Shown piece by piece: positions 1 through 64,000 of a stretch of DNA of 64,000 nt. The DNA is taken from IMG/VR virus record IMGVR_UViG_3300035199_001057, positions 25,131-89,130 of that record, one strand, 5' to 3'. Source of the stretch: a virus. The position numbers were made by a program, and so were the translations under genes. The first letter of the stretch is position 1. Each line of letters begins with the position of its first letter. The notes under the pieces are model-generated. The model did not search any database and was not told the origin of the DNA. It worked only from the letters and a program-made list of their open reading frames with translations.

Positions 1-3000
1 CTGCCCCGCCGTTGCTAAAAACAGCAAAGTTTACAATCGATTGGTTTGTGGCAGAACAGTTAACTTCAAAACTTTTATTTAGCGCTGAGGTGTAGTCGCC
101 TTGCGACGCAATTGACATTACAGGGCCTGTGCCCGTATCTAAGGATTCTGGCTTTACCCAGGCAGAAAAGGTAAAAGCTTTTGCGTTTCCTATGATTGTA
201 GGGCTAGCTGCGCCCGAAAGATACTGCGCGCTCCCGCTTTCGAAATCCACATATTTTGGGTTGACAAAAGTTTCCGTTGAGTCAGATAAATTCAATGTTC
301 TCAAGGAGTTGCGATTAACCTTTTGAAAAGAAGCTGTGGCGTCTTGGTAAGCCCCTTTGGCATAATACGATCCTGTGTTCACAGAACCGCTTGTGCCTGG
401 ATATGCTTTTCCTGCGCGCACGTAACTCGCCGAATTGAACGCATCGCTAAAGTAACCGAATTGTTTGCTGTGATCAGATAGGAGACTCCGCAGTGGTTGG
501 CGTACCGTTAGATTTCGCCATGGCAGTGCGTTATAAACTGAATACTCGTTCGCCTCAATATCTAAGAAGCCCAAACCGTTAACTTCGGGGCCGCCGGGAG
601 CCGAAAAGCGATTAACAATAACCCAATCATTTCGGGTGCGATCCGGAAGGGCGTAGTCGAAGACCCCTGAAATAAGGGTTTCAGCTGAAGAAGCCGTGAT
701 AGCACCTACTTCGGTGAGATAGACATTATTAGTAGAGCGTCCATTTGTTAAGACAACTTCATAATCTTTGGTATAGTTTCCAATATGGGTGATATTAGAG
801 GCTGTCGTTTGTTGGATGTTTCTAATGTTTACGGGACGTTTCGCGGTTTCATCTCGATAGTACAGCGCTGTGGGCCTAGAACCTAAAGTGTTCCCGTATG
901 GCGCGCCCAAATAAAGAAGCGTCGTACCCGGGCCGGTGTGGAGATATGTAATTGACCACCCTTCTGGGCGCGTCTCCGCGGTATCTAGATTTGAACCAGA
1001 ATTCAAAGCGATGTGGCGGTACTGAAGGCCTCCCACAAATTTTTCGGTGAAGGGCCCCTGCATGGGCACTTCTTTGTCATGACCGTAAACGTCGTCGTGA
1101 AGATTTGTAACAATGGCGCCAGTCTGAAAATTATTAATCAGCGTAGAATCCACACCGCCTAGATCAACCGACGAGCTATATAGACTAAAAGGTGTCCACT
1201 GGCGAATCTTTACCTTGTCTTCATAACCCCATATACTAAAATCGAGACCCGTCTGGTTATCTCGCTCGATCATTCCTTCCCATTGTCGTTTTTTTGCGCC
1301 CAGCTTCTCTAGCTCTAAACTATCGGCACAGTCGGGGAAAGGGTGAAGGCCCGCGGGCAAATTCGCATAAGGTACGGCATTCTCATAACCCCGAATAGAG
1401 GCGACGATACCGTCGGAGTCTGTATCTCCTTTACGTACAGCATCCAAAAGGAAGTTATAATTCTTATTGGGATAATAGTTGCTACCACCTTTAATCGGTT
1501 TCTCTAGAGTCGACAAAACCTTATAAGGCTTCGCCAAGCGACGGATCGCGTAGGTAGATCCCGAATATTGCGCGCTCGTGACGCTATCTTTAAGGGTGTA
1601 ATCGGGGGCGTTCGTTTCATTGTTATTGGATTCTAAAATTTCTTGCTTATCGATATCCAATTGGGTATCCCCAGACGCCAAGACCGAAGTCTTTCTTGAG
1701 GCGCGCTGGAGCCACCAGCGGCAATTATTTTTCTGGAGATCATCTAAGGGGGCATGACCATACTTCCAATTGTAAGTAAGCTCATTGATTCCAAGCACTT
1801 GCGCGTTAAATTCCGGGATCATTTCTCTTATAATTGGCGGTTTGTTCCGGAATTTGTTCCGGTCGCCCAAGACAAAGTTCTCTATAACCGTAGAGAGCCC
1901 CTCCCGCAACATATCTAAGGACGCGGGGACCAGCTTCTGGATATATCGGCTAACTGCGTAATCGATATATTTGAAGTATTCTACATACTTATCGAAATCA
2001 TAGTCGTTATCAACCTTTTCAAAGTATTGGTTTCCGGCTTTTATCAACTCTTTGTATTGGCCGCGATATCGATTGACGTTGGTGCCCAAGAGCGTGTTAA
2101 AATAACCTACCGAAGCAAACATGTTAAGCATGTCTTCCGAAATATCTTGAAATAAGTTCTTTTCAATCGACAAGTTATATGTGATGGGTCGACTCCCGCG
2201 CGTATAAAAATCATCTGACTGGTTTTCGATTATATTAACCAAATTAGAGTCTAACAACACCTCCGGGACTTGTTGTTGAAGTGTTCCGCGTTCAAGTTTT
2301 TGTACAGCGTTGGCTGAGGAGGTGGCAAAAAAGCTACCGGATGCCGTGTGGCGTCGGTCGACCACTCCGCTAAACCAGCCTTGGCCTGCGGCTGCGGCGC
2401 TTCCCGAAGAGGCATCCTCCACGGCAAACTGGCCGACGGCATTGGAAGAAGATACCGCATTAAAGTTCCAGCGAAGGGCTAATGTATCTATCTCCGGAAT
2501 TTCTATCCTATTGATAGCATTTTGATATAAAAAGGCATTTTGGGTGGGAGAACTCGCACCGTAATTGTCCACCTTCATATTATGCTGGTCGATAACCGCA
2601 GTGTCTAGTGGCATATACCAGGCTTTGACCTCCGTGGCTTTAGTGTCGGCAAATTGTAATAGCGCGCCCGTAAAGTTGGTCCGATGAGCGCCGGCATATA
2701 CGCGCTTGTGGCTGGCCAGGAAATTTCTTCCTTGCTGGGTTGTCATGGACCCGGTCACCAAAAAGCTCTTATGCTTTAGATCCCCAATGTAATTGCATCC
2801 ATAAAACTGGACTATGTAATTCTCGGGGCGTGAGCCAGAGGGCTGATTAAGTTGAGGGTATCTCTTGGGTCTGATACTAACAGAAACGGACCATCGATCA
2901 TCGTCGTAAATATCTTCAAAATAGGAGGAAGTGAGAAGCGGTATGCCGCTGCCCGCAGTGGATGTGAGTATAAATTTGGCATTGCTAGAGTACTTGTCAT

Positions 3001-5254
3001 CCTTCGCCGTATAAACTTGGAAGTTCGCATAATCATTTGTATCCCATGTTAGGTCGTTTTCTGTACCATTAGCGGTGTGTAAACCGAACAAAGAGGAAGA
3101 TACGATGAGAGGGTAAAGATTGCTATAAGAGCTGCTTAAGCCGGGCTTAAGTGTCGCATACTCCATGATCCCGACGCGGTTGGGGAGAATGAAGTCCCCT
3201 TCGAGCGTAAAGCCCAAACCTGAACCTTCGTAGCCACCGCTATAGTCCTTTGTTCCTGAAATATACGACGTTGCGTTACTGTCGGTTCGGTACTGATAAA
3301 CGCTAGCGTCTCCGTTATCAATCTCGTTAAAGTTAACATAGCTTTTTGTTTTTATGGTCTGCTTCGTATTGTCTTCCAGTTGGTAGGCGGTATTGTTGGC
3401 GTATACGTTGAACTTTAAAACATTATCGCCAAGGCCAAAGCATCTCAAAAGGTTGCGAAATGCTTTTTCGGTACCTTTTGACTTATTGATATACGTTAAG
3501 TTGTTGTAAATGTTCTGATAAATGGTGTTCTTAATTTCTTGGAGGGTGTGCTCGTATTTAAGATGATCATCGCGATCCTCAAATTGGTTCAACAGGCCAG
3601 CATTGATAAAGATGTCCGGAACAATGAAGCCCTTGGACTCTAGAAACCTCTTATTAAAGGGCGGAGCGAACGATCCAGAGGTATAGTATTTCTCATGTTT
3701 TAGGGCCGGCAGCTTGTCCATCAGAATAGCGGCTGAGTCAAAATAACTACCGATGATCTGAAGGGCGTTGAGTAGCTGATTTTGGTCTAAATTCTCAAAA
3801 TCCGTTTCATTGGCTTGGAGCATCCATTGGGGTAAATATGAATCCAGCCCGTTGCCATTGGTGTCATCGTGAATGCGTCCCTCAAGCTTCTTTTGGGTCT
3901 TAAACGCCGCCACATTGGGTTGGAATGAATAGATGATCGGGTCCTCAAATTCCATGGGGCTAGCCGATGACGAGATTATAGCCGATCCGGTGTTTCGTGA
4001 ATATAGGGTAGAATAGCCTGTCCATGCGCCATTTGAAATGCGTCCGGAAAAGTCCAAGACAGATGAGTCGACAGAGGCTGTTTGAGTGATGCCCTCGTTA
4101 AATTTATAATAAACGCCCAAATCCGTGTTCGCGGGATCGCTATTAGTCCCGGCGCCCACTTGGCCGAACCAATAGCGTTGTATTTTTTCGGAGGTGCGGA
4201 AGGTTTTCCAATAACGAAATTCGTCGAGGGAGCCCGATAGTTTAGCATACCCCCGATCAGGACCGTCGATATATACGTTACCGGAGGGAGATTGGCCGAG
4301 GGCGCCCAATGTGGCCACCAAAGCCCCGCTAACATAAGAAACGGCTGTGCCGCCGATGACGCGATGGTTATGATCGCCGTCAATAAAGAGATCGCTTACA
4401 ACATTGCTCCCGGTGTTCTTAAAACGAAACGCGTAATGATGCCACGCGTCGTCGGCGACCGTTGCGGCTGTGATTGAACTGCCGATGCTAGTCTGCGCGA
4501 ACCCGGTGGTTCCGGACATATAAGTAACCAAGAAGGGGCTTCCGCTTGCCGCGCCTGTCATTTCAATTCGTAAACGCGCATAGTCCGCGGAACTGCTGAG
4601 AGTGCCCGTGACAAATACGTCTAAAATGACTTCTTTTTCCGTGGCGCTGTTGTCAAACGCGGCTTTTTTCAGCCAAAATTCTACAGTGTTGCCGTCGGTG
4701 CCTCCGATCTTAAGATTGTTCTCTCTATTTTTAGAGAGATCGTAAATATTAGCATCTTTTCGGAAGACGGTTTTGTCTTGTTGATAGTCATAATATAAAG
4801 ATTTGCCTGTGCCCGGGTTCGGGCCGCCTTTAATCAAGATGTATTCATAGGAAGAAGTGCCCGCTGCACCATATCCATTATACATATCTGTAGCAGTCAG
4901 GCTGGAAGTGGTCAGCGTGATATATCCGGTTGTACGCGGATAGCCGTTCTCAAAAATATAGAGGTCCAGGTAAGAAGAGCTTAACTCCCAAAGTGCTTTT
5001 TCTTTCAGGGATCCATCATAAGGATAGGTGTCATAAATGCGACTAATAGAGTCTTCATAATATTTTTCGGCGGATCCGAAACGAGCGAATGCTTTAGGAT
5101 TTGCGAACTCTTCCAAGGGTAGAAAACGATGGTTACGTTCGCGCACGGCCGCCATAAAATCAAAAGATTCTATTTGATTATCTATATCTTGTTTTGTAAG
5201 AGGCTCTGGACTTTTTAAGTTCTCGTCCTCTTTAAATAAATCTTTTAGCGACAT
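1..5254 (-). CDS. Giant LamG-domain tail/baseplate appendage protein (C-terminus off window)
   Basis: The frame stays open from an ATG at 5254 to the left edge, about 1,751 codons, so the protein is truncated by the window. A laminin-G/concanavalin-like domain sits around residues 200-410 (segments such as DDAWHHYAFRFKN and GSLDEFRYWKTFRTSE), and a second one begins near residue 1665 (KAFTFSAWVKPESL) and runs off the edge. The middle is a long Ser/Thr/Asn-rich virion-type sequence. It starts 4 bases after the stop of the 624-aa gene and lies downstream of the gp25- and gp6-like genes, where T4-like phages keep large wedge and fibre genes. LamG folds bind glycans, so a host-recognition or decoration role is inferred. 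The family call rests on motif pattern only. Confidence 0.8.
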   Translation of the reverse strand, partial: MSLKDLFKEDENLKSPEPLTKQDIDNQIESFDFMAAVRERNHRFLPLEEFANPKAFARFGSAEKYYEDSISRIYDTYPYDGSLKEKALWELSSSYLDLYIFENGYPRTTGYITLTTSSLTATDMYNGYGAAGTSSYEYILIKGGPNPGTGKSLYYDYQQDKTVFRKDANIYDLSKNRENNLKIGGTDGNTVEFWLKKAAFDNSATEKEVILDVFVTGTLSSSADYARLRIEMTGAASGSPFLVTYMSGTTGFAQTSIGSSITAATVADDAWHHYAFRFKNTGSNVVSDLFIDGDHNHRVIGGTAVSYVSGALVATLGALGQSPSGNVYIDGPDRGYAKLSGSLDEFRYWKTFRTSEKIQRYWFGQVGAGTNSDPANTDLGVYYKFNEGITQTASVDSSVLDFSGRISNGAWTGYSTLYSRNTGSAIISSSASPMEFEDPIIYSFQPNVAAFKTQKKLEGRIHDDTNGNGLDSYLPQWMLQANETDFENLDQNQLLNALQIIGSYFDSAAILMDKLPALKHEKYYTSGSFAPPFNKRFLESKGFIVPDIFINAGLLNQFEDRDDHLKYEHTLQEIKNTIYQNIYNNLTYINKSKGTEKAFRNLLRCFGLGDNVLKFNVYANNTAYQLEDNTKQTIKTKSYVNFNEIDNGDASVYQYRTDSNATSYISGTKDYSGGYEGSGLGFTLEGDFILPNRVGIMEYATLKPGLSSSYSNLYPLIVSSSLFGLHTANGTENDLTWDTNDYANFQVYTAKDDKYSSNAKFILTSTAGSGIPLLTSSYFEDIYDDDRWSVSVSIRPKRYPQLNQPSGSRPENYIVQFYGCNYIGDLKHKSFLVTGSMTTQQGRNFLASHKRVYAGAHRTNFTGALLQFADTKATEVKAWYMPLDTAVIDQHNMKVDNYGASSPTQNAFLYQNAINRIEIPEIDTLALRWNFNAVSSSNAVGQFAVEDASSGSAAAAGQGWFSGVVDRRHTASGSFFATSSANAVQKLERGTLQQQVPEVLLDSNLVNIIENQSDDFYTRGSRPITYNLSIEKNLFQDISEDMLNMFASVGYFNTLLGTNVNRYRGQYKELIKAGNQYFEKVDNDYDFDKYVEYFKYIDYAVSRYIQKLVPASLDMLREGLSTVIENFVLGDRNKFRNKPPIIREMIPEFNAQVLGINELTYNWKYGHAPLDDLQKNNCRWWLQRASRKTSVLASGDTQLDIDKQEILESNNNETNAPDYTLKDSVTSAQYSGSTYAIRRLAKPYKVLSTLEKPIKGGSNYYPNKNYNFLLDAVRKGDTDSDGIVASIRGYENAVPYANLPAGLHPFPDCADSLELEKLGAKKRQWEGMIERDNQTGLDFSIWGYEDKVKIRQWTPFSLYSSSVDLGGVDSTLINNFQTGAIVTNLHDDVYGHDKEVPMQGPFTEKFVGGLQYRHIALNSGSNLDTAETRPEGWSITYLHTGPGTTLLYLGAPYGNTLGSRPTALYYRDETAKRPVNIRNIQQTTASNITHIGNYTKDYEVVLTNGRSTNNVYLTEVGAITASSAETLISGVFDYALPDRTRNDWVIVNRFSAPGGPEVNGLGFLDIEANEYSVYNALPWRNLTVRQPLRSLLSDHSKQFGYFSDAFNSASYVRAGKAYPGTSGSVNTGSYYAKGAYQDATASFQKVNRNSLRTLNLSDSTETFVNPKYVDFESGSAQYLSGAASPTIIGNAKAFTFSAWVKPESLDTGTGPVMSIASQGDYTSALNKSFEVNCSATNQSIVNFAVFSNGGA

Positions 5255-5257
5255 TTA

Positions 5258-7132
5258 TTACTCTACTCTAAATCTAAATTGCGGTGTTTGTTCCACATAG
5301 TTCCCATTAACCTTATAAACAAAATTAAGGGCATAAATCTCATCGGTCTGTAACATTGACATATCGAAATCAAAGTAGCTACCGCTGTTATCATAAGATA
5401 ATTTAGTCTGATTCTGGCTACCAGTTCCATAGGCTACAATATTGTAATTGTCTGAGATTCTCGTTATTTTATAGTATACATTTTCCACAATATCGTTCGG
5501 GGTATCCACACTCGCCTTTACATAAATGTTCGGCTGCCAATTCTTCTTGCGTGTATAGAGTCTAAAGCGCGCCGTTTCTTCAGTGCTGTATGAATCCCTC
5601 AAATTAGTAATATTGGAAACATAAGTTTGATTGGGGTTATACCCGGACGCATTAAATGTTTTTACGGTAATTGCGGATCCCGTGTGATATTGAACCATTT
5701 CAGCGGCTGTGCTGCTTGTGTGCCACACATCATAAATGGTTGTGATGCTGGAAGAAGCATAGGCAAAGGAGGCCGAATATATCCCCGTTTCAACAAAAGA
5801 GGCCGTTATATTAATATCCCCGGTGGCTGTGACTCCGCCGCCGATGGGGAGAAAGAGCTTGTCGCCAGTTGGCGCGGCTGATGACGTGATCCCTGCGGTG
5901 GTTCCGCTATAAATACTCACGAAAACGTTACCAGTACCTACCGCAGGAATATTGGTAAGCTGACCTTTAACCACATTATACAAATAAAGCTTCATCAAGT
6001 TATCGGAAGCTGGTACAAGGGAAGAACTTAGATAAAAATTTCCCCTATCGTCCAACTTGCTGTTGTCCCAGCGAGCTTCGACGATGGGCCTTTTGAAAAA
6101 GAACTGCGATCCTCGCGCAAAGAACATTTTAGTGTAATAAGATACGGTGGCGCCCTCTTCGCTGCTCGTCAAAAAGACTCCTAAACCATAATTGCTTTTG
6201 AGGCCCATGTCCGTGTCAGTAGGCAAATTATCGCTCGAACTCAGCCATTGCTCCATCAGAGGTGATATATCAATCTCCAGGTCTTCAAAGCCGGTGGTGA
6301 AAGTTTGTTGAAAAGAAGACGAAGGGGTATAATCATAGTCGCCCCCTTCGGTAGTCCAGGCCGTGTAATCCGAACCAGCCGTTGTTGTGGTTAGAGATAT
6401 GACTTCTACATTGCCGGTGGGGGCAGTAACTGCTCCCGCGGTGGCGTTTTGTATACCTGCGTCAGCGGAGTCGACGGTGGAAGTAAATTGGCTTTGATCA
6501 TCTACAACAGTTTTAAAAGTATCAGCGTAATGTGCAGCAGTTGTGAGGCCGCCGGCGGATATATCAACTTCAATCTCTGTACCGTCGATAGTGGGGGCAG
6601 AATCGTCCCCGTCGTTGAACCAAAAGTTATACCTATTGTCGCTGGCATCATATAAGCTTATGTATTTCCCCCCATAGTCTCCTTTCGTATTTGAAAGAAA
6701 GGAAGCGGTGGCGACTTGCGCAATTTTTGTATCAGTGCGGTACAGCCAATTAGACTCGTCAATGTCAGAATAGTTTTCCATATCCAGGCCGACGCCTTCT
6801 TGCCAATCGGCGGTAAGAGCCGAAGCAGTTAATATAAAATTGGCCGGTGTTGGCTGGGAATGGGCCGCATTAAACATTCGCAGATAAAAAGAGACGCTTC
6901 CACTGGCAGGTATTGTTCCTGCGGTTCGGTCCGTGGCGATAGTGTCCGTTGGAAACCGCACAAGAATGCGGCAGTTCTCGGAGGAGTCCGAAGATGCCTG
7001 GCCATATATGTGGAATACTTCCAATATATCTGATTGGCCCATGTTGCCGGATACGCCGCGCGTGGTGAGGTTTGCTTTGTAAGCATTCGTAATAGTGTTG
7101 TCTCTATCCGCTGTGTATCTTTTAATCGCCAT
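5258..7132 (-). CDS. Virion/baseplate appendage-like protein, 624 aa
   Basis: The protein is rich in Ser, Thr, Gly and Tyr with many short beta-like stretches, has no signal peptide or membrane segment, and looks like a phage appendage protein. The N-terminal part (residues 1-130, beginning MAIKRYTADRDNTITNA) has the look of DNRLRE-type beta-sandwich modules (LVRFPTDTI, then SVSFYLRMFNA). The start ATG overlaps the TAA of the gp6-like gene by one base (TAATG), so the two are translationally coupled, and the LamG gene follows after 3 bases. The position suggests a baseplate periphery or fibre-attachment role. No enzymatic motif was seen and exact function is unknown. Confidence 0.7.
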   Translation of the reverse strand: MAIKRYTADRDNTITNAYKANLTTRGVSGNMGQSDILEVFHIYGQASSDSSENCRILVRFPTDTIATDRTAGTIPASGSVSFYLRMFNAAHSQPTPANFILTASALTADWQEGVGLDMENYSDIDESNWLYRTDTKIAQVATASFLSNTKGDYGGKYISLYDASDNRYNFWFNDGDDSAPTIDGTEIEVDISAGGLTTAAHYADTFKTVVDDQSQFTSTVDSADAGIQNATAGAVTAPTGNVEVISLTTTTAGSDYTAWTTEGGDYDYTPSSSFQQTFTTGFEDLEIDISPLMEQWLSSSDNLPTDTDMGLKSNYGLGVFLTSSEEGATVSYYTKMFFARGSQFFFKRPIVEARWDNSKLDDRGNFYLSSSLVPASDNLMKLYLYNVVKGQLTNIPAVGTGNVFVSIYSGTTAGITSSAAPTGDKLFLPIGGGVTATGDINITASFVETGIYSASFAYASSSITTIYDVWHTSSTAAEMVQYHTGSAITVKTFNASGYNPNQTYVSNITNLRDSYSTEETARFRLYTRKKNWQPNIYVKASVDTPNDIVENVYYKITRISDNYNIVAYGTGSQNQTKLSYDNSGSYFDFDMSMLQTDEIYALNFVYKVNGNYVEQTPQFRFRVE

Positions 7133-8922
7133 TACAATATTTCTCCGTCAATATCTGTAAGGGGGTACTTAATTTCGAAAATGACATCCTTGGGGGGGAT
7201 GAGTTGTCGGCCATCATTGGAAATCAATGTCTGGTAGTCTAGATCAAATGCCGAATACTCCACTCCTGTTACCGGTACAACGGTCACGTCTTTGACGTCG
7301 AGCACAGAAGGGACATTATTTAAAAGCTTGTATACGTCAGTAATCTTGAACGGCTCCCCGATATCATACATATTATTAAGATAGTAACTTGATAACCTGC
7401 TTAGGCATACTTCTAAAACATCCTGCTTGTTAACATTGGTATACGCAATGGCGGTAAAGAAGATCTGAAGATTCTGTATCCGCGCATCCAAAATATCGAT
7501 AGTATCTCCTAACATTTTATACTTACTAATCCAACTTTTTAAATTTTGTTTAATAGTGGTATTGGTTTGGGTGAAGAGTCCGAGTTCATCAGTAGATATA
7601 ACATGAAGATTTAAGTTTTTCCCATTGAAAGAATCCGTATCTCGCGAAATAACCGCTTTTCTTACTTGCCCGAAATTAGCGGGCATGTTATAAACCAAAT
7701 TAATATAGTCATCGCGTGTAACTGCTCTATTTTGAGCGCCATAGGCCCCATAGGATCTCATTTTTATTTCTTCATTAGTCAGGTCGACGACATCCCCCGT
7801 AATAGCCTCCTCATTGACAACTTCGAGACTGTTCCGCACGGCCGACATTTGAGCGGAAGATAGAGTGTTCTCATTTAAAAATTTTATATTTACGGTGCCC
7901 ACTCCGTTAATCGCTCCAGGGGCCGCATTAACTTGCGCAGCGCTATTTCTACGATATACCACCGTTAACAAGGTATCCGCGGGCGAAACACCCAGTTTAT
8001 CAGTCTTAATGAGAACGGTAGGGTCAAAAGATTTGTCCGTAATATAGGATTTGCCGAATACGTCCAGAATAACACTAGCCGGGTCTAAGACTCGCTGCTC
8101 ATTGTTGCCAGTACCAGACCCAAATTGAAGGGTGGTCTTTTCGAACGTTTGGTCTACAACAAAGCGGCGCGGAACGGCAATAGGCTTAAGGATATTCTCC
8201 ACGGTGCCCTGATTATTGGCCGTGTTGGTTACGGGGATATACACGGTGTCCTGTGTGAGATAGTCCACTTCATAATAATTGTTTCCGTTCGCATCAAAAA
8301 CTGAAATAATTTCAGTTAGATTGGGATCGTTGATGTCTATCTGAAGAAAGCGCTCATAGGGCCCCACGTCAAACTGCTGGGTCATAAACTCGCCCGACAT
8401 TACGAGGCCCCTGGCTTTGACTGCGTAGCGGGCAGGACTTGTTCCGTCCGCGTTGGCGGTGGCCACTACCACATCGTTCGACTCCGCAAAATTTACATCC
8501 CCAATCAACGTAAACGTTCTATTGTCGGTGGTGAGCACGGTGGATCCGCGCTTTAGTATAGGGGCGTAACTCACATCTGGGGCGGGGGCGTCTGTTTTGC
8601 TCGGAACTGAGATGAAAAAGCTGGCTTCGCCGTGAGAGGCGGCATTGGGGCGGAACTTATATCCCAAGTTTTTCGACAGCTTAATGACATTTTCCGTCTC
8701 CAGCGCTGTGGTCAAAAAGGACTCGTTCGCCTGATAATCGAGATAAAAGGAAAGAATGTCCCCCACATATGCCACCATGTCAACCATCAGAGATCCAAAG
8801 GACGCTTCATTAAAATCTCTATATGCTTCAGGATAGTACTTCTGAGCGTAATTGAGTAATTCTTCTTTAATAGTCGCGTAATCGCGCGCTGTGTAGTTGA
8901 TGAGGGGTTTTTTAATGTTCAT
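7132..8922 (-). CDS. Baseplate wedge protein, gp6 / baseplate-J-like
   Basis: The 596-residue product matches the baseplate J/gp47 (T4 gp6) type. It opens with the characteristic YTARDYATIKEELLNYAQ segment and FNEASFGSLMVDMVAYVGD, and continues with LSFYLDYQANESFL and a long beta-rich middle. Near residues 395-420 the AYGAQNRAVTRDDYINLVYN segment is typical of the family's C-terminal half. T4 gp6 is about 660 aa, so the length fits. In contractile phages this protein forms the inner ring of the baseplate wedge around the hub. It lies directly downstream of the gp25-like gene, the conserved T4 order, with a 15-base gap. Confidence 0.88.
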   Translation of the reverse strand: MNIKKPLINYTARDYATIKEELLNYAQKYYPEAYRDFNEASFGSLMVDMVAYVGDILSFYLDYQANESFLTTALETENVIKLSKNLGYKFRPNAASHGEASFFISVPSKTDAPAPDVSYAPILKRGSTVLTTDNRTFTLIGDVNFAESNDVVVATANADGTSPARYAVKARGLVMSGEFMTQQFDVGPYERFLQIDINDPNLTEIISVFDANGNNYYEVDYLTQDTVYIPVTNTANNQGTVENILKPIAVPRRFVVDQTFEKTTLQFGSGTGNNEQRVLDPASVILDVFGKSYITDKSFDPTVLIKTDKLGVSPADTLLTVVYRRNSAAQVNAAPGAINGVGTVNIKFLNENTLSSAQMSAVRNSLEVVNEEAITGDVVDLTNEEIKMRSYGAYGAQNRAVTRDDYINLVYNMPANFGQVRKAVISRDTDSFNGKNLNLHVISTDELGLFTQTNTTIKQNLKSWISKYKMLGDTIDILDARIQNLQIFFTAIAYTNVNKQDVLEVCLSRLSSYYLNNMYDIGEPFKITDVYKLLNNVPSVLDVKDVTVVPVTGVEYSAFDLDYQTLISNDGRQLIPPKDVIFEIKYPLTDIDGEIL

Positions 8923-8937
8923 TGTCTTTAAGGCTTC

Positions 8938-9342
8938 CTATATAAACTGTACTTTTAATACTTCCAGAAGATCCGAGAAATTAAATGTCGGCACCGAATA
9001 AAATATTTTTATATCTAGGCGGTTGTGGCGATCAGATTCGGCGTATAGTGGGCTGTTACGTGTAAACTCAATGTCGTTGATCGTTACAAAAGGCATCCAC
9101 TGTGCCACTTGCTCTTCAACTCTGTATGTAATGTCCGCCTCAATTGTATCGTACTGGTTGCTAAACAAATAGTCTCGGAGTCCTGCTCCAAACTCCGGAA
9201 GCATCACTCTTTCGCCAGGAGAGGTGAGTAACAAATTCTTTAAATTCTGTTTAGTATTCGCAGCAACGGTTTTGGTTAAGGCATAATAGCCATCCTCTTC
9301 GCTTTTCTGTAATGGTATTATAGGAGAAAATCCAAAAGCCAC
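8938..9342 (-). CDS. Baseplate wedge protein, gp25-like
   Basis: The 134-aa protein belongs to the GPW/gp25 family: NLLLTSPGERVMLPEFGAG followed by LRDYLF is the conserved core (residues about 37-62), and the rest has the family's beta-strand pattern. In T4-like tails gp25 plugs the wedge against the sheath and primes sheath polymerisation. The start codon is GTG at 9342, supported by a GAGAGGTG ribosome site upstream. It sits immediately before the gp6-like gene, as in T4. The length is normal for the family (about 130 aa). Confidence 0.9.
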   Translation of the reverse strand: MAFGFSPIIPLQKSEEDGYYALTKTVAANTKQNLKNLLLTSPGERVMLPEFGAGLRDYLFSNQYDTIEADITYRVEEQVAQWMPFVTINDIEFTRNSPLYAESDRHNRLDIKIFYSVPTFNFSDLLEVLKVQFI

Positions 9343-9344
9343 TT

Positions 9345-9395
9345 TTATTCACCTCTCGAAATATAATTAGATTTCTTACATAGAAATTGCTTCAT
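9345..9395 (-). CDS. Possible 16-aa leader peptide upstream of gp25-like gene
   Basis: In the 106-base gap before the gp25-like gene, an ATG at 9395 is preceded by AGAAAGGA and opens a 16-codon frame (MKQFLCKKSNYISRGE) that stops three bases before the gp25 GTG start. The gp25 ribosome site lies inside the last codons, so the small frame could couple translation. The AT-rich upstream part (9403-9448) also holds a weak inverted repeat, AGTAAT/ATTACT. Such a short frame can arise by chance, so confidence is low. Confidence 0.25.
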   Translation of the reverse strand: MKQFLCKKSNYISRGE

Positions 9396-9448
9396 TTGAT
9401 TATCCTTTCTAAGTAATTGTTATATTACTCGTTTTAAGGGCCCATGGG

Positions 9449-12400
9449 TTACTCGGAGGGAGCGTCGCTAGGTGGTGTTTCAGTGGTCGCTGGGTCGCCG
9501 CTTGGTGCTTGATCAATAAGCGGACCATATTTAATAAAGGATCCCTGTTCGTCAACCTCATCGTTACAGACAATGGGCTCTTCAATGGGCGTATCTGCCG
9601 CCGATGAAAAATTTGAAGTCCTTCCATGAAGCAACTTGGCTGCCACACCGATGGGGGTGAGTGGCCCGATACCAAAATTCCATGGCCATGGGGTTTTCCA
9701 TGTCGGATCAACAGTACTGGCGAGTGCGCCCAAGAATGCTTTAAGGATTGTTATCCCTAGCGACCCAAAATCAAAACCGCCCATGGGGGCGCCAGAGGGT
9801 CCGTTAACCGCATTGGCAGAAGATGTCCGCTGATAATCTCCTTGGGCGACAGCGATAGCTGTTAACAGCGTCTCTGCTGACATCGAAATGGTGCCATTGA
9901 AATTATTTTCCAATTGGGGGTAATATCTTTCTGCCAAAAGCTTATGAATAAGCGTAATCATGGTGCCCTGTTCTCTGATGAAAAAGCTTTGCATCAATTC
10001 TCGGAAGGCAGCTTGTGTTGGGGCATGCGGGTCCGATGCGGTTTTGGGCGTCGACTCTATGGTTTTTCCGACATAGGAATGGGGTGGGATGGCCATGTTA
10101 GCAAATTTGGCCATTATCGTGTTAATATCTTTTTTGGGTTCTTGTTCGGGGACACCAGGCGGTGGCGGTGGTGGGAACAAGACGTCAACCAAGGCGGCGT
10201 AATCGGCGTAAACTAAGGCGTTTTGCTCGTAAGGGAAAGGGCGATCAGTCCCTAGCATATCGAGAAGTTCCCCTTGTTTTTGAGAATTCCCATAGGTGCC
10301 CACATAATCATTGCCCGTGTCATCAAATTTGTACCACCCGGACAGCGCGCCGGCGCTGGTGGCGGTGCCCGCCATTGAGCTACGAAAGGCTGCGTAAGTG
10401 ATATCGACCCATTCAGGTGTCCCCTGAATATCGCCCTTTGTGCCCAACTTGTAAAGATCCTTGGCCTTTTCCACCTGTTGTAATTGCCACAAAAACATCT
10501 GTAAGATAAAGGTGTCGCGCCAGCCGCCGCTCTCTGCGCTTTCCGCAACCTCAAATCCGGGCTCCGCAAAGTCGTAGTTGGGGTTCCACGGAAAGCGGCC
10601 TGTGCCTGTCCACACCTTCTTGTTTTTGTAAGTCCCTATTACACTTTTATTGCTCGCTTCGCGCGCGATAAACTCCTCGCGTTGTTGGATCCACAGCTTG
10701 AGATCGGGGCTACCGTTTTCGCGAAAATCGTTTAGGATTCTCGTCGCGAGGGGTAGCTCGCCTTCCGTATGACCATGAATGACCTTGTCGGCCACCTCTA
10801 AATTAAAAATGGTGGGCGCCAATGTGTTGCGGTACGCCTCATCGAAAGAAGCTCGTGCTTCGTCAGCATTTTTAAAGCACGCCATCCCAGACTGTTGCCA
10901 GTTGACATGATCGCCTGAGTAATTCTTGGTGGTGGCGTCGTTGTAATGGTCTCCAGGTACAAATTCATCAGTCTGAAAGGGGGATCCCATGGCATAATCG
11001 GCCCCAGGAAACCAGAATCCGCCGCCTTTTTTATTAGTTCCAGGTAACTTAAACAGAAACGGGTCGCCGGAGTCGTGCCACTGCGCCTTTTCAATAAGAT
11101 TGGTGAAGTGGTCATACCAAAGGCGGTTAAAACCGCCGCGAAAACCTTTTTTGTCCGTTCCCCAATTATAGAAGGCCGGGGAACCTCCTGCGCCCCAATA
11201 ATAAGGGCTTGCGTTATCTTTTAGCCAGTTCGCGCGCGTGCCCCATACCGCCACCGGCTGGCCTTTTTTGCCTTCGGAATCGGTGGGAGTGTACGTACCG
11301 ACCCTGATCCTGTAGGTGAACAAGGAGTGTGTCTGGCCGGTGGCGCCGGCGGGAAACACTTCAGACTTGGTAATTGTATTCGCCGCCTCGATATAAGAAG
11401 TCTCATTAAACTGCGTAATGACTGGGGTTGTCCACCTCTTCACAGTGTTTCGAAACGCGCGGCCGCGGAGCCCCAACCCGTGCAAACCAGCAGCGTCTTC
11501 GTCCACATCATAAGCAAGGGCCGGCCACTCCCACGAGGAGTTTACCGCACTGTGCTCCGTATAAGCGTTCTTGAGAGCATCATATTCTTCCTTCTTTATA
11601 ACGTCGGCGCCAAGCACCCCGACTCCTGGTTTGAAGAAGTCATCAAAAGTGTATAACCGGTTCTCCGCCAACGTGCCAAGGTCGGTCACTCGATGATGAA
11701 CCTTATACATTGATTCAAACCATGTTAAGGAATTCCATTCCGGGGCGGCTGAAAACTCAGATGAGTAAATAGGTAGCCTTACGTAACGATGTGGAGACTC
11801 TGCCCCCTGGTCATCGAAAAAGTCGACTTTGCCTATTTTTTCTTTGAGCATCGTGTCCACCAGGCCCGGGGAGGCTGTTGGAACGTTCCCTATATCGCTG
11901 ATACCATCGGATCCCAGTAGGCTCTCATCAAAGGCGTCTTGTATGCCCGGGCGATCCACTTCCGAAACATATTGTACGAGGCGCGCGCCAAAGTCCAAAG
12001 TGAGGATTTCATCGAGAGGCAGCGTAAAAAACCATCCCAAAAAAGTTTTACCTTTGTGGGTTATAGCCTCATCGTTACCCGTCACCGCAAGACGCGCGTC
12101 CAGTTTTGTTCTCTCCTCAAGACTGAGGTTTTTATACCACCCGTGATTATTGGTGAGCCAAAAATCGCTGTTGCGGGTCCCGCCGCCTGGTAGCCATTTA
12201 AGAATCGACGTCATCATCGCATTCACGCCGCCGGCGGTGCCCATCGAATCGAGATAGGTTTCCCCTCGTGGCCAGGATTTCCAAAAAACGTCCGACGATA
12301 AATTAAAGTCTTTGTGATAATGTTCCTCATATTGCCACCATTCTGGCTCAAGATCCGCGATAGTGTCGATCGGGGAGCGAAATTGAGACACCATGTCCCG

Positions 12401-15400
12401 AAATGCAGAAACGGGAATTTTGCCCGTCATACCCCAGTCCAAAAATGGGAATTCCTGTATCAGGTCCAATTTCTCGGCCACCGTGAAGCTATCATCAAAA
12501 TTGTACCTAAATAAACGCCACAGCACGGATTTATGGCGATATTTCTTTCGCCGGTCGTAATTGTCTATGCGGTGGTCATTGGCCTGATGGACTGTCAGAC
12601 CCGCGCTCTCGGAATTCACCATCGTGCCGGCGGCGTGGCCAATGGCAACGGCTATTCCAGGGTTTCTTAGGGCCGGCATAATCTGTGGGAAGAGCATTAT
12701 CAACTTGGTATCAAAAAGAAAAAAGGCTAAGGTGGCTTGATCTATGACCAGCTGCGCCTCCCATAGGGCGAACATCAGCTGCATATTCTTTATCATGTCC
12801 TCGCTTCCTGAAAGCTTCTCGTAAAAGCGACTATTGTAATCTATTTCCACAAATTGTTCAGCGACGAAGCCAGAGTTTACCCCATCTAAAACTTCTAATA
12901 AATTATTGGTGCTGGTGAGGGCGGGAGCCGCGGCATTAAAATCTAGATTCGTTATTGGGGTGGTATGAGAATATTGAAAAGTAAATTGCCCAGTTGGTAT
13001 TGCGTCCAGGCCGACACCGGGGGACTGAGGGGCTTTAAATTTAATGGGTACCCACAAGACGTCTTCGCCCTGGTGGGCGCCGTCCAGAGTATCTATGTAG
13101 CGGTTAAGCTCAAAGTTGGTAAGTACGCGTACCTGATCCGCGTAATCAACTGCGTTGGCGCCCTCTAGCTGCCCCAGGTACTTGTCGGCCGTGGCCACAC
13201 CTTCTCCAACTTTCACCTGTTGGATCAATTTAGGACTAAAATACCCCTCTAGTTCTTGAAGCTCGTGCGGCAGTGCGCTAAATAAAACCTTTTTGACAAA
13301 ACTGACTTGGTCACTTACAATAATATTGAAGGCTTCGCTGCCTGTCATAGTCTCATCTTGGTATAAAATTCTCATCATTCCAGTGATAAATTCTTCTATC
13401 ACCTCGGTATAAAACGTCTCAAAAGATCCCCCTCCCATCACAGCAAATTGCTTTTTAAGCGCTCTTTCGATCTCTTCATCCAGGAAAGCGCCGAAGAACG
13501 GCTGAGGGGGATTGTCCTCTATCCCTTCGGTGGGGGACCACTCGTAGGAGTATAAATCATCTAGCGACGCAAATCCAAAAACAAAAAGACTTTTCATCAT
13601 TTCTTTTACCACAATTGCGCGGATCACGCAATCGAGGGCAATTTTAATATAGGCCACGTTGGTGGCGCTTTTGGTGACCGACATCGGCGAATAACAGTTC
13701 AAAGTCTCCGTCAGCTTTTGAACTTGGGAATTGAGGACGCGCTTATTGAAAAACCCTAAGAAGCACTCCCCTGTTTGGGACGCGCCCGTGGGCAAATGTT
13801 TTGTCAGACGGAGTTTGTCAAACATGTCAGCGACGCCTCCCGTTGTGCCCCCCATCTGCTCTTTACCGGCGCTGCCCCCATCTAGATATAAACCGTTTCG
13901 ACCGGTTGCCTGGAGAAGGCCTCCGAACATCTCGTTTAAAGCAAGAAGAAAAAGGTCGTTTTCTATGAGGAAACTTTCCATTGCGGTCTGAAGTGCTTCG
14001 TTTTGATAGAACTTCATTCCATTATACTTCGCATATTTTTCCATTACCTTGGGGATAACCGGTGGTTTTTCGGCTGCGTAAGCATATAAAGTTGGATCGG
14101 TTACAATGTCCATCGTGATGGCGTTTTCATCGGTGGATTTGACAGTTAAAAGAATGTTCGCGGTCTGGCCCGCAGGTGCCCACAGTTCCATCTCATCTTT
14201 GGCCTCGACGGTCGCGGCTTCTGTCTCCGCGGCATTGGTCGCGGCTTCCGCTTGTGTTGGCGCTTTTGTTTGAAGCTTCGCGCATCTCACATTAAGGACG
14301 GCCGTGGACTGGGCGAAGCGGCGCATGTAGTGGATAAAGTCCCAAGCCTTGTCCTTCGCCTTCTTCTTTGAGTATTTCGGTTTCGTGCTGTAGATCAGGT
14401 TGCCGTCCTCATCCGTAGCCTCATGGGTCACCTTCATGTCTCCATAAAGAGTGGCCAAATTATCCCTTACCTCGTCTTCAAACCCTGTAACTGCCGCTTT
14501 AAGCGCTTCAAACTCAAGAAGTGACATATCCGGGCAGTCGCTCACATGAGTGGTCCAGCTATCCGGTTTTCCGGCTTCGTACCAGTCAAAGCATGTTTTA
14601 TCCGTATATGCGCTGCTTGGCGTCCATGGGGTTTTAGCCTTGAGAGCATAATATTGTATTAGTTTTTGGAAGCGGGGATCGGCCATTACTCCGCTTTCCT
14701 CGTTTTCAAGAGCTTTTATCTCGTTATAAAATTTAGTGTTAGCATTTAGTGCATCTTCCCACTTTATATATTCCTGCGCTAGTTTTTCAAGATCATCATA
14801 TTCTTCCGCGGTCATATCAGGGCAGGCTGCGTTACCGCCGGAGCCTTTGCCCGCCTTGATCCAGTAAACGCAATCGTCCGCGTCAAGTTTTTGGATTTGT
14901 GTGTGAGCCTCAAAGCTTCCCTCTGGTGGTTCTGTTTCATCCGGCGTCACAAAGGTATACCCTTGTATCAAGTCTAGCCAGGTAGGAGCCAGCATTGCGC
15001 TGCCAGACAAGATGAGGCCGGCCATTCCGGGCGGTAGCACTGGGCCTGGAATTGTCATTAGCTGGCCTGAATAGAGAAATGTAAGCTTTTTCTTGATCCT
15101 GGGGATAAAGTAATCTTCGTAGCCGGCAATAATTTCATCTGGGTCAAAATAAAAGGAGATCATGTCATCGCCAAGCTTGGTGAAATATGAGTTGTCGGTG
15201 GTTTCTCCCGCGGATTCAACTGCCTGCGCGATGGCTTCCATAACCTCAACTGCAGCGTACCCCGAGTCTGTTTGTTTGGCACGTTTTTTAACCTCATCCC
15301 AGGCGTCGATTGGAACACCATCCTCGTCTTTGTCTTTCCCGTAGGTGGCCGCGGAGATTGGTGGAAAAAGCGGTAAGAAGGATCCGTCTGCGGTTGGTCT

Positions 15401-18400
15401 CACCGCATTGTATGTGTTCCGATAAATTGTTTTTACGCGGCCGACTTCTGTTTCAAATATATCCTCCACTCCACCAAAAATAGCATTGGCTGCCTGCTCG
15501 CTCGCAAATCTTTGAGATTCATGGTAAGGGTCGATTTTGGTTCCGCTCGGCTTTTCGCCCGGACCGCAAAGCTGCGCCGGCGTCATCGGGCCGCCAAGAA
15601 CATCGCCCACGCTATCGAGTGCCTTAGCTAAGAGACTCTTGCGGTTGGCCGCGGCGGCGGCCATGGCATTACGCAATTCTTCGGGGGACATAAAGTCCGA
15701 AAGCTCAAGCGCTTTGATATCCTCGTTCGTTCCACCGCAAATATTCAAAAGAATTCTCTTTTGGCGCTCAAAATTATTTCGGGCGGCGACAAAAAACTCA
15801 GGATCGATATCAGCTGCGATGATTCTTAAAAACTCGCGGATGCCATTTTGATTTACGTAAAAATCATAAAACTGGGTATTGTGAAGATAGGGAAGCGATT
15901 GGAGAAAGAGTAGAAAGATTTCATATAACTCGTCCGGTGCGGTTTCCTCCATGAGAGAGCACATTTGATTAATAGTAAACGCGCTAGAGATATCTCCTAG
16001 AAGCTTCTCGTAGTCTTCCAGGGAAAGCCCAGTCCTACTCGATACAGTAGCAAAACTGTTGCTCTCGCGTATGGTCGCTTCAGCTTGACTGTCAATGATA
16101 AACGCGCTTAAATCAATTTGGCCCAGTGGGGAATACGGAGCATTAGTCTTTTCGGAATCACTACAAAGCCTCATTAAGGCTTTTATAATAAGCCAAATTG
16201 CTGAGATGATTAGATCACGGGCTAGATTGATGCCCATTTGGATAAGCGCTTCTTTGAACGCTTTCATAATATCCGCTACAGGGTATTCGGTGGTTAAAAA
16301 GATTTCAACGCGTTTTTCGAAGGCTTGCGCGATGGCCTGAGTGTCTTTCTGAAGCGCTTTTTCAACTTCGTCGGCGTGGGTAAACAGATAATAAAGTGCG
16401 TAGATTGCAGCGGGGATGATCGCGAAGACTGCCGCGCAGATCAGCAACCCGTCGTTGGGGTCGTTGAAAAGATCATCTAGCTCCTTCTCGGCCGCCGTGA
16501 TTGAGCGTGCTTTAAAGCCGTCGGTGACGTGATTTGTCTCCAGTTCGTCGATACGAAGCAATATCGCTTCTAATATCGGTAACATATTGTTTTTAAACTG
16601 TTTTCGCTTCTGGGCGATAGGAGTGTCGCTAAGGGAATACACATATTCGATGCCCAGGCCCGGTTCAGCTTTCGACATCGGCGCTTTGAGCTTGGCCTGC
16701 AGCTTCGCGGCTGCGGCGCCGCCAAGGGCGCCGGGCAGGATTGCGGAACCAAGACCCGGAGCTAGGCTCTCGTGGATACTCTTAAGGGCCGCATCGGTGG
16801 CTCCGCCGGTGAGGCCAAAGTCTGGATCCAGATCAACAAAATTATACGGCCACGCATCTTGGAGTTGTATTTGGATAAAAGGATCCAAAGCTACAAGATT
16901 TTTAATGAGGCCGTTTTTTGGGTCTAATAGATATTCATAAAGTTCAATCTGCGTGCTTAGCGCGTCTTGCGTTTTGGTCAACGATTTAAGCTTCTCCTTG
17001 ATCTCTTTCATCTCGCACAGCAAGCCCGTGCACTTGCCGTCGGTGATGCTGCCCCTTAATTTTCTATCGCTCTGCGGGAATTTATCCTTTCCAAACAACT
17101 TCTCTCGTTCTTCTAGCTCGTCAAGGAGACCTTTGATTACCGCTTTTCGCTTTTCATGGGTGTTGATCTGGGTGTTTATATTGGCTTTAAGGAGCGCACC
17201 CGACTCGTCCTGGTCATTTGCGGCCGCCTGGCGCTTTTTTAGCGCTAACTGTTCATTCATCTCCGAAATGAAGGTTTTCATTTTGTTTTTTTTGCGCCAC
17301 GTATCAAGCTTGGGGACATCTGACATCATTTTGGAAAACGCTTTGAGACCGTTAGTTATTTGATCCTGAAGTGCTCCTTGGACTGTATCATCAATAGTCT
17401 CAAATATTAGTTCTAACCTAAGCGCGACGCGTTCTCCGGCTGGACCCGATGATGCCACAGCAGAGATAATATCGGCTTGATATTCTCGATACTTAATAAT
17501 AGCCTTTCTACAAAACTGCTTTTTTAACTCATCAAGGCCAAGCGCTTTTATCAAACACTGCGCAGCCACTCGCACCAACTCTGGTACAGGTACGTGATTT
17601 AATAGGGACTTGAAAAAATCGTCTGTGTTGTTGATTTTCTCAAACTTTCCTTGGACGAACGCTGATCCCATTTGGTCGCCGATGTGTTCGTAGGCCTTTG
17701 CGACTTCCGATTGCGCGTTTTGACGAGCAGTTTCCTTAATCATTGCGCGCGATGGCCTGGACTGCTTATAAAAGTTCTCGTCTAGCATTCGAACGTCGCT
17801 AATAATGAAACTTTCGATGATATCGCGCGTTAACCCAAAATCAACGATGGTTGGGCCGGGCCACATGTATTTTCGCAAGAAGCCTACAACGCCTTCTGTA
17901 ACAGACTCCTTACCGGTGCCGCCTGTGGAGAATCGATTGCCGGGGGGCAACAGCCCATACTTCGAATGAATTTCTTTTAAGTATGCGAACAAAGAATTAG
18001 TAGTTTGGTTAGCGAAGATGGGGTCATGTTTGAGTGACTTTTCGCGATTAATCTGTTCTAGCTCGGCGGTTGTAGGACTTACAATATACTTCTCGAATTT
18101 ATTTTTCAAGTTAAAAGGTTCAAAACCCTTGATGGGGGAGCGAGGATGGCGGTCAATCTGTGTCTTCCAGGTCTTCGTTTTAAAATCCATAAGTTCAAAT
18201 TGAGAATTAAATCTCATAGTCATTGTCGCCGACGCGTAGCCATCGGGATCATGGGTCTTTGACACGGCGTAGTTGCCCTGGGCCTCCTCAAATACAGGGA
18301 GTATGTCTATTTTGGCCTTCTTCAACAATTGTACCTGTAGCAGCAAGTCCATCGGTCGTTCGAAAGTCAGTTGATAGGCTTTAATGGCGTTATCGAGTTC

Positions 18401-19123
18401 TCCCAGTACCTGAATTGTCGTATCTATGTACGCTTCGAAATCAGGGCGCGTGTAGATAGCCTCATAATAATCTACTACCCCTTTCGGTGACTTTGGTACC
18501 TTAACCGGCTTTTTCGTAGACTTGCTTGCCTTGCCCGGGCCTGGTTTTCCAAAGGTGATGTCGGATTGTAACGTAGCGCTCGGTTTTGTATCTAGGCCGG
18601 CGTTGGCGTGTGTGTCGCCGGTATCTTTGGGAGGCGGGGGTTGGTTCAATGCCGCTTCACCTGCGGTGTGTTCTACTATCAAGGCGGGCACCCGGGACTG
18701 TATAAAAGCCGCCGCGTTGATATAAACATGGTATCGGATCTCGGTGGTCGACTTCTTTTGACTTTCGGCTATGTCGATTCGCGGATAAACGTTAATGGTA
18801 CCATCAAAGTTTGTGTATTGGTAGGTGCCACCAAGAAAGTTTGAGATGCTGTTGGTATTGGGCACGAGCCCTTGTTGTTGAAGAGCCTTGATGACATCTT
18901 CTCTGATGGCTGCGTTAATGGATGCTGTGGTCCCGGAAATCTTCGCGGTACCAAAGATCTCAAAGGGTACCGGTTTGGTGATCGTGTCCGTTTTCTCTAG
19001 CACGGAGAGTTCGCGCCACACCTGATTATAAAAAGGATAATTCTTGGCGAGGGACGCGGCTATAAAATCTTGGAATTTGGGCGCGTGCTTGTGTTTATAT
19101 AGTTTAATTGGGGGTAGTGCCAT
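9449..19123 (-). CDS. Giant probable virion structural protein, 3,224 aa
   Basis: One uninterrupted frame of 9.7 kb occupies 15% of the window. It sits between the M15-peptidase/500-aa pair and the gp25-gp6 baseplate genes, so it is most likely a tail or baseplate component. No catalytic motif was recognised. Two hydrophobic stretches that could be membrane helices lie at about residues 892-914 (LLICAAVFAIIPAAIYALYY) and 964-985 (ARDLIISAIWLIIKALM). A charged helical region (about 610-780) precedes them. The C-terminus is Pro/Ser/Thr-rich and acidic (EEPIVCNDEVDEQG, then many PS and ET). Its size and the membrane-like segments would suit a protein injected with the genome or a tape-measure-like role, but that is inference only. 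Confidence 0.75.
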   Translation of the reverse strand: MALPPIKLYKHKHAPKFQDFIAASLAKNYPFYNQVWRELSVLEKTDTITKPVPFEIFGTAKISGTTASINAAIREDVIKALQQQGLVPNTNSISNFLGGTYQYTNFDGTINVYPRIDIAESQKKSTTEIRYHVYINAAAFIQSRVPALIVEHTAGEAALNQPPPPKDTGDTHANAGLDTKPSATLQSDITFGKPGPGKASKSTKKPVKVPKSPKGVVDYYEAIYTRPDFEAYIDTTIQVLGELDNAIKAYQLTFERPMDLLLQVQLLKKAKIDILPVFEEAQGNYAVSKTHDPDGYASATMTMRFNSQFELMDFKTKTWKTQIDRHPRSPIKGFEPFNLKNKFEKYIVSPTTAELEQINREKSLKHDPIFANQTTNSLFAYLKEIHSKYGLLPPGNRFSTGGTGKESVTEGVVGFLRKYMWPGPTIVDFGLTRDIIESFIISDVRMLDENFYKQSRPSRAMIKETARQNAQSEVAKAYEHIGDQMGSAFVQGKFEKINNTDDFFKSLLNHVPVPELVRVAAQCLIKALGLDELKKQFCRKAIIKYREYQADIISAVASSGPAGERVALRLELIFETIDDTVQGALQDQITNGLKAFSKMMSDVPKLDTWRKKNKMKTFISEMNEQLALKKRQAAANDQDESGALLKANINTQINTHEKRKAVIKGLLDELEEREKLFGKDKFPQSDRKLRGSITDGKCTGLLCEMKEIKEKLKSLTKTQDALSTQIELYEYLLDPKNGLIKNLVALDPFIQIQLQDAWPYNFVDLDPDFGLTGGATDAALKSIHESLAPGLGSAILPGALGGAAAAKLQAKLKAPMSKAEPGLGIEYVYSLSDTPIAQKRKQFKNNMLPILEAILLRIDELETNHVTDGFKARSITAAEKELDDLFNDPNDGLLICAAVFAIIPAAIYALYYLFTHADEVEKALQKDTQAIAQAFEKRVEIFLTTEYPVADIMKAFKEALIQMGINLARDLIISAIWLIIKALMRLCSDSEKTNAPYSPLGQIDLSAFIIDSQAEATIRESNSFATVSSRTGLSLEDYEKLLGDISSAFTINQMCSLMEETAPDELYEIFLLFLQSLPYLHNTQFYDFYVNQNGIREFLRIIAADIDPEFFVAARNNFERQKRILLNICGGTNEDIKALELSDFMSPEELRNAMAAAAANRKSLLAKALDSVGDVLGGPMTPAQLCGPGEKPSGTKIDPYHESQRFASEQAANAIFGGVEDIFETEVGRVKTIYRNTYNAVRPTADGSFLPLFPPISAATYGKDKDEDGVPIDAWDEVKKRAKQTDSGYAAVEVMEAIAQAVESAGETTDNSYFTKLGDDMISFYFDPDEIIAGYEDYFIPRIKKKLTFLYSGQLMTIPGPVLPPGMAGLILSGSAMLAPTWLDLIQGYTFVTPDETEPPEGSFEAHTQIQKLDADDCVYWIKAGKGSGGNAACPDMTAEEYDDLEKLAQEYIKWEDALNANTKFYNEIKALENEESGVMADPRFQKLIQYYALKAKTPWTPSSAYTDKTCFDWYEAGKPDSWTTHVSDCPDMSLLEFEALKAAVTGFEDEVRDNLATLYGDMKVTHEATDEDGNLIYSTKPKYSKKKAKDKAWDFIHYMRRFAQSTAVLNVRCAKLQTKAPTQAEAATNAAETEAATVEAKDEMELWAPAGQTANILLTVKSTDENAITMDIVTDPTLYAYAAEKPPVIPKVMEKYAKYNGMKFYQNEALQTAMESFLIENDLFLLALNEMFGGLLQATGRNGLYLDGGSAGKEQMGGTTGGVADMFDKLRLTKHLPTGASQTGECFLGFFNKRVLNSQVQKLTETLNCYSPMSVTKSATNVAYIKIALDCVIRAIVVKEMMKSLFVFGFASLDDLYSYEWSPTEGIEDNPPQPFFGAFLDEEIERALKKQFAVMGGGSFETFYTEVIEEFITGMMRILYQDETMTGSEAFNIIVSDQVSFVKKVLFSALPHELQELEGYFSPKLIQQVKVGEGVATADKYLGQLEGANAVDYADQVRVLTNFELNRYIDTLDGAHQGEDVLWVPIKFKAPQSPGVGLDAIPTGQFTFQYSHTTPITNLDFNAAAPALTSTNNLLEVLDGVNSGFVAEQFVEIDYNSRFYEKLSGSEDMIKNMQLMFALWEAQLVIDQATLAFFLFDTKLIMLFPQIMPALRNPGIAVAIGHAAGTMVNSESAGLTVHQANDHRIDNYDRRKKYRHKSVLWRLFRYNFDDSFTVAEKLDLIQEFPFLDWGMTGKIPVSAFRDMVSQFRSPIDTIADLEPEWWQYEEHYHKDFNLSSDVFWKSWPRGETYLDSMGTAGGVNAMMTSILKWLPGGGTRNSDFWLTNNHGWYKNLSLEERTKLDARLAVTGNDEAITHKGKTFLGWFFTLPLDEILTLDFGARLVQYVSEVDRPGIQDAFDESLLGSDGISDIGNVPTASPGLVDTMLKEKIGKVDFFDDQGAESPHRYVRLPIYSSEFSAAPEWNSLTWFESMYKVHHRVTDLGTLAENRLYTFDDFFKPGVGVLGADVIKKEEYDALKNAYTEHSAVNSSWEWPALAYDVDEDAAGLHGLGLRGRAFRNTVKRWTTPVITQFNETSYIEAANTITKSEVFPAGATGQTHSLFTYRIRVGTYTPTDSEGKKGQPVAVWGTRANWLKDNASPYYWGAGGSPAFYNWGTDKKGFRGGFNRLWYDHFTNLIEKAQWHDSGDPFLFKLPGTNKKGGGFWFPGADYAMGSPFQTDEFVPGDHYNDATTKNYSGDHVNWQQSGMACFKNADEARASFDEAYRNTLAPTIFNLEVADKVIHGHTEGELPLATRILNDFRENGSPDLKLWIQQREEFIAREASNKSVIGTYKNKKVWTGTGRFPWNPNYDFAEPGFEVAESAESGGWRDTFILQMFLWQLQQVEKAKDLYKLGTKGDIQGTPEWVDITYAAFRSSMAGTATSAGALSGWYKFDDTGNDYVGTYGNSQKQGELLDMLGTDRPFPYEQNALVYADYAALVDVLFPPPPPPGVPEQEPKKDINTIMAKFANMAIPPHSYVGKTIESTPKTASDPHAPTQAAFRELMQSFFIREQGTMITLIHKLLAERYYPQLENNFNGTISMSAETLLTAIAVAQGDYQRTSSANAVNGPSGAPMGGFDFGSLGITILKAFLGALASTVDPTWKTPWPWNFGIGPLTPIGVAAKLLHGRTSNFSSAADTPIEEPIVCNDEVDEQGSFIKYGPLIDQAPSGDPATTETPPSDAPSE

Positions 19124-19139
19124 AAAATAATCTCAATTA

Positions 19140-20642
19140 TTAATTTGTTCTATTCTTTTCGCTAAGGATCGAATATGTGCCCCAATCCTGAAGGCCCATC
19201 ATATCATTGTTGATTCTATTAAATACCTGGCTAATGGAGCTTTGTAGTTGTACCAGACCCTCCAACAATGATTTGGTTCCGCCGGCTAAAACCTGATCGG
19301 AGGGCAGATTTTTACCCCCCATGACCCCAAGAGGTCCAGTGCCGCTCATCATCCCGCATAAAATCATAAAAGGATCATAATGCGTGTGAGCGGCAGTGGC
19401 AGCATTAAAGGCGGTCTGGCTAGTAATAAAACTGTGGGTAACAGATTGTAAGTCATCCACGGCCTTGGATAGCTGGGCCAGGTACTTTTTCAAATTGTTG
19501 CCCTTGACTAGGGGCTGTAGGTCCTTGTCGTTGTTGCCCGCGATCAATTCAATTCCGAATTTGCCCATGAGCGGTGCGTCGCGCGAGTTTGTCATATTTG
19601 TCCCGGTGATTAAGCGAATTCCCGATTCGCGGGCCATGATTACCACGTCGTCGGCTTTCATTGCGGCCAAGGATTGGCCCTTCCTTTTACCCGCGCGCTT
19701 TGCGTATTCTCCGCCGGCAATGCCTAAAAGAGATTTTGAATTTGCTTTCTGGGAGAGATATAAATAGGCAGCATCTTGTTTTAAATTATTGGGCGTGCGC
19801 AAGGCGGTGGGCACTCCGGCCAGGCTTGGCTCTTGCGTCTCCAGGCGCCCCTTCGCAGCGTCCGGACCGCTACGGCCGGCGTATAGATAACAGGCGCCGG
19901 CTTGCGTGTGGCCTTTAAAACGGTATTGTTCGTCACGGCTTAGTTGTAATCCAGAATTATTTTGACCTTTAAGTTCTTTATCTCCCGGATATAAGAGACC
20001 GTCTGGTACCGTTTCTTTGAGCGCGGCACCATTAATGCCATCGTAAGCGGCCTGCATTGAAGAAGGAAGGCCGTCTATCATTTGGCGCTCCTGTGGGGCC
20101 AAGCGTTGGAGTTGTACCGGTTTGCGATTTCTACTGGTTTGTTTTCGCCCAGGTGTCGTCGATACCTGGAGGGCTGCGGGGGCATTTGGGTTCTGCGCTG
20201 GTTTTGACTTGGTTTTTTGTTCTTTTTCATAATCTGCTACGTCGAGCGCTAGTTGTGCATCAAGCTCCGCCTTGAGGTTCTTCATGGCTTCGATAGAGGC
20301 GTTTATCAACATTTGGCTTTCGGCATCAAGTGGTTCAAACTTATTAGCATAGTATTGATTCATTAATTCGGGTGCGTTAAGCAGCGCATAATTTTGATTC
20401 AACGTCCAGGTAATGAACTGTTCCTTGAAAAGCTTTTTCCCTGACGGGCCAGAGAAAAAACTAGGTATGATCTTTTCGCCGCTTCCATAGACTTCGGACA
20501 TAAGGTTGGTGAACTTGGTGCGGTCATCAGGAAGGGTAAAATAGCGTTTAGTCTCTTTGACATAATCGCGGTTCATGTTAAAAGTCAGTTGGATTTTTTT
20601 CTGTCCAACTCGGGTCGCATGGCATGTTAATATTAAACTCAT
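19140..20642 (-). CDS. Tail/baseplate-associated protein of unknown function, 500 aa
   Basis: I do not recognise a named family. The N-terminal third is charged; the region around residues 150-180 is a Lys/Pro/Gln-rich linker, followed by a Gly/Ala-rich part (GACYLYAGRSGPD, ALRTPNNLKQDAAYLYLSQ) and a C-terminal segment with GTGPLGVMGGKNLPSD and a helical end (LLEGLVQLQSSISQVFNRI). Its start overlaps the stop of the M15 gene by 4 bases (ATGA) and the giant gene starts 17 bases after it, so the three form one translational unit. A virion assembly or hub-linked role follows from context. Confidence 0.65.
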   Translation of the reverse strand: MSLILTCHATRVGQKKIQLTFNMNRDYVKETKRYFTLPDDRTKFTNLMSEVYGSGEKIIPSFFSGPSGKKLFKEQFITWTLNQNYALLNAPELMNQYYANKFEPLDAESQMLINASIEAMKNLKAELDAQLALDVADYEKEQKTKSKPAQNPNAPAALQVSTTPGRKQTSRNRKPVQLQRLAPQERQMIDGLPSSMQAAYDGINGAALKETVPDGLLYPGDKELKGQNNSGLQLSRDEQYRFKGHTQAGACYLYAGRSGPDAAKGRLETQEPSLAGVPTALRTPNNLKQDAAYLYLSQKANSKSLLGIAGGEYAKRAGKRKGQSLAAMKADDVVIMARESGIRLITGTNMTNSRDAPLMGKFGIELIAGNNDKDLQPLVKGNNLKKYLAQLSKAVDDLQSVTHSFITSQTAFNAATAAHTHYDPFMILCGMMSGTGPLGVMGGKNLPSDQVLAGGTKSLLEGLVQLQSSISQVFNRINNDMMGLQDWGTYSILSEKNRTN

Positions 20643-22825
20643 GTGCGCTGCTCATTTGAATCCGGCATCGTGCCTTCTTTGGCTTTCTCTTTTTTGGCCT
20701 TCGGTGGTTTGCCGAGAACGAGCGCGTTTTTGTGGCCGGTCAACTCTCCGAGCTTGGCTCTTAGTAGGGAATTCCGCTTGGACCAGGGGGTCGTGGACCA
20801 AAATAGCTTGTTTGCTGATAGTCTTGTGGTGTTGCGAGTGCCCGGGCCGAAGAGGTCATATAGTTGTACCATGGTCTGACCCGTTAACGGTTTGCCGCTG
20901 ATGTCTTTAATGGAAGGAACATGCCAGACGCACATGCGCGCCCACTTTTCTTTTACCTTCTCCCAACTGCCCAGAACCAGGCACAACTCTTCCGCATAAA
21001 CTGTTTTGCCCCCTGTCAAGGGCTTCACGGTCTTTTTGTCAGGATCCTTCATATCCGGAATCACCGACGGCATGTTGTTTTGAAAGTGCCACCATTCGGT
21101 TTTACGATAATGCATAAATTGTTCGCCGGCTGCGAGTTTCCTGACGTTTCCTGTTTTGCCGCGGCTGCCCTTCCCGGGAGGGATGCTATCAAAACCATTC
21201 TCCTTGGCGAGAGCGGTAAAACTAAAGCATAAGACGCGCTGCTCGATGGTCGTAAATGACATTACGCCGCCGGCGCCGGTACGGGGCACAATAACGTCCA
21301 ACTTGCGCCACCCTATATCTGTAATGTCAACCGGTGCGTCCCATGCGCCTCCCGACAATTTGTCCCAATAATTCAGTTGGCCTTCGCTCTTCATTTTAGC
21401 CATTTTGGCTTGATGCTCGGCGACATTTTTTTTCTTTTGCTTCGACGACACTCCTTTCTCCGTCTTGAGAAATTCCGCATACACGTCGTCGGCCAGCCAG
21501 TCGTCATCATTGAATTCATCCAGCGACGGCCGCGGTTTCGCCGCGGCGCCCATCCCGACCGTTGCTCCTTCCCATGGTTGCTCCGTTGGCTCTTGTACGG
21601 CAACTGGCTTGGTGTCCAACATGTTGTAGCCTTCCTTGCACCAGGCTTTCTTTGGCCCTTTTAATGTAGCTTGTACTTTGCAAGCGCCCGGGAGATCCCA
21701 CGCGTGGTCGGCCTTGAGCAGCTGTATCGCTTCGGCGGCGTCCTTCCAGGCGCCTTCGGCTTGGGTGGCCTTCGTCCATTCGGCTGCTATTCGTGGATTT
21801 ATAACCTGGCACCACGTGTGCCACCGATTTTCCTCGTTTTCATCTACCGTTATAATAAAGGGCATCTTGTCGGCCCACGTTCTGTCTTTGTATACGTAGG
21901 GGGCTGCGGCGCCTGTCTTCTTTGCGCGAGTGCTATGAAACGGCGCGGAGGCCATATTCAAGTCGATGGCTCGGCCGAGATGGTGAAAAGAAAAGAAGCC
22001 TTCTCCGGGGCCTTGCGGATTTCGGGCCGTTGATGAGCGACCGATTCCAGCAGTGGTGAAAACTCCACCTCGCGCCTTTACTTCTTTGTAAAGCTTTACG
22101 AAGTGGGGGATAATATCCTTGCGGAACCAGTTCTGGCCGGCTTTCTGGCTTGTCTGCCCCAAAAAGTAGGGGGATGATGGGGCAACCCCGCTAGCGGCGA
22201 GGGAATCGGAAGCATCCGCAATTCCAATAAAGCCCGGATGTGGAGGATCAACCGCGGCCACCTGCGCGTCTGCTTCCGCCTGTGTTAACGGCTTGTCGGG
22301 CTGAGCGGCGGGGGCCTGCGGGGTCGCTGTCATCGATTCTTGGGCTACGGCGGTGTCCCCTGGCGGCCCATCGCGGGTTACTTTAAGAAGCGTTGGCCCG
22401 GAAAAGCTTTTCATGTTTTTAAAGGTCACTTCAACTTCGGATCCCACTCTAATTCCACCCTGCGGAGTTGCCATACCATCGAGTTTATCGACCGGCGCGT
22501 AAAACGTTGGATAACAGCTGATCCGCGGAAAATCATCGGCCGCGGCCGGCACTGGAAGAAATGTATGAACCTCGGGAATGCGGGCGATAACCCGTACGTG
22601 TTCCTTGGAACTTATGGTGACATTATCCAACTGAAGCAAGACTACTGCCTTAAACTGAGTCTGGCTATTAAGTTTGTTCGGCTCAAAAGTTTCGATCATT
22701 GACTGTCGAAGCTGCTTAAAAGAATTAGCTAATTTGGGATCTAGGAGCGGTTGGTCTTCCAGAGCCACGTGGATTGAATCATTGATGGTGGAATTAAAAA
22801 TTCCGCCGAGGGCGTCATCAGGCAT
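20639..22825 (-). CDS. Baseplate hub-type protein with M15-like peptidoglycan peptidase motifs
   Basis: The 728-aa protein has the zinc-peptidase signature of family M15 (D-Ala-D-Ala carboxypeptidase/VanY-like): SFHHLGRAID at residues 279-288 supplies the first His and Asp ligands, and TEWWHF at about 576-581 supplies the Glu base (E577) and the last His (H580). A second candidate, ENRWH (332-336), lies between them, so the ligand pairing is not settled. Residues 60-150 look like a small beta-barrel (VRVGSEVEVTF type), as in hub proteins with an OB domain. In the virion it would cut the peptide cross-links of the cell wall during penetration. It overlaps the 101-aa gene by one base and the 500-aa gene by four. 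Confidence 0.75.
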   Translation of the reverse strand: MPDDALGGIFNSTINDSIHVALEDQPLLDPKLANSFKQLRQSMIETFEPNKLNSQTQFKAVVLLQLDNVTISSKEHVRVIARIPEVHTFLPVPAAADDFPRISCYPTFYAPVDKLDGMATPQGGIRVGSEVEVTFKNMKSFSGPTLLKVTRDGPPGDTAVAQESMTATPQAPAAQPDKPLTQAEADAQVAAVDPPHPGFIGIADASDSLAASGVAPSSPYFLGQTSQKAGQNWFRKDIIPHFVKLYKEVKARGGVFTTAGIGRSSTARNPQGPGEGFFSFHHLGRAIDLNMASAPFHSTRAKKTGAAAPYVYKDRTWADKMPFIITVDENEENRWHTWCQVINPRIAAEWTKATQAEGAWKDAAEAIQLLKADHAWDLPGACKVQATLKGPKKAWCKEGYNMLDTKPVAVQEPTEQPWEGATVGMGAAAKPRPSLDEFNDDDWLADDVYAEFLKTEKGVSSKQKKKNVAEHQAKMAKMKSEGQLNYWDKLSGGAWDAPVDITDIGWRKLDVIVPRTGAGGVMSFTTIEQRVLCFSFTALAKENGFDSIPPGKGSRGKTGNVRKLAAGEQFMHYRKTEWWHFQNNMPSVIPDMKDPDKKTVKPLTGGKTVYAEELCLVLGSWEKVKEKWARMCVWHVPSIKDISGKPLTGQTMVQLYDLFGPGTRNTTRLSANKLFWSTTPWSKRNSLLRAKLGELTGHKNALVLGKPPKAKKEKAKEGTMPDSNEQRT

Positions 22826-23130
22826 TAGTTATTATCTCCTTGGATGATGTCAAGTAAATCCTCTTTGTCGCTTTCATCTAGGGCGGCCGGCGCACTTTGA
22901 TTTTTGTTCAGTATAGAAGTGAGCTTAACAAGCTGTTCGTTGGAACGTTGGAGGGTTTCCACATATTTGGACGCGATGAGTCCCAAGTTCTTGTGTGTTT
23001 CAATATCGTTATTTTTCTTTAGCTCTTGGAACAGATCTGTCAAGAGCGCTGATGTGATCGCGCGATCGTTGCGAATATTGGCAATTGCCTCTTCTAGATA
23101 TTCCTCTAGGTCTTTTATATCTCGTCCCAC
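22825..23130 (-). CDS. Small charged helical protein next to late sigma factor, 101 aa
   Basis: The product is almost entirely alpha-helical and acidic, with heptad-like spacing (LEEYLEEAIANIRND, LLTDLFQELKK, YVETLQRSNEQLVKL) and the acidic tail DESDKEDLLDIIQGDNN. The start is GTG at 23130, overlapping the end of the sigma-factor gene by 16 bases. The place between the late sigma gene and the baseplate genes would suit a transcription co-factor or an assembly factor, but no family match was recognised. Confidence 0.6.
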   Translation of the reverse strand: MGRDIKDLEEYLEEAIANIRNDRAITSALLTDLFQELKKNNDIETHKNLGLIASKYVETLQRSNEQLVKLTSILNKNQSAPAALDESDKEDLLDIIQGDNN

Positions 23131-23807
23131 CCTTTTTTAAACTCCCTATATCTTTTTCTTATGCGATTTAAAGAGCTTACGACTTGTTTGGTGTTTAAGC
23201 CGGTTATCTCTCGTATGTATAGATAAATAGCTTTTTTGTTAAAAATTTCTATTTTTTCAGCGTCATCAAAAAGAACTTGAATTGCTTGTACTGTTTTCTT
23301 TTCATTAGGTTTCAAGGGAAGGGTGTGCCACGAGTCGATTTCTTTTTTAAGATTGAGAAAAAATTCTAATTTGATGCTATCTTCAATAATTGTATTCTGT
23401 TCAATCAAAGAAGGATCTGTCTTTTCATCTCCTGATCTTTTGTCGATATAGAAGTCTTCAAGCAAGATCTCTTTGCGGGCCTTTTTGCTCGTTTTCTTCA
23501 CTTGAGCAATAAACCAATTTTTAGTAACGACACTAAAATAAGTGAATGCCTTGGAGCCCTTATTGGGATCATATTTATTTAAAATGGTAATTAGCCAATT
23601 TTTACAATCGTCCCGAAGGGCTTCCGAGTTGGGCAACGTGTTGAATTTATAGGTAAAAACGATTTTATCAACCATTTCATCGAAGACCGGTCCAATAAAT
23701 TCCTTATATAAATCGTTACGAAGCTTAGAGTCCTCAGTATTACAATACGCTACTATGGCATCTTCATGATCTTGCGTAAAATAATAATTTTTTCTTTTAC
23801 GCGTCAT
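23115..23807 (-). CDS. Late-transcription sigma factor, gp55-like
   Basis: The 230-aa protein resembles the reduced sigma factors of T4 (gp55, 185 aa) and its marine relatives. The region DCKNWLITILNKYDPNKG then SKAFTYFSVVTKNWFIAQVK (residues about 67-105) is the sigma region 2 core with the conserved aromatic strip used for promoter opening. The C-terminal SLNRIRKRYREFKKGWDEI is a basic helix after a helix-turn-helix-like segment (ITGLNTKQVVSSLNRIRK). It would direct host RNA polymerase to phage late promoters. It overlaps the upstream 106-aa gene by 11 bases. The sequence is more charged and AT-rich than the structural genes. Confidence 0.82.
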   Translation of the reverse strand: MTRKRKNYYFTQDHEDAIVAYCNTEDSKLRNDLYKEFIGPVFDEMVDKIVFTYKFNTLPNSEALRDDCKNWLITILNKYDPNKGSKAFTYFSVVTKNWFIAQVKKTSKKARKEILLEDFYIDKRSGDEKTDPSLIEQNTIIEDSIKLEFFLNLKKEIDSWHTLPLKPNEKKTVQAIQVLFDDAEKIEIFNKKAIYLYIREITGLNTKQVVSSLNRIRKRYREFKKGWDEI

Positions 23808-24117
23808 CTATTTCTTCCTCTAGGTCTTCGCCTTCTTCATCATCCTGATAAAGATAAAACGTCCTAAAATTGTCGCACTCTTGTGAGAGTACTTTCGAGT
23901 GTTCTAGCAGATTGGAAAGTGTGGGGTCGCCCATAAAGTTCTCCATATTGTAAACAACATCAACATGTTCAGCATATTCATGAATCTTTTCAATCAGATC
24001 GTCAAGCTGCCGCTGAAAATTTAAGAACCGCCTTAGTAGCTGGATTATGTACCAAATTAAAACAAAGTTTAACAAGGCGGAAAAGCACAATAATATTGCT
24101 GTAAAGTCTATTGTCAT
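23797..24117 (-). CDS. Single-pass membrane protein, 106 aa
   Basis: One strong N-terminal transmembrane helix covers residues about 5-28 (TAILLCFSALLNFVLIWYII), followed by a basic stop-transfer stretch (LRRFLNFQRQ), a helical cytoplasmic part and a very acidic tail (DDEEGEDLEEEIDDA). The start overlaps the stop of the FmdB-like gene by 4 bases. No family was recognised. An inner-membrane accessory protein is likely. Confidence 0.6.
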   Translation of the reverse strand: MTIDFTAILLCFSALLNFVLIWYIIQLLRRFLNFQRQLDDLIEKIHEYAEHVDVVYNMENFMGDPTLSNLLEHSKVLSQECDNFRTFYLYQDDEEGEDLEEEIDDA

Positions 24118-24362
24118 CGTTTCTTCTCTAACTCCTTCATTTGCGCGGCTAAATCTACTTTTGAATTCTCTATAAACTCCTTCGTTACATCTCCCGTTCG
24201 CTTTTTAATGATTTTTGGCTTAGAGAGATTGGTGAACGAAGTGGGTATTCTGTTTACGTTCTTGCCGGCGCATAAAGCACAACATTCGCATGTTTCAGAC
24301 ATAGTATGCCGTACTTTAAACGTTTCTTCGCAGTCCACGCACTCATAGAGATAAATGGGCAT
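24114..24362 (-). CDS. FmdB-type zinc-ribbon protein, 82 aa
   Basis: The N-terminus MPIYLYECVDCEETFKVRH is the hallmark of the FmdB regulatory-domain zinc ribbon. The first CxxC (C8/C11) and the later cysteines in ETCECCALCAGKNV provide the zinc ligands. The rest is basic and ends in a short helix. In other organisms this domain appears in small putative regulators; its phage role is unknown. It lies two genes upstream of the sigma factor and stops one base after the next gene's end. Confidence 0.75.
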   Translation of the reverse strand: MPIYLYECVDCEETFKVRHTMSETCECCALCAGKNVNRIPTSFTNLSKPKIIKKRTGDVTKEFIENSKVDLAAQMKELEKKR

Positions 24363-24602
24363 TTAAGCCCCCTCAGATACCTTATCCTCGTCAAGCTCTG
24401 ACGCTGCAGCCTCGAACTGCTCTGAAGTGTGTTCATTAAATTTAACCAGTGGCGGGTTAATTACGACAAGGCCTTCTTCGCTCTGCTTCACTTTAAAAGC
24501 CTCAAATACGGGTACAATATCCGTTTGTTCCATGAGGCTCTTTTGTAGGGCCATCATAATGGCACCAATTGCTTGTTTTGATAATTTCATTTCTTGTGAC
24601 AT
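24363..24602 (-). CDS. Conserved small acidic protein, 79 aa
   Basis: I chose the ATG at 24602 because it has GGAGG seven bases upstream and lies just after the stop of the APS kinase gene. The product starts with a helix (LSKQAIGAIMMALQKSLMEQ), then VPVFEAFKVKQSEEGLVVINPP, a short beta segment, and ends acidic. It has no cysteines or membrane segment. It is tightly packed between cysC and the zinc-ribbon gene, and no function can be assigned from the sequence. Confidence 0.55.
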   Translation of the reverse strand: MSQEMKLSKQAIGAIMMALQKSLMEQTDIVPVFEAFKVKQSEEGLVVINPPLVKFNEHTSEQFEAAASELDEDKVSEGA

Positions 24603-24603
24603 A

Positions 24604-25338
24604 CTATCCTCCAATTTCGTTGAGTATGAATTTTTCCAGTTTAGAGATGCTGTAGCTCTCTGATTCTAGATCGGTTGACACCACCAAATCCGCGGCGACA
24701 GGTTCGTCAAACGCATCGGAAATGCCGGTGAAATTGTGTACTTTGTTCGGGTCGCCATCGGGCAAGATGGCCCGGGCGTAAAGCCCTTTGGTGTCGCGTC
24801 GTTTAAGCTCTTCTACATTGCAATGAATATAAACTAATTTGGACTGGGGGGTTGACTGGCGCACGTGTTGGCGAGTGGTGTTATAAGGATTGATGGCTGA
24901 CATGATACAGACCACGTTGTTGCGTCCTAAAACTTTTCCAACAAAGGAGAGTCTTTTAATGTTCTCTTCGCGATCTTTTCGCGAGAAGCCCAAGTCCTTG
25001 CAAAGGTTATCTCGATATTCATCCCCGTCGATCACTTCTACCTTGATGCCGCGCGATTTTAAACGTTGCGCGGCCGCGCGGGCTAACGTAGTCTTCCCGG
25101 CGCCGGACATCCCTGTCATTTGTATATACAATCCCTTTGTTTTCCCCCAGCTTATCTTATTCCATGTACGCTCGTGAAGTGTAAATAGTCCTAACATTAA
25201 GAGATGATAGGCCAATGCGACCAGACCTGTCTTTGTGAGCGAACCTGTGGCAGCATAAGTCAGTGCCGAGAGGATTATAAGACCGAGAAACTTCCATGTG
25301 AGCGCTTTCGCAAAACTTCTTTTAGCGGAATCAATCAA
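24604..25338 (-). CDS. cysC: Membrane-anchored adenylylsulfate (APS) kinase
   Basis: It phosphorylates APS to PAPS, the sulfate donor. Residues about 75-83 are the P-loop GMSGAGKTT, followed by VIDGDEYRDNLCKDLGFS and RKDREENIKRL, which match the canonical CysC substrate-binding block. The N-terminal 65 residues are a DUF2061-type module with two hydrophobic segments (FLGLIILSALTYAATG, LVALAYHLLMLGLFTLHER). I chose the TTG at 25338, overlapping the HAD gene by 8 bases, because GGAGG lies 6 bases upstream; a longer frame reaches 25434. No ATP sulfurylase is present in the window, so APS must come from the host. The sulfotransferase domain at 31.8-33.2 kb is the obvious consumer of PAPS. Confidence 0.85.
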   Translation of the reverse strand: MIDSAKRSFAKALTWKFLGLIILSALTYAATGSLTKTGLVALAYHLLMLGLFTLHERTWNKISWGKTKGLYIQMTGMSGAGKTTLARAAAQRLKSRGIKVEVIDGDEYRDNLCKDLGFSRKDREENIKRLSFVGKVLGRNNVVCIMSAINPYNTTRQHVRQSTPQSKLVYIHCNVEELKRRDTKGLYARAILPDGDPNKVHNFTGISDAFDEPVAADLVVSTDLESESYSISKLEKFILNEIGG

Positions 25339-25672
25339 AAAGGTCCTCCATTGTCTTGCCCCAATTGGTAAAATGGTAAGCGCGGTCGTCGATATAGACC
25401 TTCGCTGGTACCTTAGTGTTCGTAATCTCCGCAAAATAAGAGTCTAGATCGTATTTTTTCAGCCATTCTTCAATAACTGGGACGCTACGGCTGGAAAAGA
25501 CGACGAGACGGTAGCCCTCTTCTTTGAGGCGCTTAATGGCGTCAACTGCGCCTTCCATGGGGGGGTCATAGGCGTTATCCATTCCTTGCCAGCGTTTCGA
25601 ATATCGATGAATCACTCCATCAAAGTCAATCGCGATGGTATTTTTCTTTACCTCATCATCAATTTCTTTCAT
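25331..25672 (-). CDS. HAD-family phosphatase, 113 aa
   Basis: A minimal HAD hydrolase: motif I is DFDGVIH (nucleophile Asp plus acid/base Asp), motif II is LVVFSSRS (Ser), and the C-terminal KVYIDDRAYHF carries the acidic motif IV. No cap domain is present. Small HADs of this kind in phages and capsule loci remove phosphate from sugar phosphates or polynucleotide ends. Its ATG overlaps the stop of the dehydrogenase gene by 4 bases, so it is part of the sugar operon; the substrate cannot be read from the sequence. Confidence 0.75.
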   Translation of the reverse strand: MKEIDDEVKKNTIAIDFDGVIHRYSKRWQGMDNAYDPPMEGAVDAIKRLKEEGYRLVVFSSRSVPVIEEWLKKYDLDSYFAEITNTKVPAKVYIDDRAYHFTNWGKTMEDLFD

Positions 25673-26508
25673 GCTTTCCTCCTGGATGTCGCACCTTCAA
25701 TTTCTTCCCAATCAGCATTTTCTCTTACTTCGATGTTTTTTTGCCATGCCGCGCTTAAAAGGGTGGGGCTTACATTCACTTCCTTGAAAAAATTAATAAA
25801 CGCGTTGATATCTTTAGGAAAACACTTGCCCCCAAAGCCAAGCTTTCCGTCGTGACCAGGGACGTCGACGTGAGAGTTTCCCACACGACCGTCGGACAAG
25901 AATCCGCACATTATATTTGGCCAATCAAGACCTAATTGGTCGGCGGCTTGCTTCATTTCATTCATATAAGAAATTTTAGTGGCGAAGAAACAATTACACA
26001 TGTACTTTATAAATTCGGCAGATGTGCTATCAGTGCTAATAATGGGTGTGTGTTGGAATCGATCGCGATATAGCGCCCTTACGCGGTCGCAGGCGTCTTC
26101 GGATCCGCCTATGATAATTCGTGAGGCGTTTATAAAATCCAAGCGAGCAGAACGTTCCGTAAGAAATTCTGGATTAAACACAATCTCAAAGTCTGGAAAC
26201 TCTTGTGCTAGGAGTTCTGTGGTGCCGGGTACAACGGTCGATTTTAAAATAAAGATGGAGTTGGGGTTGGCAGGCGATGCGCGGCGGAAAACATCTCTCA
26301 CAATGGATAGGTCGATTTTATTGCCGTTCTCCAGATTCATTGGAGTAGGCACGCATACAAAAACAAACTCGCAATTAAGCACCTCTTCTAAAGTGTGGAG
26401 GCTTTTTTTATCATCCGCATCATACACGCAAACATGCGCATGTAACGCATATGCGCTAGCGACTGCCGAACCCACAAAGCCGTTTCCTATAATTCCAACG
26501 GTATACAT
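25669..26508 (-). CDS. UDP-glucose/GDP-mannose dehydrogenase family protein, short form
   Basis: The enzyme family oxidises the C6 alcohol of a nucleotide sugar to a uronate with two NAD+. Residues 4-14 (VGIIGNGFVGS) form the NAD-binding fold, AEFIKYMCNCFFATKISYMNE is the central helix, and GFGGKCFPKD (about 224-233) contains the catalytic Cys229. It stops at 279 aa whereas full enzymes have about 440, so the C-terminal nucleotide-binding domain is missing. Either the subunit acts with a partner or the substrate differs. Upstream lies a 51-base AT-rich gap without a clear promoter. Confidence 0.8.
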   Translation of the reverse strand: MYTVGIIGNGFVGSAVASAYALHAHVCVYDADDKKSLHTLEEVLNCEFVFVCVPTPMNLENGNKIDLSIVRDVFRRASPANPNSIFILKSTVVPGTTELLAQEFPDFEIVFNPEFLTERSARLDFINASRIIIGGSEDACDRVRALYRDRFQHTPIISTDSTSAEFIKYMCNCFFATKISYMNEMKQAADQLGLDWPNIMCGFLSDGRVGNSHVDVPGHDGKLGFGGKCFPKDINAFINFFKEVNVSPTLLSAAWQKNIEVRENADWEEIEGATSRRKA

Positions 26509-26559
26509 TGTTCTATTTTATCCTATTTTTCAATATTTTTAAGACCTTGGATGCGGAAT

Positions 26560-26844
26560 TTACTTTAATTTGTCGGTCTTGAGGTAGGGATCATCACCAT
26601 ACATTTTAGTACTACCCTGTTGGTATAACTTTTGGAGGTCGCCAGTGGCCACCATATGGTTAACCACTTCATCTATCTCTTGAATTAAATCATTTCTTTG
26701 AGAGTTTACCACATTGGTAATGCGGCATGCGTTCGCTATCTCTTTGTCTGTCGCATTTTTCTTGCGCTTAATATCTTCAGCCGCCCATATGCGCAAATTG
26801 GTGATGGTAAGCTTGTCAATCAAGTTTCCTAAAGTATCTGCCAT
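26560..26844 (-). CDS. DUF4254-like helical protein, 94 aa
   Basis: I chose the ATG at 26844 (AAGGA just upstream), 9 bases after the upstream FkbM gene. The sequence LGNLIDKLTITNLRIWAAED and VNSQRNDLIQEIDE resembles small helical proteins of glycan loci (DUF4254 type). It is entirely helical and lacks catalytic motifs. Because it lies among nucleotide-sugar and methyltransferase genes, a role in glycan synthesis is inferred from context only. Confidence 0.55.
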   Translation of the reverse strand: MADTLGNLIDKLTITNLRIWAAEDIKRKKNATDKEIANACRITNVVNSQRNDLIQEIDEVVNHMVATGDLQKLYQQGSTKMYGDDPYLKTDKLK

Positions 26845-26852
26845 TTTGTTCC

Positions 26853-27506
26853 TTATTCTTTTCTTTCCCACACAGTGTTAAAATTGGCTGGTTCCGGGGT
26901 GCTATTATCCCAGAATTCATAAAATTTTCGCTCGTATATATTATAGTAGGGGTCGTCCTGAAATTTAAGGGGCTCATAGCCCCATTGAGCCAGGTGGTTG
27001 GTAGTATCATCGACTGAGAAATTGCCGTGGTGGACTGTTTCGGCCCGGATGTAGCGCGGCAAAATCTTTTCAAAATCTACGCCTTGCAAAAGGGGCAAAT
27101 CTAGCCCTTCAATATCTATCTGCAGTAGCTCAAACTCGACTCCTATTAAATTATATTTCTCTAAAAGAGGGTAAAGTTCTAAATAGGGCACCTCAACACT
27201 CGTCGTTTTCGTGTTCAAGACGCTTGCTTGTTCGTGGGAATTGTGAGAGGGACGATTCGCGCGATAGTACAACGGTATAGTCCCTGAATCGGCGTGTTTG
27301 GCTTGTAACTTGGGCGTCACAATGGCCACTTGTTCAAAAAAGCAATTCTGATATTGGGAATAATATTCCTTAAGCTTTTTAAAGCTGGCGGGGTGAGGCT
27401 CCACGAAGAGCCCTGAAAGGCCTGGCCGTTCCTCAAAGAGCGCCCACACCATATCACTATGCGATTTTCCCACATTTGCGCCGAGTTGTACCACGTCGAT
27501 AGACAA
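26853..27506 (-). CDS. FkbM-family methyltransferase
   Basis: The protein has the FkbM layout: VVQLGANVGKSHSDMVW near residue 5 as the SAM-binding loop, LFVEPHPASFKKLKEYY as the acidic-loop strand, and LLQIDIEGLDLPLLQG as the family hallmark. Such enzymes O-methylate sugars or polyketides. The start is TTG at 27506 with GGAAGAG upstream; there is no ATG in this frame near the start. It is the first of three FkbM domains in this block, so several different hydroxyls are probably methylated. Confidence 0.78.
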   Translation of the reverse strand: MSIDVVQLGANVGKSHSDMVWALFEERPGLSGLFVEPHPASFKKLKEYYSQYQNCFFEQVAIVTPKLQAKHADSGTIPLYYRANRPSHNSHEQASVLNTKTTSVEVPYLELYPLLEKYNLIGVEFELLQIDIEGLDLPLLQGVDFEKILPRYIRAETVHHGNFSVDDTTNHLAQWGYEPLKFQDDPYYNIYERKFYEFWDNSTPEPANFNTVWERKE

Positions 27507-27507
27507 T

Positions 27508-28743
27508 TCATTCTCTTCCTATCACTTCAAAGGCAGGGCATGGAACAATAAATTTGCCCCCCTGGTTTAAAAACGCTGCCTCCCTTTCTACAAATTCTTT
27601 GATGAAATGCCAGGGCAACACTAATAGATAGTCCGGTGAGGCCTCTCTCATCTCTTTTTCTGAAATAATAGGAATATTAGTTCCTACCGTGTATTTGCCA
27701 AACTTGGCTGGGCTGCGCTCAGCGATGGCCGTAATATCATCAGGCGTGAGGCCATAGTACTGAAGAAGCGTGTTACCCTTTGTAGAGGCTCCGTAACCAT
27801 ACACAGTCTTACCTTTGGCTATTTCTCCACGAATAAAATCAACTGTTTGCTTTTTCATCTTTTCTAATTTAGTGTAAAATTCTTTCCACACTTCCGGCTT
27901 GGAAATGTCGGAATGCTCTTGCTCATAAGCGAGGATGGTATTGACTCGAAACTCACACACGTCGCGCAATGGCGTGGTGCCAAATGATGTTTCTTTGGCA
28001 ATAGTTTTCTGAAGGTAGACTCGGCATGAGCCGCCGTTTGTGTCATTTAAAGAGCAGTCGACAATTTTAAATCCATGGGGTTCTACTAGCTTTTTCATAC
28101 TGTTGAGTGAAAAATAGTACACATGTTCATGGCAAATATTGTCAAAGGCCATTTGCTTAACCATCAGAGGGGTATAAGAGAGTTGAACCACCCAAACACC
28201 ATCATCTTCTAGAATATTGTAAACGTCTTCAATGAAAGGGTTGGGGTCATCCAAATCATAGAACATGGCAATCGTTGTTACCACCTTACATTTTTTATCC
28301 CCATAGCCGCTTTTTTGGTACGAACTGTAAGAAAAGTAGTCTTGAACAACGCTATCTGCCACCTGAGAAGATAATTCAACAAAGGAGTCTTCAACTGGGT
28401 CAATGCCGACTTTGATAAATTCATCCGGAATAAATCTAAACATTGTTCCATCATTACATGCGATGTCCAGCCAAACATCGTCTTTTTGATATTTGATGCG
28501 GCTGCTGACTTCTTCGGCGATGTTCTTCAACTGGTTCGTCATCGAAGCGTTGGTTCCAGATCGATACCAATATTTACCGTACATTTTGTCGGGATCTACC
28601 ACTTGTGTGAGGCGGGGAGCCCCGATTTTTTCATCCATTACCAAAGTGAGAGCGGCTTTTTCTTTGCCCTCATATTCCTTATTAATGTCCGTTAAAAAGT
28701 CTGATATAAAATGGCTTCCTAGATCAAGTAGATTCTCTGTCAT
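27508..28743 (-). CDS. Sugar C-methyltransferase-like SAM enzyme (Methyltransf_13/14 layout)
   Basis: The 411-aa product follows the architecture of sugar 3-C-methyltransferases (TylC3/NovU/EvaC type): an N-terminal segment with YGKYWYRSGTNASM, a SAM-binding core (VWLDIACNDGTM, IGIDPVEDS), the hallmark FDNICHEHVYYFSLNSM, and a C-terminal domain with VYGYGASTKGNTLLQYYG. The N-terminal cysteines that bind zinc in characterised members are not visible (only LDLGSHFISDFLT), so the metal site appears to be lost. In antibiotics this enzyme methylates C3 of a 4-keto-2,6-dideoxysugar, the kind of sugar the 2,3-dehydratase nearby would supply. Confidence 0.75.
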   Translation of the reverse strand: MTENLLDLGSHFISDFLTDINKEYEGKEKAALTLVMDEKIGAPRLTQVVDPDKMYGKYWYRSGTNASMTNQLKNIAEEVSSRIKYQKDDVWLDIACNDGTMFRFIPDEFIKVGIDPVEDSFVELSSQVADSVVQDYFSYSSYQKSGYGDKKCKVVTTIAMFYDLDDPNPFIEDVYNILEDDGVWVVQLSYTPLMVKQMAFDNICHEHVYYFSLNSMKKLVEPHGFKIVDCSLNDTNGGSCRVYLQKTIAKETSFGTTPLRDVCEFRVNTILAYEQEHSDISKPEVWKEFYTKLEKMKKQTVDFIRGEIAKGKTVYGYGASTKGNTLLQYYGLTPDDITAIAERSPAKFGKYTVGTNIPIISEKEMREASPDYLLVLPWHFIKEFVEREAAFLNQGGKFIVPCPAFEVIGRE

Positions 28744-28744
28744 C

Positions 28745-29389
28745 TTAGTTTTCTCCTTTTATATAGAAATCATTTATTTTCCAGCGTGCATCCTTTATAT
28801 ACCCAAACGCATTCAAATAAGTCTCAATTTGACCATCGTCATAGTTATCCTCTATTACCAATAAAGAAACATTCCACCTTTTCAGGTTTAAGCCTTTTAA
28901 GACGTCTAGTTCTGTGCCCTCGGTGTCAATTGATATGAAATCAATGTTGGTTCCTATGTCGGCGTCTTCTAAAATAGAATCTAGCGTTCTTACCTCGACA
29001 GGGATCTCGTAGGTATCGTTTATAAGGCCGCGGCCTTCGTGGTCGGCAACTAAGCGTTGATCGGGTTCGAGTCCACTAATTGAAGACATTATATTGTTTC
29101 TACCAATATCGTAGACCGTAAACATTACTTCTGAGGCGTTCTCTTTGCCGCAAGCGTACTGTACGGCCTCCTTACGAGTCTCTTCAACTAGTTTATAGTA
29201 CTCCGGGTTGGGCTCTATACACAGCGCACGCCACCCTTTTTTCTCAAAGTACAGCGTGTTCGAGCCCCGCGTTCCGTTTGCGGCCCCAACTTCGACGCAA
29301 TTGCCTCTTTCTTTCCCATGAAAGTAAAGTTCTATCAGCACGTCCGTGCTAAATTGCCCATGATATCCTTTGATGGGTTCATAATTCAT
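28745..29389 (-). CDS. FkbM-family methyltransferase (second copy)
   Basis: A 214-aa FkbM methyltransferase: NCVEVGAANGTRGSNTLYFE is motif I, LCIEPNPEYYKLVEETR the acidic strand, and DFISIDTEGTELDVLKG the family hallmark. It differs strongly from the neighbouring FkbM protein, so the two are not a recent duplication. Its stop lies 2 bases from the start of the C-methyltransferase gene and its start abuts the next gene's stop. Confidence 0.8.
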   Translation of the reverse strand: MNYEPIKGYHGQFSTDVLIELYFHGKERGNCVEVGAANGTRGSNTLYFEKKGWRALCIEPNPEYYKLVEETRKEAVQYACGKENASEVMFTVYDIGRNNIMSSISGLEPDQRLVADHEGRGLINDTYEIPVEVRTLDSILEDADIGTNIDFISIDTEGTELDVLKGLNLKRWNVSLLVIEDNYDDGQIETYLNAFGYIKDARWKINDFYIKGEN

Positions 29390-30100
29390 TTAACTCTGTT
29401 CCTTGCGCTTTTTTATACATTCTAATATGAGGTCCATGTCTTCCATTTGAAATGGACCGGAACAGCCATACGGGCGGCGACAGTCCCAACGGGGAACGGG
29501 CACTCCTTTGCGATATATATTCGCAGCTTCAAAGACATTCTCGGGATGATCTGACGAAATAATGGTCGCCCCGTCCTTCATAGACTCTGCTATATTGGAC
29601 AATTCAAAGTCCCAAGCCGAGAATCCCGGCTTCAAATATCTTTGAAAGTATTTCTTCCGCCAAATAGAGGGATGAAGCGTTGTGCGATAAGTGGCAGTCT
29701 GGTTAAGACATACTAGGCCCTCTTTATACGGGTCCGCGTTTCCATTTAAATGGGTATCCAAAACCGCCTTATCGGCGCGTCCGTGCTTTATTTCCTCTTC
29801 CAAGAGAGCCATTCTTTCTAGATTTACGTAATTCATTAGCATCATATCCTCGACGGTTACAATGAAATATTCGTCCTCTAAAGACTCAATAAAGGGGATG
29901 AGAGGGTCAGTCCACACAAGGCCGAAATCTTCCTGCTTGCCCAAAGAATGAAAAGTACAGTTAGAAGGCAAATCCGGCGCTGAGTCGGGGTCAAACCCTA
30001 AAAAAACAATCTCTTGGCCCGGCCAATGTTTGTTGAACAAATGGCTATAGGGCTCTAGCAAAAAAGCGTATTGATTAGAGGTAGTTACCAAAACTTTCAT
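29390..30100 (-). CDS. Glycosyltransferase-like protein, 236 aa
   Basis: I chose the ATG at 30100, which overlaps the gmd stop by one base (TAATG). The N-terminus MKVLVTTSNQYAFLLEPY then PGQEIVFLGFDPDS has the look of a GT-A fold opening strand. A FIVTVEDMMLM segment stands where a DxD motif would be, and the C-terminal half has WDFELSNIAESMKDG. Membership of a known GT family is not certain. It probably transfers or recognises a sugar made by its neighbours. Confidence 0.55.
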   Translation of the reverse strand: MKVLVTTSNQYAFLLEPYSHLFNKHWPGQEIVFLGFDPDSAPDLPSNCTFHSLGKQEDFGLVWTDPLIPFIESLEDEYFIVTVEDMMLMNYVNLERMALLEEEIKHGRADKAVLDTHLNGNADPYKEGLVCLNQTATYRTTLHPSIWRKKYFQRYLKPGFSAWDFELSNIAESMKDGATIISSDHPENVFEAANIYRKGVPVPRWDCRRPYGCSGPFQMEDMDLILECIKKRKEQS

Positions 30101-31065
30101 TATGAATTTTCCCAAATTTTAATGTCATTCAGGACCATTTTGCGTACCATCTCTTCAAAAGAAACTTTGGGCGCCCATCCTAGGGCTTTCTGAGCCTTGG
30201 CCGCACTGCCCACCAAAACATCTACCTCGGCCGGGCGCATGTGTCGCGGGTCTTGTTGAACATACTGTTGCCAATTTTCTATGCCAACGCAGTGAAAAGC
30301 CGCTTTTAGAAAATCTCTTACAGAGTGGGTTTCGCCGGTCGCGATCACATAATCATCCGGTTTAGGCTGCTGCAGCATCATCCACATCGCTTCGACGTAA
30401 TCGGGCGCATAGCCCCAGTCGCGCTTCGCATCTACGTTTCCTAAAGAGATATGGTCTGCTATGCCTAAATGAATTTTGGCGACCCCATCGGAAATCTTTC
30501 GCGTGACGAACTCTATACCGCGGCGCTCTGATTCATGGTTAAACAAAATTCCGCTGCAGGCGTAGACACCGTAAGACTCTCTATAATTTTTAGTTATCCA
30601 GTGGCCATAAACTTTAGCGACGCCATAAGGACTACGCGGGTAAAATCGAGTAGTTTCAGTCTGGGGCGTCTCCGTGACTTTTCCAAACATTTCGGAAGTT
30701 GAAGCCTGATAGAATCGAACTGGTTTATCGTAGGCGCGCACAGCTTCGAGCATTCGCAAGACACCTAATGCGTCAACGTCGCCAGTAGCTTCTGGGGAGT
30801 TCCAGCTTTCCCCTACAAAGGACATGGCGCCGAGATTATAAATTTCATCGGGTTGTGCCATTTGGATACACCGCAATAAAGAGTTTTGGTCAGTCAAATC
30901 CCCGTTAATAAAGGTTATTTTCCCCTCTAGGTGCTTTGTATTAACTCTGTTTTTGGTGGAGGAGCGACGCTCCATACCATAAATCTTATAATCCTTGGTT
31001 AATAAAAAATCAGCCAAGTAGCTTCCGTCTTGGCCATTAACGCCTGTAATCAATGCTGTTTTCAA
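30100..31065 (-). CDS. gmd: GDP-mannose 4,6-dehydratase
   Basis: It converts GDP-mannose to GDP-4-keto-6-deoxymannose, the precursor of GDP-fucose, GDP-rhamnose or GDP-perosamine. The signature features are clear: ALITGVNGQDGSYLADFLL (NADP fold), ASTSEMFGKV (catalytic Ser/Thr), YGVAKVYGHW (YxxxK), and LGNVDAKRDWGYAPDYVEA, which is diagnostic of Gmd. The length (321 aa) is near normal. The start is TTG at 31065 with GGGGAGGC five bases upstream. No fucose synthase (wcaG) is in the window, so the 4-keto product must be finished by another enzyme or by the host. Confidence 0.93.
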   Translation of the reverse strand: MKTALITGVNGQDGSYLADFLLTKDYKIYGMERRSSTKNRVNTKHLEGKITFINGDLTDQNSLLRCIQMAQPDEIYNLGAMSFVGESWNSPEATGDVDALGVLRMLEAVRAYDKPVRFYQASTSEMFGKVTETPQTETTRFYPRSPYGVAKVYGHWITKNYRESYGVYACSGILFNHESERRGIEFVTRKISDGVAKIHLGIADHISLGNVDAKRDWGYAPDYVEAMWMMLQQPKPDDYVIATGETHSVRDFLKAAFHCVGIENWQQYVQQDPRHMRPAEVDVLVGSAAKAQKALGWAPKVSFEEMVRKMVLNDIKIWENS

Positions 31066-31093
31066 GTTGCCTCCCCAGATGTTTTATAGACCA

Positions 31094-31795
31094 TTATCCG
31101 TATACTCTTTGATAGTCCAATTTAGCCTGGTCTAGTTTGTTGTCGATACCTTGGGCCTTGGCGTCTTCAAACAAGCCGACGCCTGCGTAGTGTATAATAT
31201 GGGAATCAAACCGGCTTGGCCCTCCATTCCAGTCTTGCGAAAACATGGTCATGTGATTAAATTTGTAGCCTAAGTCGTTGATCTCAAAGCCATTCTTTTT
31301 AATTAGATACCCTATATGTACATCATCGCTGCCCCAGTCAGTCCAATATTCCCCGTTGATTTTCGTATAAATCTCTCGATGTTCTTTGGATGTAACGAAA
31401 ACGCCAGTATTTATATATTCCCGATTCCAGCCAATAGCGCCAAATTTTTGCTGCGCAAGATAGATGCTCTGCAGGCGCGCATGCTGGCGAGGGCCTTTAT
31501 CCTCGCAACACGTGCCAATTTCATCGGGGTCTACAACTTCAAAAAGATTAGGGCAGTTTGGCATAATCAAGGTATCCGTATCTATATGTAAAATTCTATC
31601 ATATTCCTCATGAAGCTCATAATGCTTCATGATACGATAATGCCAGCGGCCGTCGCCAACATCGCAATCAGTAACATAATCAATCACCTGAAAATCGGCG
31701 CCAACTTTCGCGGCGTACTCTTTTAGGAGAGGATGAGTTAAGGCAACCCAATCGGGAATTCGATTGTCTGCGCGCGTAGTTATTAATAATTTCAT
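31094..31795 (-). CDS. GT-A glycosyltransferase (GT8-like)
   Basis: The 233-aa protein begins MKLLITTRADNRIPDW and has YDRILHIDTDTLIMPN, with the DxD metal/nucleotide-sugar motif at HIDTD. EYINTGVFVTSKEHREIY and GSDDVHIGYLIKK complete a GT8-like pattern. It would transfer a hexose from a nucleotide sugar to a glycan with retention of configuration if GT8 holds. Its ATG overlaps the stop of the sulfotransferase-FkbM gene by 4 bases. Confidence 0.75.
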   Translation of the reverse strand: MKLLITTRADNRIPDWVALTHPLLKEYAAKVGADFQVIDYVTDCDVGDGRWHYRIMKHYELHEEYDRILHIDTDTLIMPNCPNLFEVVDPDEIGTCCEDKGPRQHARLQSIYLAQQKFGAIGWNREYINTGVFVTSKEHREIYTKINGEYWTDWGSDDVHIGYLIKKNGFEINDLGYKFNHMTMFSQDWNGGPSRFDSHIIHYAGVGLFEDAKAQGIDNKLDQAKLDYQRVYG

Positions 31796-33231
31796 TTTTT
31801 AATCTTTTCTTGAGGAATACAAATATATTCTCCCCACTTGGTTAAAGAAGGTACGCGCTGGCCGAAATCATTGTAAACATTATAGCCTAGCCTATCAAAC
31901 GTTTCAAAATCAAAACCTCCATCTTCGGGCTTGACAAAACCGGGATAGCCTTCATATGATATATCCATTCCTGCATGGAAACCTATTTGCCATATAGGTC
32001 TTACGTTTTCAAGAATATTTTTCATTCCAAAAAGGGCTAAAGTTTCCATGCCCTCGATGTCCAACTTCACAAAATCAGGAGGTTTTATATTGTTTTCTTT
32101 TACATAATCATCAAAAACAACATATGAAATTTTTCTGGCCACGGGATCATCATCAGTACAATCATTAAATTTAGTCGTTACTACTTTTTTCTCGTTATTC
32201 AAAGCACATAAATATAATTCAATATTATACGGTTCACAGTTTTTCTTGGCCCGGTCGAAATTATCCGGAAAACCCTCAAAAGCAGATACTTCCATTCCTT
32301 CTAAGGCCATCGTGATGCCAAAAGTTCCAATATAAGCGCCGATATCGTACACAACGCTTCCGGGTTTAATTAACCTTAGTATTTTATCAAAATTGTGATC
32401 GGCTCTTCTATATAAATTTCCTTGAAGAATATATCTATCAATGTTATTGCCGGATGCAAAAAGATCATAAAATTTAATGTCATGACCCTTATAGTTAACT
32501 GTCGCATCCTTTTTTTGAATTGAAGGAAGAGTGGCGTGGTTATATCCAAAAAACTCTGAATAGGGTCTTAGGTCTTCGAAAAGCGCGGCTACATCCACTT
32601 TACATTTGCGCCAGTCGGCAAAAAACTCATCATAAATTTGATATTTTCGTTTATATAAACCTACTTGGCTTTTATCAAGCGTCTTATAGCGCCACCCCTT
32701 TTGAACAGTGCGATATCTTCCTATAAAATTATTCATATTTTCGTTGTAAGGTATTTCACAAAATTGGCACACCTCTTTAACTGTGTCATGAAATTCTAGG
32801 ATTATATCCTCCATTTTAATTAACTTTATTCTTTCCGGATAATTTTCCGTAATATGGACATAAACTTGTTTCATCCACTCAATATCTTCTAAGCAGCCCT
32901 GGTGTGTGGCGTCGTCTGCTAATCCGTAAGATGGGCCTTCATGGCCGGGTTGACCGCGGTAGATTTTAGACAAAGCCATATCTCTAGGGTCTCGTATTGT
33001 CCACAAGATTTTCATTTTCGGATTGTTGTCTAAAAAGGCACTAACCTGTTCTACATTATCGATATATACTGTATCACACTTGCTTAAATAATTCTCATAA
33101 ACCAATTGACCTCTACGTACCACTTGTTTATCTTCAGCCATAGGAGTAGCTTCAAGTTCCGGAGAGCCACGTAAAATTTCTAATAACATATTGGTGCCAG
33201 TTCGGCCACAACTTAAAACTAAAACACTCAT
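31792..33231 (-). CDS. Sulfotransferase-FkbM methyltransferase fusion
   Basis: Residues 1-230 are a PAPS-dependent sulfotransferase: the 5'-phosphate loop is LSCGRTGTNMLLEIL (residues 6-20) and the 3'-phosphate motif is WTIRDPRDMALSKIYRG (about 77-93). Residues 245-470 are an FkbM methyltransferase (SVVYDIGAYIGTFGITMALEG, VSAFEGFPDNF, FVKLDIEGMETLALFG). The fusion would sulfate and O-methylate the same or neighbouring sugar hydroxyls. The gene is visibly AT-rich compared with the baseplate genes. Together with the membrane-anchored APS kinase it makes a sulfation module. Confidence 0.85.
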   Translation of the reverse strand: MSVLVLSCGRTGTNMLLEILRGSPELEATPMAEDKQVVRRGQLVYENYLSKCDTVYIDNVEQVSAFLDNNPKMKILWTIRDPRDMALSKIYRGQPGHEGPSYGLADDATHQGCLEDIEWMKQVYVHITENYPERIKLIKMEDIILEFHDTVKEVCQFCEIPYNENMNNFIGRYRTVQKGWRYKTLDKSQVGLYKRKYQIYDEFFADWRKCKVDVAALFEDLRPYSEFFGYNHATLPSIQKKDATVNYKGHDIKFYDLFASGNNIDRYILQGNLYRRADHNFDKILRLIKPGSVVYDIGAYIGTFGITMALEGMEVSAFEGFPDNFDRAKKNCEPYNIELYLCALNNEKKVVTTKFNDCTDDDPVARKISYVVFDDYVKENNIKPPDFVKLDIEGMETLALFGMKNILENVRPIWQIGFHAGMDISYEGYPGFVKPEDGGFDFETFDRLGYNVYNDFGQRVPSLTKWGEYICIPQEKIKK

Positions 33232-33233
33232 TT

Positions 33234-33956
33234 TTAATCCCCCTTATACACTGCCCAATTCGTCTCATGATACGAACCCATGGTACCCGCATCAGACCAC
33301 TTACCCTCTAATATATCAAATGAACAAATGTCCTCTCCGATGAAAAAATTGTTTACAGTAGAGATTTCATATTCGCCACGATCGGAGCGCTTTATTTTAT
33401 CGATAACATCAAACACTTTATTACTGTAAAAATATATGCCTATACATGCTAAATTTGTTTGCGGCTTAAGTGGCTTTTCGTCAACACGAATTAGTCTATC
33501 TTTTTTAAACACTCCTACTCCATATCTACGCGGGTCCGCAACGCGTTTAAAAAATAATCTACATTCTTCATTACTAATTTTAAAGCTTGTTACATAAGAT
33601 TTTAAACTATCTTTAAAGATATTATCACCCAAAATTACTGCACACGTGTCATCACCAACAAAATCTCTACAAAGTTGTAATGCGCCAGCAATCCCATCAG
33701 GTTCATCTTGTACTCTATAAGTAAAGGAGCATCCATATTCTTTGCCGCTGCCGAGGAGAGTCATGATATTTCCGCAATGTTCTACTCCAGTGATTATCAT
33801 TATATCTTCAATTCCAGCTTCAACAAGCTTGCGTATTGGATGGTTAATCATAGGCTCTCCACCTAAAGGTAGAAGATGCTTGTTTGTTACCTTTGTAAGA
33901 GGATACAATCTGGTACCCTTCCCTCCAGCTAAAATAATTCCTTTAATTTTTCTCAT
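33234..33956 (-). CDS. rfbA: Glucose-1-phosphate thymidylyltransferase (short form)
   Basis: It would make dTDP-glucose from dTTP and glucose-1-phosphate. The opening IILAGGKGTRLYPLTKVTNK followed by HLLPLGGEPMI is the canonical nucleotidyltransferase loop and sugar-binding lysine. CAVILGDNIF holds the metal-binding Asp, and GVGVFKKDRLIRVDEKP and LEGKWSDAGTM complete the family pattern. At 240 aa it lacks the roughly 50-residue C-terminal regulatory part of RmlA proteins (about 290 aa). The start overlaps the rfbB end by 14 bases. Confidence 0.88.
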   Translation of the reverse strand: MRKIKGIILAGGKGTRLYPLTKVTNKHLLPLGGEPMINHPIRKLVEAGIEDIMIITGVEHCGNIMTLLGSGKEYGCSFTYRVQDEPDGIAGALQLCRDFVGDDTCAVILGDNIFKDSLKSYVTSFKISNEECRLFFKRVADPRRYGVGVFKKDRLIRVDEKPLKPQTNLACIGIYFYSNKVFDVIDKIKRSDRGEYEISTVNNFFIGEDICSFDILEGKWSDAGTMGSYHETNWAVYKGD

Positions 33957-34896
33957 AATACCATTCTATTGTTTTTTTAATCCCCTCGGAAAAAGTACTT
34001 TTAGGCTCCCATGCTAGCTCTAATAAAATTTTTGTATTATCAATAGCATATCTAAAATCATGCCCCAGGCGATCTGTGACATACTCAATATATTCATCCG
34101 GATGGACATCCATTAGGCCGCATATGGTTGTTATTACATCAATATTTCTTTTTTCGCAATTCGAACCAATACAATAAGTTTCTCCTAAATTTCCATTAAT
34201 AAAGACATCCCACACACCTTCACAGTGATCTTTTACATAAATCCAATCTCTTACATTTACACCTTTACCATAAAGAGGGATCTTCTCTTTGCTTAAAATG
34301 GAACTTATAACAGTGGGGATAAATTTTTCTTTGTGCTGCCGCGGCCCATAGTTATTAGAGCAATTGGAAATCGTAATAGGCAGCTTAAATGTATGAAAAT
34401 ATGATTTAACGAGAAAATCAGAAGAAGCTTTAGAGGCTGAGTAGGGATTATGTGGGTTATATGGAGTTGTTTCGCTAAATTTGCCCGTTGGTCCCAGATC
34501 TCCATATACCTCATCCGTGGAAACATGATGAAATCTAATCACATCAGAAGCACGTGCGACCTTAAGCAGGTTGAACGTTCCTACAATATTGCTTTGTATA
34601 AAAACATCAGGATCTGTAATTGAATTATCTACATGACTCTCTGCCGCTAAATGAACCACATGAGTTATCTTGTGTCTTGTAAAAACATCAGCTAACTCGT
34701 CTAAAGAACATAAATTTACTTTTTCAAAAAAATATTTCTCATCATTCGAAAAGTCTTCTGTATTCTTAAGGTTGCCGGCATAAGTAAGGGCATCTAAATT
34801 TACTACTCTAGACACAGCGTTTCTTTTGGTTTGCAATACCATTTCTATAAAATTCGAACCAATAAACCCGGATCCGCCTGTTACCAATAAGTTCAA
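33943..34896 (-). CDS. rfbB: dTDP-glucose 4,6-dehydratase
   Basis: It converts dTDP-glucose to dTDP-4-keto-6-deoxyglucose. Seen directly: VTGGSGFIGSNFIEMVL (NAD fold), NLDALTYAGN, HLAAESHVDNSI, VSTDEVYGDLGP (catalytic Thr-Asp-Glu), YSASKASSDFLV (Tyr-x-x-x-Lys) and NCSNNYGPRQ. The length, 317 aa, is slightly short of the usual 340-360. The start is TTG at 34896 with GAGG upstream. It is the branch-point enzyme for the dideoxysugar genes that lie immediately upstream. Confidence 0.93.
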   Translation of the reverse strand: MNLLVTGGSGFIGSNFIEMVLQTKRNAVSRVVNLDALTYAGNLKNTEDFSNDEKYFFEKVNLCSLDELADVFTRHKITHVVHLAAESHVDNSITDPDVFIQSNIVGTFNLLKVARASDVIRFHHVSTDEVYGDLGPTGKFSETTPYNPHNPYSASKASSDFLVKSYFHTFKLPITISNCSNNYGPRQHKEKFIPTVISSILSKEKIPLYGKGVNVRDWIYVKDHCEGVWDVFINGNLGETYCIGSNCEKRNIDVITTICGLMDVHPDEYIEYVTDRLGHDFRYAIDNTKILLELAWEPKSTFSEGIKKTIEWYYEKN

Positions 34897-34950
34897 TATA
34901 ACCTCGCCTTACAGTTTTTTATAATACTTTATATTGCTTAAATCTTTAAA

Positions 34951-35886
34951 TTAATTTTTGAGCTTTTCAATAAAAGCAATTCTTTCTAGAACATCAGAAC
35001 CATATGATATTTTTTTATCAATGCGTTCAGAAAACACGTTTAACATGTTAACAAAATGATCTTCTTTCGCCGTCGGGTGCTTTACACAATTTCCATTAGA
35101 CCAGACTTCAATAGGTAGTTCACATTGAGAAGGGCGCGTAAATACTCTACTTGCCTTTAAAATGCCCTTGGTGCCCCACGCTATTATTTCATTACGATAC
35201 GCATGCCCCAAGCCATAAGAAATATTTGCTATTGAGTTGGGGTACTTAAATTGTATATATCCTCTTTCGTCCACGCCGGTTCTTTCATCATAAAAATTAC
35301 AATGTGATATATCAAGGTGGCTAGTTCCCAAAATTGAGAATACAAAACTAAGTGGATATATCAAACAGTCCAACATTGCGCCGCCGCCTAATTCTTTAAA
35401 ATAGCGAATATTTTTTTTATCATCAAAATGCGGAAAACCAAAATGAGCTTCAAGACATTTTATTTTTCCAACATGTGTTGATAAGGTTTTTATTTGTTTT
35501 TGTATTGGATGGAACTCGTACATTAGCGCCTCCATACAACATAATTTCTTTTCTAGCGCTAGTTGAAAAAGCTCATTAGCTTGAGAGTGAGTTTCCGTAA
35601 AGGTTTTTTCCATCAAAAGGTGCTTTCCCGATTCAAGTACTTTCTTGCCCCACTCATAATGCAGCCCTACCGGTAAAGAAACATATATAGCCTCTACATC
35701 GCTACTTAACAACTCTTCATAAGAAAAAGCTGCCGTGTAATTTTCTTGCGCTTGTGCGGTTGCCTTTGTGGCGTCTCTCGAAGCTATGCCAGAAAGTACA
35801 AAACTATTACATTCTTTAATAGCCGGAATTACAGATCTTTTAGCAATTGAGGAACACCCCAGTATACCAATTTTTTTGTTTTGCAT
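34951..35886 (-). CDS. Gfo/Idh/MocA-family oxidoreductase, likely sugar 3-ketoreductase
   Basis: The 311-aa protein has an N-terminal NAD(P) fold (KIGILGCSSIAKRSVIPAI), the EKP-like motif GKHLLMEKTFTETHSQ with the catalytic Lys, and MLDCLIYPLSFVFSILG in the C-terminal dimer domain. In dideoxysugar pathways a Gfo/Idh enzyme reduces C3 of the unstable 3,4-diketo product of the 2,3-dehydratase (KijD10/TylCII type). Its place directly downstream of that gene, one base apart, makes this its most probable role; the family alone does not prove it. Confidence 0.78.
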   Translation of the reverse strand: MQNKKIGILGCSSIAKRSVIPAIKECNSFVLSGIASRDATKATAQAQENYTAAFSYEELLSSDVEAIYVSLPVGLHYEWGKKVLESGKHLLMEKTFTETHSQANELFQLALEKKLCCMEALMYEFHPIQKQIKTLSTHVGKIKCLEAHFGFPHFDDKKNIRYFKELGGGAMLDCLIYPLSFVFSILGTSHLDISHCNFYDERTGVDERGYIQFKYPNSIANISYGLGHAYRNEIIAWGTKGILKASRVFTRPSQCELPIEVWSNGNCVKHPTAKEDHFVNMLNVFSERIDKKISYGSDVLERIAFIEKLKN

Positions 35887-35887
35887 T

Positions 35888-37291
35888 CTAAGCTTCTTTA
35901 TAATACGACGCCAAAGTTAACAAAGTTCGTGATTCTATGTTAACACTACATTCGTAAGAAGTCATTTTTTTTAATTGGTAGAGGGTAATCCATTTATGCC
36001 GATCAGACACGCTAACACTAGAATCTTTATCCAATTTTATGAGCATATATCGATTCTTTTGCTCCATAAAACGGCCGCCCTCTTCTGATTGAAAGCAGTC
36101 ATAAAAGAGGTGACTTTTTTCATCTTTAACCCCAAATTTGCTCAACTCCTTTTTCAAGGAAAATGTGTTGGAATCCAATGAATGAAAAGATGGGCCCAAT
36201 TCAGCCCCATTCCAACTAAAATCTTCTTCAACTAGTTGAACAAGGACATGAAGAACATTGTTGAACTCTTTCAATAAAAAACCATACACTTTTGGTATGT
36301 TATCTCTAACTATTGGCTGACACCATGAAGATACTTCACGTGAACCAATAGAAGCTTTAACACCTACAAGCTCAAAATTTTTGTTTTCCTCGTGACATAG
36401 GCTTTGATCGGACATTTTCCAACCATGCTTGTATAATTTCGCCAGTGGTACCAGTTTGTGTTCAATTCGCTTATTATCTTTTGCTGCTAGCAGCCATTCC
36501 CGAATGAAGCTAAGTGAATGTAGCGCATCGTGATCTGAGAGAGAAGAAAATAAAAGCTGTAATTCTAAAGAGGTAAACTTAGTCCTAATGCCTTGAGCGC
36601 CCTCGATTAACTCATCGCGCGAAATTGATCTGTCAAAAAAATCAATTGTTGCCAACACAGAACGCGTGTCCATATTAATACAATGTTCTTTGGATAGCAT
36701 GTGTCTGATATCATTTAAGGTTAACCAAGCAAACTTGTTGTCTATTATAGTTATCTCATCATCACTGGCGTGTACATTATCATTGGCCTTTTTATAAAAC
36801 TTATACCCGTGCTCCGACTGATATCCTCGTGATTTTATTTTTGGAGAGCCGTCTAAAAAGCTTTCGATATAAGCTACGCTTTTTCCCTTATGTGCTCCAG
36901 TATAATTGCTTTTAGTGGCTTGAACGGTTGGGGAATACTGAACGCTATCTAAATTACCGGGTTCGATTTTCGCCTGTAAAAGAAGCTCTATCTGCCCCTC
37001 ATTAATGCGCGAAACAATTCCTAGTATTCCTTGTTCTGGTTGATCGATTACTGGTTGATATCGCGTAATCCCTAATTCTTTATCAACAGCTCTTGCCCCT
37101 CGGATGCTAAAAAACTTTCCACTTTGGTGTGAAATAGCCTCATTGGGGAAATAATTCCATTTTTCCATTTCATCAAAATCGATTCTTAAAATGTTAACCT
37201 GCAGGGAGCGCCGGTAACGTTCTAAAGCAGAAAATAAGTTGTCTTCATTCACATCACTCAAATAACTTTTTAAAAATTGATCAAAGATCAA
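35888..37291 (-). CDS. NDP-hexose 2,3-dehydratase
   Basis: The 467-aa protein is built of two related halves, the layout of EvaA/TylCVI-type 2,3-dehydratases (about 430-490 aa). Both halves contain the repeated core: GILGIVSRINEGQIELLLQAK in the first and VYGFLLKEFNNVLHVLVQLV in the second, with HKGKSVAYIESF and GRFMEQKNRYMLI. The enzyme removes water from C2/C3 of dTDP-4-keto-6-deoxyglucose to start 2-deoxysugar formation. The start is TTG at 37291 (GGAG upstream). The gene is AT-rich and has few relatives expected in phages. Confidence 0.85.
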   Translation of the reverse strand: MIFDQFLKSYLSDVNEDNLFSALERYRRSLQVNILRIDFDEMEKWNYFPNEAISHQSGKFFSIRGARAVDKELGITRYQPVIDQPEQGILGIVSRINEGQIELLLQAKIEPGNLDSVQYSPTVQATKSNYTGAHKGKSVAYIESFLDGSPKIKSRGYQSEHGYKFYKKANDNVHASDDEITIIDNKFAWLTLNDIRHMLSKEHCINMDTRSVLATIDFFDRSISRDELIEGAQGIRTKFTSLELQLLFSSLSDHDALHSLSFIREWLLAAKDNKRIEHKLVPLAKLYKHGWKMSDQSLCHEENKNFELVGVKASIGSREVSSWCQPIVRDNIPKVYGFLLKEFNNVLHVLVQLVEEDFSWNGAELGPSFHSLDSNTFSLKKELSKFGVKDEKSHLFYDCFQSEEGGRFMEQKNRYMLIKLDKDSSVSVSDRHKWITLYQLKKMTSYECSVNIESRTLLTLASYYKEA

Positions 37292-37295
37292 AATT

Positions 37296-38642
37296 TTATT
37301 CTCCGGCGCTTTGAATTGATTTTATATTGGCACCAATTGGAGTAGACGTCGATTGTTTCTCTAGCTCTCTCATATCTCCAAAACCACCGACCTGTGAAGA
37401 ATCTTCCTGCCGCTCACACAGAAGTAAATCATATTTAGTTTTAAAATAAGCCTGTTGCGATTTCAGTTCAATATTGGTGAAATGCTCCGTATACCAAAAG
37501 TTGTTGGAGTACTCGTCCGCAAGCTCCCAGTCCACATCTTTGTGGGCCACTGGGTCGTAAAAATTAGTTCCCGGATAAGGGCACAAAATGGTGAACCCTA
37601 CGACATCCGGCTTAATTTCATCGATAAGTTGCTCTGTTAACAGGAGATCTTCGCGAGTCTCGTTGGGCATTCCAAATAGGAAAAAGCCGCGGCGCTCGAC
37701 ACCATATTTTTTGGCCCATTCAAAAACATTACGTATAGTTTTAGTTTTAAGACCTTTGCCGATTTGCTTTAATATTCTATCGCTTCCACTTTCGCATCCA
37801 ATGTTCACCTGATGACACTGAGATTTTTTAAGCCACTTGAACATCTCCTCGCTGGCGAAGCTCGCGTGAATCAAGCACTCCCATTCTGTGGTGATTCCTC
37901 TTTTGATCTTCTCCTTACAAAACTCGATTACAAAGTTAGCAGAAATATCGAAAGTGGCGTCAACAAATTTAAAATAATTCAAGTCCAATTGCTCGATTAC
38001 GTGTTCGATTTCATCGCACATTTCACTGACATCTCGTGACCTAATAGGATTGTTCCTCTTGTGAAATCGACCCGAGATAATTCTTTCCGCGCAAAAAGCG
38101 CAATTGACCGGGCAAACTCGGTTACATTGAAAAGATGCGATCCGCTTGCCATTCATTGACTCACACAGATCTACTGTGCGGTGGTTTTTAATGACTTCTC
38201 GATCAGGCCATGGCAATTCTTGCATTGGGGGTTTTGTTCCCGGGATAATGGGATCCGTGAAATTTCCACTTACGAGTTGAAAGAAAGATTCTTCGCCTTC
38301 ACCTAGTATAACATGGTCAATAGCGTCATGAGAAATACACTCTTCTGGAAGCGCCGTGGGGTGATAACCTCCAACCACTGTGCGTGTTTGGGGGCTTTTT
38401 TCCTTGATCATTTGCGCCAGACGCAATGCGTGAGGCCATGCGGGAGAGGTACATGAAAATCCAACAACGTGAGCGTCCGCGCATGCTTCAATAATAGTTT
38501 CGTCCGTATCAAAATTACCTTGATAACACTGGAGGTCGAGATCTCCCACATAATGTTTTTTAAGATAAGAGGCTATAAAGCCTAGGCCAATTGGCTCCCA
38601 TATATTCTCATAATAAGGTTGTACTAATATTACTTTTTTCAT
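37296..38642 (-). CDS. B12-binding-fold radical SAM enzyme
   Basis: Residues 1-130 form the Rossmann-like cobalamin-binding-type domain found in this class (VILVQPYYENIWEPIGLGFI, DAHVVGFSCTSPAWPHALRL, VVGGYHPTALPEE). The iron-sulfur motif is CPVNCAFC at Cys177/181/184 (CxxxCxxC), followed by radical SAM core motifs (VNIGCESGSDRILKQIGKG, FGMPNETREDLL). Members include C-methyltransferases and complex rearrangement enzymes acting on sugars and natural products; the substrate cannot be told. It lies between the truncated aminotransferase and the 2,3-dehydratase and probably modifies the same sugar. Confidence 0.85.
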   Translation of the reverse strand: MKKVILVQPYYENIWEPIGLGFIASYLKKHYVGDLDLQCYQGNFDTDETIIEACADAHVVGFSCTSPAWPHALRLAQMIKEKSPQTRTVVGGYHPTALPEECISHDAIDHVILGEGEESFFQLVSGNFTDPIIPGTKPPMQELPWPDREVIKNHRTVDLCESMNGKRIASFQCNRVCPVNCAFCAERIISGRFHKRNNPIRSRDVSEMCDEIEHVIEQLDLNYFKFVDATFDISANFVIEFCKEKIKRGITTEWECLIHASFASEEMFKWLKKSQCHQVNIGCESGSDRILKQIGKGLKTKTIRNVFEWAKKYGVERRGFFLFGMPNETREDLLLTEQLIDEIKPDVVGFTILCPYPGTNFYDPVAHKDVDWELADEYSNNFWYTEHFTNIELKSQQAYFKTKYDLLLCERQEDSSQVGGFGDMRELEKQSTSTPIGANIKSIQSAGE

Positions 38643-39274
38643 CTGTTTGCCTCGGTATACACTTTATACTTAGAGAGATCTTGATATTCTATAGCCAAAT
38701 CTTCATTATCGTCTTTTATGCCCAGCATCAATGTGGCGCCCTTTGCTGCTATCTCAGGAAGCATATAATAATTCCAACCAAGCATGTCAAATTTTTCTTC
38801 TAAATGGCCGAGACCTTCGCGGCGGCCAAAATATGAGGCTCTTATGAACCATTCATAAGCATCCTTATTATCAGTCAATATCATTCCTCCTTTGCCACAC
38901 TTTAAAAACTTATTAGGGCCGCTAAAAGATAAACAATGGAATTGGCCCGGTATATACATATTTTTTTTAAAGGTTAGCGCGCTGTCCCAAATAGGAAAGG
39001 GCTCTAATTGATATTGACCCTTTAACTTTTTACCTATAATCGCATGGTGTTCTTGATCAAATTTAACCTTATTCCCGGCATGAATAATAGCACATGGCAC
39101 AGACATAAAAGTTCTTGCCGGGATGGTGATCTCTTCACCTTCTATTTTTAAATATTTCATACAAAGAAATAAAGCGTTGGTCGCATTATCAACCGCTACA
39201 GCATAGGGCGCACCGCTATATTCAGCTACGATCTCTTCAAACATTCTTATAACTTTATAGGGATTGTGTTTCAT
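38639..39274 (-). CDS. Truncated DegT/DnrJ/EryC1-type PLP protein, 211 aa
   Basis: The sequence follows the first 60% of sugar aminotransferases: YAVAVDNATNALFLCMKYL, EITIPARTFMSVPCAIIHAG, IWDSALTF (PLP-binding Asp) and LSFSGPNKFLKCGKGGMIL, where K122 would be the PLP lysine, displaced by one residue from the usual SFHxxK spacing. Family members have about 370 aa, so the C-terminal small domain is missing. It could be a degenerate enzyme or a sugar-binding PLP protein. A strong sigma70 promoter (39298-39326) is directly upstream, with only a weak ribosome site (AAAAGAA). Confidence 0.7.
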   Translation of the reverse strand: MKHNPYKVIRMFEEIVAEYSGAPYAVAVDNATNALFLCMKYLKIEGEEITIPARTFMSVPCAIIHAGNKVKFDQEHHAIIGKKLKGQYQLEPFPIWDSALTFKKNMYIPGQFHCLSFSGPNKFLKCGKGGMILTDNKDAYEWFIRASYFGRREGLGHLEEKFDMLGWNYYMLPEIAAKGATLMLGIKDDNEDLAIEYQDLSKYKVYTEANR

Positions 39275-39297
39275 TATTTTTTCTTTTGTGTGTAGTC

Positions 39298-39326
39298 ATT
39301 ATATCACTTTTTTTATTTTTTTTCAA
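39298..39326 (-). promoter_or_regulatory. Sigma70-type promoter for the radical SAM/dideoxysugar genes
   Basis: On the minus strand TTGAAA (39321-39326) and a perfect TATAAT (39298-39303) are separated by 17 bases. Transcription would begin near 39291, about 17 bases before the ATG at 39274. It lies in the only gap (63 bases) between the CgeB-GT9 gene and the DegT-like gene, inside an otherwise overlapping gene run. Confidence 0.75.
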
Positions 39327-39337
39327 GTAAGTCAAGA

Positions 39338-41050
39338 CTAAAAATCCCACTTTTTAAAATTTTCATAAACATATTGAGGCGCCGGGCGCCATTCGTATTC
39401 TCCCAGAAACAAAACAGGGGTATTGTGAGGGTTCCAATTTTCTTCATATCGTTGCGCATCGGACTTTTTCGACCATACCACGTGGGGGCAACCGCACAAC
39501 GATGCCAAATGCATTGGACCAGAAGAGGGGCCAATAGCTGCGCAGGCGTTTGAAAGTAGTGCTACGGTTTCCTCAAGTGGGATGTCGCGACAGTCTTTAG
39601 TACCCTCGATATGAAAAGCCTGCGCCGTCGTGCCAATGGACACAACACTATAACCGTCCGCGAGAAGAAGACCAACAAGTTCGCTCCAATTGTCGACCGA
39701 CCAGTTATCATCTTTACGTAACTCTCTCGCGCGGGCGTGAATTATAACAGTCTTGGAAGATTCTTCCCCCAATTTCTCTTGAAATTTCACATAGTTAGGG
39801 ACAATCAGGTGTTTGCTAAAGGGCTGTGGTTCTGTGAAGTGGGTATAAGGAGGGTTACCTACGCGTTTTGGCGCAGCCCAGGTGATATTCCACCCATCAT
39901 ACTCTTCGAATATCGCTTGAAACGTATCGCGATTGAGCTTGTGATCATGCATGAAAAAGGAATCCGCAAGACCGCCTGTTGCCGCATACCCAATAAAACG
40001 AGTCGCAAAATCTTTATATAGATACTCAGATGTGGGGCGCGCAATACAGACGGTTTCGTCGTAATGTTGCGACAGTTCGCGTATATACGCCTGCCACGCA
40101 AACAATTCCCAGCCAAACTCCCCTATCCAAGGCCCCGCAATCAAAACCTTGGGCTTTTGTACTTGAAAAGCTTTCTTTTCTAGCTGCTCTTCGTAATGTT
40201 TCACCACTCGCACAGCCCATTGATCACGCGTATACTTTTGTACTTCCTGATGTCCGGCTGTACTAATTCGCTGGCGCTCTTCTGGATGTTCTAAATAATA
40301 GTCAATTTTCGCGTTTAAATCGTCAATATCTTCAAAAATAACAAGATGTTCGCCATCTTGAAAGGTTTTTTCGCGACCTTCCCAATCGTCGGATAAAACA
40401 AACCCTTTGGCTCCCAAAAGCTTATAAATCCTGTCAGAAGCACCGGCAGTCGTACAAAAATTTAAATTAATCTTGCTGCGGCTAGCAATTTCTGAGTGTT
40501 TTTCGCCAAAAGCATTTGATATGACTTCTACACCGGCAGTCACTTGTTCGATTTTTCTTCGACGTTCTCCATAGAGATTCCCAATGAATGACACATCAAT
40601 ATCTTCCTCCAAATCCTTTGGGAACTCTAGATCCGAATCAAAACCATCAGGCACTAAAAACCCATGAGGGTTGTATTTCTTTGCTTCCTGAAGTACATTC
40701 TCTTTGTCACAACAAAAATAATCGCAATTTTTAGTTTTTTCAATAAATTCCGGGGTATTATAGGTTACGAGAGGGTCCGGGAACCAATAGCATAGCGCTG
40801 TCATTGAGCGACATATTTTAAAAACCTTAAGAGCGACGCCCGTGGCCTTGGCAAAGATAACCAAATCAGGCTTTTCTTCTTTTACCGTATTTACTATTTC
40901 ATCGTTACAAGCTGCGTATCCTAGCGCCTCTTGGCGGTGCGGGGTGCTATAAGGGATAACGGTGTGTCCTAGCTTCTGTAATCCCCGAAATTGAGAGGTA
41001 TTAGAGGATACTCCCTCGTTGTCGAACCTAGCTGCGTATAGTATTTTCAT
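39338..41050 (-). CDS. Two-domain glycosyltransferase: CgeB-like GT plus GT9 (heptosyltransferase-like)
   Basis: The N-terminal 300 residues resemble CgeB/GT4-type transferases (DVSFIGNLYGERRRKIEQ, INLNFCTTAGASDRIYKLLG, EGREKTFQDGEHLVIFEDID). The C-terminal half, from about residue 305, has the GT9 pattern of ADP-heptose:LPS heptosyltransferases (KVLIAGPWIGEFGWELFAW, SKTVIIHARARELRKDDNW, AIGPSSGPMHLASLCGCPHV). A heptosyltransferase-type domain next to an HldA/HldC-like pathway suggests an NDP-heptose-like donor. Its ATG overlaps the HAD gene stop by 4 bases. Confidence 0.8.
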   Translation of the reverse strand: MKILYAARFDNEGVSSNTSQFRGLQKLGHTVIPYSTPHRQEALGYAACNDEIVNTVKEEKPDLVIFAKATGVALKVFKICRSMTALCYWFPDPLVTYNTPEFIEKTKNCDYFCCDKENVLQEAKKYNPHGFLVPDGFDSDLEFPKDLEEDIDVSFIGNLYGERRRKIEQVTAGVEVISNAFGEKHSEIASRSKINLNFCTTAGASDRIYKLLGAKGFVLSDDWEGREKTFQDGEHLVIFEDIDDLNAKIDYYLEHPEERQRISTAGHQEVQKYTRDQWAVRVVKHYEEQLEKKAFQVQKPKVLIAGPWIGEFGWELFAWQAYIRELSQHYDETVCIARPTSEYLYKDFATRFIGYAATGGLADSFFMHDHKLNRDTFQAIFEEYDGWNITWAAPKRVGNPPYTHFTEPQPFSKHLIVPNYVKFQEKLGEESSKTVIIHARARELRKDDNWSVDNWSELVGLLLADGYSVVSIGTTAQAFHIEGTKDCRDIPLEETVALLSNACAAIGPSSGPMHLASLCGCPHVVWSKKSDAQRYEENWNPHNTPVLFLGEYEWRPAPQYVYENFKKWDF

Positions 41051-41367
41051 TTTTCGAAAAACTCCCCGTCGTTAATTGCTTTGTCGTCGATGTAAAAATC
41101 AGCGGCCGGTTTCCCCAGCATTAGCTTGTGGAACTGAACCCCCCACTCTCTCAATTGCTGATAAGTGAAATCATATAAGAGCCGATAAGATTCTAATTCA
41201 TTCTGATTGGTGCGCCCCATGCCGCGGGCCGTGAGCATGATAATAGTATGACCAGCATCATAAAGGGAGTTTACCCTTTGGATGCGATCCCGGTGAGGTG
41301 TGGACTTCTCATAATCGCTTCCTTCGGTGGCGCAAATTGTTCCATCAATATCAAACACATACGTCAT
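41047..41367 (-). CDS. HAD-family sugar-phosphatase-like protein, 106 aa
   Basis: I chose the ATG at 41367, which overlaps the transaldolase stop by one base (TAATG). The protein has VFDIDGTICAT (motif I), TIIMLTARGMG (motif II) and KPAADFYIDDKAI (motif IV) and no cap domain. Capsule and LPS loci carry such small HADs. Between a transaldolase-like enzyme and a GT9 domain, it is the best candidate for the GmhB step (removing the 7- or 5-phosphate after 1-phosphorylation), but true GmhB has a different and longer sequence. Confidence 0.75.
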   Translation of the reverse strand: MTYVFDIDGTICATEGSDYEKSTPHRDRIQRVNSLYDAGHTIIMLTARGMGRTNQNELESYRLLYDFTYQQLREWGVQFHKLMLGKPAADFYIDDKAINDGEFFEK

Positions 41368-42032
41368 TATTCTATCCAATGAGAGAAATCTTTTAAAAAC
41401 CCTTCGACGGATTCATCGGTTTTGGGATGCTTAGTCGCCGCTACCAAAACTTTATAACCCGCAGTGACAATATGCGCACCGTTCGCCCATGCGTCTTCGA
41501 CATCATAAGCATTGCGAATGCTGCCGGCAATAATTTCACAATTTAAATTATTAATATTAATAACTTGACGCGTACGTTGAAGAACCTTAGCTGGGTTTCC
41601 TTGAACATCCAAAAGGCGATTGTAAAATAAAGATACATAGCGCGCCCCAGCATGCGCGGCCAACTGTAACTGTGTTGCTGAGAAACAACACGTACAATTA
41701 ACTTCTATGCCCGCTTCCGTTAAGTCGTGTACAACTTGGAGTTCCTCATAGCCAATGGGGATTTTAATATTAAGATTGGAATACCCAATTTTTTCTTTCA
41801 TTTCAAAGGCTTGGTGGAGCATCGCGGAAGGCTCCTGCGCAAAAACTTCTGCGCTCAGCGGAACATTTCCATACGTGCTACATAAAAACGCGATCTTTTT
41901 AATGTGCTCAAAGAAGTCTGCTTTAGGCTCTTTGGCTAACAATGAAGGGTTGGTTGTCACCCCGCGAATCACTCCCTTTTTAAGAGCGTCTTCAATCTCA
42001 ACTAAATTTGCGGTGTCTAAAAAGTATTTCAT
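41367..42032 (-). CDS. Transaldolase-like protein (TalC/fructose-6-phosphate aldolase type)
   Basis: The 221-aa protein has the short transaldolase layout: MKYFLDTANLVEIEDALKKG, GVTTNPSLLAKE, NLNIKIPIGYEELQ (the Schiff-base Lys in NIKIP) and AGARYVSLFYNRLLDVQ. This family, found in cyanophages as talC, forms or exchanges three-carbon units between sugar phosphates. Here it sits with a class II aldolase and an RpiB-type isomerase, so it may produce a ketose phosphate (such as sedoheptulose-7-phosphate) for nucleotide-sugar synthesis rather than for host carbon flux. Confidence 0.88.
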   Translation of the reverse strand: MKYFLDTANLVEIEDALKKGVIRGVTTNPSLLAKEPKADFFEHIKKIAFLCSTYGNVPLSAEVFAQEPSAMLHQAFEMKEKIGYSNLNIKIPIGYEELQVVHDLTEAGIEVNCTCCFSATQLQLAAHAGARYVSLFYNRLLDVQGNPAKVLQRTRQVININNLNCEIIAGSIRNAYDVEDAWANGAHIVTAGYKVLVAATKHPKTDESVEGFLKDFSHWIE

Positions 42033-42454
42033 TCGGTATCCTCCGTGTGTACATATGTGGTGCCATCCTCAACAATATGAGAATCGCCGTCGTCATCGCG
42101 TGTTGAGGTTTCAATTATTACACAATCTGTTACAGCCATGCGCATATGCATGAGGCCGACAGGAATGTGAAAAAGATCCCCCTCGTTTAAAATCAATGAA
42201 GTATTCTTTGCGCGTCCAATGCGCATACCTACCTTGAGAATCCCACGTTCAATATAATAAGATTCTTCTTTTTTAACGTGATATTCCAAACTGCTTTGTG
42301 TCCCTTTGCGCATAAAGATTCGCTTTACAGTATAATCGGGACCCTGAGCTAATGTCCTCATGTCCCCCCAATATTTCTCAACCACAGGAAGAGATGGGGC
42401 TTTCATGGGAACGTTTTGAATTCCATAGAGAATGTCGGTGCCCTTATTGGCCAT
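42029..42454 (-). CDS. Cupin protein, sugar-phosphate isomerase type
   Basis: The ATG at 42454 is preceded by GGAG; a longer frame reaches 42472 without a ribosome site. The single cupin barrel is like the C-terminal part of type II mannose-6-phosphate isomerases: KRIFMRKGTQSSLEYHVKKE and YYIERGILKVGM, then GDLFHIPVGLMHMRMA, which places His, Glu and His as metal ligands. It lies between the class II aldolase and transaldolase genes, so an aldose-ketose isomerase or epimerase step is plausible. It is not the dTDP-sugar 3,5-epimerase, which is longer and differs in motif. Confidence 0.7.
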   Translation of the reverse strand: MANKGTDILYGIQNVPMKAPSLPVVEKYWGDMRTLAQGPDYTVKRIFMRKGTQSSLEYHVKKEESYYIERGILKVGMRIGRAKNTSLILNEGDLFHIPVGLMHMRMAVTDCVIIETSTRDDDGDSHIVEDGTTYVHTEDTE

Positions 42455-43139
42455 AATATTTTTTATCTCCATGTTTGCGCAAAAAATGTTTGTCTAGCAA
42501 TGCTGAATCACAGGTTACAGTTCTATTATAGCGCATTGGGCGCGTTAATACCAGAGTTTTATACGCCATTTCTGCGATATTTTCCAAAACAATGGCGCAC
42601 TCAAGCGCTTCTTCCATTGAACTCCCCCACACAAACACTCCATGTGCCGGCGAAAGAGCCGCTTTCACCGACATGGGTGAAATATTTCTTGTAGTAAAAT
42701 GGTCTATAATTTTCAAACCTGTATTCTTCTCATAGTCCGTTTGGATTTCTTCTTCCGTCAAGTCTTCCACCACTGGAATAGGGCCATAAAAATAGTCAGC
42801 ATGGGTAGTGCCAAAGCATGGAATGTCCAACTTGGCCTGGGCAAAAATAGTACAATACTTGGAATGAGTGTGTACTATGCTATTGATTGCGGGAAACGCG
42901 TTATACAGGGCCAAGTGAGTGGGAGTATCCACCGATGGCTTTTTACCTTTCAGGTGGCGACCGGTCTTCAGATCCACTGTCGCTATATCCCTAGTCATTA
43001 GTTCCTCAAAAGGCACTCCCGATGGCTTGATGTACATGCGGTCGCCCGATTTAGTTCGACAACTGGCGTTCCCCCAAGTTAAAATGACGAGTCCTTCGTT
43101 AATAAGGGCCTGATTTGTTTTAATTAATTTTTTTAACAT
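42444..43139 (-). CDS. Class II aldolase/epimerase (fuculose-phosphate aldolase family)
   Basis: The 231-aa protein has the family's zinc site: THLALYNAFPAINSIVHTHSKYCT, with the HTHS motif, and a third His further on (TTHADYFYG). NEGLVILTWGNASCRTKSGD is the phosphate-binding N-terminus with Asn and Ser. Family members split fuculose-1-phosphate or rhamnulose-1-phosphate, or epimerise ribulose-5-phosphate. In reverse they condense glycolaldehyde or lactaldehyde with DHAP. The gene overlaps the HldA-like kinase by 20 bases and the cupin by 11, so they are co-translated. Confidence 0.85.
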   Translation of the reverse strand: MLKKLIKTNQALINEGLVILTWGNASCRTKSGDRMYIKPSGVPFEELMTRDIATVDLKTGRHLKGKKPSVDTPTHLALYNAFPAINSIVHTHSKYCTIFAQAKLDIPCFGTTHADYFYGPIPVVEDLTEEEIQTDYEKNTGLKIIDHFTTRNISPMSVKAALSPAHGVFVWGSSMEEALECAIVLENIAEMAYKTLVLTRPMRYNRTVTCDSALLDKHFLRKHGDKKYYGQ

Positions 43140-44061
43140 AGTCTCTAAACGTTTCGTAAGCAGGAGTACCGCTGCCGCGTTGCTGGACCGCCAAACCTGC
43201 CCATATATTACTCAGCTTCAGGGCCTCGACCGGGCGGCGTTTGTAATCAGTCATGCTGAGGAGGGCTAAAAAACTGTCGCCTGCTCCACATGTATCTACG
43301 ACGCGTATGGAATCAAGGGCCGAAACGTCCCATATCCGGTCTAAAACTAGTTGGGCGCCCTCGTCACCGCGGGTTATACATAGATTAGCATTGAATAGCT
43401 TTTGCAACTCGCGTACATTGGCCGTGTGAATTGCGCAATTGTCGGTGAACTCCGCTTGGTTGAGACAAATCAAATCAACGTCTTTGTACAATAAATGATT
43501 AGAGGTGTGCGTTGAAGTTTGAGAACTCGCTATAATGGGCGCAGTGCTATTTTCCTTCACGATCCTCACAATTGGCGCGCTTAAAAGGCCGCCGCGATAA
43601 TCAACCAATACTACCCTATCATACTCTTCTTCCAGCGCACGTTGGAGCACTTCTATATTGTGCGCAGATAACTCCGCTAGGCCACCGCCTCTGTTCACCT
43701 GAAGATGTTTATAGGCAGTGTCGCCATGCGCAATCCAATAGCGGCTTTTAACAATATTTTCATATTCTTCTTCATATAACCCTATGAAATTAAGGCGCTC
43801 CTCTTTGTGCTCTTCCAGGGTGTGCCGATATTCGTCATTACCCACGAGAGTTACAAATGTACATTGTGCGCCAAGGGCTAATATATTTTTTACTACGTTG
43901 TACGCGCCACCAAAAGAGTATTCCTTCGAAGTTTCGACCGCCTTAAGAGTGGGGCTTTCCAAAGAAAGCCCAGCCGCGTCCGCATGAATAGTGGCATCAA
44001 GGATGCTGTCTCCAATGACCAAAACGTGAACATTTTTGAAGGATTTAATTATTTCTTCCAT
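43120..44061 (-). CDS. PfkB-family sugar kinase, HldA/RfaE-I-like
   Basis: It resembles the kinase half of HldE (D-beta-D-heptose-7-phosphate 1-kinase): VHVLVIGDSILDATIHADAAG at the N-terminus, SFGGAYNVVKNILALGAQ for substrate binding, and RVVDTCGAGDSFLALLSM with the catalytic Asp. The length (313 aa) is the usual size of a stand-alone HldA. The following gene (44049-44921) carries the nucleotidyltransferase half, so HldE is split, with an RpiB domain added. Together they would make ADP-heptose or a related NDP-sugar. Confidence 0.85.
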   Translation of the reverse strand: MEEIIKSFKNVHVLVIGDSILDATIHADAAGLSLESPTLKAVETSKEYSFGGAYNVVKNILALGAQCTFVTLVGNDEYRHTLEEHKEERLNFIGLYEEEYENIVKSRYWIAHGDTAYKHLQVNRGGGLAELSAHNIEVLQRALEEEYDRVVLVDYRGGLLSAPIVRIVKENSTAPIIASSQTSTHTSNHLLYKDVDLICLNQAEFTDNCAIHTANVRELQKLFNANLCITRGDEGAQLVLDRIWDVSALDSIRVVDTCGAGDSFLALLSMTDYKRRPVEALKLSNIWAGLAVQQRGSGTPAYETFRDYVKKIN

Positions 44062-44921
44062 GTCTCTTTAGACCGCGCTTTTTTAATAATTTCAGTGGTA
44101 GAGTAATTGTCGACAAAAGGGCAGATCTTTATTTCAATATCCGCGGATACATTGTCTCGTTCGCGCACTTCGTCGGCTGTCCATTCCCCCCCTTTTACGA
44201 GGATGTCTGGTTGAATAGATTCGCGCGTATCGTGTGGATCCACATTATCAAATATAATAACCTGATCCACTGGCGCCAAGGACTCTAAGACTTTTTTGCG
44301 ATCGGACTCTGTGTTAATAGGCCTTGATGGGCCTTTAAATTCTCGTACCGCTGCGTCCGAATTAATGCCAACCACGAGCTTGTTGCCCAAGCTCTTCGCG
44401 AACCTCAATAGTTCAATATGACCCGTATGAATGATATCAAACACACCGTTGGTAAAAACAATCTTTTCCCCTTTGTTTTTAGAAAGCTTTTCTATTCGCT
44501 TAACATGGCGTCCCTCCCCAAAGTCGGTGCCGAACCATGAATCCAAAATATGTTGCACTTGTTGATAGGGAGTGAGCCAGCTTCCGAGGCAAAGTACATT
44601 AGCATTATTATGCTCGCGGCACTTAGGGGCTGTAAACTCGTTGTGTATTAAAGCAGCGCGTACTGTTTCATGTCTATTGGCCGCAATGCTCATGCCCACG
44701 CCAGTGCCACAAATTAAAATACCTTTGGCAACCTCTCCATCCGTGATAATGTGAGAAAGTTGATCCGCGTAGTCAACATAATCTACTTTTATATCTTCTT
44801 GGTGGGGGCCCAAGTCTAGGGGAACAATGCCGTGCTCTTTTAGATACTTCTTAATTTGGGCTTTGAGGGTAAACCCGTTGTGGTCAGAGGCAATAACAAC
44901 TATGGATGGAGCTTCTTTCAT
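44049..44921 (-). CDS. RpiB-type isomerase fused to HldC/RfaE-II-type nucleotidyltransferase
   Basis: Residues 1-145 are a ribose-5-phosphate isomerase B/LacAB-type domain: IVVIASDHNGFTLKAQIKK, then GILICGTGVGMSIAANRH, with catalytic Cys71, and CREHNNANVLCLGSW. Residues 150-290 are an HldC-type nucleotidyltransferase: VFTNGVFDIIHTGHIELLR with the HxGH motif (165-168), VGINSDAAVREFKGPSRPIN, and DILVKGGEW. I chose the ATG at 44921 (RBS AAGAGA) over an upstream frame. The protein could turn a ketose phosphate into an aldose phosphate and, after the neighbouring kinase has acted, nucleotidylate the 1-phosphate. This fusion is unusual. Confidence 0.85.
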   Translation of the reverse strand: MKEAPSIVVIASDHNGFTLKAQIKKYLKEHGIVPLDLGPHQEDIKVDYVDYADQLSHIITDGEVAKGILICGTGVGMSIAANRHETVRAALIHNEFTAPKCREHNNANVLCLGSWLTPYQQVQHILDSWFGTDFGEGRHVKRIEKLSKNKGEKIVFTNGVFDIIHTGHIELLRFAKSLGNKLVVGINSDAAVREFKGPSRPINTESDRKKVLESLAPVDQVIIFDNVDPHDTRESIQPDILVKGGEWTADEVRERDNVSADIEIKICPFVDNYSTTEIIKKARSKETWKK

Positions 44922-44925
44922 TATA

Positions 44926-45768
44926 TTATTTCTCTTGTAGTAATGCCATAAACAATTCATATGCGCGCCCGCGTCGGGAAATAAGATCCGCGAGCAACTC
45001 TTCGCCACTCAACGTAAAACATTCCTCGCTGGCGAAGCCTAGCATTTTTTTCTTTGTAAGAAGTTTACAGTTAAGCATCTTGGCTTCCGCAGCTAGGCGA
45101 CAAAAAGTCTCCAACACTTGAGGAAAGAAAACCAACACTTTATACTGCGCTAGTTGCGCTAAAAGTTCTTTTTCTCCGCAAGGTTCGATATCATCAAAAG
45201 AGATATTGTTTTTTTTACAATACTCCGCCGCCTGGTAATATCCCTTAACAGGGTTCCTAGATTTAAGTATAGCATATTCTCTAGTTTTTGCAACCCCCAT
45301 GAGCGACTGGATGTATTTTAGCTTCGAATCCTCCCAGAGACTACAACCGATATTATATACGTTAGTAATTTGAAGGTTGTTCTCCATTATTGTTTTACAT
45401 ATATCGCTCAAGACCACCACTCCATGAGCATTTCTATAAAAATCTTGATTGATCAACTGTTCGGCGGGTACAACAAAATCGCGAAAAACGCTCGGATCTC
45501 GGGTTCTTACATATTTGTGATCATGTTCATAGATAATATATTTTTTTTGACGAAGCTCTTGTTTAAAATATTCGGGGAGTTGCGTGAAATTTCCAAGTAT
45601 AAATGTGTCATACTGAGAGAGGGTTTTGTCTGTGACGGTTGCGCATTGAATCTTGTCTATATGAATATTCTGAAAAGCAAGGTGGTTAATTAAGACGCTG
45701 TCATTTGATTCACCGCCCCCAAGATATTGGTCTCGGAAAATGTCGGCCACAAAAGCTACTTTTTTCAC
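44926..45768 (-). CDS. Glycosyltransferase-like protein, 280 aa
   Basis: I chose the GTG at 45768, which gives a 4-base GTGA overlap with the upstream gene and a clean N-terminus VKKVAFVADIFRDQYLGGGE. It has the GGGE loop of GT4-like enzymes, YIIYEHDHKYVRTRDPSVFR and a C-terminal VLVFFPQVLETFCRLAAEAKM that corresponds to the nucleotide-sugar-binding ExxxxxxxE-type motif. It probably belongs to the GT-B superfamily. It is the third of three adjacent glycosyltransferase-like genes. Confidence 0.68.
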   Translation of the reverse strand: MKKVAFVADIFRDQYLGGGESNDSVLINHLAFQNIHIDKIQCATVTDKTLSQYDTFILGNFTQLPEYFKQELRQKKYIIYEHDHKYVRTRDPSVFRDFVVPAEQLINQDFYRNAHGVVVLSDICKTIMENNLQITNVYNIGCSLWEDSKLKYIQSLMGVAKTREYAILKSRNPVKGYYQAAEYCKKNNISFDDIEPCGEKELLAQLAQYKVLVFFPQVLETFCRLAAEAKMLNCKLLTKKKMLGFASEECFTLSGEELLADLISRRGRAYELFMALLQEK

Positions 45769-47015
45769 GCGATTTCTACTTCGTCTAAGGTGCGCCCCCA
45801 TGCCACATCTGTTCGATGTCTCTCGATAACCGCCGCCATCTTCGCATACTGGTTTTCCTCAGAAAAGTTCTTTAGGATCCACTTTTGAAGCTTTTTGGCT
45901 TGAGACTTATAGCGGCCATGGTCTTTGTATACTTCTCGCAGGCGCATCTTGTAAGAACCTTGCTGGGGAAAACACCACATGGAGTCTTTTTGAATCACCC
46001 CTTCCCATACAGCCTCGGGCTGGACAGGGCCAATGTCACACCCAACGGTGGCAAAATGGGGGCGCATCTTCTCGCGGCCTTTCTTGTCTTTTTTAGGCAT
46101 ACAGAGAAAATCTAAGTATCCACTCCACTCAGGCGCTAGAACCGGAAGCCCGGAATAAGCGGCCTCGAAATGAGGGAGGCCAAAACCTTCGCCATGGGCC
46201 AGGGAAACAAAGGCCTTAATTGTGGGAGAGATATAAAGGGAATGGATCTCCTCTTCAGACATATCTCCATGTAACAGGTATACCTTGCATTGTCGAGCAG
46301 GATAGGGAGAGAGTAGTTTCCGAAGTGTGTTCATTGCCATTCTTCGATCAAGCAGGGATCCGCCCTTCGAAAAGGTTTTAACAACGAGGCCAACATCAGG
46401 ATTGTCAATAAATTCCTCCACGAACCAGCGGACTGTATTTTCCACATTTTTTCGAGGGCCCCACTGGGCCATGGTCAAGAAGTTAAACTTTGTCGTTAAA
46501 GATAAGTCCAAGTCGACCTTCTTATAATTTTTTACAGGGTAGTGTACCACTTCTACGTTTGGATTACATCTCAAAGTAATCTGCTGTCCGGTAGTTTTGT
46601 GGGTGCCCTCGTATTCAGTGCCAACTAAGCTATTTCTTCCATGAGAAGAAACCGTTATGACCTCATCCATCATGTTTGCGCGTTCGAGCCATACAGGTGC
46701 CACTTTGGTAGTTTCTATTCCTGCGGTTACACCAATATTAATAGGGGCAATACGCTCCCACTCATTTGGAATTCCCACTTGGATGCTCATATCAATAGGC
46801 AACTGTTGTTGTTGAAGTTGAACCGTTTTGCCAACCAAGGAGTCAAGCCATTGTCGTTCTTCGGTGTCTTCCCAGACCCAACTAGATTGTCCCCACTCAG
46901 TAGGGGCAAAATATATATCTATTCCTTCGACTTTGCGCAATGCGCGCAATACAAACCGAGCATGTTCGCCGTACCCGGTACGAGTCAGCGCTGGGCCTTT
47001 TACTAATACTTTCAT
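45765..47015 (-). CDS. GT4-type glycosyltransferase
   Basis: The 416-aa GT-B protein opens MKVLVKGPALTRTGYGEHAR and has the sugar-nucleotide motif AFVSLAHGEGFGLPHFEAAY, with the ExxxxxE pair and the typical GLPHFEA, plus FNFLTMAQWGPRKNVENTVR at the domain junction. It would transfer a sugar from a nucleotide donor to a growing glycan. Its start overlaps the stop of the next upstream gene by one base, and its end overlaps the 280-aa gene, which suggests coupled translation and a common pathway. Confidence 0.85.
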   Translation of the reverse strand: MKVLVKGPALTRTGYGEHARFVLRALRKVEGIDIYFAPTEWGQSSWVWEDTEERQWLDSLVGKTVQLQQQQLPIDMSIQVGIPNEWERIAPINIGVTAGIETTKVAPVWLERANMMDEVITVSSHGRNSLVGTEYEGTHKTTGQQITLRCNPNVEVVHYPVKNYKKVDLDLSLTTKFNFLTMAQWGPRKNVENTVRWFVEEFIDNPDVGLVVKTFSKGGSLLDRRMAMNTLRKLLSPYPARQCKVYLLHGDMSEEEIHSLYISPTIKAFVSLAHGEGFGLPHFEAAYSGLPVLAPEWSGYLDFLCMPKKDKKGREKMRPHFATVGCDIGPVQPEAVWEGVIQKDSMWCFPQQGSYKMRLREVYKDHGRYKSQAKKLQKWILKNFSEENQYAKMAAVIERHRTDVAWGRTLDEVEIA

Positions 47016-48280
47016 TAGGCTACCTCCTCAACTGTCCAAGCCTGGGGTGCATTTCGCGTCTCCCAGGATCCTAGTTTCTCATGAATATCTGTAAGAATCT
47101 TATCCCAATTGCTACAGAAATCTTCAAAATTATAGTTCTTTTGTACATGCGCTCTGCCGGCGGCGCCTAGGGCTGCTCGTTCTTCTGTGGTTTTATTATA
47201 CATTTCCACAAGAGCGTCAACTACTACTTCTTCTGACAAGCGATCTTCGTAAATATAGGGGATCGATTGGGATCCAATAATTGCCTTCGAAGTTGGCTCT
47301 AGACCAACGCCGAACCAATTTTCACCGTCGGTTACTTGCTCTTGAAGGCCGCCTGTCATAGTAACAATAATCGGAGTCTCGCATGCTAGCGACTCTAAGG
47401 TTGCGAGGCCAAAACCTTCGGCATCGGATACGTTAATGGTACAGTCAGCTGAATTATACATCAATGCTAGCCTGTGCTGGTCAACCTTCTGTTGACTAAA
47501 TAGCACCTCTCCATTATCAAGCCCCAAATTGTTGATGATTGCCTCTAGATCTTGACCATGGTTATCTTTAACCTCGGTATGCATAACTAAGCATGCCTTG
47601 TCTTTCCCTACTTTTTCTAAAAACTTCCCAAACCAAAAGATCAAAGACCCGCTCTGTTTTCGTCGAGCGTTCCGATTATTCCAAAAGAAAACCATCTTGT
47701 CCGGTGAGTAGTGTTCTCCCAGCGCGCTTTTCTTAAACTCTTCGACGTGCTCTTTTTCGAGGCGGGAGAACACGCTTGTATCAACTGAGTGCGGAACGTA
47801 CCGGCAGTCTACTGTTGGGGATACGGTCTTTACAACGTCCTCGGTTACCTTCGAAATCGCCAAAACCACGTCATTGGAATCATAAAAAACTTTATTAAAA
47901 TCCGGATAAGGATAATTGTCCCATACGTGATAGTAGACCATGGGCATGTGAGGGCGGATTTCATTTTCCATCTCCCACAGCCAGCCCCAGAATCGCGGAT
48001 CGGTCATAAACCAGAGGATATCAGGTTTGTGTGAGCGCATAATTGATCGAATCATCTCCTGAGTACCGTACCCGTCGACGGGATAGATAACCCAATCGTC
48101 TTCAAACTCTTTAGTTTTAATGGGATCATAATTAGGATGCTTCACAGCACCTCCTAAAGACACCACTTCATATTTACCTGTCCTAAGAATCGATTCAATC
48201 ATGTATTTGGTTTGTGTGCCTACCCCGGATGGAGAAAGCGGCATATCGCCAAGTGTTAAAATTTTTATTTTTTTATCCAT
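47015..48280 (-). CDS. GT4-type glycosyltransferase (second)
   Basis: I chose the ATG at 48280, preceded by GAGGGACGA, rather than the longer frame from 48361 that overlaps the nuclease gene. The N-terminus KIKILTLGDMPLSPSGVGTQ is the acceptor-domain loop. The donor domain has CTINVSDAEGFGLATLESLA, the GT4 motif, and DKMVFFWNNRNARRKQSGSL. It is the first gene of the sugar block after the nuclease gene. It resembles its neighbour only at family level. Confidence 0.85.
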   Translation of the reverse strand: MDKKIKILTLGDMPLSPSGVGTQTKYMIESILRTGKYEVVSLGGAVKHPNYDPIKTKEFEDDWVIYPVDGYGTQEMIRSIMRSHKPDILWFMTDPRFWGWLWEMENEIRPHMPMVYYHVWDNYPYPDFNKVFYDSNDVVLAISKVTEDVVKTVSPTVDCRYVPHSVDTSVFSRLEKEHVEEFKKSALGEHYSPDKMVFFWNNRNARRKQSGSLIFWFGKFLEKVGKDKACLVMHTEVKDNHGQDLEAIINNLGLDNGEVLFSQQKVDQHRLALMYNSADCTINVSDAEGFGLATLESLACETPIIVTMTGGLQEQVTDGENWFGVGLEPTSKAIIGSQSIPYIYEDRLSEEVVVDALVEMYNKTTEERAALGAAGRAHVQKNYNFEDFCSNWDKILTDIHEKLGSWETRNAPQAWTVEEVA

Positions 48281-48287
48281 TCGTCCC

Positions 48288-49088
48288 TCATGTACAATGT
48301 TCAGTTTTATAGTATTCGCATATGCCAAATCTGCCATGACAAGAAAGCTTGTTTTTAACAAAATTGGACTTCCTAATATTATAAAGCGCTTTGTTTAACA
48401 ATTTAAGAGCGTTTTGAATTTTTTTTGCTCCATTGGAAACTTCAAAGATCTCAACGAGATTCGATTTTGCTGTTCTTTTTAATAAAGCAAAATGGGTCTG
48501 TACATCTTTTAAAGCCATGTTATGCTTGGCGCACCAAAAATGCTTATACAGTGTTAGTTGATATGTAACCATTTTGTCTGTCTTACGCCGATTATCCCAA
48601 CCCCATGAACAGGTCTTCCAATCAATAATATGATACTTGTCATCTTTGGTTTTAATAATCAGGTCTATAAAGCCTTTAAATTTAAGATCTGTTTCCGGCA
48701 TTGATTCGTATAGTTCTTCTTCAACCGATATCAATTCAAAAGTCCCAAAAGTTTTTTTCAGCCCGGGCAAAATATAATCCGTCAAAGTCTCTCCTTGCAA
48801 GCGCATGCTAGCAATGAGATCTGCTCTAAACTCAATCGTGGTGTCCTCTGATTTAATCTGTTGAAGGTTTTTTAAGAACTCCTTTTGAAACATTTCTTTA
48901 GGATCGAAAGCAGGGACCGAGGCACCACTGTGTTCTTTAACCATATTTTCGCATACAGTGTGGAGGGCTGTACCAAAAGCAGTAAACTCGTTTCCCTTGA
49001 ACTCTTTACGTTTTTCAATATAATTGAGCTTATGCTTCCATGGGCATGTCACCCATTCTTTTAATGCGGAATATGATATGTGTGTCAT
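48288..49088 (-). CDS. PD-(D/E)XK nuclease, Cas4/RecB-like with probable iron-sulfur cysteines
   Basis: The 266-aa protein has the RecB-family motifs: AFGTALHTVCENMV with His, GFIDLIIKTKDDKYHIIDWKT (Asp142 and Asp156-x-Lys158) and the QxxxY motif in TYQLTLYKHF. Cys15 near the N-terminus and Cys250, Cys257 and Cys265 at the end (LSCHGRFGICEYYKTEHC) are placed like the four cluster cysteines of Cas4 and AddB nucleases. It is probably a 5' or exonuclease involved in recombination, replication or DNA degradation. No CRISPR genes are nearby. Its stop lies 8 bases before the next gene's ATG. Confidence 0.8.
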   Translation of the reverse strand: MTHISYSALKEWVTCPWKHKLNYIEKRKEFKGNEFTAFGTALHTVCENMVKEHSGASVPAFDPKEMFQKEFLKNLQQIKSEDTTIEFRADLIASMRLQGETLTDYILPGLKKTFGTFELISVEEELYESMPETDLKFKGFIDLIIKTKDDKYHIIDWKTCSWGWDNRRKTDKMVTYQLTLYKHFWCAKHNMALKDVQTHFALLKRTAKSNLVEIFEVSNGAKKIQNALKLLNKALYNIRKSNFVKNKLSCHGRFGICEYYKTEHCT

Positions 49089-49098
49089 GGGCTGCTCT

Positions 49099-49383
49099 CT
49101 AGCTACGTGGAGTTTTCTTAGAGGTTGAAGATGGAGGGGGAGAAGCTTTAGTTTTGACCTTTAGCGCAAAGATCCAGATCCCCGTTCTTTCTTTTTGAGT
49201 GGCGCCGTTATAAGCAGCCCCTTTTTTTAAAAGAGAAGCACCCTTGTAACGCGGGTGGTGCTTGGCCACCCAGCCAATAACATCTCGGGTGGAAATACTA
49301 GTTGAAGGCTCATGTAAGCGCGCTGCGTGGATAGTAGCGCTAACATATAGCCTTCCTTCTTTCTCTTTTGCTTTAAACTTCAT
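49099..49383 (-). CDS. Unknown basic protein, 94 aa
   Basis: The N-terminal half is a compact beta/alpha pattern (RLYVSATIHAARLHE, STSISTRDVIGWVAKHHP) and the C-terminus is a basic Pro/Ser tail (KTKASPPPSSTSKKTPRS). The gene overlaps the metalloprotease-like gene by 11 bases. The basic tail hints at nucleic-acid contact. I do not recognise a family. Confidence 0.5.
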   Translation of the reverse strand: MKFKAKEKEGRLYVSATIHAARLHEPSTSISTRDVIGWVAKHHPRYKGASLLKKGAAYNGATQKERTGIWIFALKVKTKASPPPSSTSKKTPRS

Positions 49384-50068
49384 TTTTTTCTTCCTTCTTG
49401 GTATTAACCAAGGCTTGAATTTTATTATATAATACTGGGCTAATGTCTTTCAACTTGCGCTGGTCTCCTAAAAAATAATGTTCGAACCCGTTAGCCCAAT
49501 ATTCTTTGAGGGCTGTAATCGCATAAGGAGAGTAAAACAACTCCGCGGTTAATCCCCTCAAGGAATCATATCCTAAATCTCTATAAAGGTACATATCAAA
49601 GCTTTTATCATATTCAGGGTTTAAAAAATATACCATGTTAGCGCGCTTTGAAGCGGGAAGTAAGTGATACAAGTGCTTCCTTTTTGCCAGGAATTCTCTC
49701 TCTAGACTTTCATCTCCGTAAATATCATCATAATTTCGCGCCTCCAGGGAGTGTGCGATTTCATGAACCACATCGTCTACCATATCTTCAGCATCGTCTT
49801 GATGATTGGAAATATATATAGTTCCGTCCTTATAGAGGGCATTAAAATGCTTGCCATTTTCAGAGAAGTCGTCAAATTCTCCTATATATATATTGTCAAA
49901 ATTATCAGCTAAAGATTGGGGAATTTTAGCCCCTAGGGTTGCCAATACCAAGTCTAGATCCACCTCCGACGAGAGAGGTTCCAGCACATAAACCGGTTTT
50001 CCAAAGACTGTGTTTTCCTTGAACTCCCGTTTGATCTTTTCATTGTTATCCTGAATGTGTTTTTTCAT
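49373..50068 (-). CDS. HExxH metalloprotease-like protein, 231 aa
   Basis: I chose the ATG at 50068 (AGAGAA upstream) over a frame from 50152. The zinc motif DDVVHEIAHSLEARNYDD contains HEIAH with the third ligand probably in YGDESLEREF (Glu). The middle has repeated aromatic residues (FDMYLYRDLGYDSL, LTAELFYSPYAITALKEYW). It looks like a soluble zinc peptidase of uncertain family. The gene overlaps the next upstream gene by 23 bases. Confidence 0.65.
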   Translation of the reverse strand: MKKHIQDNNEKIKREFKENTVFGKPVYVLEPLSSEVDLDLVLATLGAKIPQSLADNFDNIYIGEFDDFSENGKHFNALYKDGTIYISNHQDDAEDMVDDVVHEIAHSLEARNYDDIYGDESLEREFLAKRKHLYHLLPASKRANMVYFLNPEYDKSFDMYLYRDLGYDSLRGLTAELFYSPYAITALKEYWANGFEHYFLGDQRKLKDISPVLYNKIQALVNTKKEEKNEV

Positions 50069-50327
50069 TATATTCTCTGAAAAGTTTTTCGCCTTCTTCA
50101 ACATCTGCCAATGCTTGTTGATAGCCGCGAATAAAGTTCTCCTCTGCGACAACCAAAAGAAACTCAGGAAACTCCTCAGCTATAGTCTTAATTATCATCT
50201 CGACGTTAACTTCCCCATTCTCTGGTTCTGTCTTTTCTCCCACATACGAAACGAGCCACTTTTTTAGCTCGGTATCCCCTTCCACTTTCTTTAAAAGGTC
50301 CGGGTTCTCATCATTATTATAACTCAT
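50046..50327 (-). CDS. Acidic helical protein, 93 aa
   Basis: I chose the ATG at 50327 (GGAGAAAAAT upstream). The product is acidic and mostly helical (NEDENPDLLKK type start, then MIIKTIAEEFPEFLLVVAEE) with a basic-free C-terminus. It lies first in the unit driven by the promoter at 50352-50380. Function is unknown. Confidence 0.5.
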   Translation of the reverse strand: MSYNNDENPDLLKKVEGDTELKKWLVSYVGEKTEPENGEVNVEMIIKTIAEEFPEFLLVVAEENFIRGYQQALADVEEGEKLFREYNEKTHSG

Positions 50328-50351
50328 ATTTTTCTCCAAGTCAATATAAAT

Positions 50352-50380
50352 ATTATATTTATTTTTTTCTAATTTTTAAA
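50352..50380 (-). promoter_or_regulatory. Sigma70-like promoter before the 93-aa gene
   Basis: TTTAAA (50375-50380) and a perfect TATAAT (50352-50357) are 17 bases apart on the minus strand. The -35 overlaps the last codons of phoH. The region also contains an AT-rich TTTATATTGA stretch. Strength is uncertain because the -35 matches only four of six bases. Confidence 0.5.
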
Positions 50381-51689
50381 GGATTTTTGCTGCGATTGAA
50401 GCGATCTTAGAACGTTCGCCCTTTACTAGGGCGATGTGGCCTGAAATTTCGTAAGATTTAAATTTTTCTACTGCGTGTGTGAGACCATTGGAGGTTTCAT
50501 CAATATAAACATTATCAATTTGTTCGATATCGCCGGTTAAAACTATTTTAGTGTTTTCGCCCACACGAGTAATAATGGTTTTCAATTCATGAGCAGTAAG
50601 ATTTTGAGCCTCGTCAATTATAATGAAAGCATTGGAAATTGATCGACCGCGGATATACGTAAGCGCCTCGACCTCAATCGTACCATCCGCCATATACATT
50701 TCAAGCGCAGCCTTATCATTTCCTAGCAAAAATTGAAGGTTGTCTTGTACTGGGGCCAGCCACGGAAGCATTTTTTCTTCTAGGGTACCCGGTAGAAAAC
50801 CAATATCCTTTCCTAGTGGTTGAATTGGCCGCGAAATCACAAGGCGTCGGTATGTCTCATTTTCCATAACTTGATGGAGGCCTGCTGCTATGGCTAATAA
50901 AGTCTTTCCTGAGCCGGCCTGGCCAACTAGTGTTACCACATCTATAGATTTGTCCTGCAGGAGGTCGAGGGCAAATATCTGCTCCTTGTTGCGTGGCTTG
51001 ACTCCCCAAAGTGGGTTCTGGATCCTTTCGTTGATACGACGAAGAGGCGTACTATACGTGATAAACCTTGCTAGCCCCGTTTTCTTTTCGTTTTGGTTGG
51101 ACACAAGCATTATAAATTGATTAGGTTGGAGGGCTAGATCTTCCTCTTCAATGAAGATGTCTTCCCCCGCGTAAAACCTATCAATAACAGGATCATCCAC
51201 TAAATGCTCTATATAGCCTGTGTATATGTGGCTCGTATCCTGGATCACCTGATCTGTAAGATAATCTTCGGTGGCTAATCCCAGCGCATCGCACTTTACC
51301 CGCATGTTAATATCGCGCGTAACTACAATAACCTTGGTGCGCGGGCGCGCACTCTTTTGGTTCAATGCCACCCCTATAATCTCGTTATCCGGAATATTAA
51401 GGTCCAAATCGGGCGGTAAATCATCGTTAACACATAATTTAACGTATAGCTTGCCGCGGCCAGCGCCCATTTTCACACCTTTATATAGGCTCCCAAATTC
51501 ACGAAGACTGTCTAAGCGGCGAATTACGGCGCGGGCATTAACACCAACGCTGTCTTGTCTTTTCTTGTGTCTATCTATTTCTTCTAGAACTTTCAAAGGA
51601 AGCACAACGTCGTTGCCGGCGAAGGCTCGAATGCTATTAGAATCAGTTAGGCACGTGCTTGTATCCAGAACATATATATTTTTTGCCAT
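50376..51689 (-). CDS. phoH: PIN-PhoH ATPase
   Basis: The 437-aa protein (ATG at 51689, GGAGAG upstream) joins a PIN-type ribonuclease domain (residues 1-130: IYVLDTSTCLTDSNSIRAF and later VIVVTRDINMRVKC) to a PhoH P-loop domain with Walker A GQAGSGKT (256-263) and Walker B FIIIDEAQN (355-363). PhoH genes are common in marine phages; the fused PIN-PhoH form is known from bacteria as an RNA helicase/nuclease. It lies next to a divergent lipoprotein gene with a shared upstream region of about 90 bases. Confidence 0.88.
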   Translation of the reverse strand: MAKNIYVLDTSTCLTDSNSIRAFAGNDVVLPLKVLEEIDRHKKRQDSVGVNARAVIRRLDSLREFGSLYKGVKMGAGRGKLYVKLCVNDDLPPDLDLNIPDNEIIGVALNQKSARPRTKVIVVTRDINMRVKCDALGLATEDYLTDQVIQDTSHIYTGYIEHLVDDPVIDRFYAGEDIFIEEEDLALQPNQFIMLVSNQNEKKTGLARFITYSTPLRRINERIQNPLWGVKPRNKEQIFALDLLQDKSIDVVTLVGQAGSGKTLLAIAAGLHQVMENETYRRLVISRPIQPLGKDIGFLPGTLEEKMLPWLAPVQDNLQFLLGNDKAALEMYMADGTIEVEALTYIRGRSISNAFIIIDEAQNLTAHELKTIITRVGENTKIVLTGDIEQIDNVYIDETSNGLTHAVEKFKSYEISGHIALVKGERSKIASIAAKIL

Positions 51690-51735
51690 ATGGGACTCTC
51701 CAAGTAAATAGTTTTCTGTTTTTTTCTTCAAAAAC

Positions 51736-51749
51736 AAAACAATTGTTTT
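51736..51749. repeat. Palindrome overlapping the divergent promoter region
   Basis: AAAACAATTGTTTT is a perfect 14-base palindrome, and it overlaps the -35 element of the plus-strand promoter. In a divergent region it is a plausible regulator-binding site. The sequence is simple enough to arise by chance in AT-rich DNA. Confidence 0.35.
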
Positions 51750-51771
51750 TTTTTCTCATAGTTATTATAAG
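51743..51771 (+). promoter_or_regulatory. Promoter for the trypsin-like lipoprotein gene
   Basis: TTGTTT (51743-51748), a 17-base spacer, and TATAAG (51766-51771) form a sigma70-type promoter on the plus strand. The predicted start point near 51778 lies only about five bases before the GTG at 51783. That favours a later start codon, or nearly leaderless translation. Confidence 0.55.
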
Positions 51772-51782
51772 AGGGTCCCATT

Positions 51783-52574
51783 GTGATCGGAGGGAATACA
51801 AACATTAAACCAATAACATATTTATTATGCGTATTAATGTTTAGTATATTCTCCTGTGGCGCTACTGCCCCAAAAAACGTCGTCCTTGGCCAAGCGCGGC
51901 AATCCTTTTTATATCTAGAGAAAAAAGTGGTGCTTGAGCAATGCGGCGATCACCGGTGCCTTAAACAAGAACTAAATTCTATGGCCTCCGGTTTTGTCAT
52001 CAAAGCTACCCCCGATGGATCCTATGGAATAACAGCCGCGCATGTGTGCGATACTAGTCTTCCACAAACTTCCACCCCTATTAAGCATGTTTCTACATAT
52101 ACAGTAACGAGTCTTATGGGCGACGAGTACAAAGCTGTTGTCCTAGCTTCCGACATCAAAAATGATATATGTTTGATCTATATCAAGGGCCTCATCAATA
52201 TTCCTGTAATAAAAATATCTAATACAGAGCCCAAACCAGGCGATACCGTATATAATATTGGCGCGCCAAGGGGCATATATCAACCGAACATGGTCCCCAT
52301 GTTTGAGGGTGTGTATAATGGCAAAGCCAGCTTGTACGCATTTTATTCTTTGCCGGCAAACCCTGGAAGTAGCGGATCAATGATTCTCAACGAAAAGGGA
52401 GAACTAGTGGGGGTTCTCCATTCTGTGTATGTCAAATTCCCCCAAGTTGTTTTGTCAGCACGCTATGACGTCATACATGAGTTTATTCGCAAAAACATTA
52501 TCAAGTATGAGACTTATAAATCTGTAATGAGTGTCTTAGAACTGAAAGACGTTTTCGCCGCGCACAAACTATAG
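51783..52574 (+). CDS. Trypsin-like serine protease lipoprotein
   Basis: This is the only plus-strand gene. The catalytic triad is visible: GITAAHVCD (His), DIKNDICLIYIKG (Asp) and LPANPGSSGSMIL (Ser), so the fold is trypsin/DegP-like without a PDZ domain. The N-terminal hydrophobic stretch (YLLCVLMFSIFSC) ends in a lipobox-like IFSC, so it is probably an outer-membrane lipoprotein. The start is unclear: GTG at 51783 opens the frame, but the best ribosome site (GGAGGG, 51789-51794) lies nine bases before an in-frame ATT at 51804. It has its own promoter and ends two bases from a convergent gene. Confidence 0.82.
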   Translation: MIGGNTNIKPITYLLCVLMFSIFSCGATAPKNVVLGQARQSFLYLEKKVVLEQCGDHRCLKQELNSMASGFVIKATPDGSYGITAAHVCDTSLPQTSTPIKHVSTYTVTSLMGDEYKAVVLASDIKNDICLIYIKGLINIPVIKISNTEPKPGDTVYNIGAPRGIYQPNMVPMFEGVYNGKASLYAFYSLPANPGSSGSMILNEKGELVGVLHSVYVKFPQVVLSARYDVIHEFIRKNIIKYETYKSVMSVLELKDVFAAHKL

Positions 52575-52576
52575 GT

Positions 52577-52909
52577 TTACTTTTTCCAAATAGACGTTCC
52601 CGCCTTATTATAAACAATGCGTATATGCTGATGGAGATACTTTGCCCTTAAATAATCTTTTGGGGCGGCCGCTCCGGAGAAGATGTCTTCGTCCATATGC
52701 CTGAAAAACATTTCGCAACAATTTTCAGTAAAAAGGTGAAAATCTTCTTTTTTGGGCGTAGGATAAGCCCGATAGACTCTTTGGAAGATTGGCTGTTTAT
52801 CAACATAGAAAGTAATGCGGTTGCCGGCTTGGAGTGGAACGTATTCGACCTTAATGGAGATTCCCGTAGGGTCGCATACATAATTTACTTCCCGGATATT
52901 TGTGCTCAT
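52577..52909 (-). CDS. Unknown protein, 110 aa
   Basis: A compact protein with mixed beta and helical segments (SIKVEYVPLQAGNRITFYV, EDFHLFTENCCEMFFRHM). No motif was recognised. The start overlaps the GAPDH gene stop by 4 bases (ATGA), so it is co-translated with that gene, and it ends two bases from the convergent lipoprotein gene. Confidence 0.55.
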   Translation of the reverse strand: MSTNIREVNYVCDPTGISIKVEYVPLQAGNRITFYVDKQPIFQRVYRAYPTPKKEDFHLFTENCCEMFFRHMDEDIFSGAAAPKDYLRAKYLHQHIRIVYNKAGTSIWKK

Positions 52910-53961
52910 ATAACAGTAAATAGATAGTCATCAAAAGATTTCATGTGCTCAATATAAGCGTCGCCACATAACCACCATAGCGCGGCAGAACAGCTACTAA
53001 GCAATGAATTGCCGTCTTGAGGGGTAAAACAAAATCCGGAAACAATAGTGTCACCTTGATAAGTAAGGGTGTGAAGGGAGGGGATAGAGACGACCGTGTG
53101 ATTGAATATTCTGCCATAATACCCGTGATCACGACCAAAAGAAAACACTCGATTTGCTGAAGTTTTGTGAGTTAGGGCTGTAAATTTATTGGCTTCGAAG
53201 GCCTTTGTGATGGACTCTACAGAGTGATGCCCTTTTATCCGCATGTTAAAACGAATAATATGCATATATTGAGTGTTAAGTTTCATGGCACTGGAAAACA
53301 GATTCATATGTTTTGTCATTGTCGCGAAAACATCTTGCGCATCTCGCGCGTGGTGTGTGCCAAAACTTTTATCTGAATGTTTGCCCACTTCTGGTGATGG
53401 TATAAAGGAGGTCTTTTGGCTGATATCATTGGCGCGCCTTATACACACAAAATCCGCTTTGACCAAATCTGTCTCGTTGGGCGCAATAGTTTTAACCAGG
53501 GAACATATATTATGGGTGTTACAACTTACAACCTGCACAAAATTTGAGTCCGAATCTTTTAATGCTTCGTCATTGATCCCAAAAGCATATGGAATTCCAA
53601 AATTCTTTTCGCTTCCCTGAGCTATGAAAACTTTTTCTGGGTATTTTACATAATGTTCTTTTTTGTGTTCGTTCCCAGCCGGTGTACAGTCAATCACAAC
53701 GTGCGCCGCTTTTAAAGCTGTCTGAAAATCGTATGCCACATCATGACCTAACTCTTTAAAAACTGGAATTAGCTCCTCATTTACAGCGAGTCTCGCCCCT
53801 CTTTTTATCAGACTATTAACTTTTGCCACTTCGTCCACTAAAGGGGTACGCTTGTGAAAGATCACATGTCCAATATTTAATTTTTTTCTAAAGTCTGCCA
53901 GAATTCCAATAAGCGGCTCACCAATGGTTCCGGTGCCGACAATTAAAATATTTTTGCGCAT
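52906..53961 (-). CDS. Archaeal-type (class II) glyceraldehyde-3-phosphate dehydrogenase homologue
   Basis: I chose the ATG at 53961 (AGAGGT upstream). Residues 4-14 (NILIVGTGTIGEPL) are the NAD(P) fold, ADKVVIDCTPAGNEHKK-like text at about 88-100 matches the archaeal TPxGxxxKN segment, and VVSCNTHNICSLVKTI contains the catalytic Cys147. The length (351 aa) equals archaeal GAPDHs. The active-site His in the C-terminal half is probably GTHHARD. Substrate may be an acyl phosphate other than glyceraldehyde-3-phosphate. It is transcribed from the promoter at 54198-54226 together with the 66-aa gene before it. Confidence 0.78.
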   Translation of the reverse strand: MRKNILIVGTGTIGEPLIGILADFRKKLNIGHVIFHKRTPLVDEVAKVNSLIKRGARLAVNEELIPVFKELGHDVAYDFQTALKAAHVVIDCTPAGNEHKKEHYVKYPEKVFIAQGSEKNFGIPYAFGINDEALKDSDSNFVQVVSCNTHNICSLVKTIAPNETDLVKADFVCIRRANDISQKTSFIPSPEVGKHSDKSFGTHHARDAQDVFATMTKHMNLFSSAMKLNTQYMHIIRFNMRIKGHHSVESITKAFEANKFTALTHKTSANRVFSFGRDHGYYGRIFNHTVVSIPSLHTLTYQGDTIVSGFCFTPQDGNSLLSSCSAALWWLCGDAYIEHMKSFDDYLFTVI

Positions 53962-53969
53962 GCGACCTC

Positions 53970-54170
53970 TTATTTCTTCTTTTTCTTTTTGGCTTTTGGT
54001 TTCGGCTTTTCGTTCCATATCTTAACTCTATAATTGGATCCGCACTTGCCGCACCTCTTTATTTTAACCAAGTCGTTATCTGCCAACACTTCTTCCTTCT
54101 TTGCGGCGGCTTCTTCGTAAGATTCAAAAATACCGAGCGTTTTCCAGCTTTTAGTGGGAGTTTCTTCCAT
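53970..54170 (-). CDS. Small zinc-ribbon-like basic protein, 66 aa
   Basis: The protein has a CxxC pair (RCGKCGSNYRVKIW) and a Lys-rich tail of about a dozen residues. The first part is charged and helical (SYEEAAAKKEEVLADNDLV). A nucleic-acid-binding role is plausible. The ATG at 54170 follows GAGGTG and the promoter at 54198-54226. Confidence 0.55.
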   Translation of the reverse strand: MEETPTKSWKTLGIFESYEEAAAKKEEVLADNDLVKIKRCGKCGSNYRVKIWNEKPKPKAKKKKKK

Positions 54171-54197
54171 AATTCACCTCTATGGTTTGTTACGTAG

Positions 54198-54226
54198 ATT
54201 ATACAACATCTTTAATTTAAAGTTAA
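54198..54226 (-). promoter_or_regulatory. Sigma70-type promoter for the GAPDH-like unit
   Basis: TTAACT (54221-54226) and a perfect TATAAT (54198-54203) are 17 bases apart on the minus strand, in the 60-base gap after the tubulin-like gene. The start point would be near 54191, about 21 bases before the ATG of the 66-aa gene, which has a GAGGTG ribosome site. Confidence 0.7.
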
Positions 54227-54230
54227 GAAA

Positions 54231-55397
54231 TTACATTCCGCCTAAAAGCGTCATTGCAATTAAACCAGGGAGGGGCTCTTTTATATACACCCCTGAAAAC
54301 AAAGTTTCTGTGCGGCCGCCGACATAAGAAAAGGCGGCTTCAAGTTGATTACTGATAACTGGATCATTAGCCATCTCTGGAGTGGTAACTAAAAGTAACA
54401 CCCCCATTTTAGGCTGCCGAGTAGGCTTGGAGCACGGGGAAGCGTTTAAGCATCCTTGGAATACAGTGGATCCTAAGTCGGGTGCGCTGGGGTTTCTTAC
54501 TACGGTGCTTCCTAAGAGCATCCGGCCTGGGGTGGCAAGACATTTCTCTAAATCTTTTGAATCGAAAGCTTGGATGGGAGAAGCCTCCGTCGCCAGCTTA
54601 AGTACCTGCGCAAATAGTTTGGCAAAATTTAAATTGGCGGCCGGGTACATGTTCAGCATGCCAACTTTTCCCCGCAGAAGGTGAAGCTGCTTTTCGTTGT
54701 CGATAATTATATGAGGATCTTTTTTAACATCTTGGAGTACTTTATTTGAATTTGATTTAATCGTGGGATTTAAAAGCTCCTGCGCGGACGGTTTGCTTAT
54801 AATATATATAACTTTGCCGGTCGCCTCAATAGATGACAAATATCGATTTAAGGATTTATGAAGCTCATAAGAAGCGCTCCCGGTTCCACCGCCTCCGCCA
54901 ATCAGCACAAAAAGCCAATCAACTTTGCCAATACGAGTTCGTAACGCATGCTCAACTAAAGCGCTATTGTCGCCAAGTACTTGTTTTCCAAGCTTTATAT
55001 CTTTTCCAACGCCGTCTGCGCCGGGAATCAAAAGAAAATTCTCCGGAGCAACTCCATCTGGTTGATCTTTTTCTGTGGTGTTAATCAAAAGGGTTTTATT
55101 AAACCCTAAGTCAAGAAAAGCTTTGGCCATTTTGCCGCCACCACCGCCGATGCCCAAAAACGCACAATTAATTGCGCTTGGAGCCACGTTGGGGGCTAGC
55201 ATTTTTTCGTCAGGAGATGGATCATCGCTATAGGCTTCTGCGAAATCAAAGTCATCAAATCCTAAAGAATCTTCTTTAGGGAGGGACCAGCTTTCATCTT
55301 CTCGTATTGGTACAAGATGAGGCTCATCTGTCGTGGAAATTTCTTCCACCTCTTCTTCAATGTCTTCGTACTCCTCGATATCCCAATCGTCACTCAT
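54231..55397 (-). CDS. FtsZ/tubulin-like GTPase
   Basis: The 388-aa protein has an acidic N-terminal extension of about 75 residues (many Glu/Asp). The tubulin/FtsZ core then follows: LGIGGGGGKMAKAF (82-95, the T1 loop), LFVLIGGGGGTGSASYELH with the GGGTGSA signature (167-175), and IIDNEKQLHLL. In FtsZ the T7 loop NxDFxD supplies two Asp residues for GTP hydrolysis; here the aligned text is NLNFAKL (255-261), with Asn257 and Lys260 in place of Asp. So filaments may form but hydrolyse slowly. PhuZ of jumbo phages is the known functional parallel; this protein looks closer to FtsZ. Confidence 0.82.
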   Translation of the reverse strand: MSDDWDIEEYEDIEEEVEEISTTDEPHLVPIREDESWSLPKEDSLGFDDFDFAEAYSDDPSPDEKMLAPNVAPSAINCAFLGIGGGGGKMAKAFLDLGFNKTLLINTTEKDQPDGVAPENFLLIPGADGVGKDIKLGKQVLGDNSALVEHALRTRIGKVDWLFVLIGGGGGTGSASYELHKSLNRYLSSIEATGKVIYIISKPSAQELLNPTIKSNSNKVLQDVKKDPHIIIDNEKQLHLLRGKVGMLNMYPAANLNFAKLFAQVLKLATEASPIQAFDSKDLEKCLATPGRMLLGSTVVRNPSAPDLGSTVFQGCLNASPCSKPTRQPKMGVLLLVTTPEMANDPVISNQLEAAFSYVGGRTETLFSGVYIKEPLPGLIAMTLLGGM

Positions 55398-55430
55398 GAT
55401 GATTTCTCCTGTGAATATGTTAATATAAGT

Positions 55431-55458
55431 AGTATAAGGGGGGATAAAAAATAGTTAA
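55431..55458 (-). promoter_or_regulatory. Promoter for the tubulin-like gene
   Basis: TTAACT (55453-55458), a 16-base spacer with a run of six Cs, and TATACT (55431-55436) lie on the minus strand between the tmRNA 3' end and the tubulin-like gene. An AGGAGAAA ribosome site precedes the ATG at 55397. Confidence 0.55.
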
Positions 55459-55461
55459 AAA

Positions 55462-55816
55462 TGGTGGAGACGTTGGGAGTCGAACCCAAGTCCAAAAAGC
55501 AATACTGATCACGTCATTCACAAGAATAGATACAATTACCGCCGTTGTACCAACCACCTAATATCCTATCAGGGAATCCATTTACCGCTCTTAATGGCGT
55601 CGGCTGCCAAAAATATCTAGTCGTAAGGTGACTAAAAATCCCTTTTTACTGATTTTTTATAAGAAGGCAATCAGCAGCCCCCTGGTTATGCCGCTAAGGC
55701 GTAATCAAATTCAACGTTATCGTTGGCTTTTATAAAGGTTAAGTATTTTGGCTGTGATACTTACACAGTCTTGCACGTTAATCAGTCTCGTTCTCTGTCG
55801 AAGCCGTTTCGTCCCC
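55462..55816 (-). ncRNA. ssrA: tmRNA (ssrA)
   Basis: The 355-base gene is complete. The 5' end GGGGACG pairs with the 3' CGTCTCC in a seven-base-pair acceptor stem (one G-U pair); the T arm is TTGGG/TTCGACT/CCCAA, and CCA is encoded, preceded by A. The tag frame (55686-55727) reads GCC AAC GAT AAC GTT GAA TTT GAT TAC GCC TTA GCG GCA TAA, that is ANDNVEFDYALAA, with the ALAA end typical of ClpXP-targeting tags. A TAAGTAT/ATACTTA stem lies just before the resume codon. tmRNA with SmpB rescues stalled ribosomes; here it would act on, or replace, the host system. No SmpB gene was recognised in the window. Confidence 0.93.
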
Positions 55817-56176
55817 ATTTCTTTCATTTTCAAAAAACGATTCAATATCGAATTTCTTAATTAGTTTTCTAAAATCAGTATAGTCAATTCCTAGGAATTT
55901 TGAACTTTCTTTTTTAGATCTACAGATACTCACCGCGGTTTTAAGTACAGCCTCCGAAGTTATAGCGCGCATAGAGTGCCATAACGGCATGCCATAATAT
56001 TTACCGCCCAGCGCCCTAGTTGAAAGCTCTAGTTTAATAGCTATAAGATCTTCTAAAGATAAATTGTTAATAGAGTTTAATACTTGTTTATTTAATTTAT
56101 CTTCTTTACTAAATTTGTTAATTATACTATAATTTTCATATAAACCATAGTATTTAGTTCTTTTCTTCCAAGTCAT
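55778..56176 (-). CDS. Unknown protein with helix-turn-helix-like C-terminus, 132 aa
   Basis: The product is highly charged; the C-terminal third (LKTAVSICRSKKESSKFLGI then DYTDFRKLIKKFDI) has the pattern of a Fis-type helix-turn-helix. Its last twelve codons and stop overlap the first 39 bases of the tmRNA gene. It is transcribed from the promoter at 56220-56248. The overlapping copies of a TACTAAATA motif upstream suggest that it may regulate itself. Function is not known. Confidence 0.6.
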   Translation of the reverse strand: MTWKKRTKYYGLYENYSIINKFSKEDKLNKQVLNSINNLSLEDLIAIKLELSTRALGGKYYGMPLWHSMRAITSEAVLKTAVSICRSKKESSKFLGIDYTDFRKLIKKFDIESFFENERNGDETASTENETD

Positions 56177-56216
56177 ACTAAATAAGAGAAATACCTAATA
56201 ATACTAAGTATTTAGT
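56148..56216. repeat. Three TACTAAATA-like motifs around the 132-aa gene start
   Basis: TAGTATTTAGT (56148-56158), ATACTAAATA (56175-56184) and ATACTAAGTATTTAGT (56201-56216) share the ACTAA/TTAGT core. The last contains the palindrome ACTAAGTATTTAGT arms. They are spaced by about 27 bases and flank the gene start and promoter, so they could be operator sites. Confidence 0.4.
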
Positions 56217-56219
56217 TTG

Positions 56220-56248
56220 ATTATATCACATTTTGAGAATTAAGTAAA
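56220..56248 (-). promoter_or_regulatory. Sigma70-type promoter for the 132-aa gene and tmRNA
   Basis: TTTACT (56243-56248) and a perfect TATAAT (56220-56225) are separated by 17 bases on the minus strand, just after the acidic 266-aa gene. Transcription would start near 56213 and run through the 132-aa gene into the tmRNA. Confidence 0.7.
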
Positions 56249-56251
56249 GGG

Positions 56252-57052
56252 TTAAATTGCGAATTCTTCGGTTTCCTCGGCATCGACGTCAAGGGGGGTC
56301 TCGTCGCCTTCGTAATCGGGAGATTCTGGTTCGCTACTTGTGATTTGAAGCTCCTCTTCAAATTTATCAAAATAGAGCTTAAGATTCGTCAGTAAGTAAT
56401 CATAAAACAGATCTCGATCTTCCGCATTGGCCAAGCTCTCAAAAGCGTCGAGGATCTGTTTTTCCACTTTGTTAAAGGTAATTGAGGCAAAGTTTCTTCC
56501 TGTTAAGTCTTCACCAGCGATGGTGAAAGTATCCTCTTCCTCTTCTTCTGTCTCTTCGTCTTCCATGTCCACATCACGAACAGGAATAAATTTATCTTCC
56601 GAACCGTCGTCGTCTACGTTAATCGTAAGATCTTGTTCTTCCAAAGGCTCTTCGGCCACTGCAGCCTCTTCTGAATCTAGATCTGCTACAACTTCAACCG
56701 GCTTGAGGGTATTTTCAATAGCGTTTAGGATGTGCGAACGGAACGAGGTGCGCTGTTCGCTTGCGCTAGTAAGCGCTTTGTACCCTTCTTCAACAATAGG
56801 GATAATATTTCTCAGCAGTTCCTCTAGTACGTTAATGCCCGTATTTTGGTGGGGCTGCGCATCGGGTACATCTGTTTTAGCAGCTTCTACAACTAATTTG
56901 CGCACAATGGCGCGGAGACGCTGCTCTGTTTTGCTTTCTTTTAGGACATCCGCTTTTTTATTCTCTAAAAAGCGCTTCAAGTCTTTTCGAATTAACTGGC
57001 GTAAACGCTTCTCTTCTTTTATTTCGTTAATCATTTCATCGCGATCAATCAT
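56252..57052 (-). CDS. Acidic protein with basic helical N-terminus, 266 aa
   Basis: Residues 1-55 are basic and helical (RLRQLIRKDLKRFLENKKAD, RLRAIVRKLVVEAAKTD). The middle is extremely acidic (SEEAAVAEEPLEEQDL, EDEETEEEEEDTF). The C-terminal third is helical again (ILDAFESLANAEDRDLFYDY). This layout recalls scaffold or core proteins of T4-like heads, and LVVEA resembles the LxE-type sites cut by prohead proteases, but no homology is claimed. Confidence 0.55.
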   Translation of the reverse strand: MIDRDEMINEIKEEKRLRQLIRKDLKRFLENKKADVLKESKTEQRLRAIVRKLVVEAAKTDVPDAQPHQNTGINVLEELLRNIIPIVEEGYKALTSASEQRTSFRSHILNAIENTLKPVEVVADLDSEEAAVAEEPLEEQDLTINVDDDGSEDKFIPVRDVDMEDEETEEEEEDTFTIAGEDLTGRNFASITFNKVEKQILDAFESLANAEDRDLFYDYLLTNLKLYFDKFEEELQITSSEPESPDYEGDETPLDVDAEETEEFAI

Positions 57053-57055
57053 ATT

Positions 57056-59179
57056 TTAGCCCTCAAGGTTGTTTAGTAAATAGTTGTAGAATTCATTAAC
57101 AATTTCGTCTTCTTCTTCTTTTTTCCCCGAACCGCCTGCGACGGCACCCGCGCCCATGGCAGATATTTCTTCCAGATCTTCTTCCTCTTCGTCCTCATCG
57201 CCGGATACGCGGCGTTTTCCCACATAGGGAGGATTGCTCAACCCGGGTTGAAATGACCCAAACATATCCGTCTCTTCTATCACTTCTTCCATCAGCCCAC
57301 GAAAAATGCCCAGATGATACTGGGCCTCCTCAATATTGGCTGTACCAAGCTTATCTTTAATTATATCATATATTTCAGGATCATAAAAGCCCATTATTTT
57401 TTCAAACGTTTCTTCGTCTGCGTGTTCAAGCGCACTGCGCAGATTAGTACCTGACATTTCTCCCACTTCGGGGATGTCAATCGAAACATGGGGGGCAATT
57501 GCGATATAACCATGCTTGCCCCAACCTTCCAGGTCTTCACCTCTGTGGTATTCGCGAAGATAGCGGGGAGAACCGTCCTTCTTTACGCCGCCCAAAGCTG
57601 CGAAGCGAGGATCTTCGGCCATATCTTTAGCCCCCACGTAGTATATAACGGCCGTAGTATTGGGATCAAAATCCTCAAGAATTTCTAGTGCCTTATAAGG
57701 GTTTTTAGTGTTTACCACCCGAGAAGAAGCAATATCGTGCTGAGACGCAATCACTTGTTTATCGGAGAAGTCAAAAGGAGAGCGCGGTGGCGAGACTTTA
57801 CCCGATGTCGCTATAAAGGTATGGTCGTAGCCCCTTTCGTCTTGAATTTTTCGAAAAACTTCCGCATGGTGGCGCCCCATGGGCTGAAATCTACCCGGGT
57901 AAATACCCACGATGTTCTCTATTCTATCAGTCTGCTCGTTTAAGCTCATTGGAGGCATATTACCCCTACCGTACTTAAATAAACCTAATAACTGATTAAT
58001 GGGGGCGAAATTGCCGGTAAATTTATACATCGCGCAATCCCCGCCTTTGTGACAGTATTGAAAAGCAAACCCTTCCACTACAGTGTCGACATTATCATGA
58101 TGTTTTAATTTTTCTAATTGGCGACGTAATATGTCATGCGCTTCGTCCTTATAGGGCCCTTGATACTTTTGAATTGCGCGAATCGCGGCTTCAACTTCTG
58201 TTTTTAACTTGGCCACCTCATGTTCATTGTCTAAAACATAAGCGCTGTGCAGTCCACGCAACAATTCCACAGCAAAGTCATGTATCGCCGCCTCAATGGG
58301 CCACATTTTGCTCTTGATGAGCCCGGGCGCGCTTTCTTTAACAAATAAGGTAATCTGATCTTTAAGATCGCGGCTTAAGCCCTTACCGATCTGGGTCAGA
58401 CTTAGGTACTCTTCTCTTTTTAATATCCGCGTCACGACTTGACGCTGCTTCTCCTCATCTAAATCGGGGACCTGTATCTTTATCTCTCGTAAAAGCGCCC
58501 TTTCTAAAAGGTCATCAATTGTAACATCGCCTGCCAATCCGGCAGCCTTAATGCGCGCTAGCGTATCGTCAATTATGCGCTCGTCTGTAATATTATTAAG
58601 CTCTAAAAAAGCAGTTCGGCGGACGCTAAAAGGCTCAGTAGCCAGTACTGCTTCGAACCTATCAATAAGAGCGTCAAGAGCAGCCGATTCCTTTTCATTT
58701 TCAGCTACTTCTAACTGGTTGTTGTCGTGGTTATAACGTTTATGACCCATCCGATGAATATTGATAACATTATCATCATAGTTGATCACATTAGCGGCCA
58801 ATGGCCCTTGGATTTCAGCGTTATAAAATATTTCCCCGTCTTCCCCAAAAATAGAAGTAATTTCTTTTTCTGAAAGCGTGCTAACGGCTTTGGCGTACGC
58901 ATCAAAAGCTTCTACATAAGCCTTCCGCGCCTTTTCGCCGCCTTGAAATTTACGAGCGAGCAGATCATCAAAAGTCATGCCGCCTTTGGCCATGTCACCC
59001 TTGTTACGGGCTGCGCGAGGTTCTCCATTAACGTAACCCAAGAAGATATTAAAACCATCTGTCTTTTCAGTGCCCACAAGTTCGCCTGCGGCCGCCTTCA
59101 TCAGAATATCGGCAATATCATCATAAGTTAAGTCTCTATTGTCATAGAGATGATTTAAATGTCCGGAAACGCCGCCCAT
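57056..59179 (-). CDS. Ligase-like nucleotidyltransferase fused to an NMNAT/NadR-like HxGH domain
   Basis: The 707-aa protein joins two nucleotidyl-transfer domains. Residues 30-390 carry polynucleotide ligase-like motifs: TEKTDGFN (K39 as nucleophile), FYNAEIQGP (about 118-126), VVEGFAFQY (368-376) and AMYKFTGNF (383-391). Residues 424-620 carry an adenylyltransferase-like domain: GIYPGRFQPMGRHHAEVF (HxGH-like at 436-438) and GEMSGTNLRSAL, the ISxTxxR-type motif of NMNAT/NadR. The C-terminus is very acidic. Possible roles are nucleic-acid repair/capping or NAD metabolism; the fusion itself is the notable point. It abuts the 86-aa gene upstream and the acidic 266-aa gene downstream. Confidence 0.7.
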   Translation of the reverse strand: MGGVSGHLNHLYDNRDLTYDDIADILMKAAAGELVGTEKTDGFNIFLGYVNGEPRAARNKGDMAKGGMTFDDLLARKFQGGEKARKAYVEAFDAYAKAVSTLSEKEITSIFGEDGEIFYNAEIQGPLAANVINYDDNVINIHRMGHKRYNHDNNQLEVAENEKESAALDALIDRFEAVLATEPFSVRRTAFLELNNITDERIIDDTLARIKAAGLAGDVTIDDLLERALLREIKIQVPDLDEEKQRQVVTRILKREEYLSLTQIGKGLSRDLKDQITLFVKESAPGLIKSKMWPIEAAIHDFAVELLRGLHSAYVLDNEHEVAKLKTEVEAAIRAIQKYQGPYKDEAHDILRRQLEKLKHHDNVDTVVEGFAFQYCHKGGDCAMYKFTGNFAPINQLLGLFKYGRGNMPPMSLNEQTDRIENIVGIYPGRFQPMGRHHAEVFRKIQDERGYDHTFIATSGKVSPPRSPFDFSDKQVIASQHDIASSRVVNTKNPYKALEILEDFDPNTTAVIYYVGAKDMAEDPRFAALGGVKKDGSPRYLREYHRGEDLEGWGKHGYIAIAPHVSIDIPEVGEMSGTNLRSALEHADEETFEKIMGFYDPEIYDIIKDKLGTANIEEAQYHLGIFRGLMEEVIEETDMFGSFQPGLSNPPYVGKRRVSGDEDEEEEDLEEISAMGAGAVAGGSGKKEEEDEIVNEFYNYLLNNLEG

Positions 59180-59440
59180 TTATTTCCCCTCTTCTAATAC
59201 CTTTACTTGTTCTTCTAAAAGCGTGATTTTTTCTTCTAATTTGCGGTTCAATTTCTTTATTTCGTTGAGATGTTGGCGCGCAACACTTAGTTGACGACTT
59301 TCGCGTTGGCTTTTGGGAATAAAATGCTCTAGAATATTAACAACAGACTCTACATAAGCGCGTACGCTCGGTCGGCTTTTAGCCTCCCCCAACAAGAATC
59401 GTTTTGTTAGTCGGTTGAGATCAACCTTCACTTTTTTCAC
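59180..59440 (-). CDS. Coiled-coil protein, 86 aa
   Basis: The C-terminal two thirds form a continuous heptad pattern (ARQHLNEIKKLNRKLEEKIT, then LLEEQVKVLEEG). The N-terminus has LTKRFLLGEAKSRPS. The start is GTG at 59440 (an alternative GTG at 59431 has a closer GAG ribosome site), with a 20-base overlap with the HExxH gene. A structural or scaffold role is inferred. Confidence 0.5.
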   Translation of the reverse strand: MKKVKVDLNRLTKRFLLGEAKSRPSVRAYVESVVNILEHFIPKSQRESRQLSVARQHLNEIKKLNRKLEEKITLLEEQVKVLEEGK

Positions 59441-60179
59441 TCAAGATATCTTGAATTACACCAGAAACCATCTCACGCAAAGCGGCTTCTTCGTCTTCTT
59501 CTAGATCGCGTATACGCGCTTGAGGGTCAATAGGGTGTGGGTCAGCTTTAATCTGTGCTTCCTCTTCTTCCTCTAAAGCTTCTTCGCTGGGGTATTCTTT
59601 CTGTACCCCTTCGTAGTTATCGATGAGGTTAACCACGGGCACGATATCTTCGTTAATTTCTTGTTTTTCGGGCGCTTTAAAGCCCCATTTTTCCATCAAG
59701 AGGGTGTTGAGTTCTTGATTTTTCCAATCTTTTGTCGACATTGATCGATCTCCTTTGTTTTTAGTGCTTCTATAAATAGTTTCATAAAGCTGAATATTGC
59801 TACTCTTTAAATTGTCTTCCCAGTCGCGAAAAAATAAATTTCCACATTCGTAAGCTTCTCGTTCCATTTCTCGCAAGTGTTCGTTGTTTTGAGCGTAGCC
59901 CTCTTCCGTGGCGCCATGCTCAGATCCTAGATCTCCGCGGCAATTTTGCATATGATGAACTAGTTCGTGCGACAGAGAGCGCAATATGTCTTTAGGGTGC
60001 CGCGCCGACGTATATACTGTGATTTTCATCGTCCCGGGCTCATAGGCCGCAGTGCGACCCAGCGGGTTTTTACTGTTGGCTGTATCTTCTAGAAACTCAA
60101 CCGCGGGTTCCTCCGTAAGAGAAAATTTCTTAATAAAAGAAGCAACGAGATTATCGGATAGTTTTTGTAGATTTTGCAT
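59421..60179 (-). CDS. HExxH zinc-peptidase-like protein, 252 aa
   Basis: I chose the ATG at 60179 (AAGG five bases upstream); a longer frame begins at 60203/60200 without a ribosome site. The zinc motif is SLSHELVHHMQNCRGDLGSE (HELVH), with a downstream MEREAYECG (Glu) as third ligand. The C-terminal half is acidic, contains LNTLLMEKWGFKAPEK and ends QDILSEKSEG. The protein could be a processing peptidase or an inert structural relative. It overlaps the 86-aa gene by 20 bases. Confidence 0.65.
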   Translation of the reverse strand: MQNLQKLSDNLVASFIKKFSLTEEPAVEFLEDTANSKNPLGRTAAYEPGTMKITVYTSARHPKDILRSLSHELVHHMQNCRGDLGSEHGATEEGYAQNNEHLREMEREAYECGNLFFRDWEDNLKSSNIQLYETIYRSTKNKGDRSMSTKDWKNQELNTLLMEKWGFKAPEKQEINEDIVPVVNLIDNYEGVQKEYPSEEALEEEEEAQIKADPHPIDPQARIRDLEEDEEAALREMVSGVIQDILSEKSEG

Positions 60180-60254
60180 AGAAGCCTTATAGTGTAACAT
60201 CAATAATTAGTTATATTAACGGCTTACTACTAGAAATATATAGATTTAAATAGA

Positions 60255-60614
60255 TTACCAATATCCGTTTGTTATCTCACCAATCGCGTTGTGAAAACAA
60301 ATTACTTCGTACGCAATACACGCATGTTTATAAAAGATATACCCATAAATAAGTAAACAAACAGCTAAAGCATACTTGACAATTGGATATTGGCGTATTT
60401 TCCACAAGATAATTCCGCTAAGAAAAGTCACCCCCAGTTTCACATACATAAAAAGGCTTAAATCTATATCCATCAACGCAGCCATCAGCGGGTTGGCTTC
60501 ATCAGCGTAATTATGGTTAACCCAGAGCGCAGACGCAAACGCATCAATTATACAAAATCCCATCAAAAAGACTAAAAGTACACCGAAGATCTGATCATAA
60601 TATTTAATTTTCAC
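60255..60614 (-). CDS. Small four-helix membrane protein (DUF5658-like), 119 aa
   Basis: I chose the GTG at 60614 because GAGGAGG lies nine bases upstream; a longer frame begins at 60674. Four hydrophobic segments are visible: FGVLLVFLMGFCIIDAFASA, DLSLFMYVKLGVTFLSGIIL, YPIVKYALAVCLLIYGYIF and a shorter last one. The motif ANPLMAALMD followed by VKLGVT matches the DUF5658 pattern (E/ANPLM...K). It overlaps the small lipoprotein gene by 11 bases, so the two are coupled. Confidence 0.6.
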   Translation of the reverse strand: MKIKYYDQIFGVLLVFLMGFCIIDAFASALWVNHNYADEANPLMAALMDIDLSLFMYVKLGVTFLSGIILWKIRQYPIVKYALAVCLLIYGYIFYKHACIAYEVICFHNAIGEITNGYW

Positions 60615-60840
60615 GAAGAGTATCCTCCTCGCAAGAATTACTTGCGTCTCCTTCCACCTGTTGAAGGCGCGCAATCAGTTCCAAGAGATCTTCCTTTGTA
60701 AGACATGTACCTTCTAACCCCTCTAAAGCCTCGGATACAATACTTTCACACTTGCTGGTTGCGTTGTCTATCCTTTTCTCTATGCCACACCCTATAATAA
60801 GAAACATCGAAAATAGAGTAGCTAAAGTGGCATTTTTCAT
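60604..60840 (-). CDS. Small lipoprotein, 78 aa
   Basis: The signal sequence MKNATLATLFSMFLIIGCG has a lipobox ending in Cys18. The mature part is short, acidic and contains three more cysteines (CESIVSEALEGLEGTCL, SNSCEEDT). The ATG overlaps the stop of the MopE-repeat lipoprotein gene by 4 bases and its own end overlaps the membrane protein gene, so the three form one unit. Small lipoproteins of phages often alter the host envelope (for example to block superinfection), which is possible here. Confidence 0.65.
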   Translation of the reverse strand: MKNATLATLFSMFLIIGCGIEKRIDNATSKCESIVSEALEGLEGTCLTKEDLLELIARLQQVEGDASNSCEEDTLREN

Positions 60841-62933
60841 GGCGTCTCAGGCGCCTCCTCCCCGCATGCGGTTTCACTCAATATTTCGGACAGGTGATTA
60901 TAGATTTCCGTGGTGGATGTGGAAAGGGGATACCATTTTCCTTTATCGCTGGCAATTGAGAGTGCTTCCCACCCCGCATTACCAGTTTTATAATAAGAGG
61001 GAGAAAAAGTATATATCGACAGGCGTGGATCTTGAGGGATTAAATTCACGAGAATGTTTTGGTTAATGTAACCACCATATGGCCCTCCGGAATTGGGATT
61101 GACAGGTGCCACTACATCAGATGTTAGATAACTTTGCCCCTGCTCATCCGAAAATACTATAATTACATGATTTGCGTTCGGCCGCCACTGTACATTAAAA
61201 CTTTGCAACGTGGGATCTGAATCCACAGCAGAACTCCACTTAAGATCCTTCTTCTGATAAGGGAGTGCCGATGGGGGGATAATCCCTTCAAATAGAAGGT
61301 ATATCACATCATAAAGCATTTCATAGCCACCTTGTGTTTGGAACCCGGTACCGGCAATTGTCTGATAAAAGGTGTCAAAAGGCTCTAAATCTGATACGAT
61401 AACCGCCTTTTCGATCCAATCTGCCTGATAGGTGGGGGCGTATATAAAGCCCCACTTGACGGCGCTTTGATCGGCGAATTCATTGGAGAAAATGTTGAAT
61501 GCTGCGAGCACCGCGTTGATTTCTTCATCCATGGAGCCTGACCCATCGACAATAAAAATGATATCGGTATCTTGCATTTCCTTGCCATCATCAATCTTTC
61601 CATCACAATTGTCATCCTGGCCATTACACGCGTCTTTATCGTCCGGAATTACCTCATCTAGACACAAATTGGGGACGAAAACCTCACCGGTGCCGTACAT
61701 AGCATAATTTCCCCATTCTCCAGCATCGCAGATCATCTCGCCTGGCATACATATTCCGATATCTATGGTCTCAAGTGGCCCGGTATAGCACGCTTGGGTC
61801 AGATTTTCATCGATTAATTGGTTACAATTTTCATCATGATTGTTACAAACTTCTTCTAGGATAACTTGACCCACCAAAGGGTCACATGGTACCGGTCCCG
61901 CTGCGGGGACATAAGCACAAAGCGCTTGGCACTCACTCATGGCCAACGCGTCGCACTCTGGAGTAACACATTCACATGTCTTAAACCCCTGGCCGCACTT
62001 TAAAGGCGGTTCAGCGCAAGGATACAATACCCCTATTTGGTCCCAAGTACACAGACAATTGAGTTCTTCGTCAATCATCCCGTCACAATCATTATCTTGG
62101 CCATCGCAAACTTCAGGGAGCGGTTGTTCCGCGGTACAGAACCACGCGCCGTCCACACAGATATTAATATTCTCTTCACAAACAGTATTACATTTGTCAA
62201 TCAACCCTTCATCGGTCTTACCATTGCAATCATTATCTACCCCATCACATATTTCTTCAGGGGTGGGCCCACAGAGGCCACATTCGTTCAATTGGCCCTC
62301 ATCCACTAAATCATCGCAATCGTTATCGACATAATCACACACTTCTTCAGCCGGAAGGGGAGCATCACAAGCTATAACCTCCCCATCAACACAAACCCCT
62401 AGGCCATCGCCGCATATAGTATTACAGGGATATTCGCCTTCGTCGGTGGTACCATCACAATCATTATCCAAACCATCACAGATTTCTTCTATACAAGGGT
62501 CACAAACACCATACTCAAAGAACCCTTTGTGACAATAGACTTTAAGGAACCCATTTACCCCATCAGCCGTAACACATTCTTCTTCGCGAATAACCTCATT
62601 GGTGGGAATACACTCTAAAACCTCTTCACATTCGCCCATTTCAATGATTTTGTTCCCATCACATGTATCTACAATGGCCTTGGCTCGCCAAACCTCATCT
62701 AGAGGCGGACAGTAATAATACCACGTGTCATAACAGTCATCTTCATATTTTTTTTTGGAATATTCTATGTAAGCGTCGGAAGGAGTCCAAACTAGAATGT
62801 CCGGAATATTATATTGTATGGTTCCGCCCGATCCGCCCTGTTTTTTAGAGCAACTGGTCACTAAAACCATGGCTAAACACACTAGCATGAATTTTTTGAA
62901 GATATTCGATGCTAATAATGTGTACCTTTTCAT
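60837..62933 (-). CDS. Lipoprotein with six MopE-type metal-binding repeats and a von Willebrand A domain
   Basis: I chose the ATG at 62933, which gives a normal lipoprotein signal (KFMLVCLAMVLVTSC, Cys28). Between residues 148 and 452 six repeats of the EICDGLDNDCDGxxDEG type occur (about 150, 198, 228, 274, 361 and 435), the putative metal-binding motif of MopE and myxobacterial surface proteins. A von Willebrand A domain follows, with IFIVDGSGSMDEE (MIDAS DxSxS at 463-467). The 698-aa protein is rich in cysteine and acidic residues. It would sit on the outside of the host envelope. This type of protein is unusual in a phage and suggests capture from a host. Confidence 0.85.
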   Translation of the reverse strand: MKRYTLLASNIFKKFMLVCLAMVLVTSCSKKQGGSGGTIQYNIPDILVWTPSDAYIEYSKKKYEDDCYDTWYYYCPPLDEVWRAKAIVDTCDGNKIIEMGECEEVLECIPTNEVIREEECVTADGVNGFLKVYCHKGFFEYGVCDPCIEEICDGLDNDCDGTTDEGEYPCNTICGDGLGVCVDGEVIACDAPLPAEEVCDYVDNDCDDLVDEGQLNECGLCGPTPEEICDGVDNDCNGKTDEGLIDKCNTVCEENINICVDGAWFCTAEQPLPEVCDGQDNDCDGMIDEELNCLCTWDQIGVLYPCAEPPLKCGQGFKTCECVTPECDALAMSECQALCAYVPAAGPVPCDPLVGQVILEEVCNNHDENCNQLIDENLTQACYTGPLETIDIGICMPGEMICDAGEWGNYAMYGTGEVFVPNLCLDEVIPDDKDACNGQDDNCDGKIDDGKEMQDTDIIFIVDGSGSMDEEINAVLAAFNIFSNEFADQSAVKWGFIYAPTYQADWIEKAVIVSDLEPFDTFYQTIAGTGFQTQGGYEMLYDVIYLLFEGIIPPSALPYQKKDLKWSSAVDSDPTLQSFNVQWRPNANHVIIVFSDEQGQSYLTSDVVAPVNPNSGGPYGGYINQNILVNLIPQDPRLSIYTFSPSYYKTGNAGWEALSIASDKGKWYPLSTSTTEIYNHLSEILSETACGEEAPETP

Positions 62934-62942
62934 CCTATAGTA

Positions 62943-62951
62943 ATTATAGCA
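62943..62951 (-). promoter_or_regulatory. Extended -10 promoter for the lipoprotein unit
   Basis: TGCTATAAT on the minus strand (62943-62951) is an extended -10 element (TGnTATAAT). No good -35 is visible. The predicted start point, near 62936, is only about three bases before the ATG at 62933, so the transcript may be nearly leaderless. Confidence 0.5.
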
Positions 62952-62994
62952 GAAAAAATGCTTTTTAACTAGGTTTATGAACAAATGTTCGTTA

Positions 62995-63339
62995 TTATTT
63001 GATTTGTTGGGGTAATCGGACGAGGCGTACGCCCAAAATCTTGTCGCCCTGCTCGTCTTTGAGGACTTTGATCTTCTCTTTTATATAAGTAAGATATTCT
63101 GCGCCCGTGCCGGGCTCCATAAGGAATTTTAGACTAAGGGTTGAAATTTTATTGCCGGCATTGTCTTTTTCAGAGGCGTGCACCGTCTTGACAATGGTTA
63201 TTCCTGGTATAGCGCGGATCGCATTGTATATAACACCATATAAAGAGGTGTCCGGCTGCGATTTGATCGCTAGAATCATTTCATAGTGTTGTTTTGCCTC
63301 ATTTAAGTGTTTTTGCCAGTTTTCAAGCAAAATTTTCAT
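62995..63339 (-). CDS. Unknown protein, 114 aa
   Basis: The protein starts with MKILLENWQKHLNEAKQ, an amphipathic helix, followed by an alternating beta/alpha pattern (MILAIKSQPDTSLYGVIYN, LSLKFLMEPGTGAEYLTY, KILGVRLVRLP). No catalytic motif was found. A ribosome site AAGAGGG precedes the ATG. The LLENW start resembles a segment in the HExxH protein upstream (LLMEKW). Confidence 0.55.
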   Translation of the reverse strand: MKILLENWQKHLNEAKQHYEMILAIKSQPDTSLYGVIYNAIRAIPGITIVKTVHASEKDNAGNKISTLSLKFLMEPGTGAEYLTYIKEKIKVLKDEQGDKILGVRLVRLPQQIK

Positions 63340-63363
63340 ATTTAACCCTCTTTTACACGATAA

Positions 63364-63573
63364 TTAGTATTTTAAGCGTGATATTTGCTGTAAAGTGAAG
63401 TCTAAACACCAAAAAACGTCCCCATTACTCCATAAGACCTTAATATCCGTAATCTTTTCCTCCGGATGGAAGGCTTGCGCCTCTTTTTTGTCTATTACAA
63501 GCCCCACACGCCTAACATTGTCAAAATGGACTAAATCCCCGATTTTAATGAATTTTTTACCATTTTTAGTCAT
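63364..63573 (-). CDS. Small beta-rich protein, 69 aa
   Basis: A short protein of SH3-like pattern (KKFIKIGDLVHFDNVRRVGL, VIDKKEAQAF, IKVLWSNGDVFWCLDF). It overlaps the acidic protein gene by 8 bases. Function is unknown. Confidence 0.5.
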   Translation of the reverse strand: MTKNGKKFIKIGDLVHFDNVRRVGLVIDKKEAQAFHPEEKITDIKVLWSNGDVFWCLDFTLQQISRLKY

Positions 63574-64000
63574 TCCCTTCTTCTAGGGAGCCTCCAAAAC
63601 CCGGTGGAGCGCTCTTAGAACGCTTATAAGAGGGTTTTTCCATCTTTCCGCCCACATTGTAGGTGTTTTTACCCTGTCCGATCATCTTAAACTTCAATTT
63701 TGAGTAATTTTTCTTCACATTTTGCTGAAAATCTTCTTTTACAGGGTCTTCTGGGGGAGCTGCCTCTTCGAAAGTCTCTGGATTATCATCGATTCCGGCC
63801 AAAAGATCGTCGATACTAGTCGTTTTAGGGTCCCAAGGATCCTCCTCTGGTTCCATTTCCTCTGGTTCTTCTTTTTCAACCCTTTCAACGCCGTAATCGA
63901 GTTTACTTTTATAATTGGGATCAACTTTCCACACATATTTAAAGGGATCATCCGCGGAGGCATTAACTTCTTCTTCTTTTTCTTCAAAAGTTACATCTGG
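63566..64000 (-). CDS. Acidic protein, N-terminus beyond window (at least 144 aa)
   Basis: The frame is open to the right edge, so the start is not visible (a GTG at 63934 is internal to the open frame). The N-terminal part seen is very acidic (EEKEEEVNASADDP, EKEEPEEMEPEEDPWD), the C-terminal part is basic and Gly-rich (KKNYSKLKFKMIGQGKNTYN, PPGFGGSLEEGND). It looks like a virion-associated or scaffold-type protein; no family was recognised. Confidence 0.5.
   Translation of the reverse strand, partial: PDVTFEEKEEEVNASADDPFKYVWKVDPNYKSKLDYGVERVEKEEPEEMEPEEDPWDPKTTSIDDLLAGIDDNPETFEEAAPPEDPVKEDFQQNVKKNYSKLKFKMIGQGKNTYNVGGKMEKPSYKRSKSAPPGFGGSLEEGND

What the first reader, a model, noticed from the sequence alone, without database searches (positions are those of the whole stretch)
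55462..55816. Phage-type window encodes a complete tmRNA
The acceptor stem, T arm, CCA and an in-frame tag ANDNVEFDYALAA all fit tmRNA. tmRNA genes are rare in phages. A phage copy may replace a host tmRNA inactivated during infection, or tag particular proteins. No SmpB gene was recognised here.
Basis: partly seen in the sequence, partly recalled or inferred. Interest (0 to 1): 0.82.

Follow-up and report, generated by a model that had tools for sequence, protein, structure and literature searches.

The report
Phage tmRNA fused to regulator gene
An uncultivated phage carries a complete, well-conserved ribosome-rescue RNA (tmRNA), as some other phages do, but here its gene starts inside the end of a protein gene and seems to have lost its own promoter, so one transcript probably has to serve as both.

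Summary
Window 55462-55816, minus strand, is a full-length one-piece tmRNA (Rfam 94.3 bits, E 1.9e-35; ARAGORN tag ANDNVEFDYALAA). It lies inside an 89-kb phage record. Its tag is under purifying selection (79% synonymous differences; about 22% expected). smpB is absent from this record and from 30 related phage records, so host SmpB is presumably used.

Phage tmRNAs are already known (402 of 18,146 phage genomes in one survey). Specific here: (1) it belongs to a group of large uncultivated phages related through a neighbouring tubulin/FtsZ-like gene; all seven searched records of at least 118 kb carry a full tmRNA. (2) The tag pattern ANDNxxFxYALAA occurs in 62 viral contigs and in none of 84,980 species genomes. 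(3) A Fis-type HTH gene runs 39 nt into the tmRNA in frame. The overlap is shared by 12 distinct homologues, apparently from one origin, and goes with loss of the promoter that sister phages keep before their tmRNA. tmRNA maturation should therefore remove the regulator mRNA's stop codon: a built-in nonstop message (inferred, not shown).

In passing: sister phages keep an uncatalogued, covariation-supported RNA between regulator and tmRNA.

Verdict: genuine; a new variant of a known kind.

The parts
55462..55816 (-). one-piece tmRNA gene (ssrA), 355 nt
55686..55727 (-). tag reading frame, GCC resume codon to TAA: ANDNVEFDYALAA*
   Evidence: nt 90-131; selection on the peptide
55810..55816 (-). 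acceptor stem 5' strand GGGGACG
55462..55472 (-). acceptor stem 3' strand CGUCUCC (G3-U70 wobble), discriminator A and encoded CCA
55473..55489 (-). T arm with TTCGACT loop
55778..56176 (-). P0002, 132-aa Fis-type helix-turn-helix protein gene; TAA stop lies inside the tmRNA
55778..55816 (-). 39-nt in-frame overlap: the last 13 codons (12 amino acids and stop) of P0002 are tmRNA nt 1-39
56220..56248 (-). predicted extended -10 promoter TTTACT-17-TATAAT upstream of P0002, likely start of the P0002-tmRNA transcript
54231..55397 (-). P0001, tubulin/FtsZ-superfamily GTPase gene downstream of the tmRNA; marker of the phage group

Best explanation
This is a working-type phage tmRNA. It probably acts in the infected cell with host SmpB, alanyl-tRNA synthetase, EF-Tu and ClpXP-type proteases: it frees ribosomes stalled on broken mRNAs and adds A-ANDNVEFDYALAA to the unfinished proteins. 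In the window's lineage it has no promoter of its own and is probably the 3' part of the transcript of a Fis-type HTH regulator gene (P0002), whose last 13 codons, stop included, lie within the tmRNA. When RNase P cuts the tmRNA 5' end, the regulator message should lose its stop codon and become a nonstop message, so the regulator is made intact only from uncut transcripts and is otherwise tagged by the tmRNA it was transcribed with. Shown by sequence: complete tmRNA, conserved tag, gene overlap, loss of the local promoter signal, absence of phage smpB in the records searched. Inferred: host SmpB use, co-transcription, RNase P cutting in vivo, and the feedback.
For: tmRNA calls (1, 2). Tag under purifying selection in tmRNAs found without using the tag: 556 synonymous against 151 non-synonymous single-base codon differences, 79%, where random change would give about 22%. 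Conserved neighbourhood P0002-tmRNA-P0001 in sister phages. Full-length tmRNA in 7 of 7 P0001-bearing records of at least 118 kb. No smpB in 31 records, with the control finding it in 10 bacteria. Overlap in 12 distinct P0002 homologues, same frame, stop ending at tmRNA nt 33 or 39; junction lengths differ only by multiples of 3. All 12 fall in one supported set, 100/99, with two partial non-overlapping rows nested inside. Promoter score at the P0002 end: 7-9 in overlapping members, 9-11 in the others, which mostly show TTGACA-17-TATAxT (Mann-Whitney p 4.6e-5). L228 carries P0002-tRNA-Asn-tRNA-Thr-tmRNA with no promoter signal in the 120 nt before the tmRNA, as expected of a processed multi-gene transcript. 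RNase P processing of the tmRNA 5' end is established (PMC3985003, abstract).
Against: No expression data. The host is unknown, so its tag and its SmpB are unknown. The 12 overlapping members share one origin, so the promoter contrast is not 12 independent events. The upstream promoter is clear in only about 5 of 12 overlapping members, and L134 has a fair promoter inside the P0002 gene. The overlap could be harmless genome packing: tmRNA nt 25-33 often holds a stop in this frame anyway. Pseudoknot regions align to the Rfam model with low confidence. The record is a linear fragment, so smpB could lie in the missing part.
Confidence: 0.72

Rival explanations
1. An ordinary phage tmRNA; the overlap with P0002 is neutral packing with no regulatory effect, and transcription simply starts upstream.
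For: Phage genomes are tightly packed; other phage tmRNAs here sit 3-8 nt from, or 8 nt into, unrelated upstream reading frames (L203, L204, L214, L220, L230). The overlap arose once.
Against: The frame is kept across deep divergence (window against L222: 45% protein identity) with junction changes only in multiples of three; the local promoter signal is lost at the same time.
Confidence: 0.5
2. A host tmRNA gene carried at the end of an integrated prophage, so not a phage gene.
For: tmRNA 3' ends are common integration sites (discussed in PMC9004378), and many IMG/VR contigs with a tmRNA 3' end may be of that kind.
Against: The neighbourhood is syntenic in many independent viral contigs; the record carries lytic myovirus-type genes; the tag pattern is absent from 84,980 species genomes.
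Confidence: 0.03
3. A decayed or decoy tmRNA that blocks host rescue, as reported for the reading-frame-less form of phage DS6A (PMC11915505).
For: A phage precedent for an inhibitory tmRNA-like RNA exists.
Against: Full length, intact tag frame under purifying selection, G3-U70, T arm and encoded CCA kept.
Confidence: 0.05
4. The phage tmRNA mainly re-routes tagged proteins: its longer acidic tag is read by a different adaptor or protease balance than the host tag, for instance to recycle host proteins.
For: The tag is phage-specific at the pattern tested; recycling of host proteins was proposed for phage Melnitz (PMC9004378).
Against: It keeps the AND start and the ALAA end of ordinary degradation tags; nothing shows a different fate.
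Confidence: 0.2

Closest known systems
Two-piece tmRNA of OM43 phage Melnitz and pelagimyophages (PMC9004378)
   Same: Complete tmRNA in a marine myophage; placed beside a transcription-factor gene; Melnitz ssrA carries a regulatory RNA (glutamine riboswitch), and sister phages of the window carry a structured RNA before their tmRNA.
   Different: Here one-piece, not permuted; tag ANDNVEFDYALAA; no similarity to any isolate phage found for the tmRNA or either neighbour gene; reading-frame overlap; the sister-phage leader RNA matches no Rfam family.
tmRNAs of isolate phages (Streptomyces BE phages and others) and of huge phages (PMC7162821)
   Same: Phage-encoded tmRNA gene found by ARAGORN or Rfam.
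   Different: Some huge phages in that study also encode SmpB; the 31 records searched here do not. No in-frame fusion to a protein gene turned up in the papers read (not an exhaustive search).
E. coli arfA (PMC10107115, abstract)
   Same: As an analogy only: an mRNA without a stop codon whose product is repressed by trans-translation.
   Different: P0002 is a Fis-type HTH protein, not a rescue factor; here the stop codon would be lost through tmRNA maturation, which is inferred only.

Membership tests
one-piece tmRNA (RF00023) | Full-length covariance-model match above the gathering score | tested here: met
   94.3 bits, cut-off 47, model 1-374
one-piece tmRNA (RF00023) | tRNA-like domain: acceptor stem with G3-U70, T arm, CCA | tested here: met
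   acceptor and T-arm pairs across 48 relatives, some with changes on both sides
one-piece tmRNA (RF00023) | Tag frame with alanine resume codon, stop, degradation-type C terminus | tested here: met
   GCC...TAA, ANDNVEFDYALAA; purifying selection
one-piece tmRNA (RF00023) | Pseudoknots PK1-PK4 | tested here: inconclusive
   Model aligned end to end, but with low posterior probability and unpaired columns in the PK2-PK3 region
one-piece tmRNA (RF00023) | Non-permuted order of the two halves | tested here: met
   ARAGORN and Rfam standard form
trans-translation system | SmpB partner encoded with the tmRNA | tested here: not met
   Not encoded in 1 + 30 phage records; would have to come from the host. 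This does not bear on the RNA being a tmRNA.
trans-translation system | Expression, processing, alanylation, tagging | not testable with these tools
   needs experiments

The most novel reading that the evidence does not exclude
A phage tmRNA gene wired into a self-limiting circuit: maturation of the tmRNA cuts the stop codon off the regulator message that carries it, and the resulting nonstop product is tagged by the same tmRNA. In sister phages the same position is held by a new structured leader RNA, so tmRNA output would be regulated in two different ways in one phage group.
Probability: 0.25. Interest if true: 0.78.

Novelty: new variant of a known kind. Interest (0 to 1): 0.5.

Why it matters
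It shows a tmRNA kept as a standard gene in a group of large phages, with a tag not found in sequenced bacterial species, which argues that phages gain from their own rescue RNA. The gene overlap offers a simple, testable example of an RNA whose maturation would make its own substrate.

Tried and rejected
Nucleotide relatives in isolate phages: none for window 50000-62000 or for the tmRNA; none by protein for P0001 or P0002. A prophage-end artefact was considered and rejected on synteny. RF04321 (permuted tmRNA) hits in sister loci overlap the ordinary tmRNA and are taken as cross-hits. The sister leader RNA was searched for in the window and its record and is not there. Tag selection was first counted on sequences fetched by the tag pattern, which is biased, and was repeated on loci fetched through P0001. 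Literature searches found no paper on a protein gene overlapping tmRNA in this way, but the library is incomplete.

Full report
Observation. The window's only tmRNA is at 55462-55816 on the minus strand. Rfam RF00023 covers the same bases end to end at 94.3 bits, E 1.9e-35. The sequence lies in an 89,130-base IMG/VR virus record of which the window is 25131-89130. Phage character is supported by a baseplate wedge protein, PhoH, primase, SbcCD and a RuvC-like resolvase. The acceptor stem has the G3-U70 wobble that marks alanine tmRNAs, followed by a T arm and an encoded CCA. Among 48 related phage tmRNAs ending in CCA, 44 keep G3-U70, and other acceptor and T-arm pairs change on both sides while staying paired.

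Tag. The tag is ANDNVEFDYALAA, 13 residues. A codon-degenerate search for ANDNxxFxYALAA found 62 viral contigs and none of 84,980 bacterial and archaeal species genomes. In tmRNAs found through the neighbouring gene and not through the tag, 79% of single-base codon differences are synonymous, where random change would give about 22%. The peptide itself is therefore under selection.

Clade. The downstream gene P0001 belongs to the tubulin/FtsZ superfamily (Pfam Tubulin matched in 18 of 18 members at loose cut-off, best 1e-8; PDB profile match 3zid, E 3.8e-8). It has 79 relatives among viral contigs and none among isolate phages. In the nearer relatives the order P0002-tmRNA-P0001 recurs. In more distant ones a full-length tmRNA is often elsewhere in the record: all seven searched P0001-bearing records of at least 118 kb have one. 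smpB is in none of 31 records searched, with a working control. Since the records may be fragments, this makes host SmpB likely but does not prove it.

Overlap. P0002 is a 132-aa protein with a Fis-type helix-turn-helix (weak Pfam HTH_8, HTH_28 and HTH_29 matches across homologues, PDB profile match to Fis at E 0.04). Its gene ends with TAA at 55778-55780, 39 nt inside the tmRNA. Homologues in the same lineage end the same way...SFFE-x-GGETVSTE..., in which GGETVSTE is read from tmRNA nt 1-24. In outlying homologues the protein ends near SFFE and the tmRNA begins 37-290 nt later. A tree of P0002 without its C-terminal end puts the 12 overlapping members in one supported set, with two partial, non-overlapping rows nested inside: one gain and later losses is the simplest reading.

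Promoter. Non-overlapping members have TTGACA-17-TATAxT directly after P0002 in most cases; overlapping members have nothing there beyond shuffled sequence (scores 9-11 against 7-9, p 4.6e-5). These sequences are related, so the p-value overstates independence. In the window the best promoter signal is an extended -10 promoter upstream of P0002 at 56248-56220. In L228, tRNA-Asn and tRNA-Thr genes sit between P0002 and the tmRNA, with no promoter signal in the 120 nt before the tmRNA. The likely reading is a shared transcript from which the tmRNA is cut. RNase P makes tmRNA 5' ends (PMC3985003); such a cut would leave P0002 mRNA without a stop. The arfA gene of E. coli is a known case of a stop-less message repressed by trans-translation (PMC10107115). 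Whether the phage uses its overlap in this way is not shown.

Prior knowledge. Phage tmRNAs are known: 402 of 18,146 phage genomes in one survey, with a two-piece tmRNA and a glutamine riboswitch in Melnitz (PMC9004378); huge phages carry tmRNA and SmpB (PMC7162821); a reading-frame-less form in phage DS6A inhibits host tmRNA (PMC11915505). The finding is thus a new variant of a known kind.

Side result. In sister phages L131, L132, L138, L139, L257, L211, L395 and L401 the space between P0002 and tmRNA holds a structured RNA of about 125-160 nt. With two pseudoknot helices included, 92.9% of cells pair and 16 of 36 pairs show changes on both sides (29 such cells; shuffles average 8.7, none of 500 as high). 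The alignment was fitted to a model of the nested helices, which favours them; the pseudoknot helices were not in the model. No Rfam family matches it, nor does any isolate phage. Shorter relatives followed by a T-rich, terminator-like stretch occur away from any detected tmRNA in L396, L397 and L399. It is absent from the window's record.

Noticed in passing
L131:1179-1334, L132:784-938, L138:4397-4556, L139:4340-4499, L257:4604-4747, L211:2522-2644, L395:4461-4610(-), L401:713-858(-): Uncatalogued structured RNA of about 125-160 nt between the P0002 homologue and the tmRNA, with covarying helices and two pseudoknots; no Rfam or isolate-phage match. Candidate regulatory leader of tmRNA.
   Followed up: partly
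L396:3144-3271(-), L397:4302-4429, L399:59-186: Shorter relatives of that RNA, sharing the hairpin CCTTCAATGACTCTCTTGAAGG and its pseudoknot partner GGAGTC, followed by a T-rich terminator-like stretch and with no tmRNA found in the locus.
   Followed up: partly
window 54231-55397(-): Tubulin/FtsZ-superfamily GTPase gene conserved in many uncultivated phages and absent from isolate phages.
   Followed up: partly
L228:2923-3388(-): tRNA-Asn and tRNA-Thr genes between the P0002 homologue and the tmRNA, apparently in one transcript.
   Followed up: yes
L204, L230: Reading frame of at least 322 codons ending with TGA at tmRNA nt 6-8: another overlap of a protein gene with a phage tmRNA.
   Followed up: no
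window 60837-62984(-): 715-aa protein with repeated MopE-type metal-binding motifs (Pfam PF11617) in a phage.
   Followed up: no
window 25669-48361: Many sugar-related genes: UDP-glucose dehydrogenase, glycosyltransferases, methyltransferase, B12-binding radical SAM protein.
   Followed up: no
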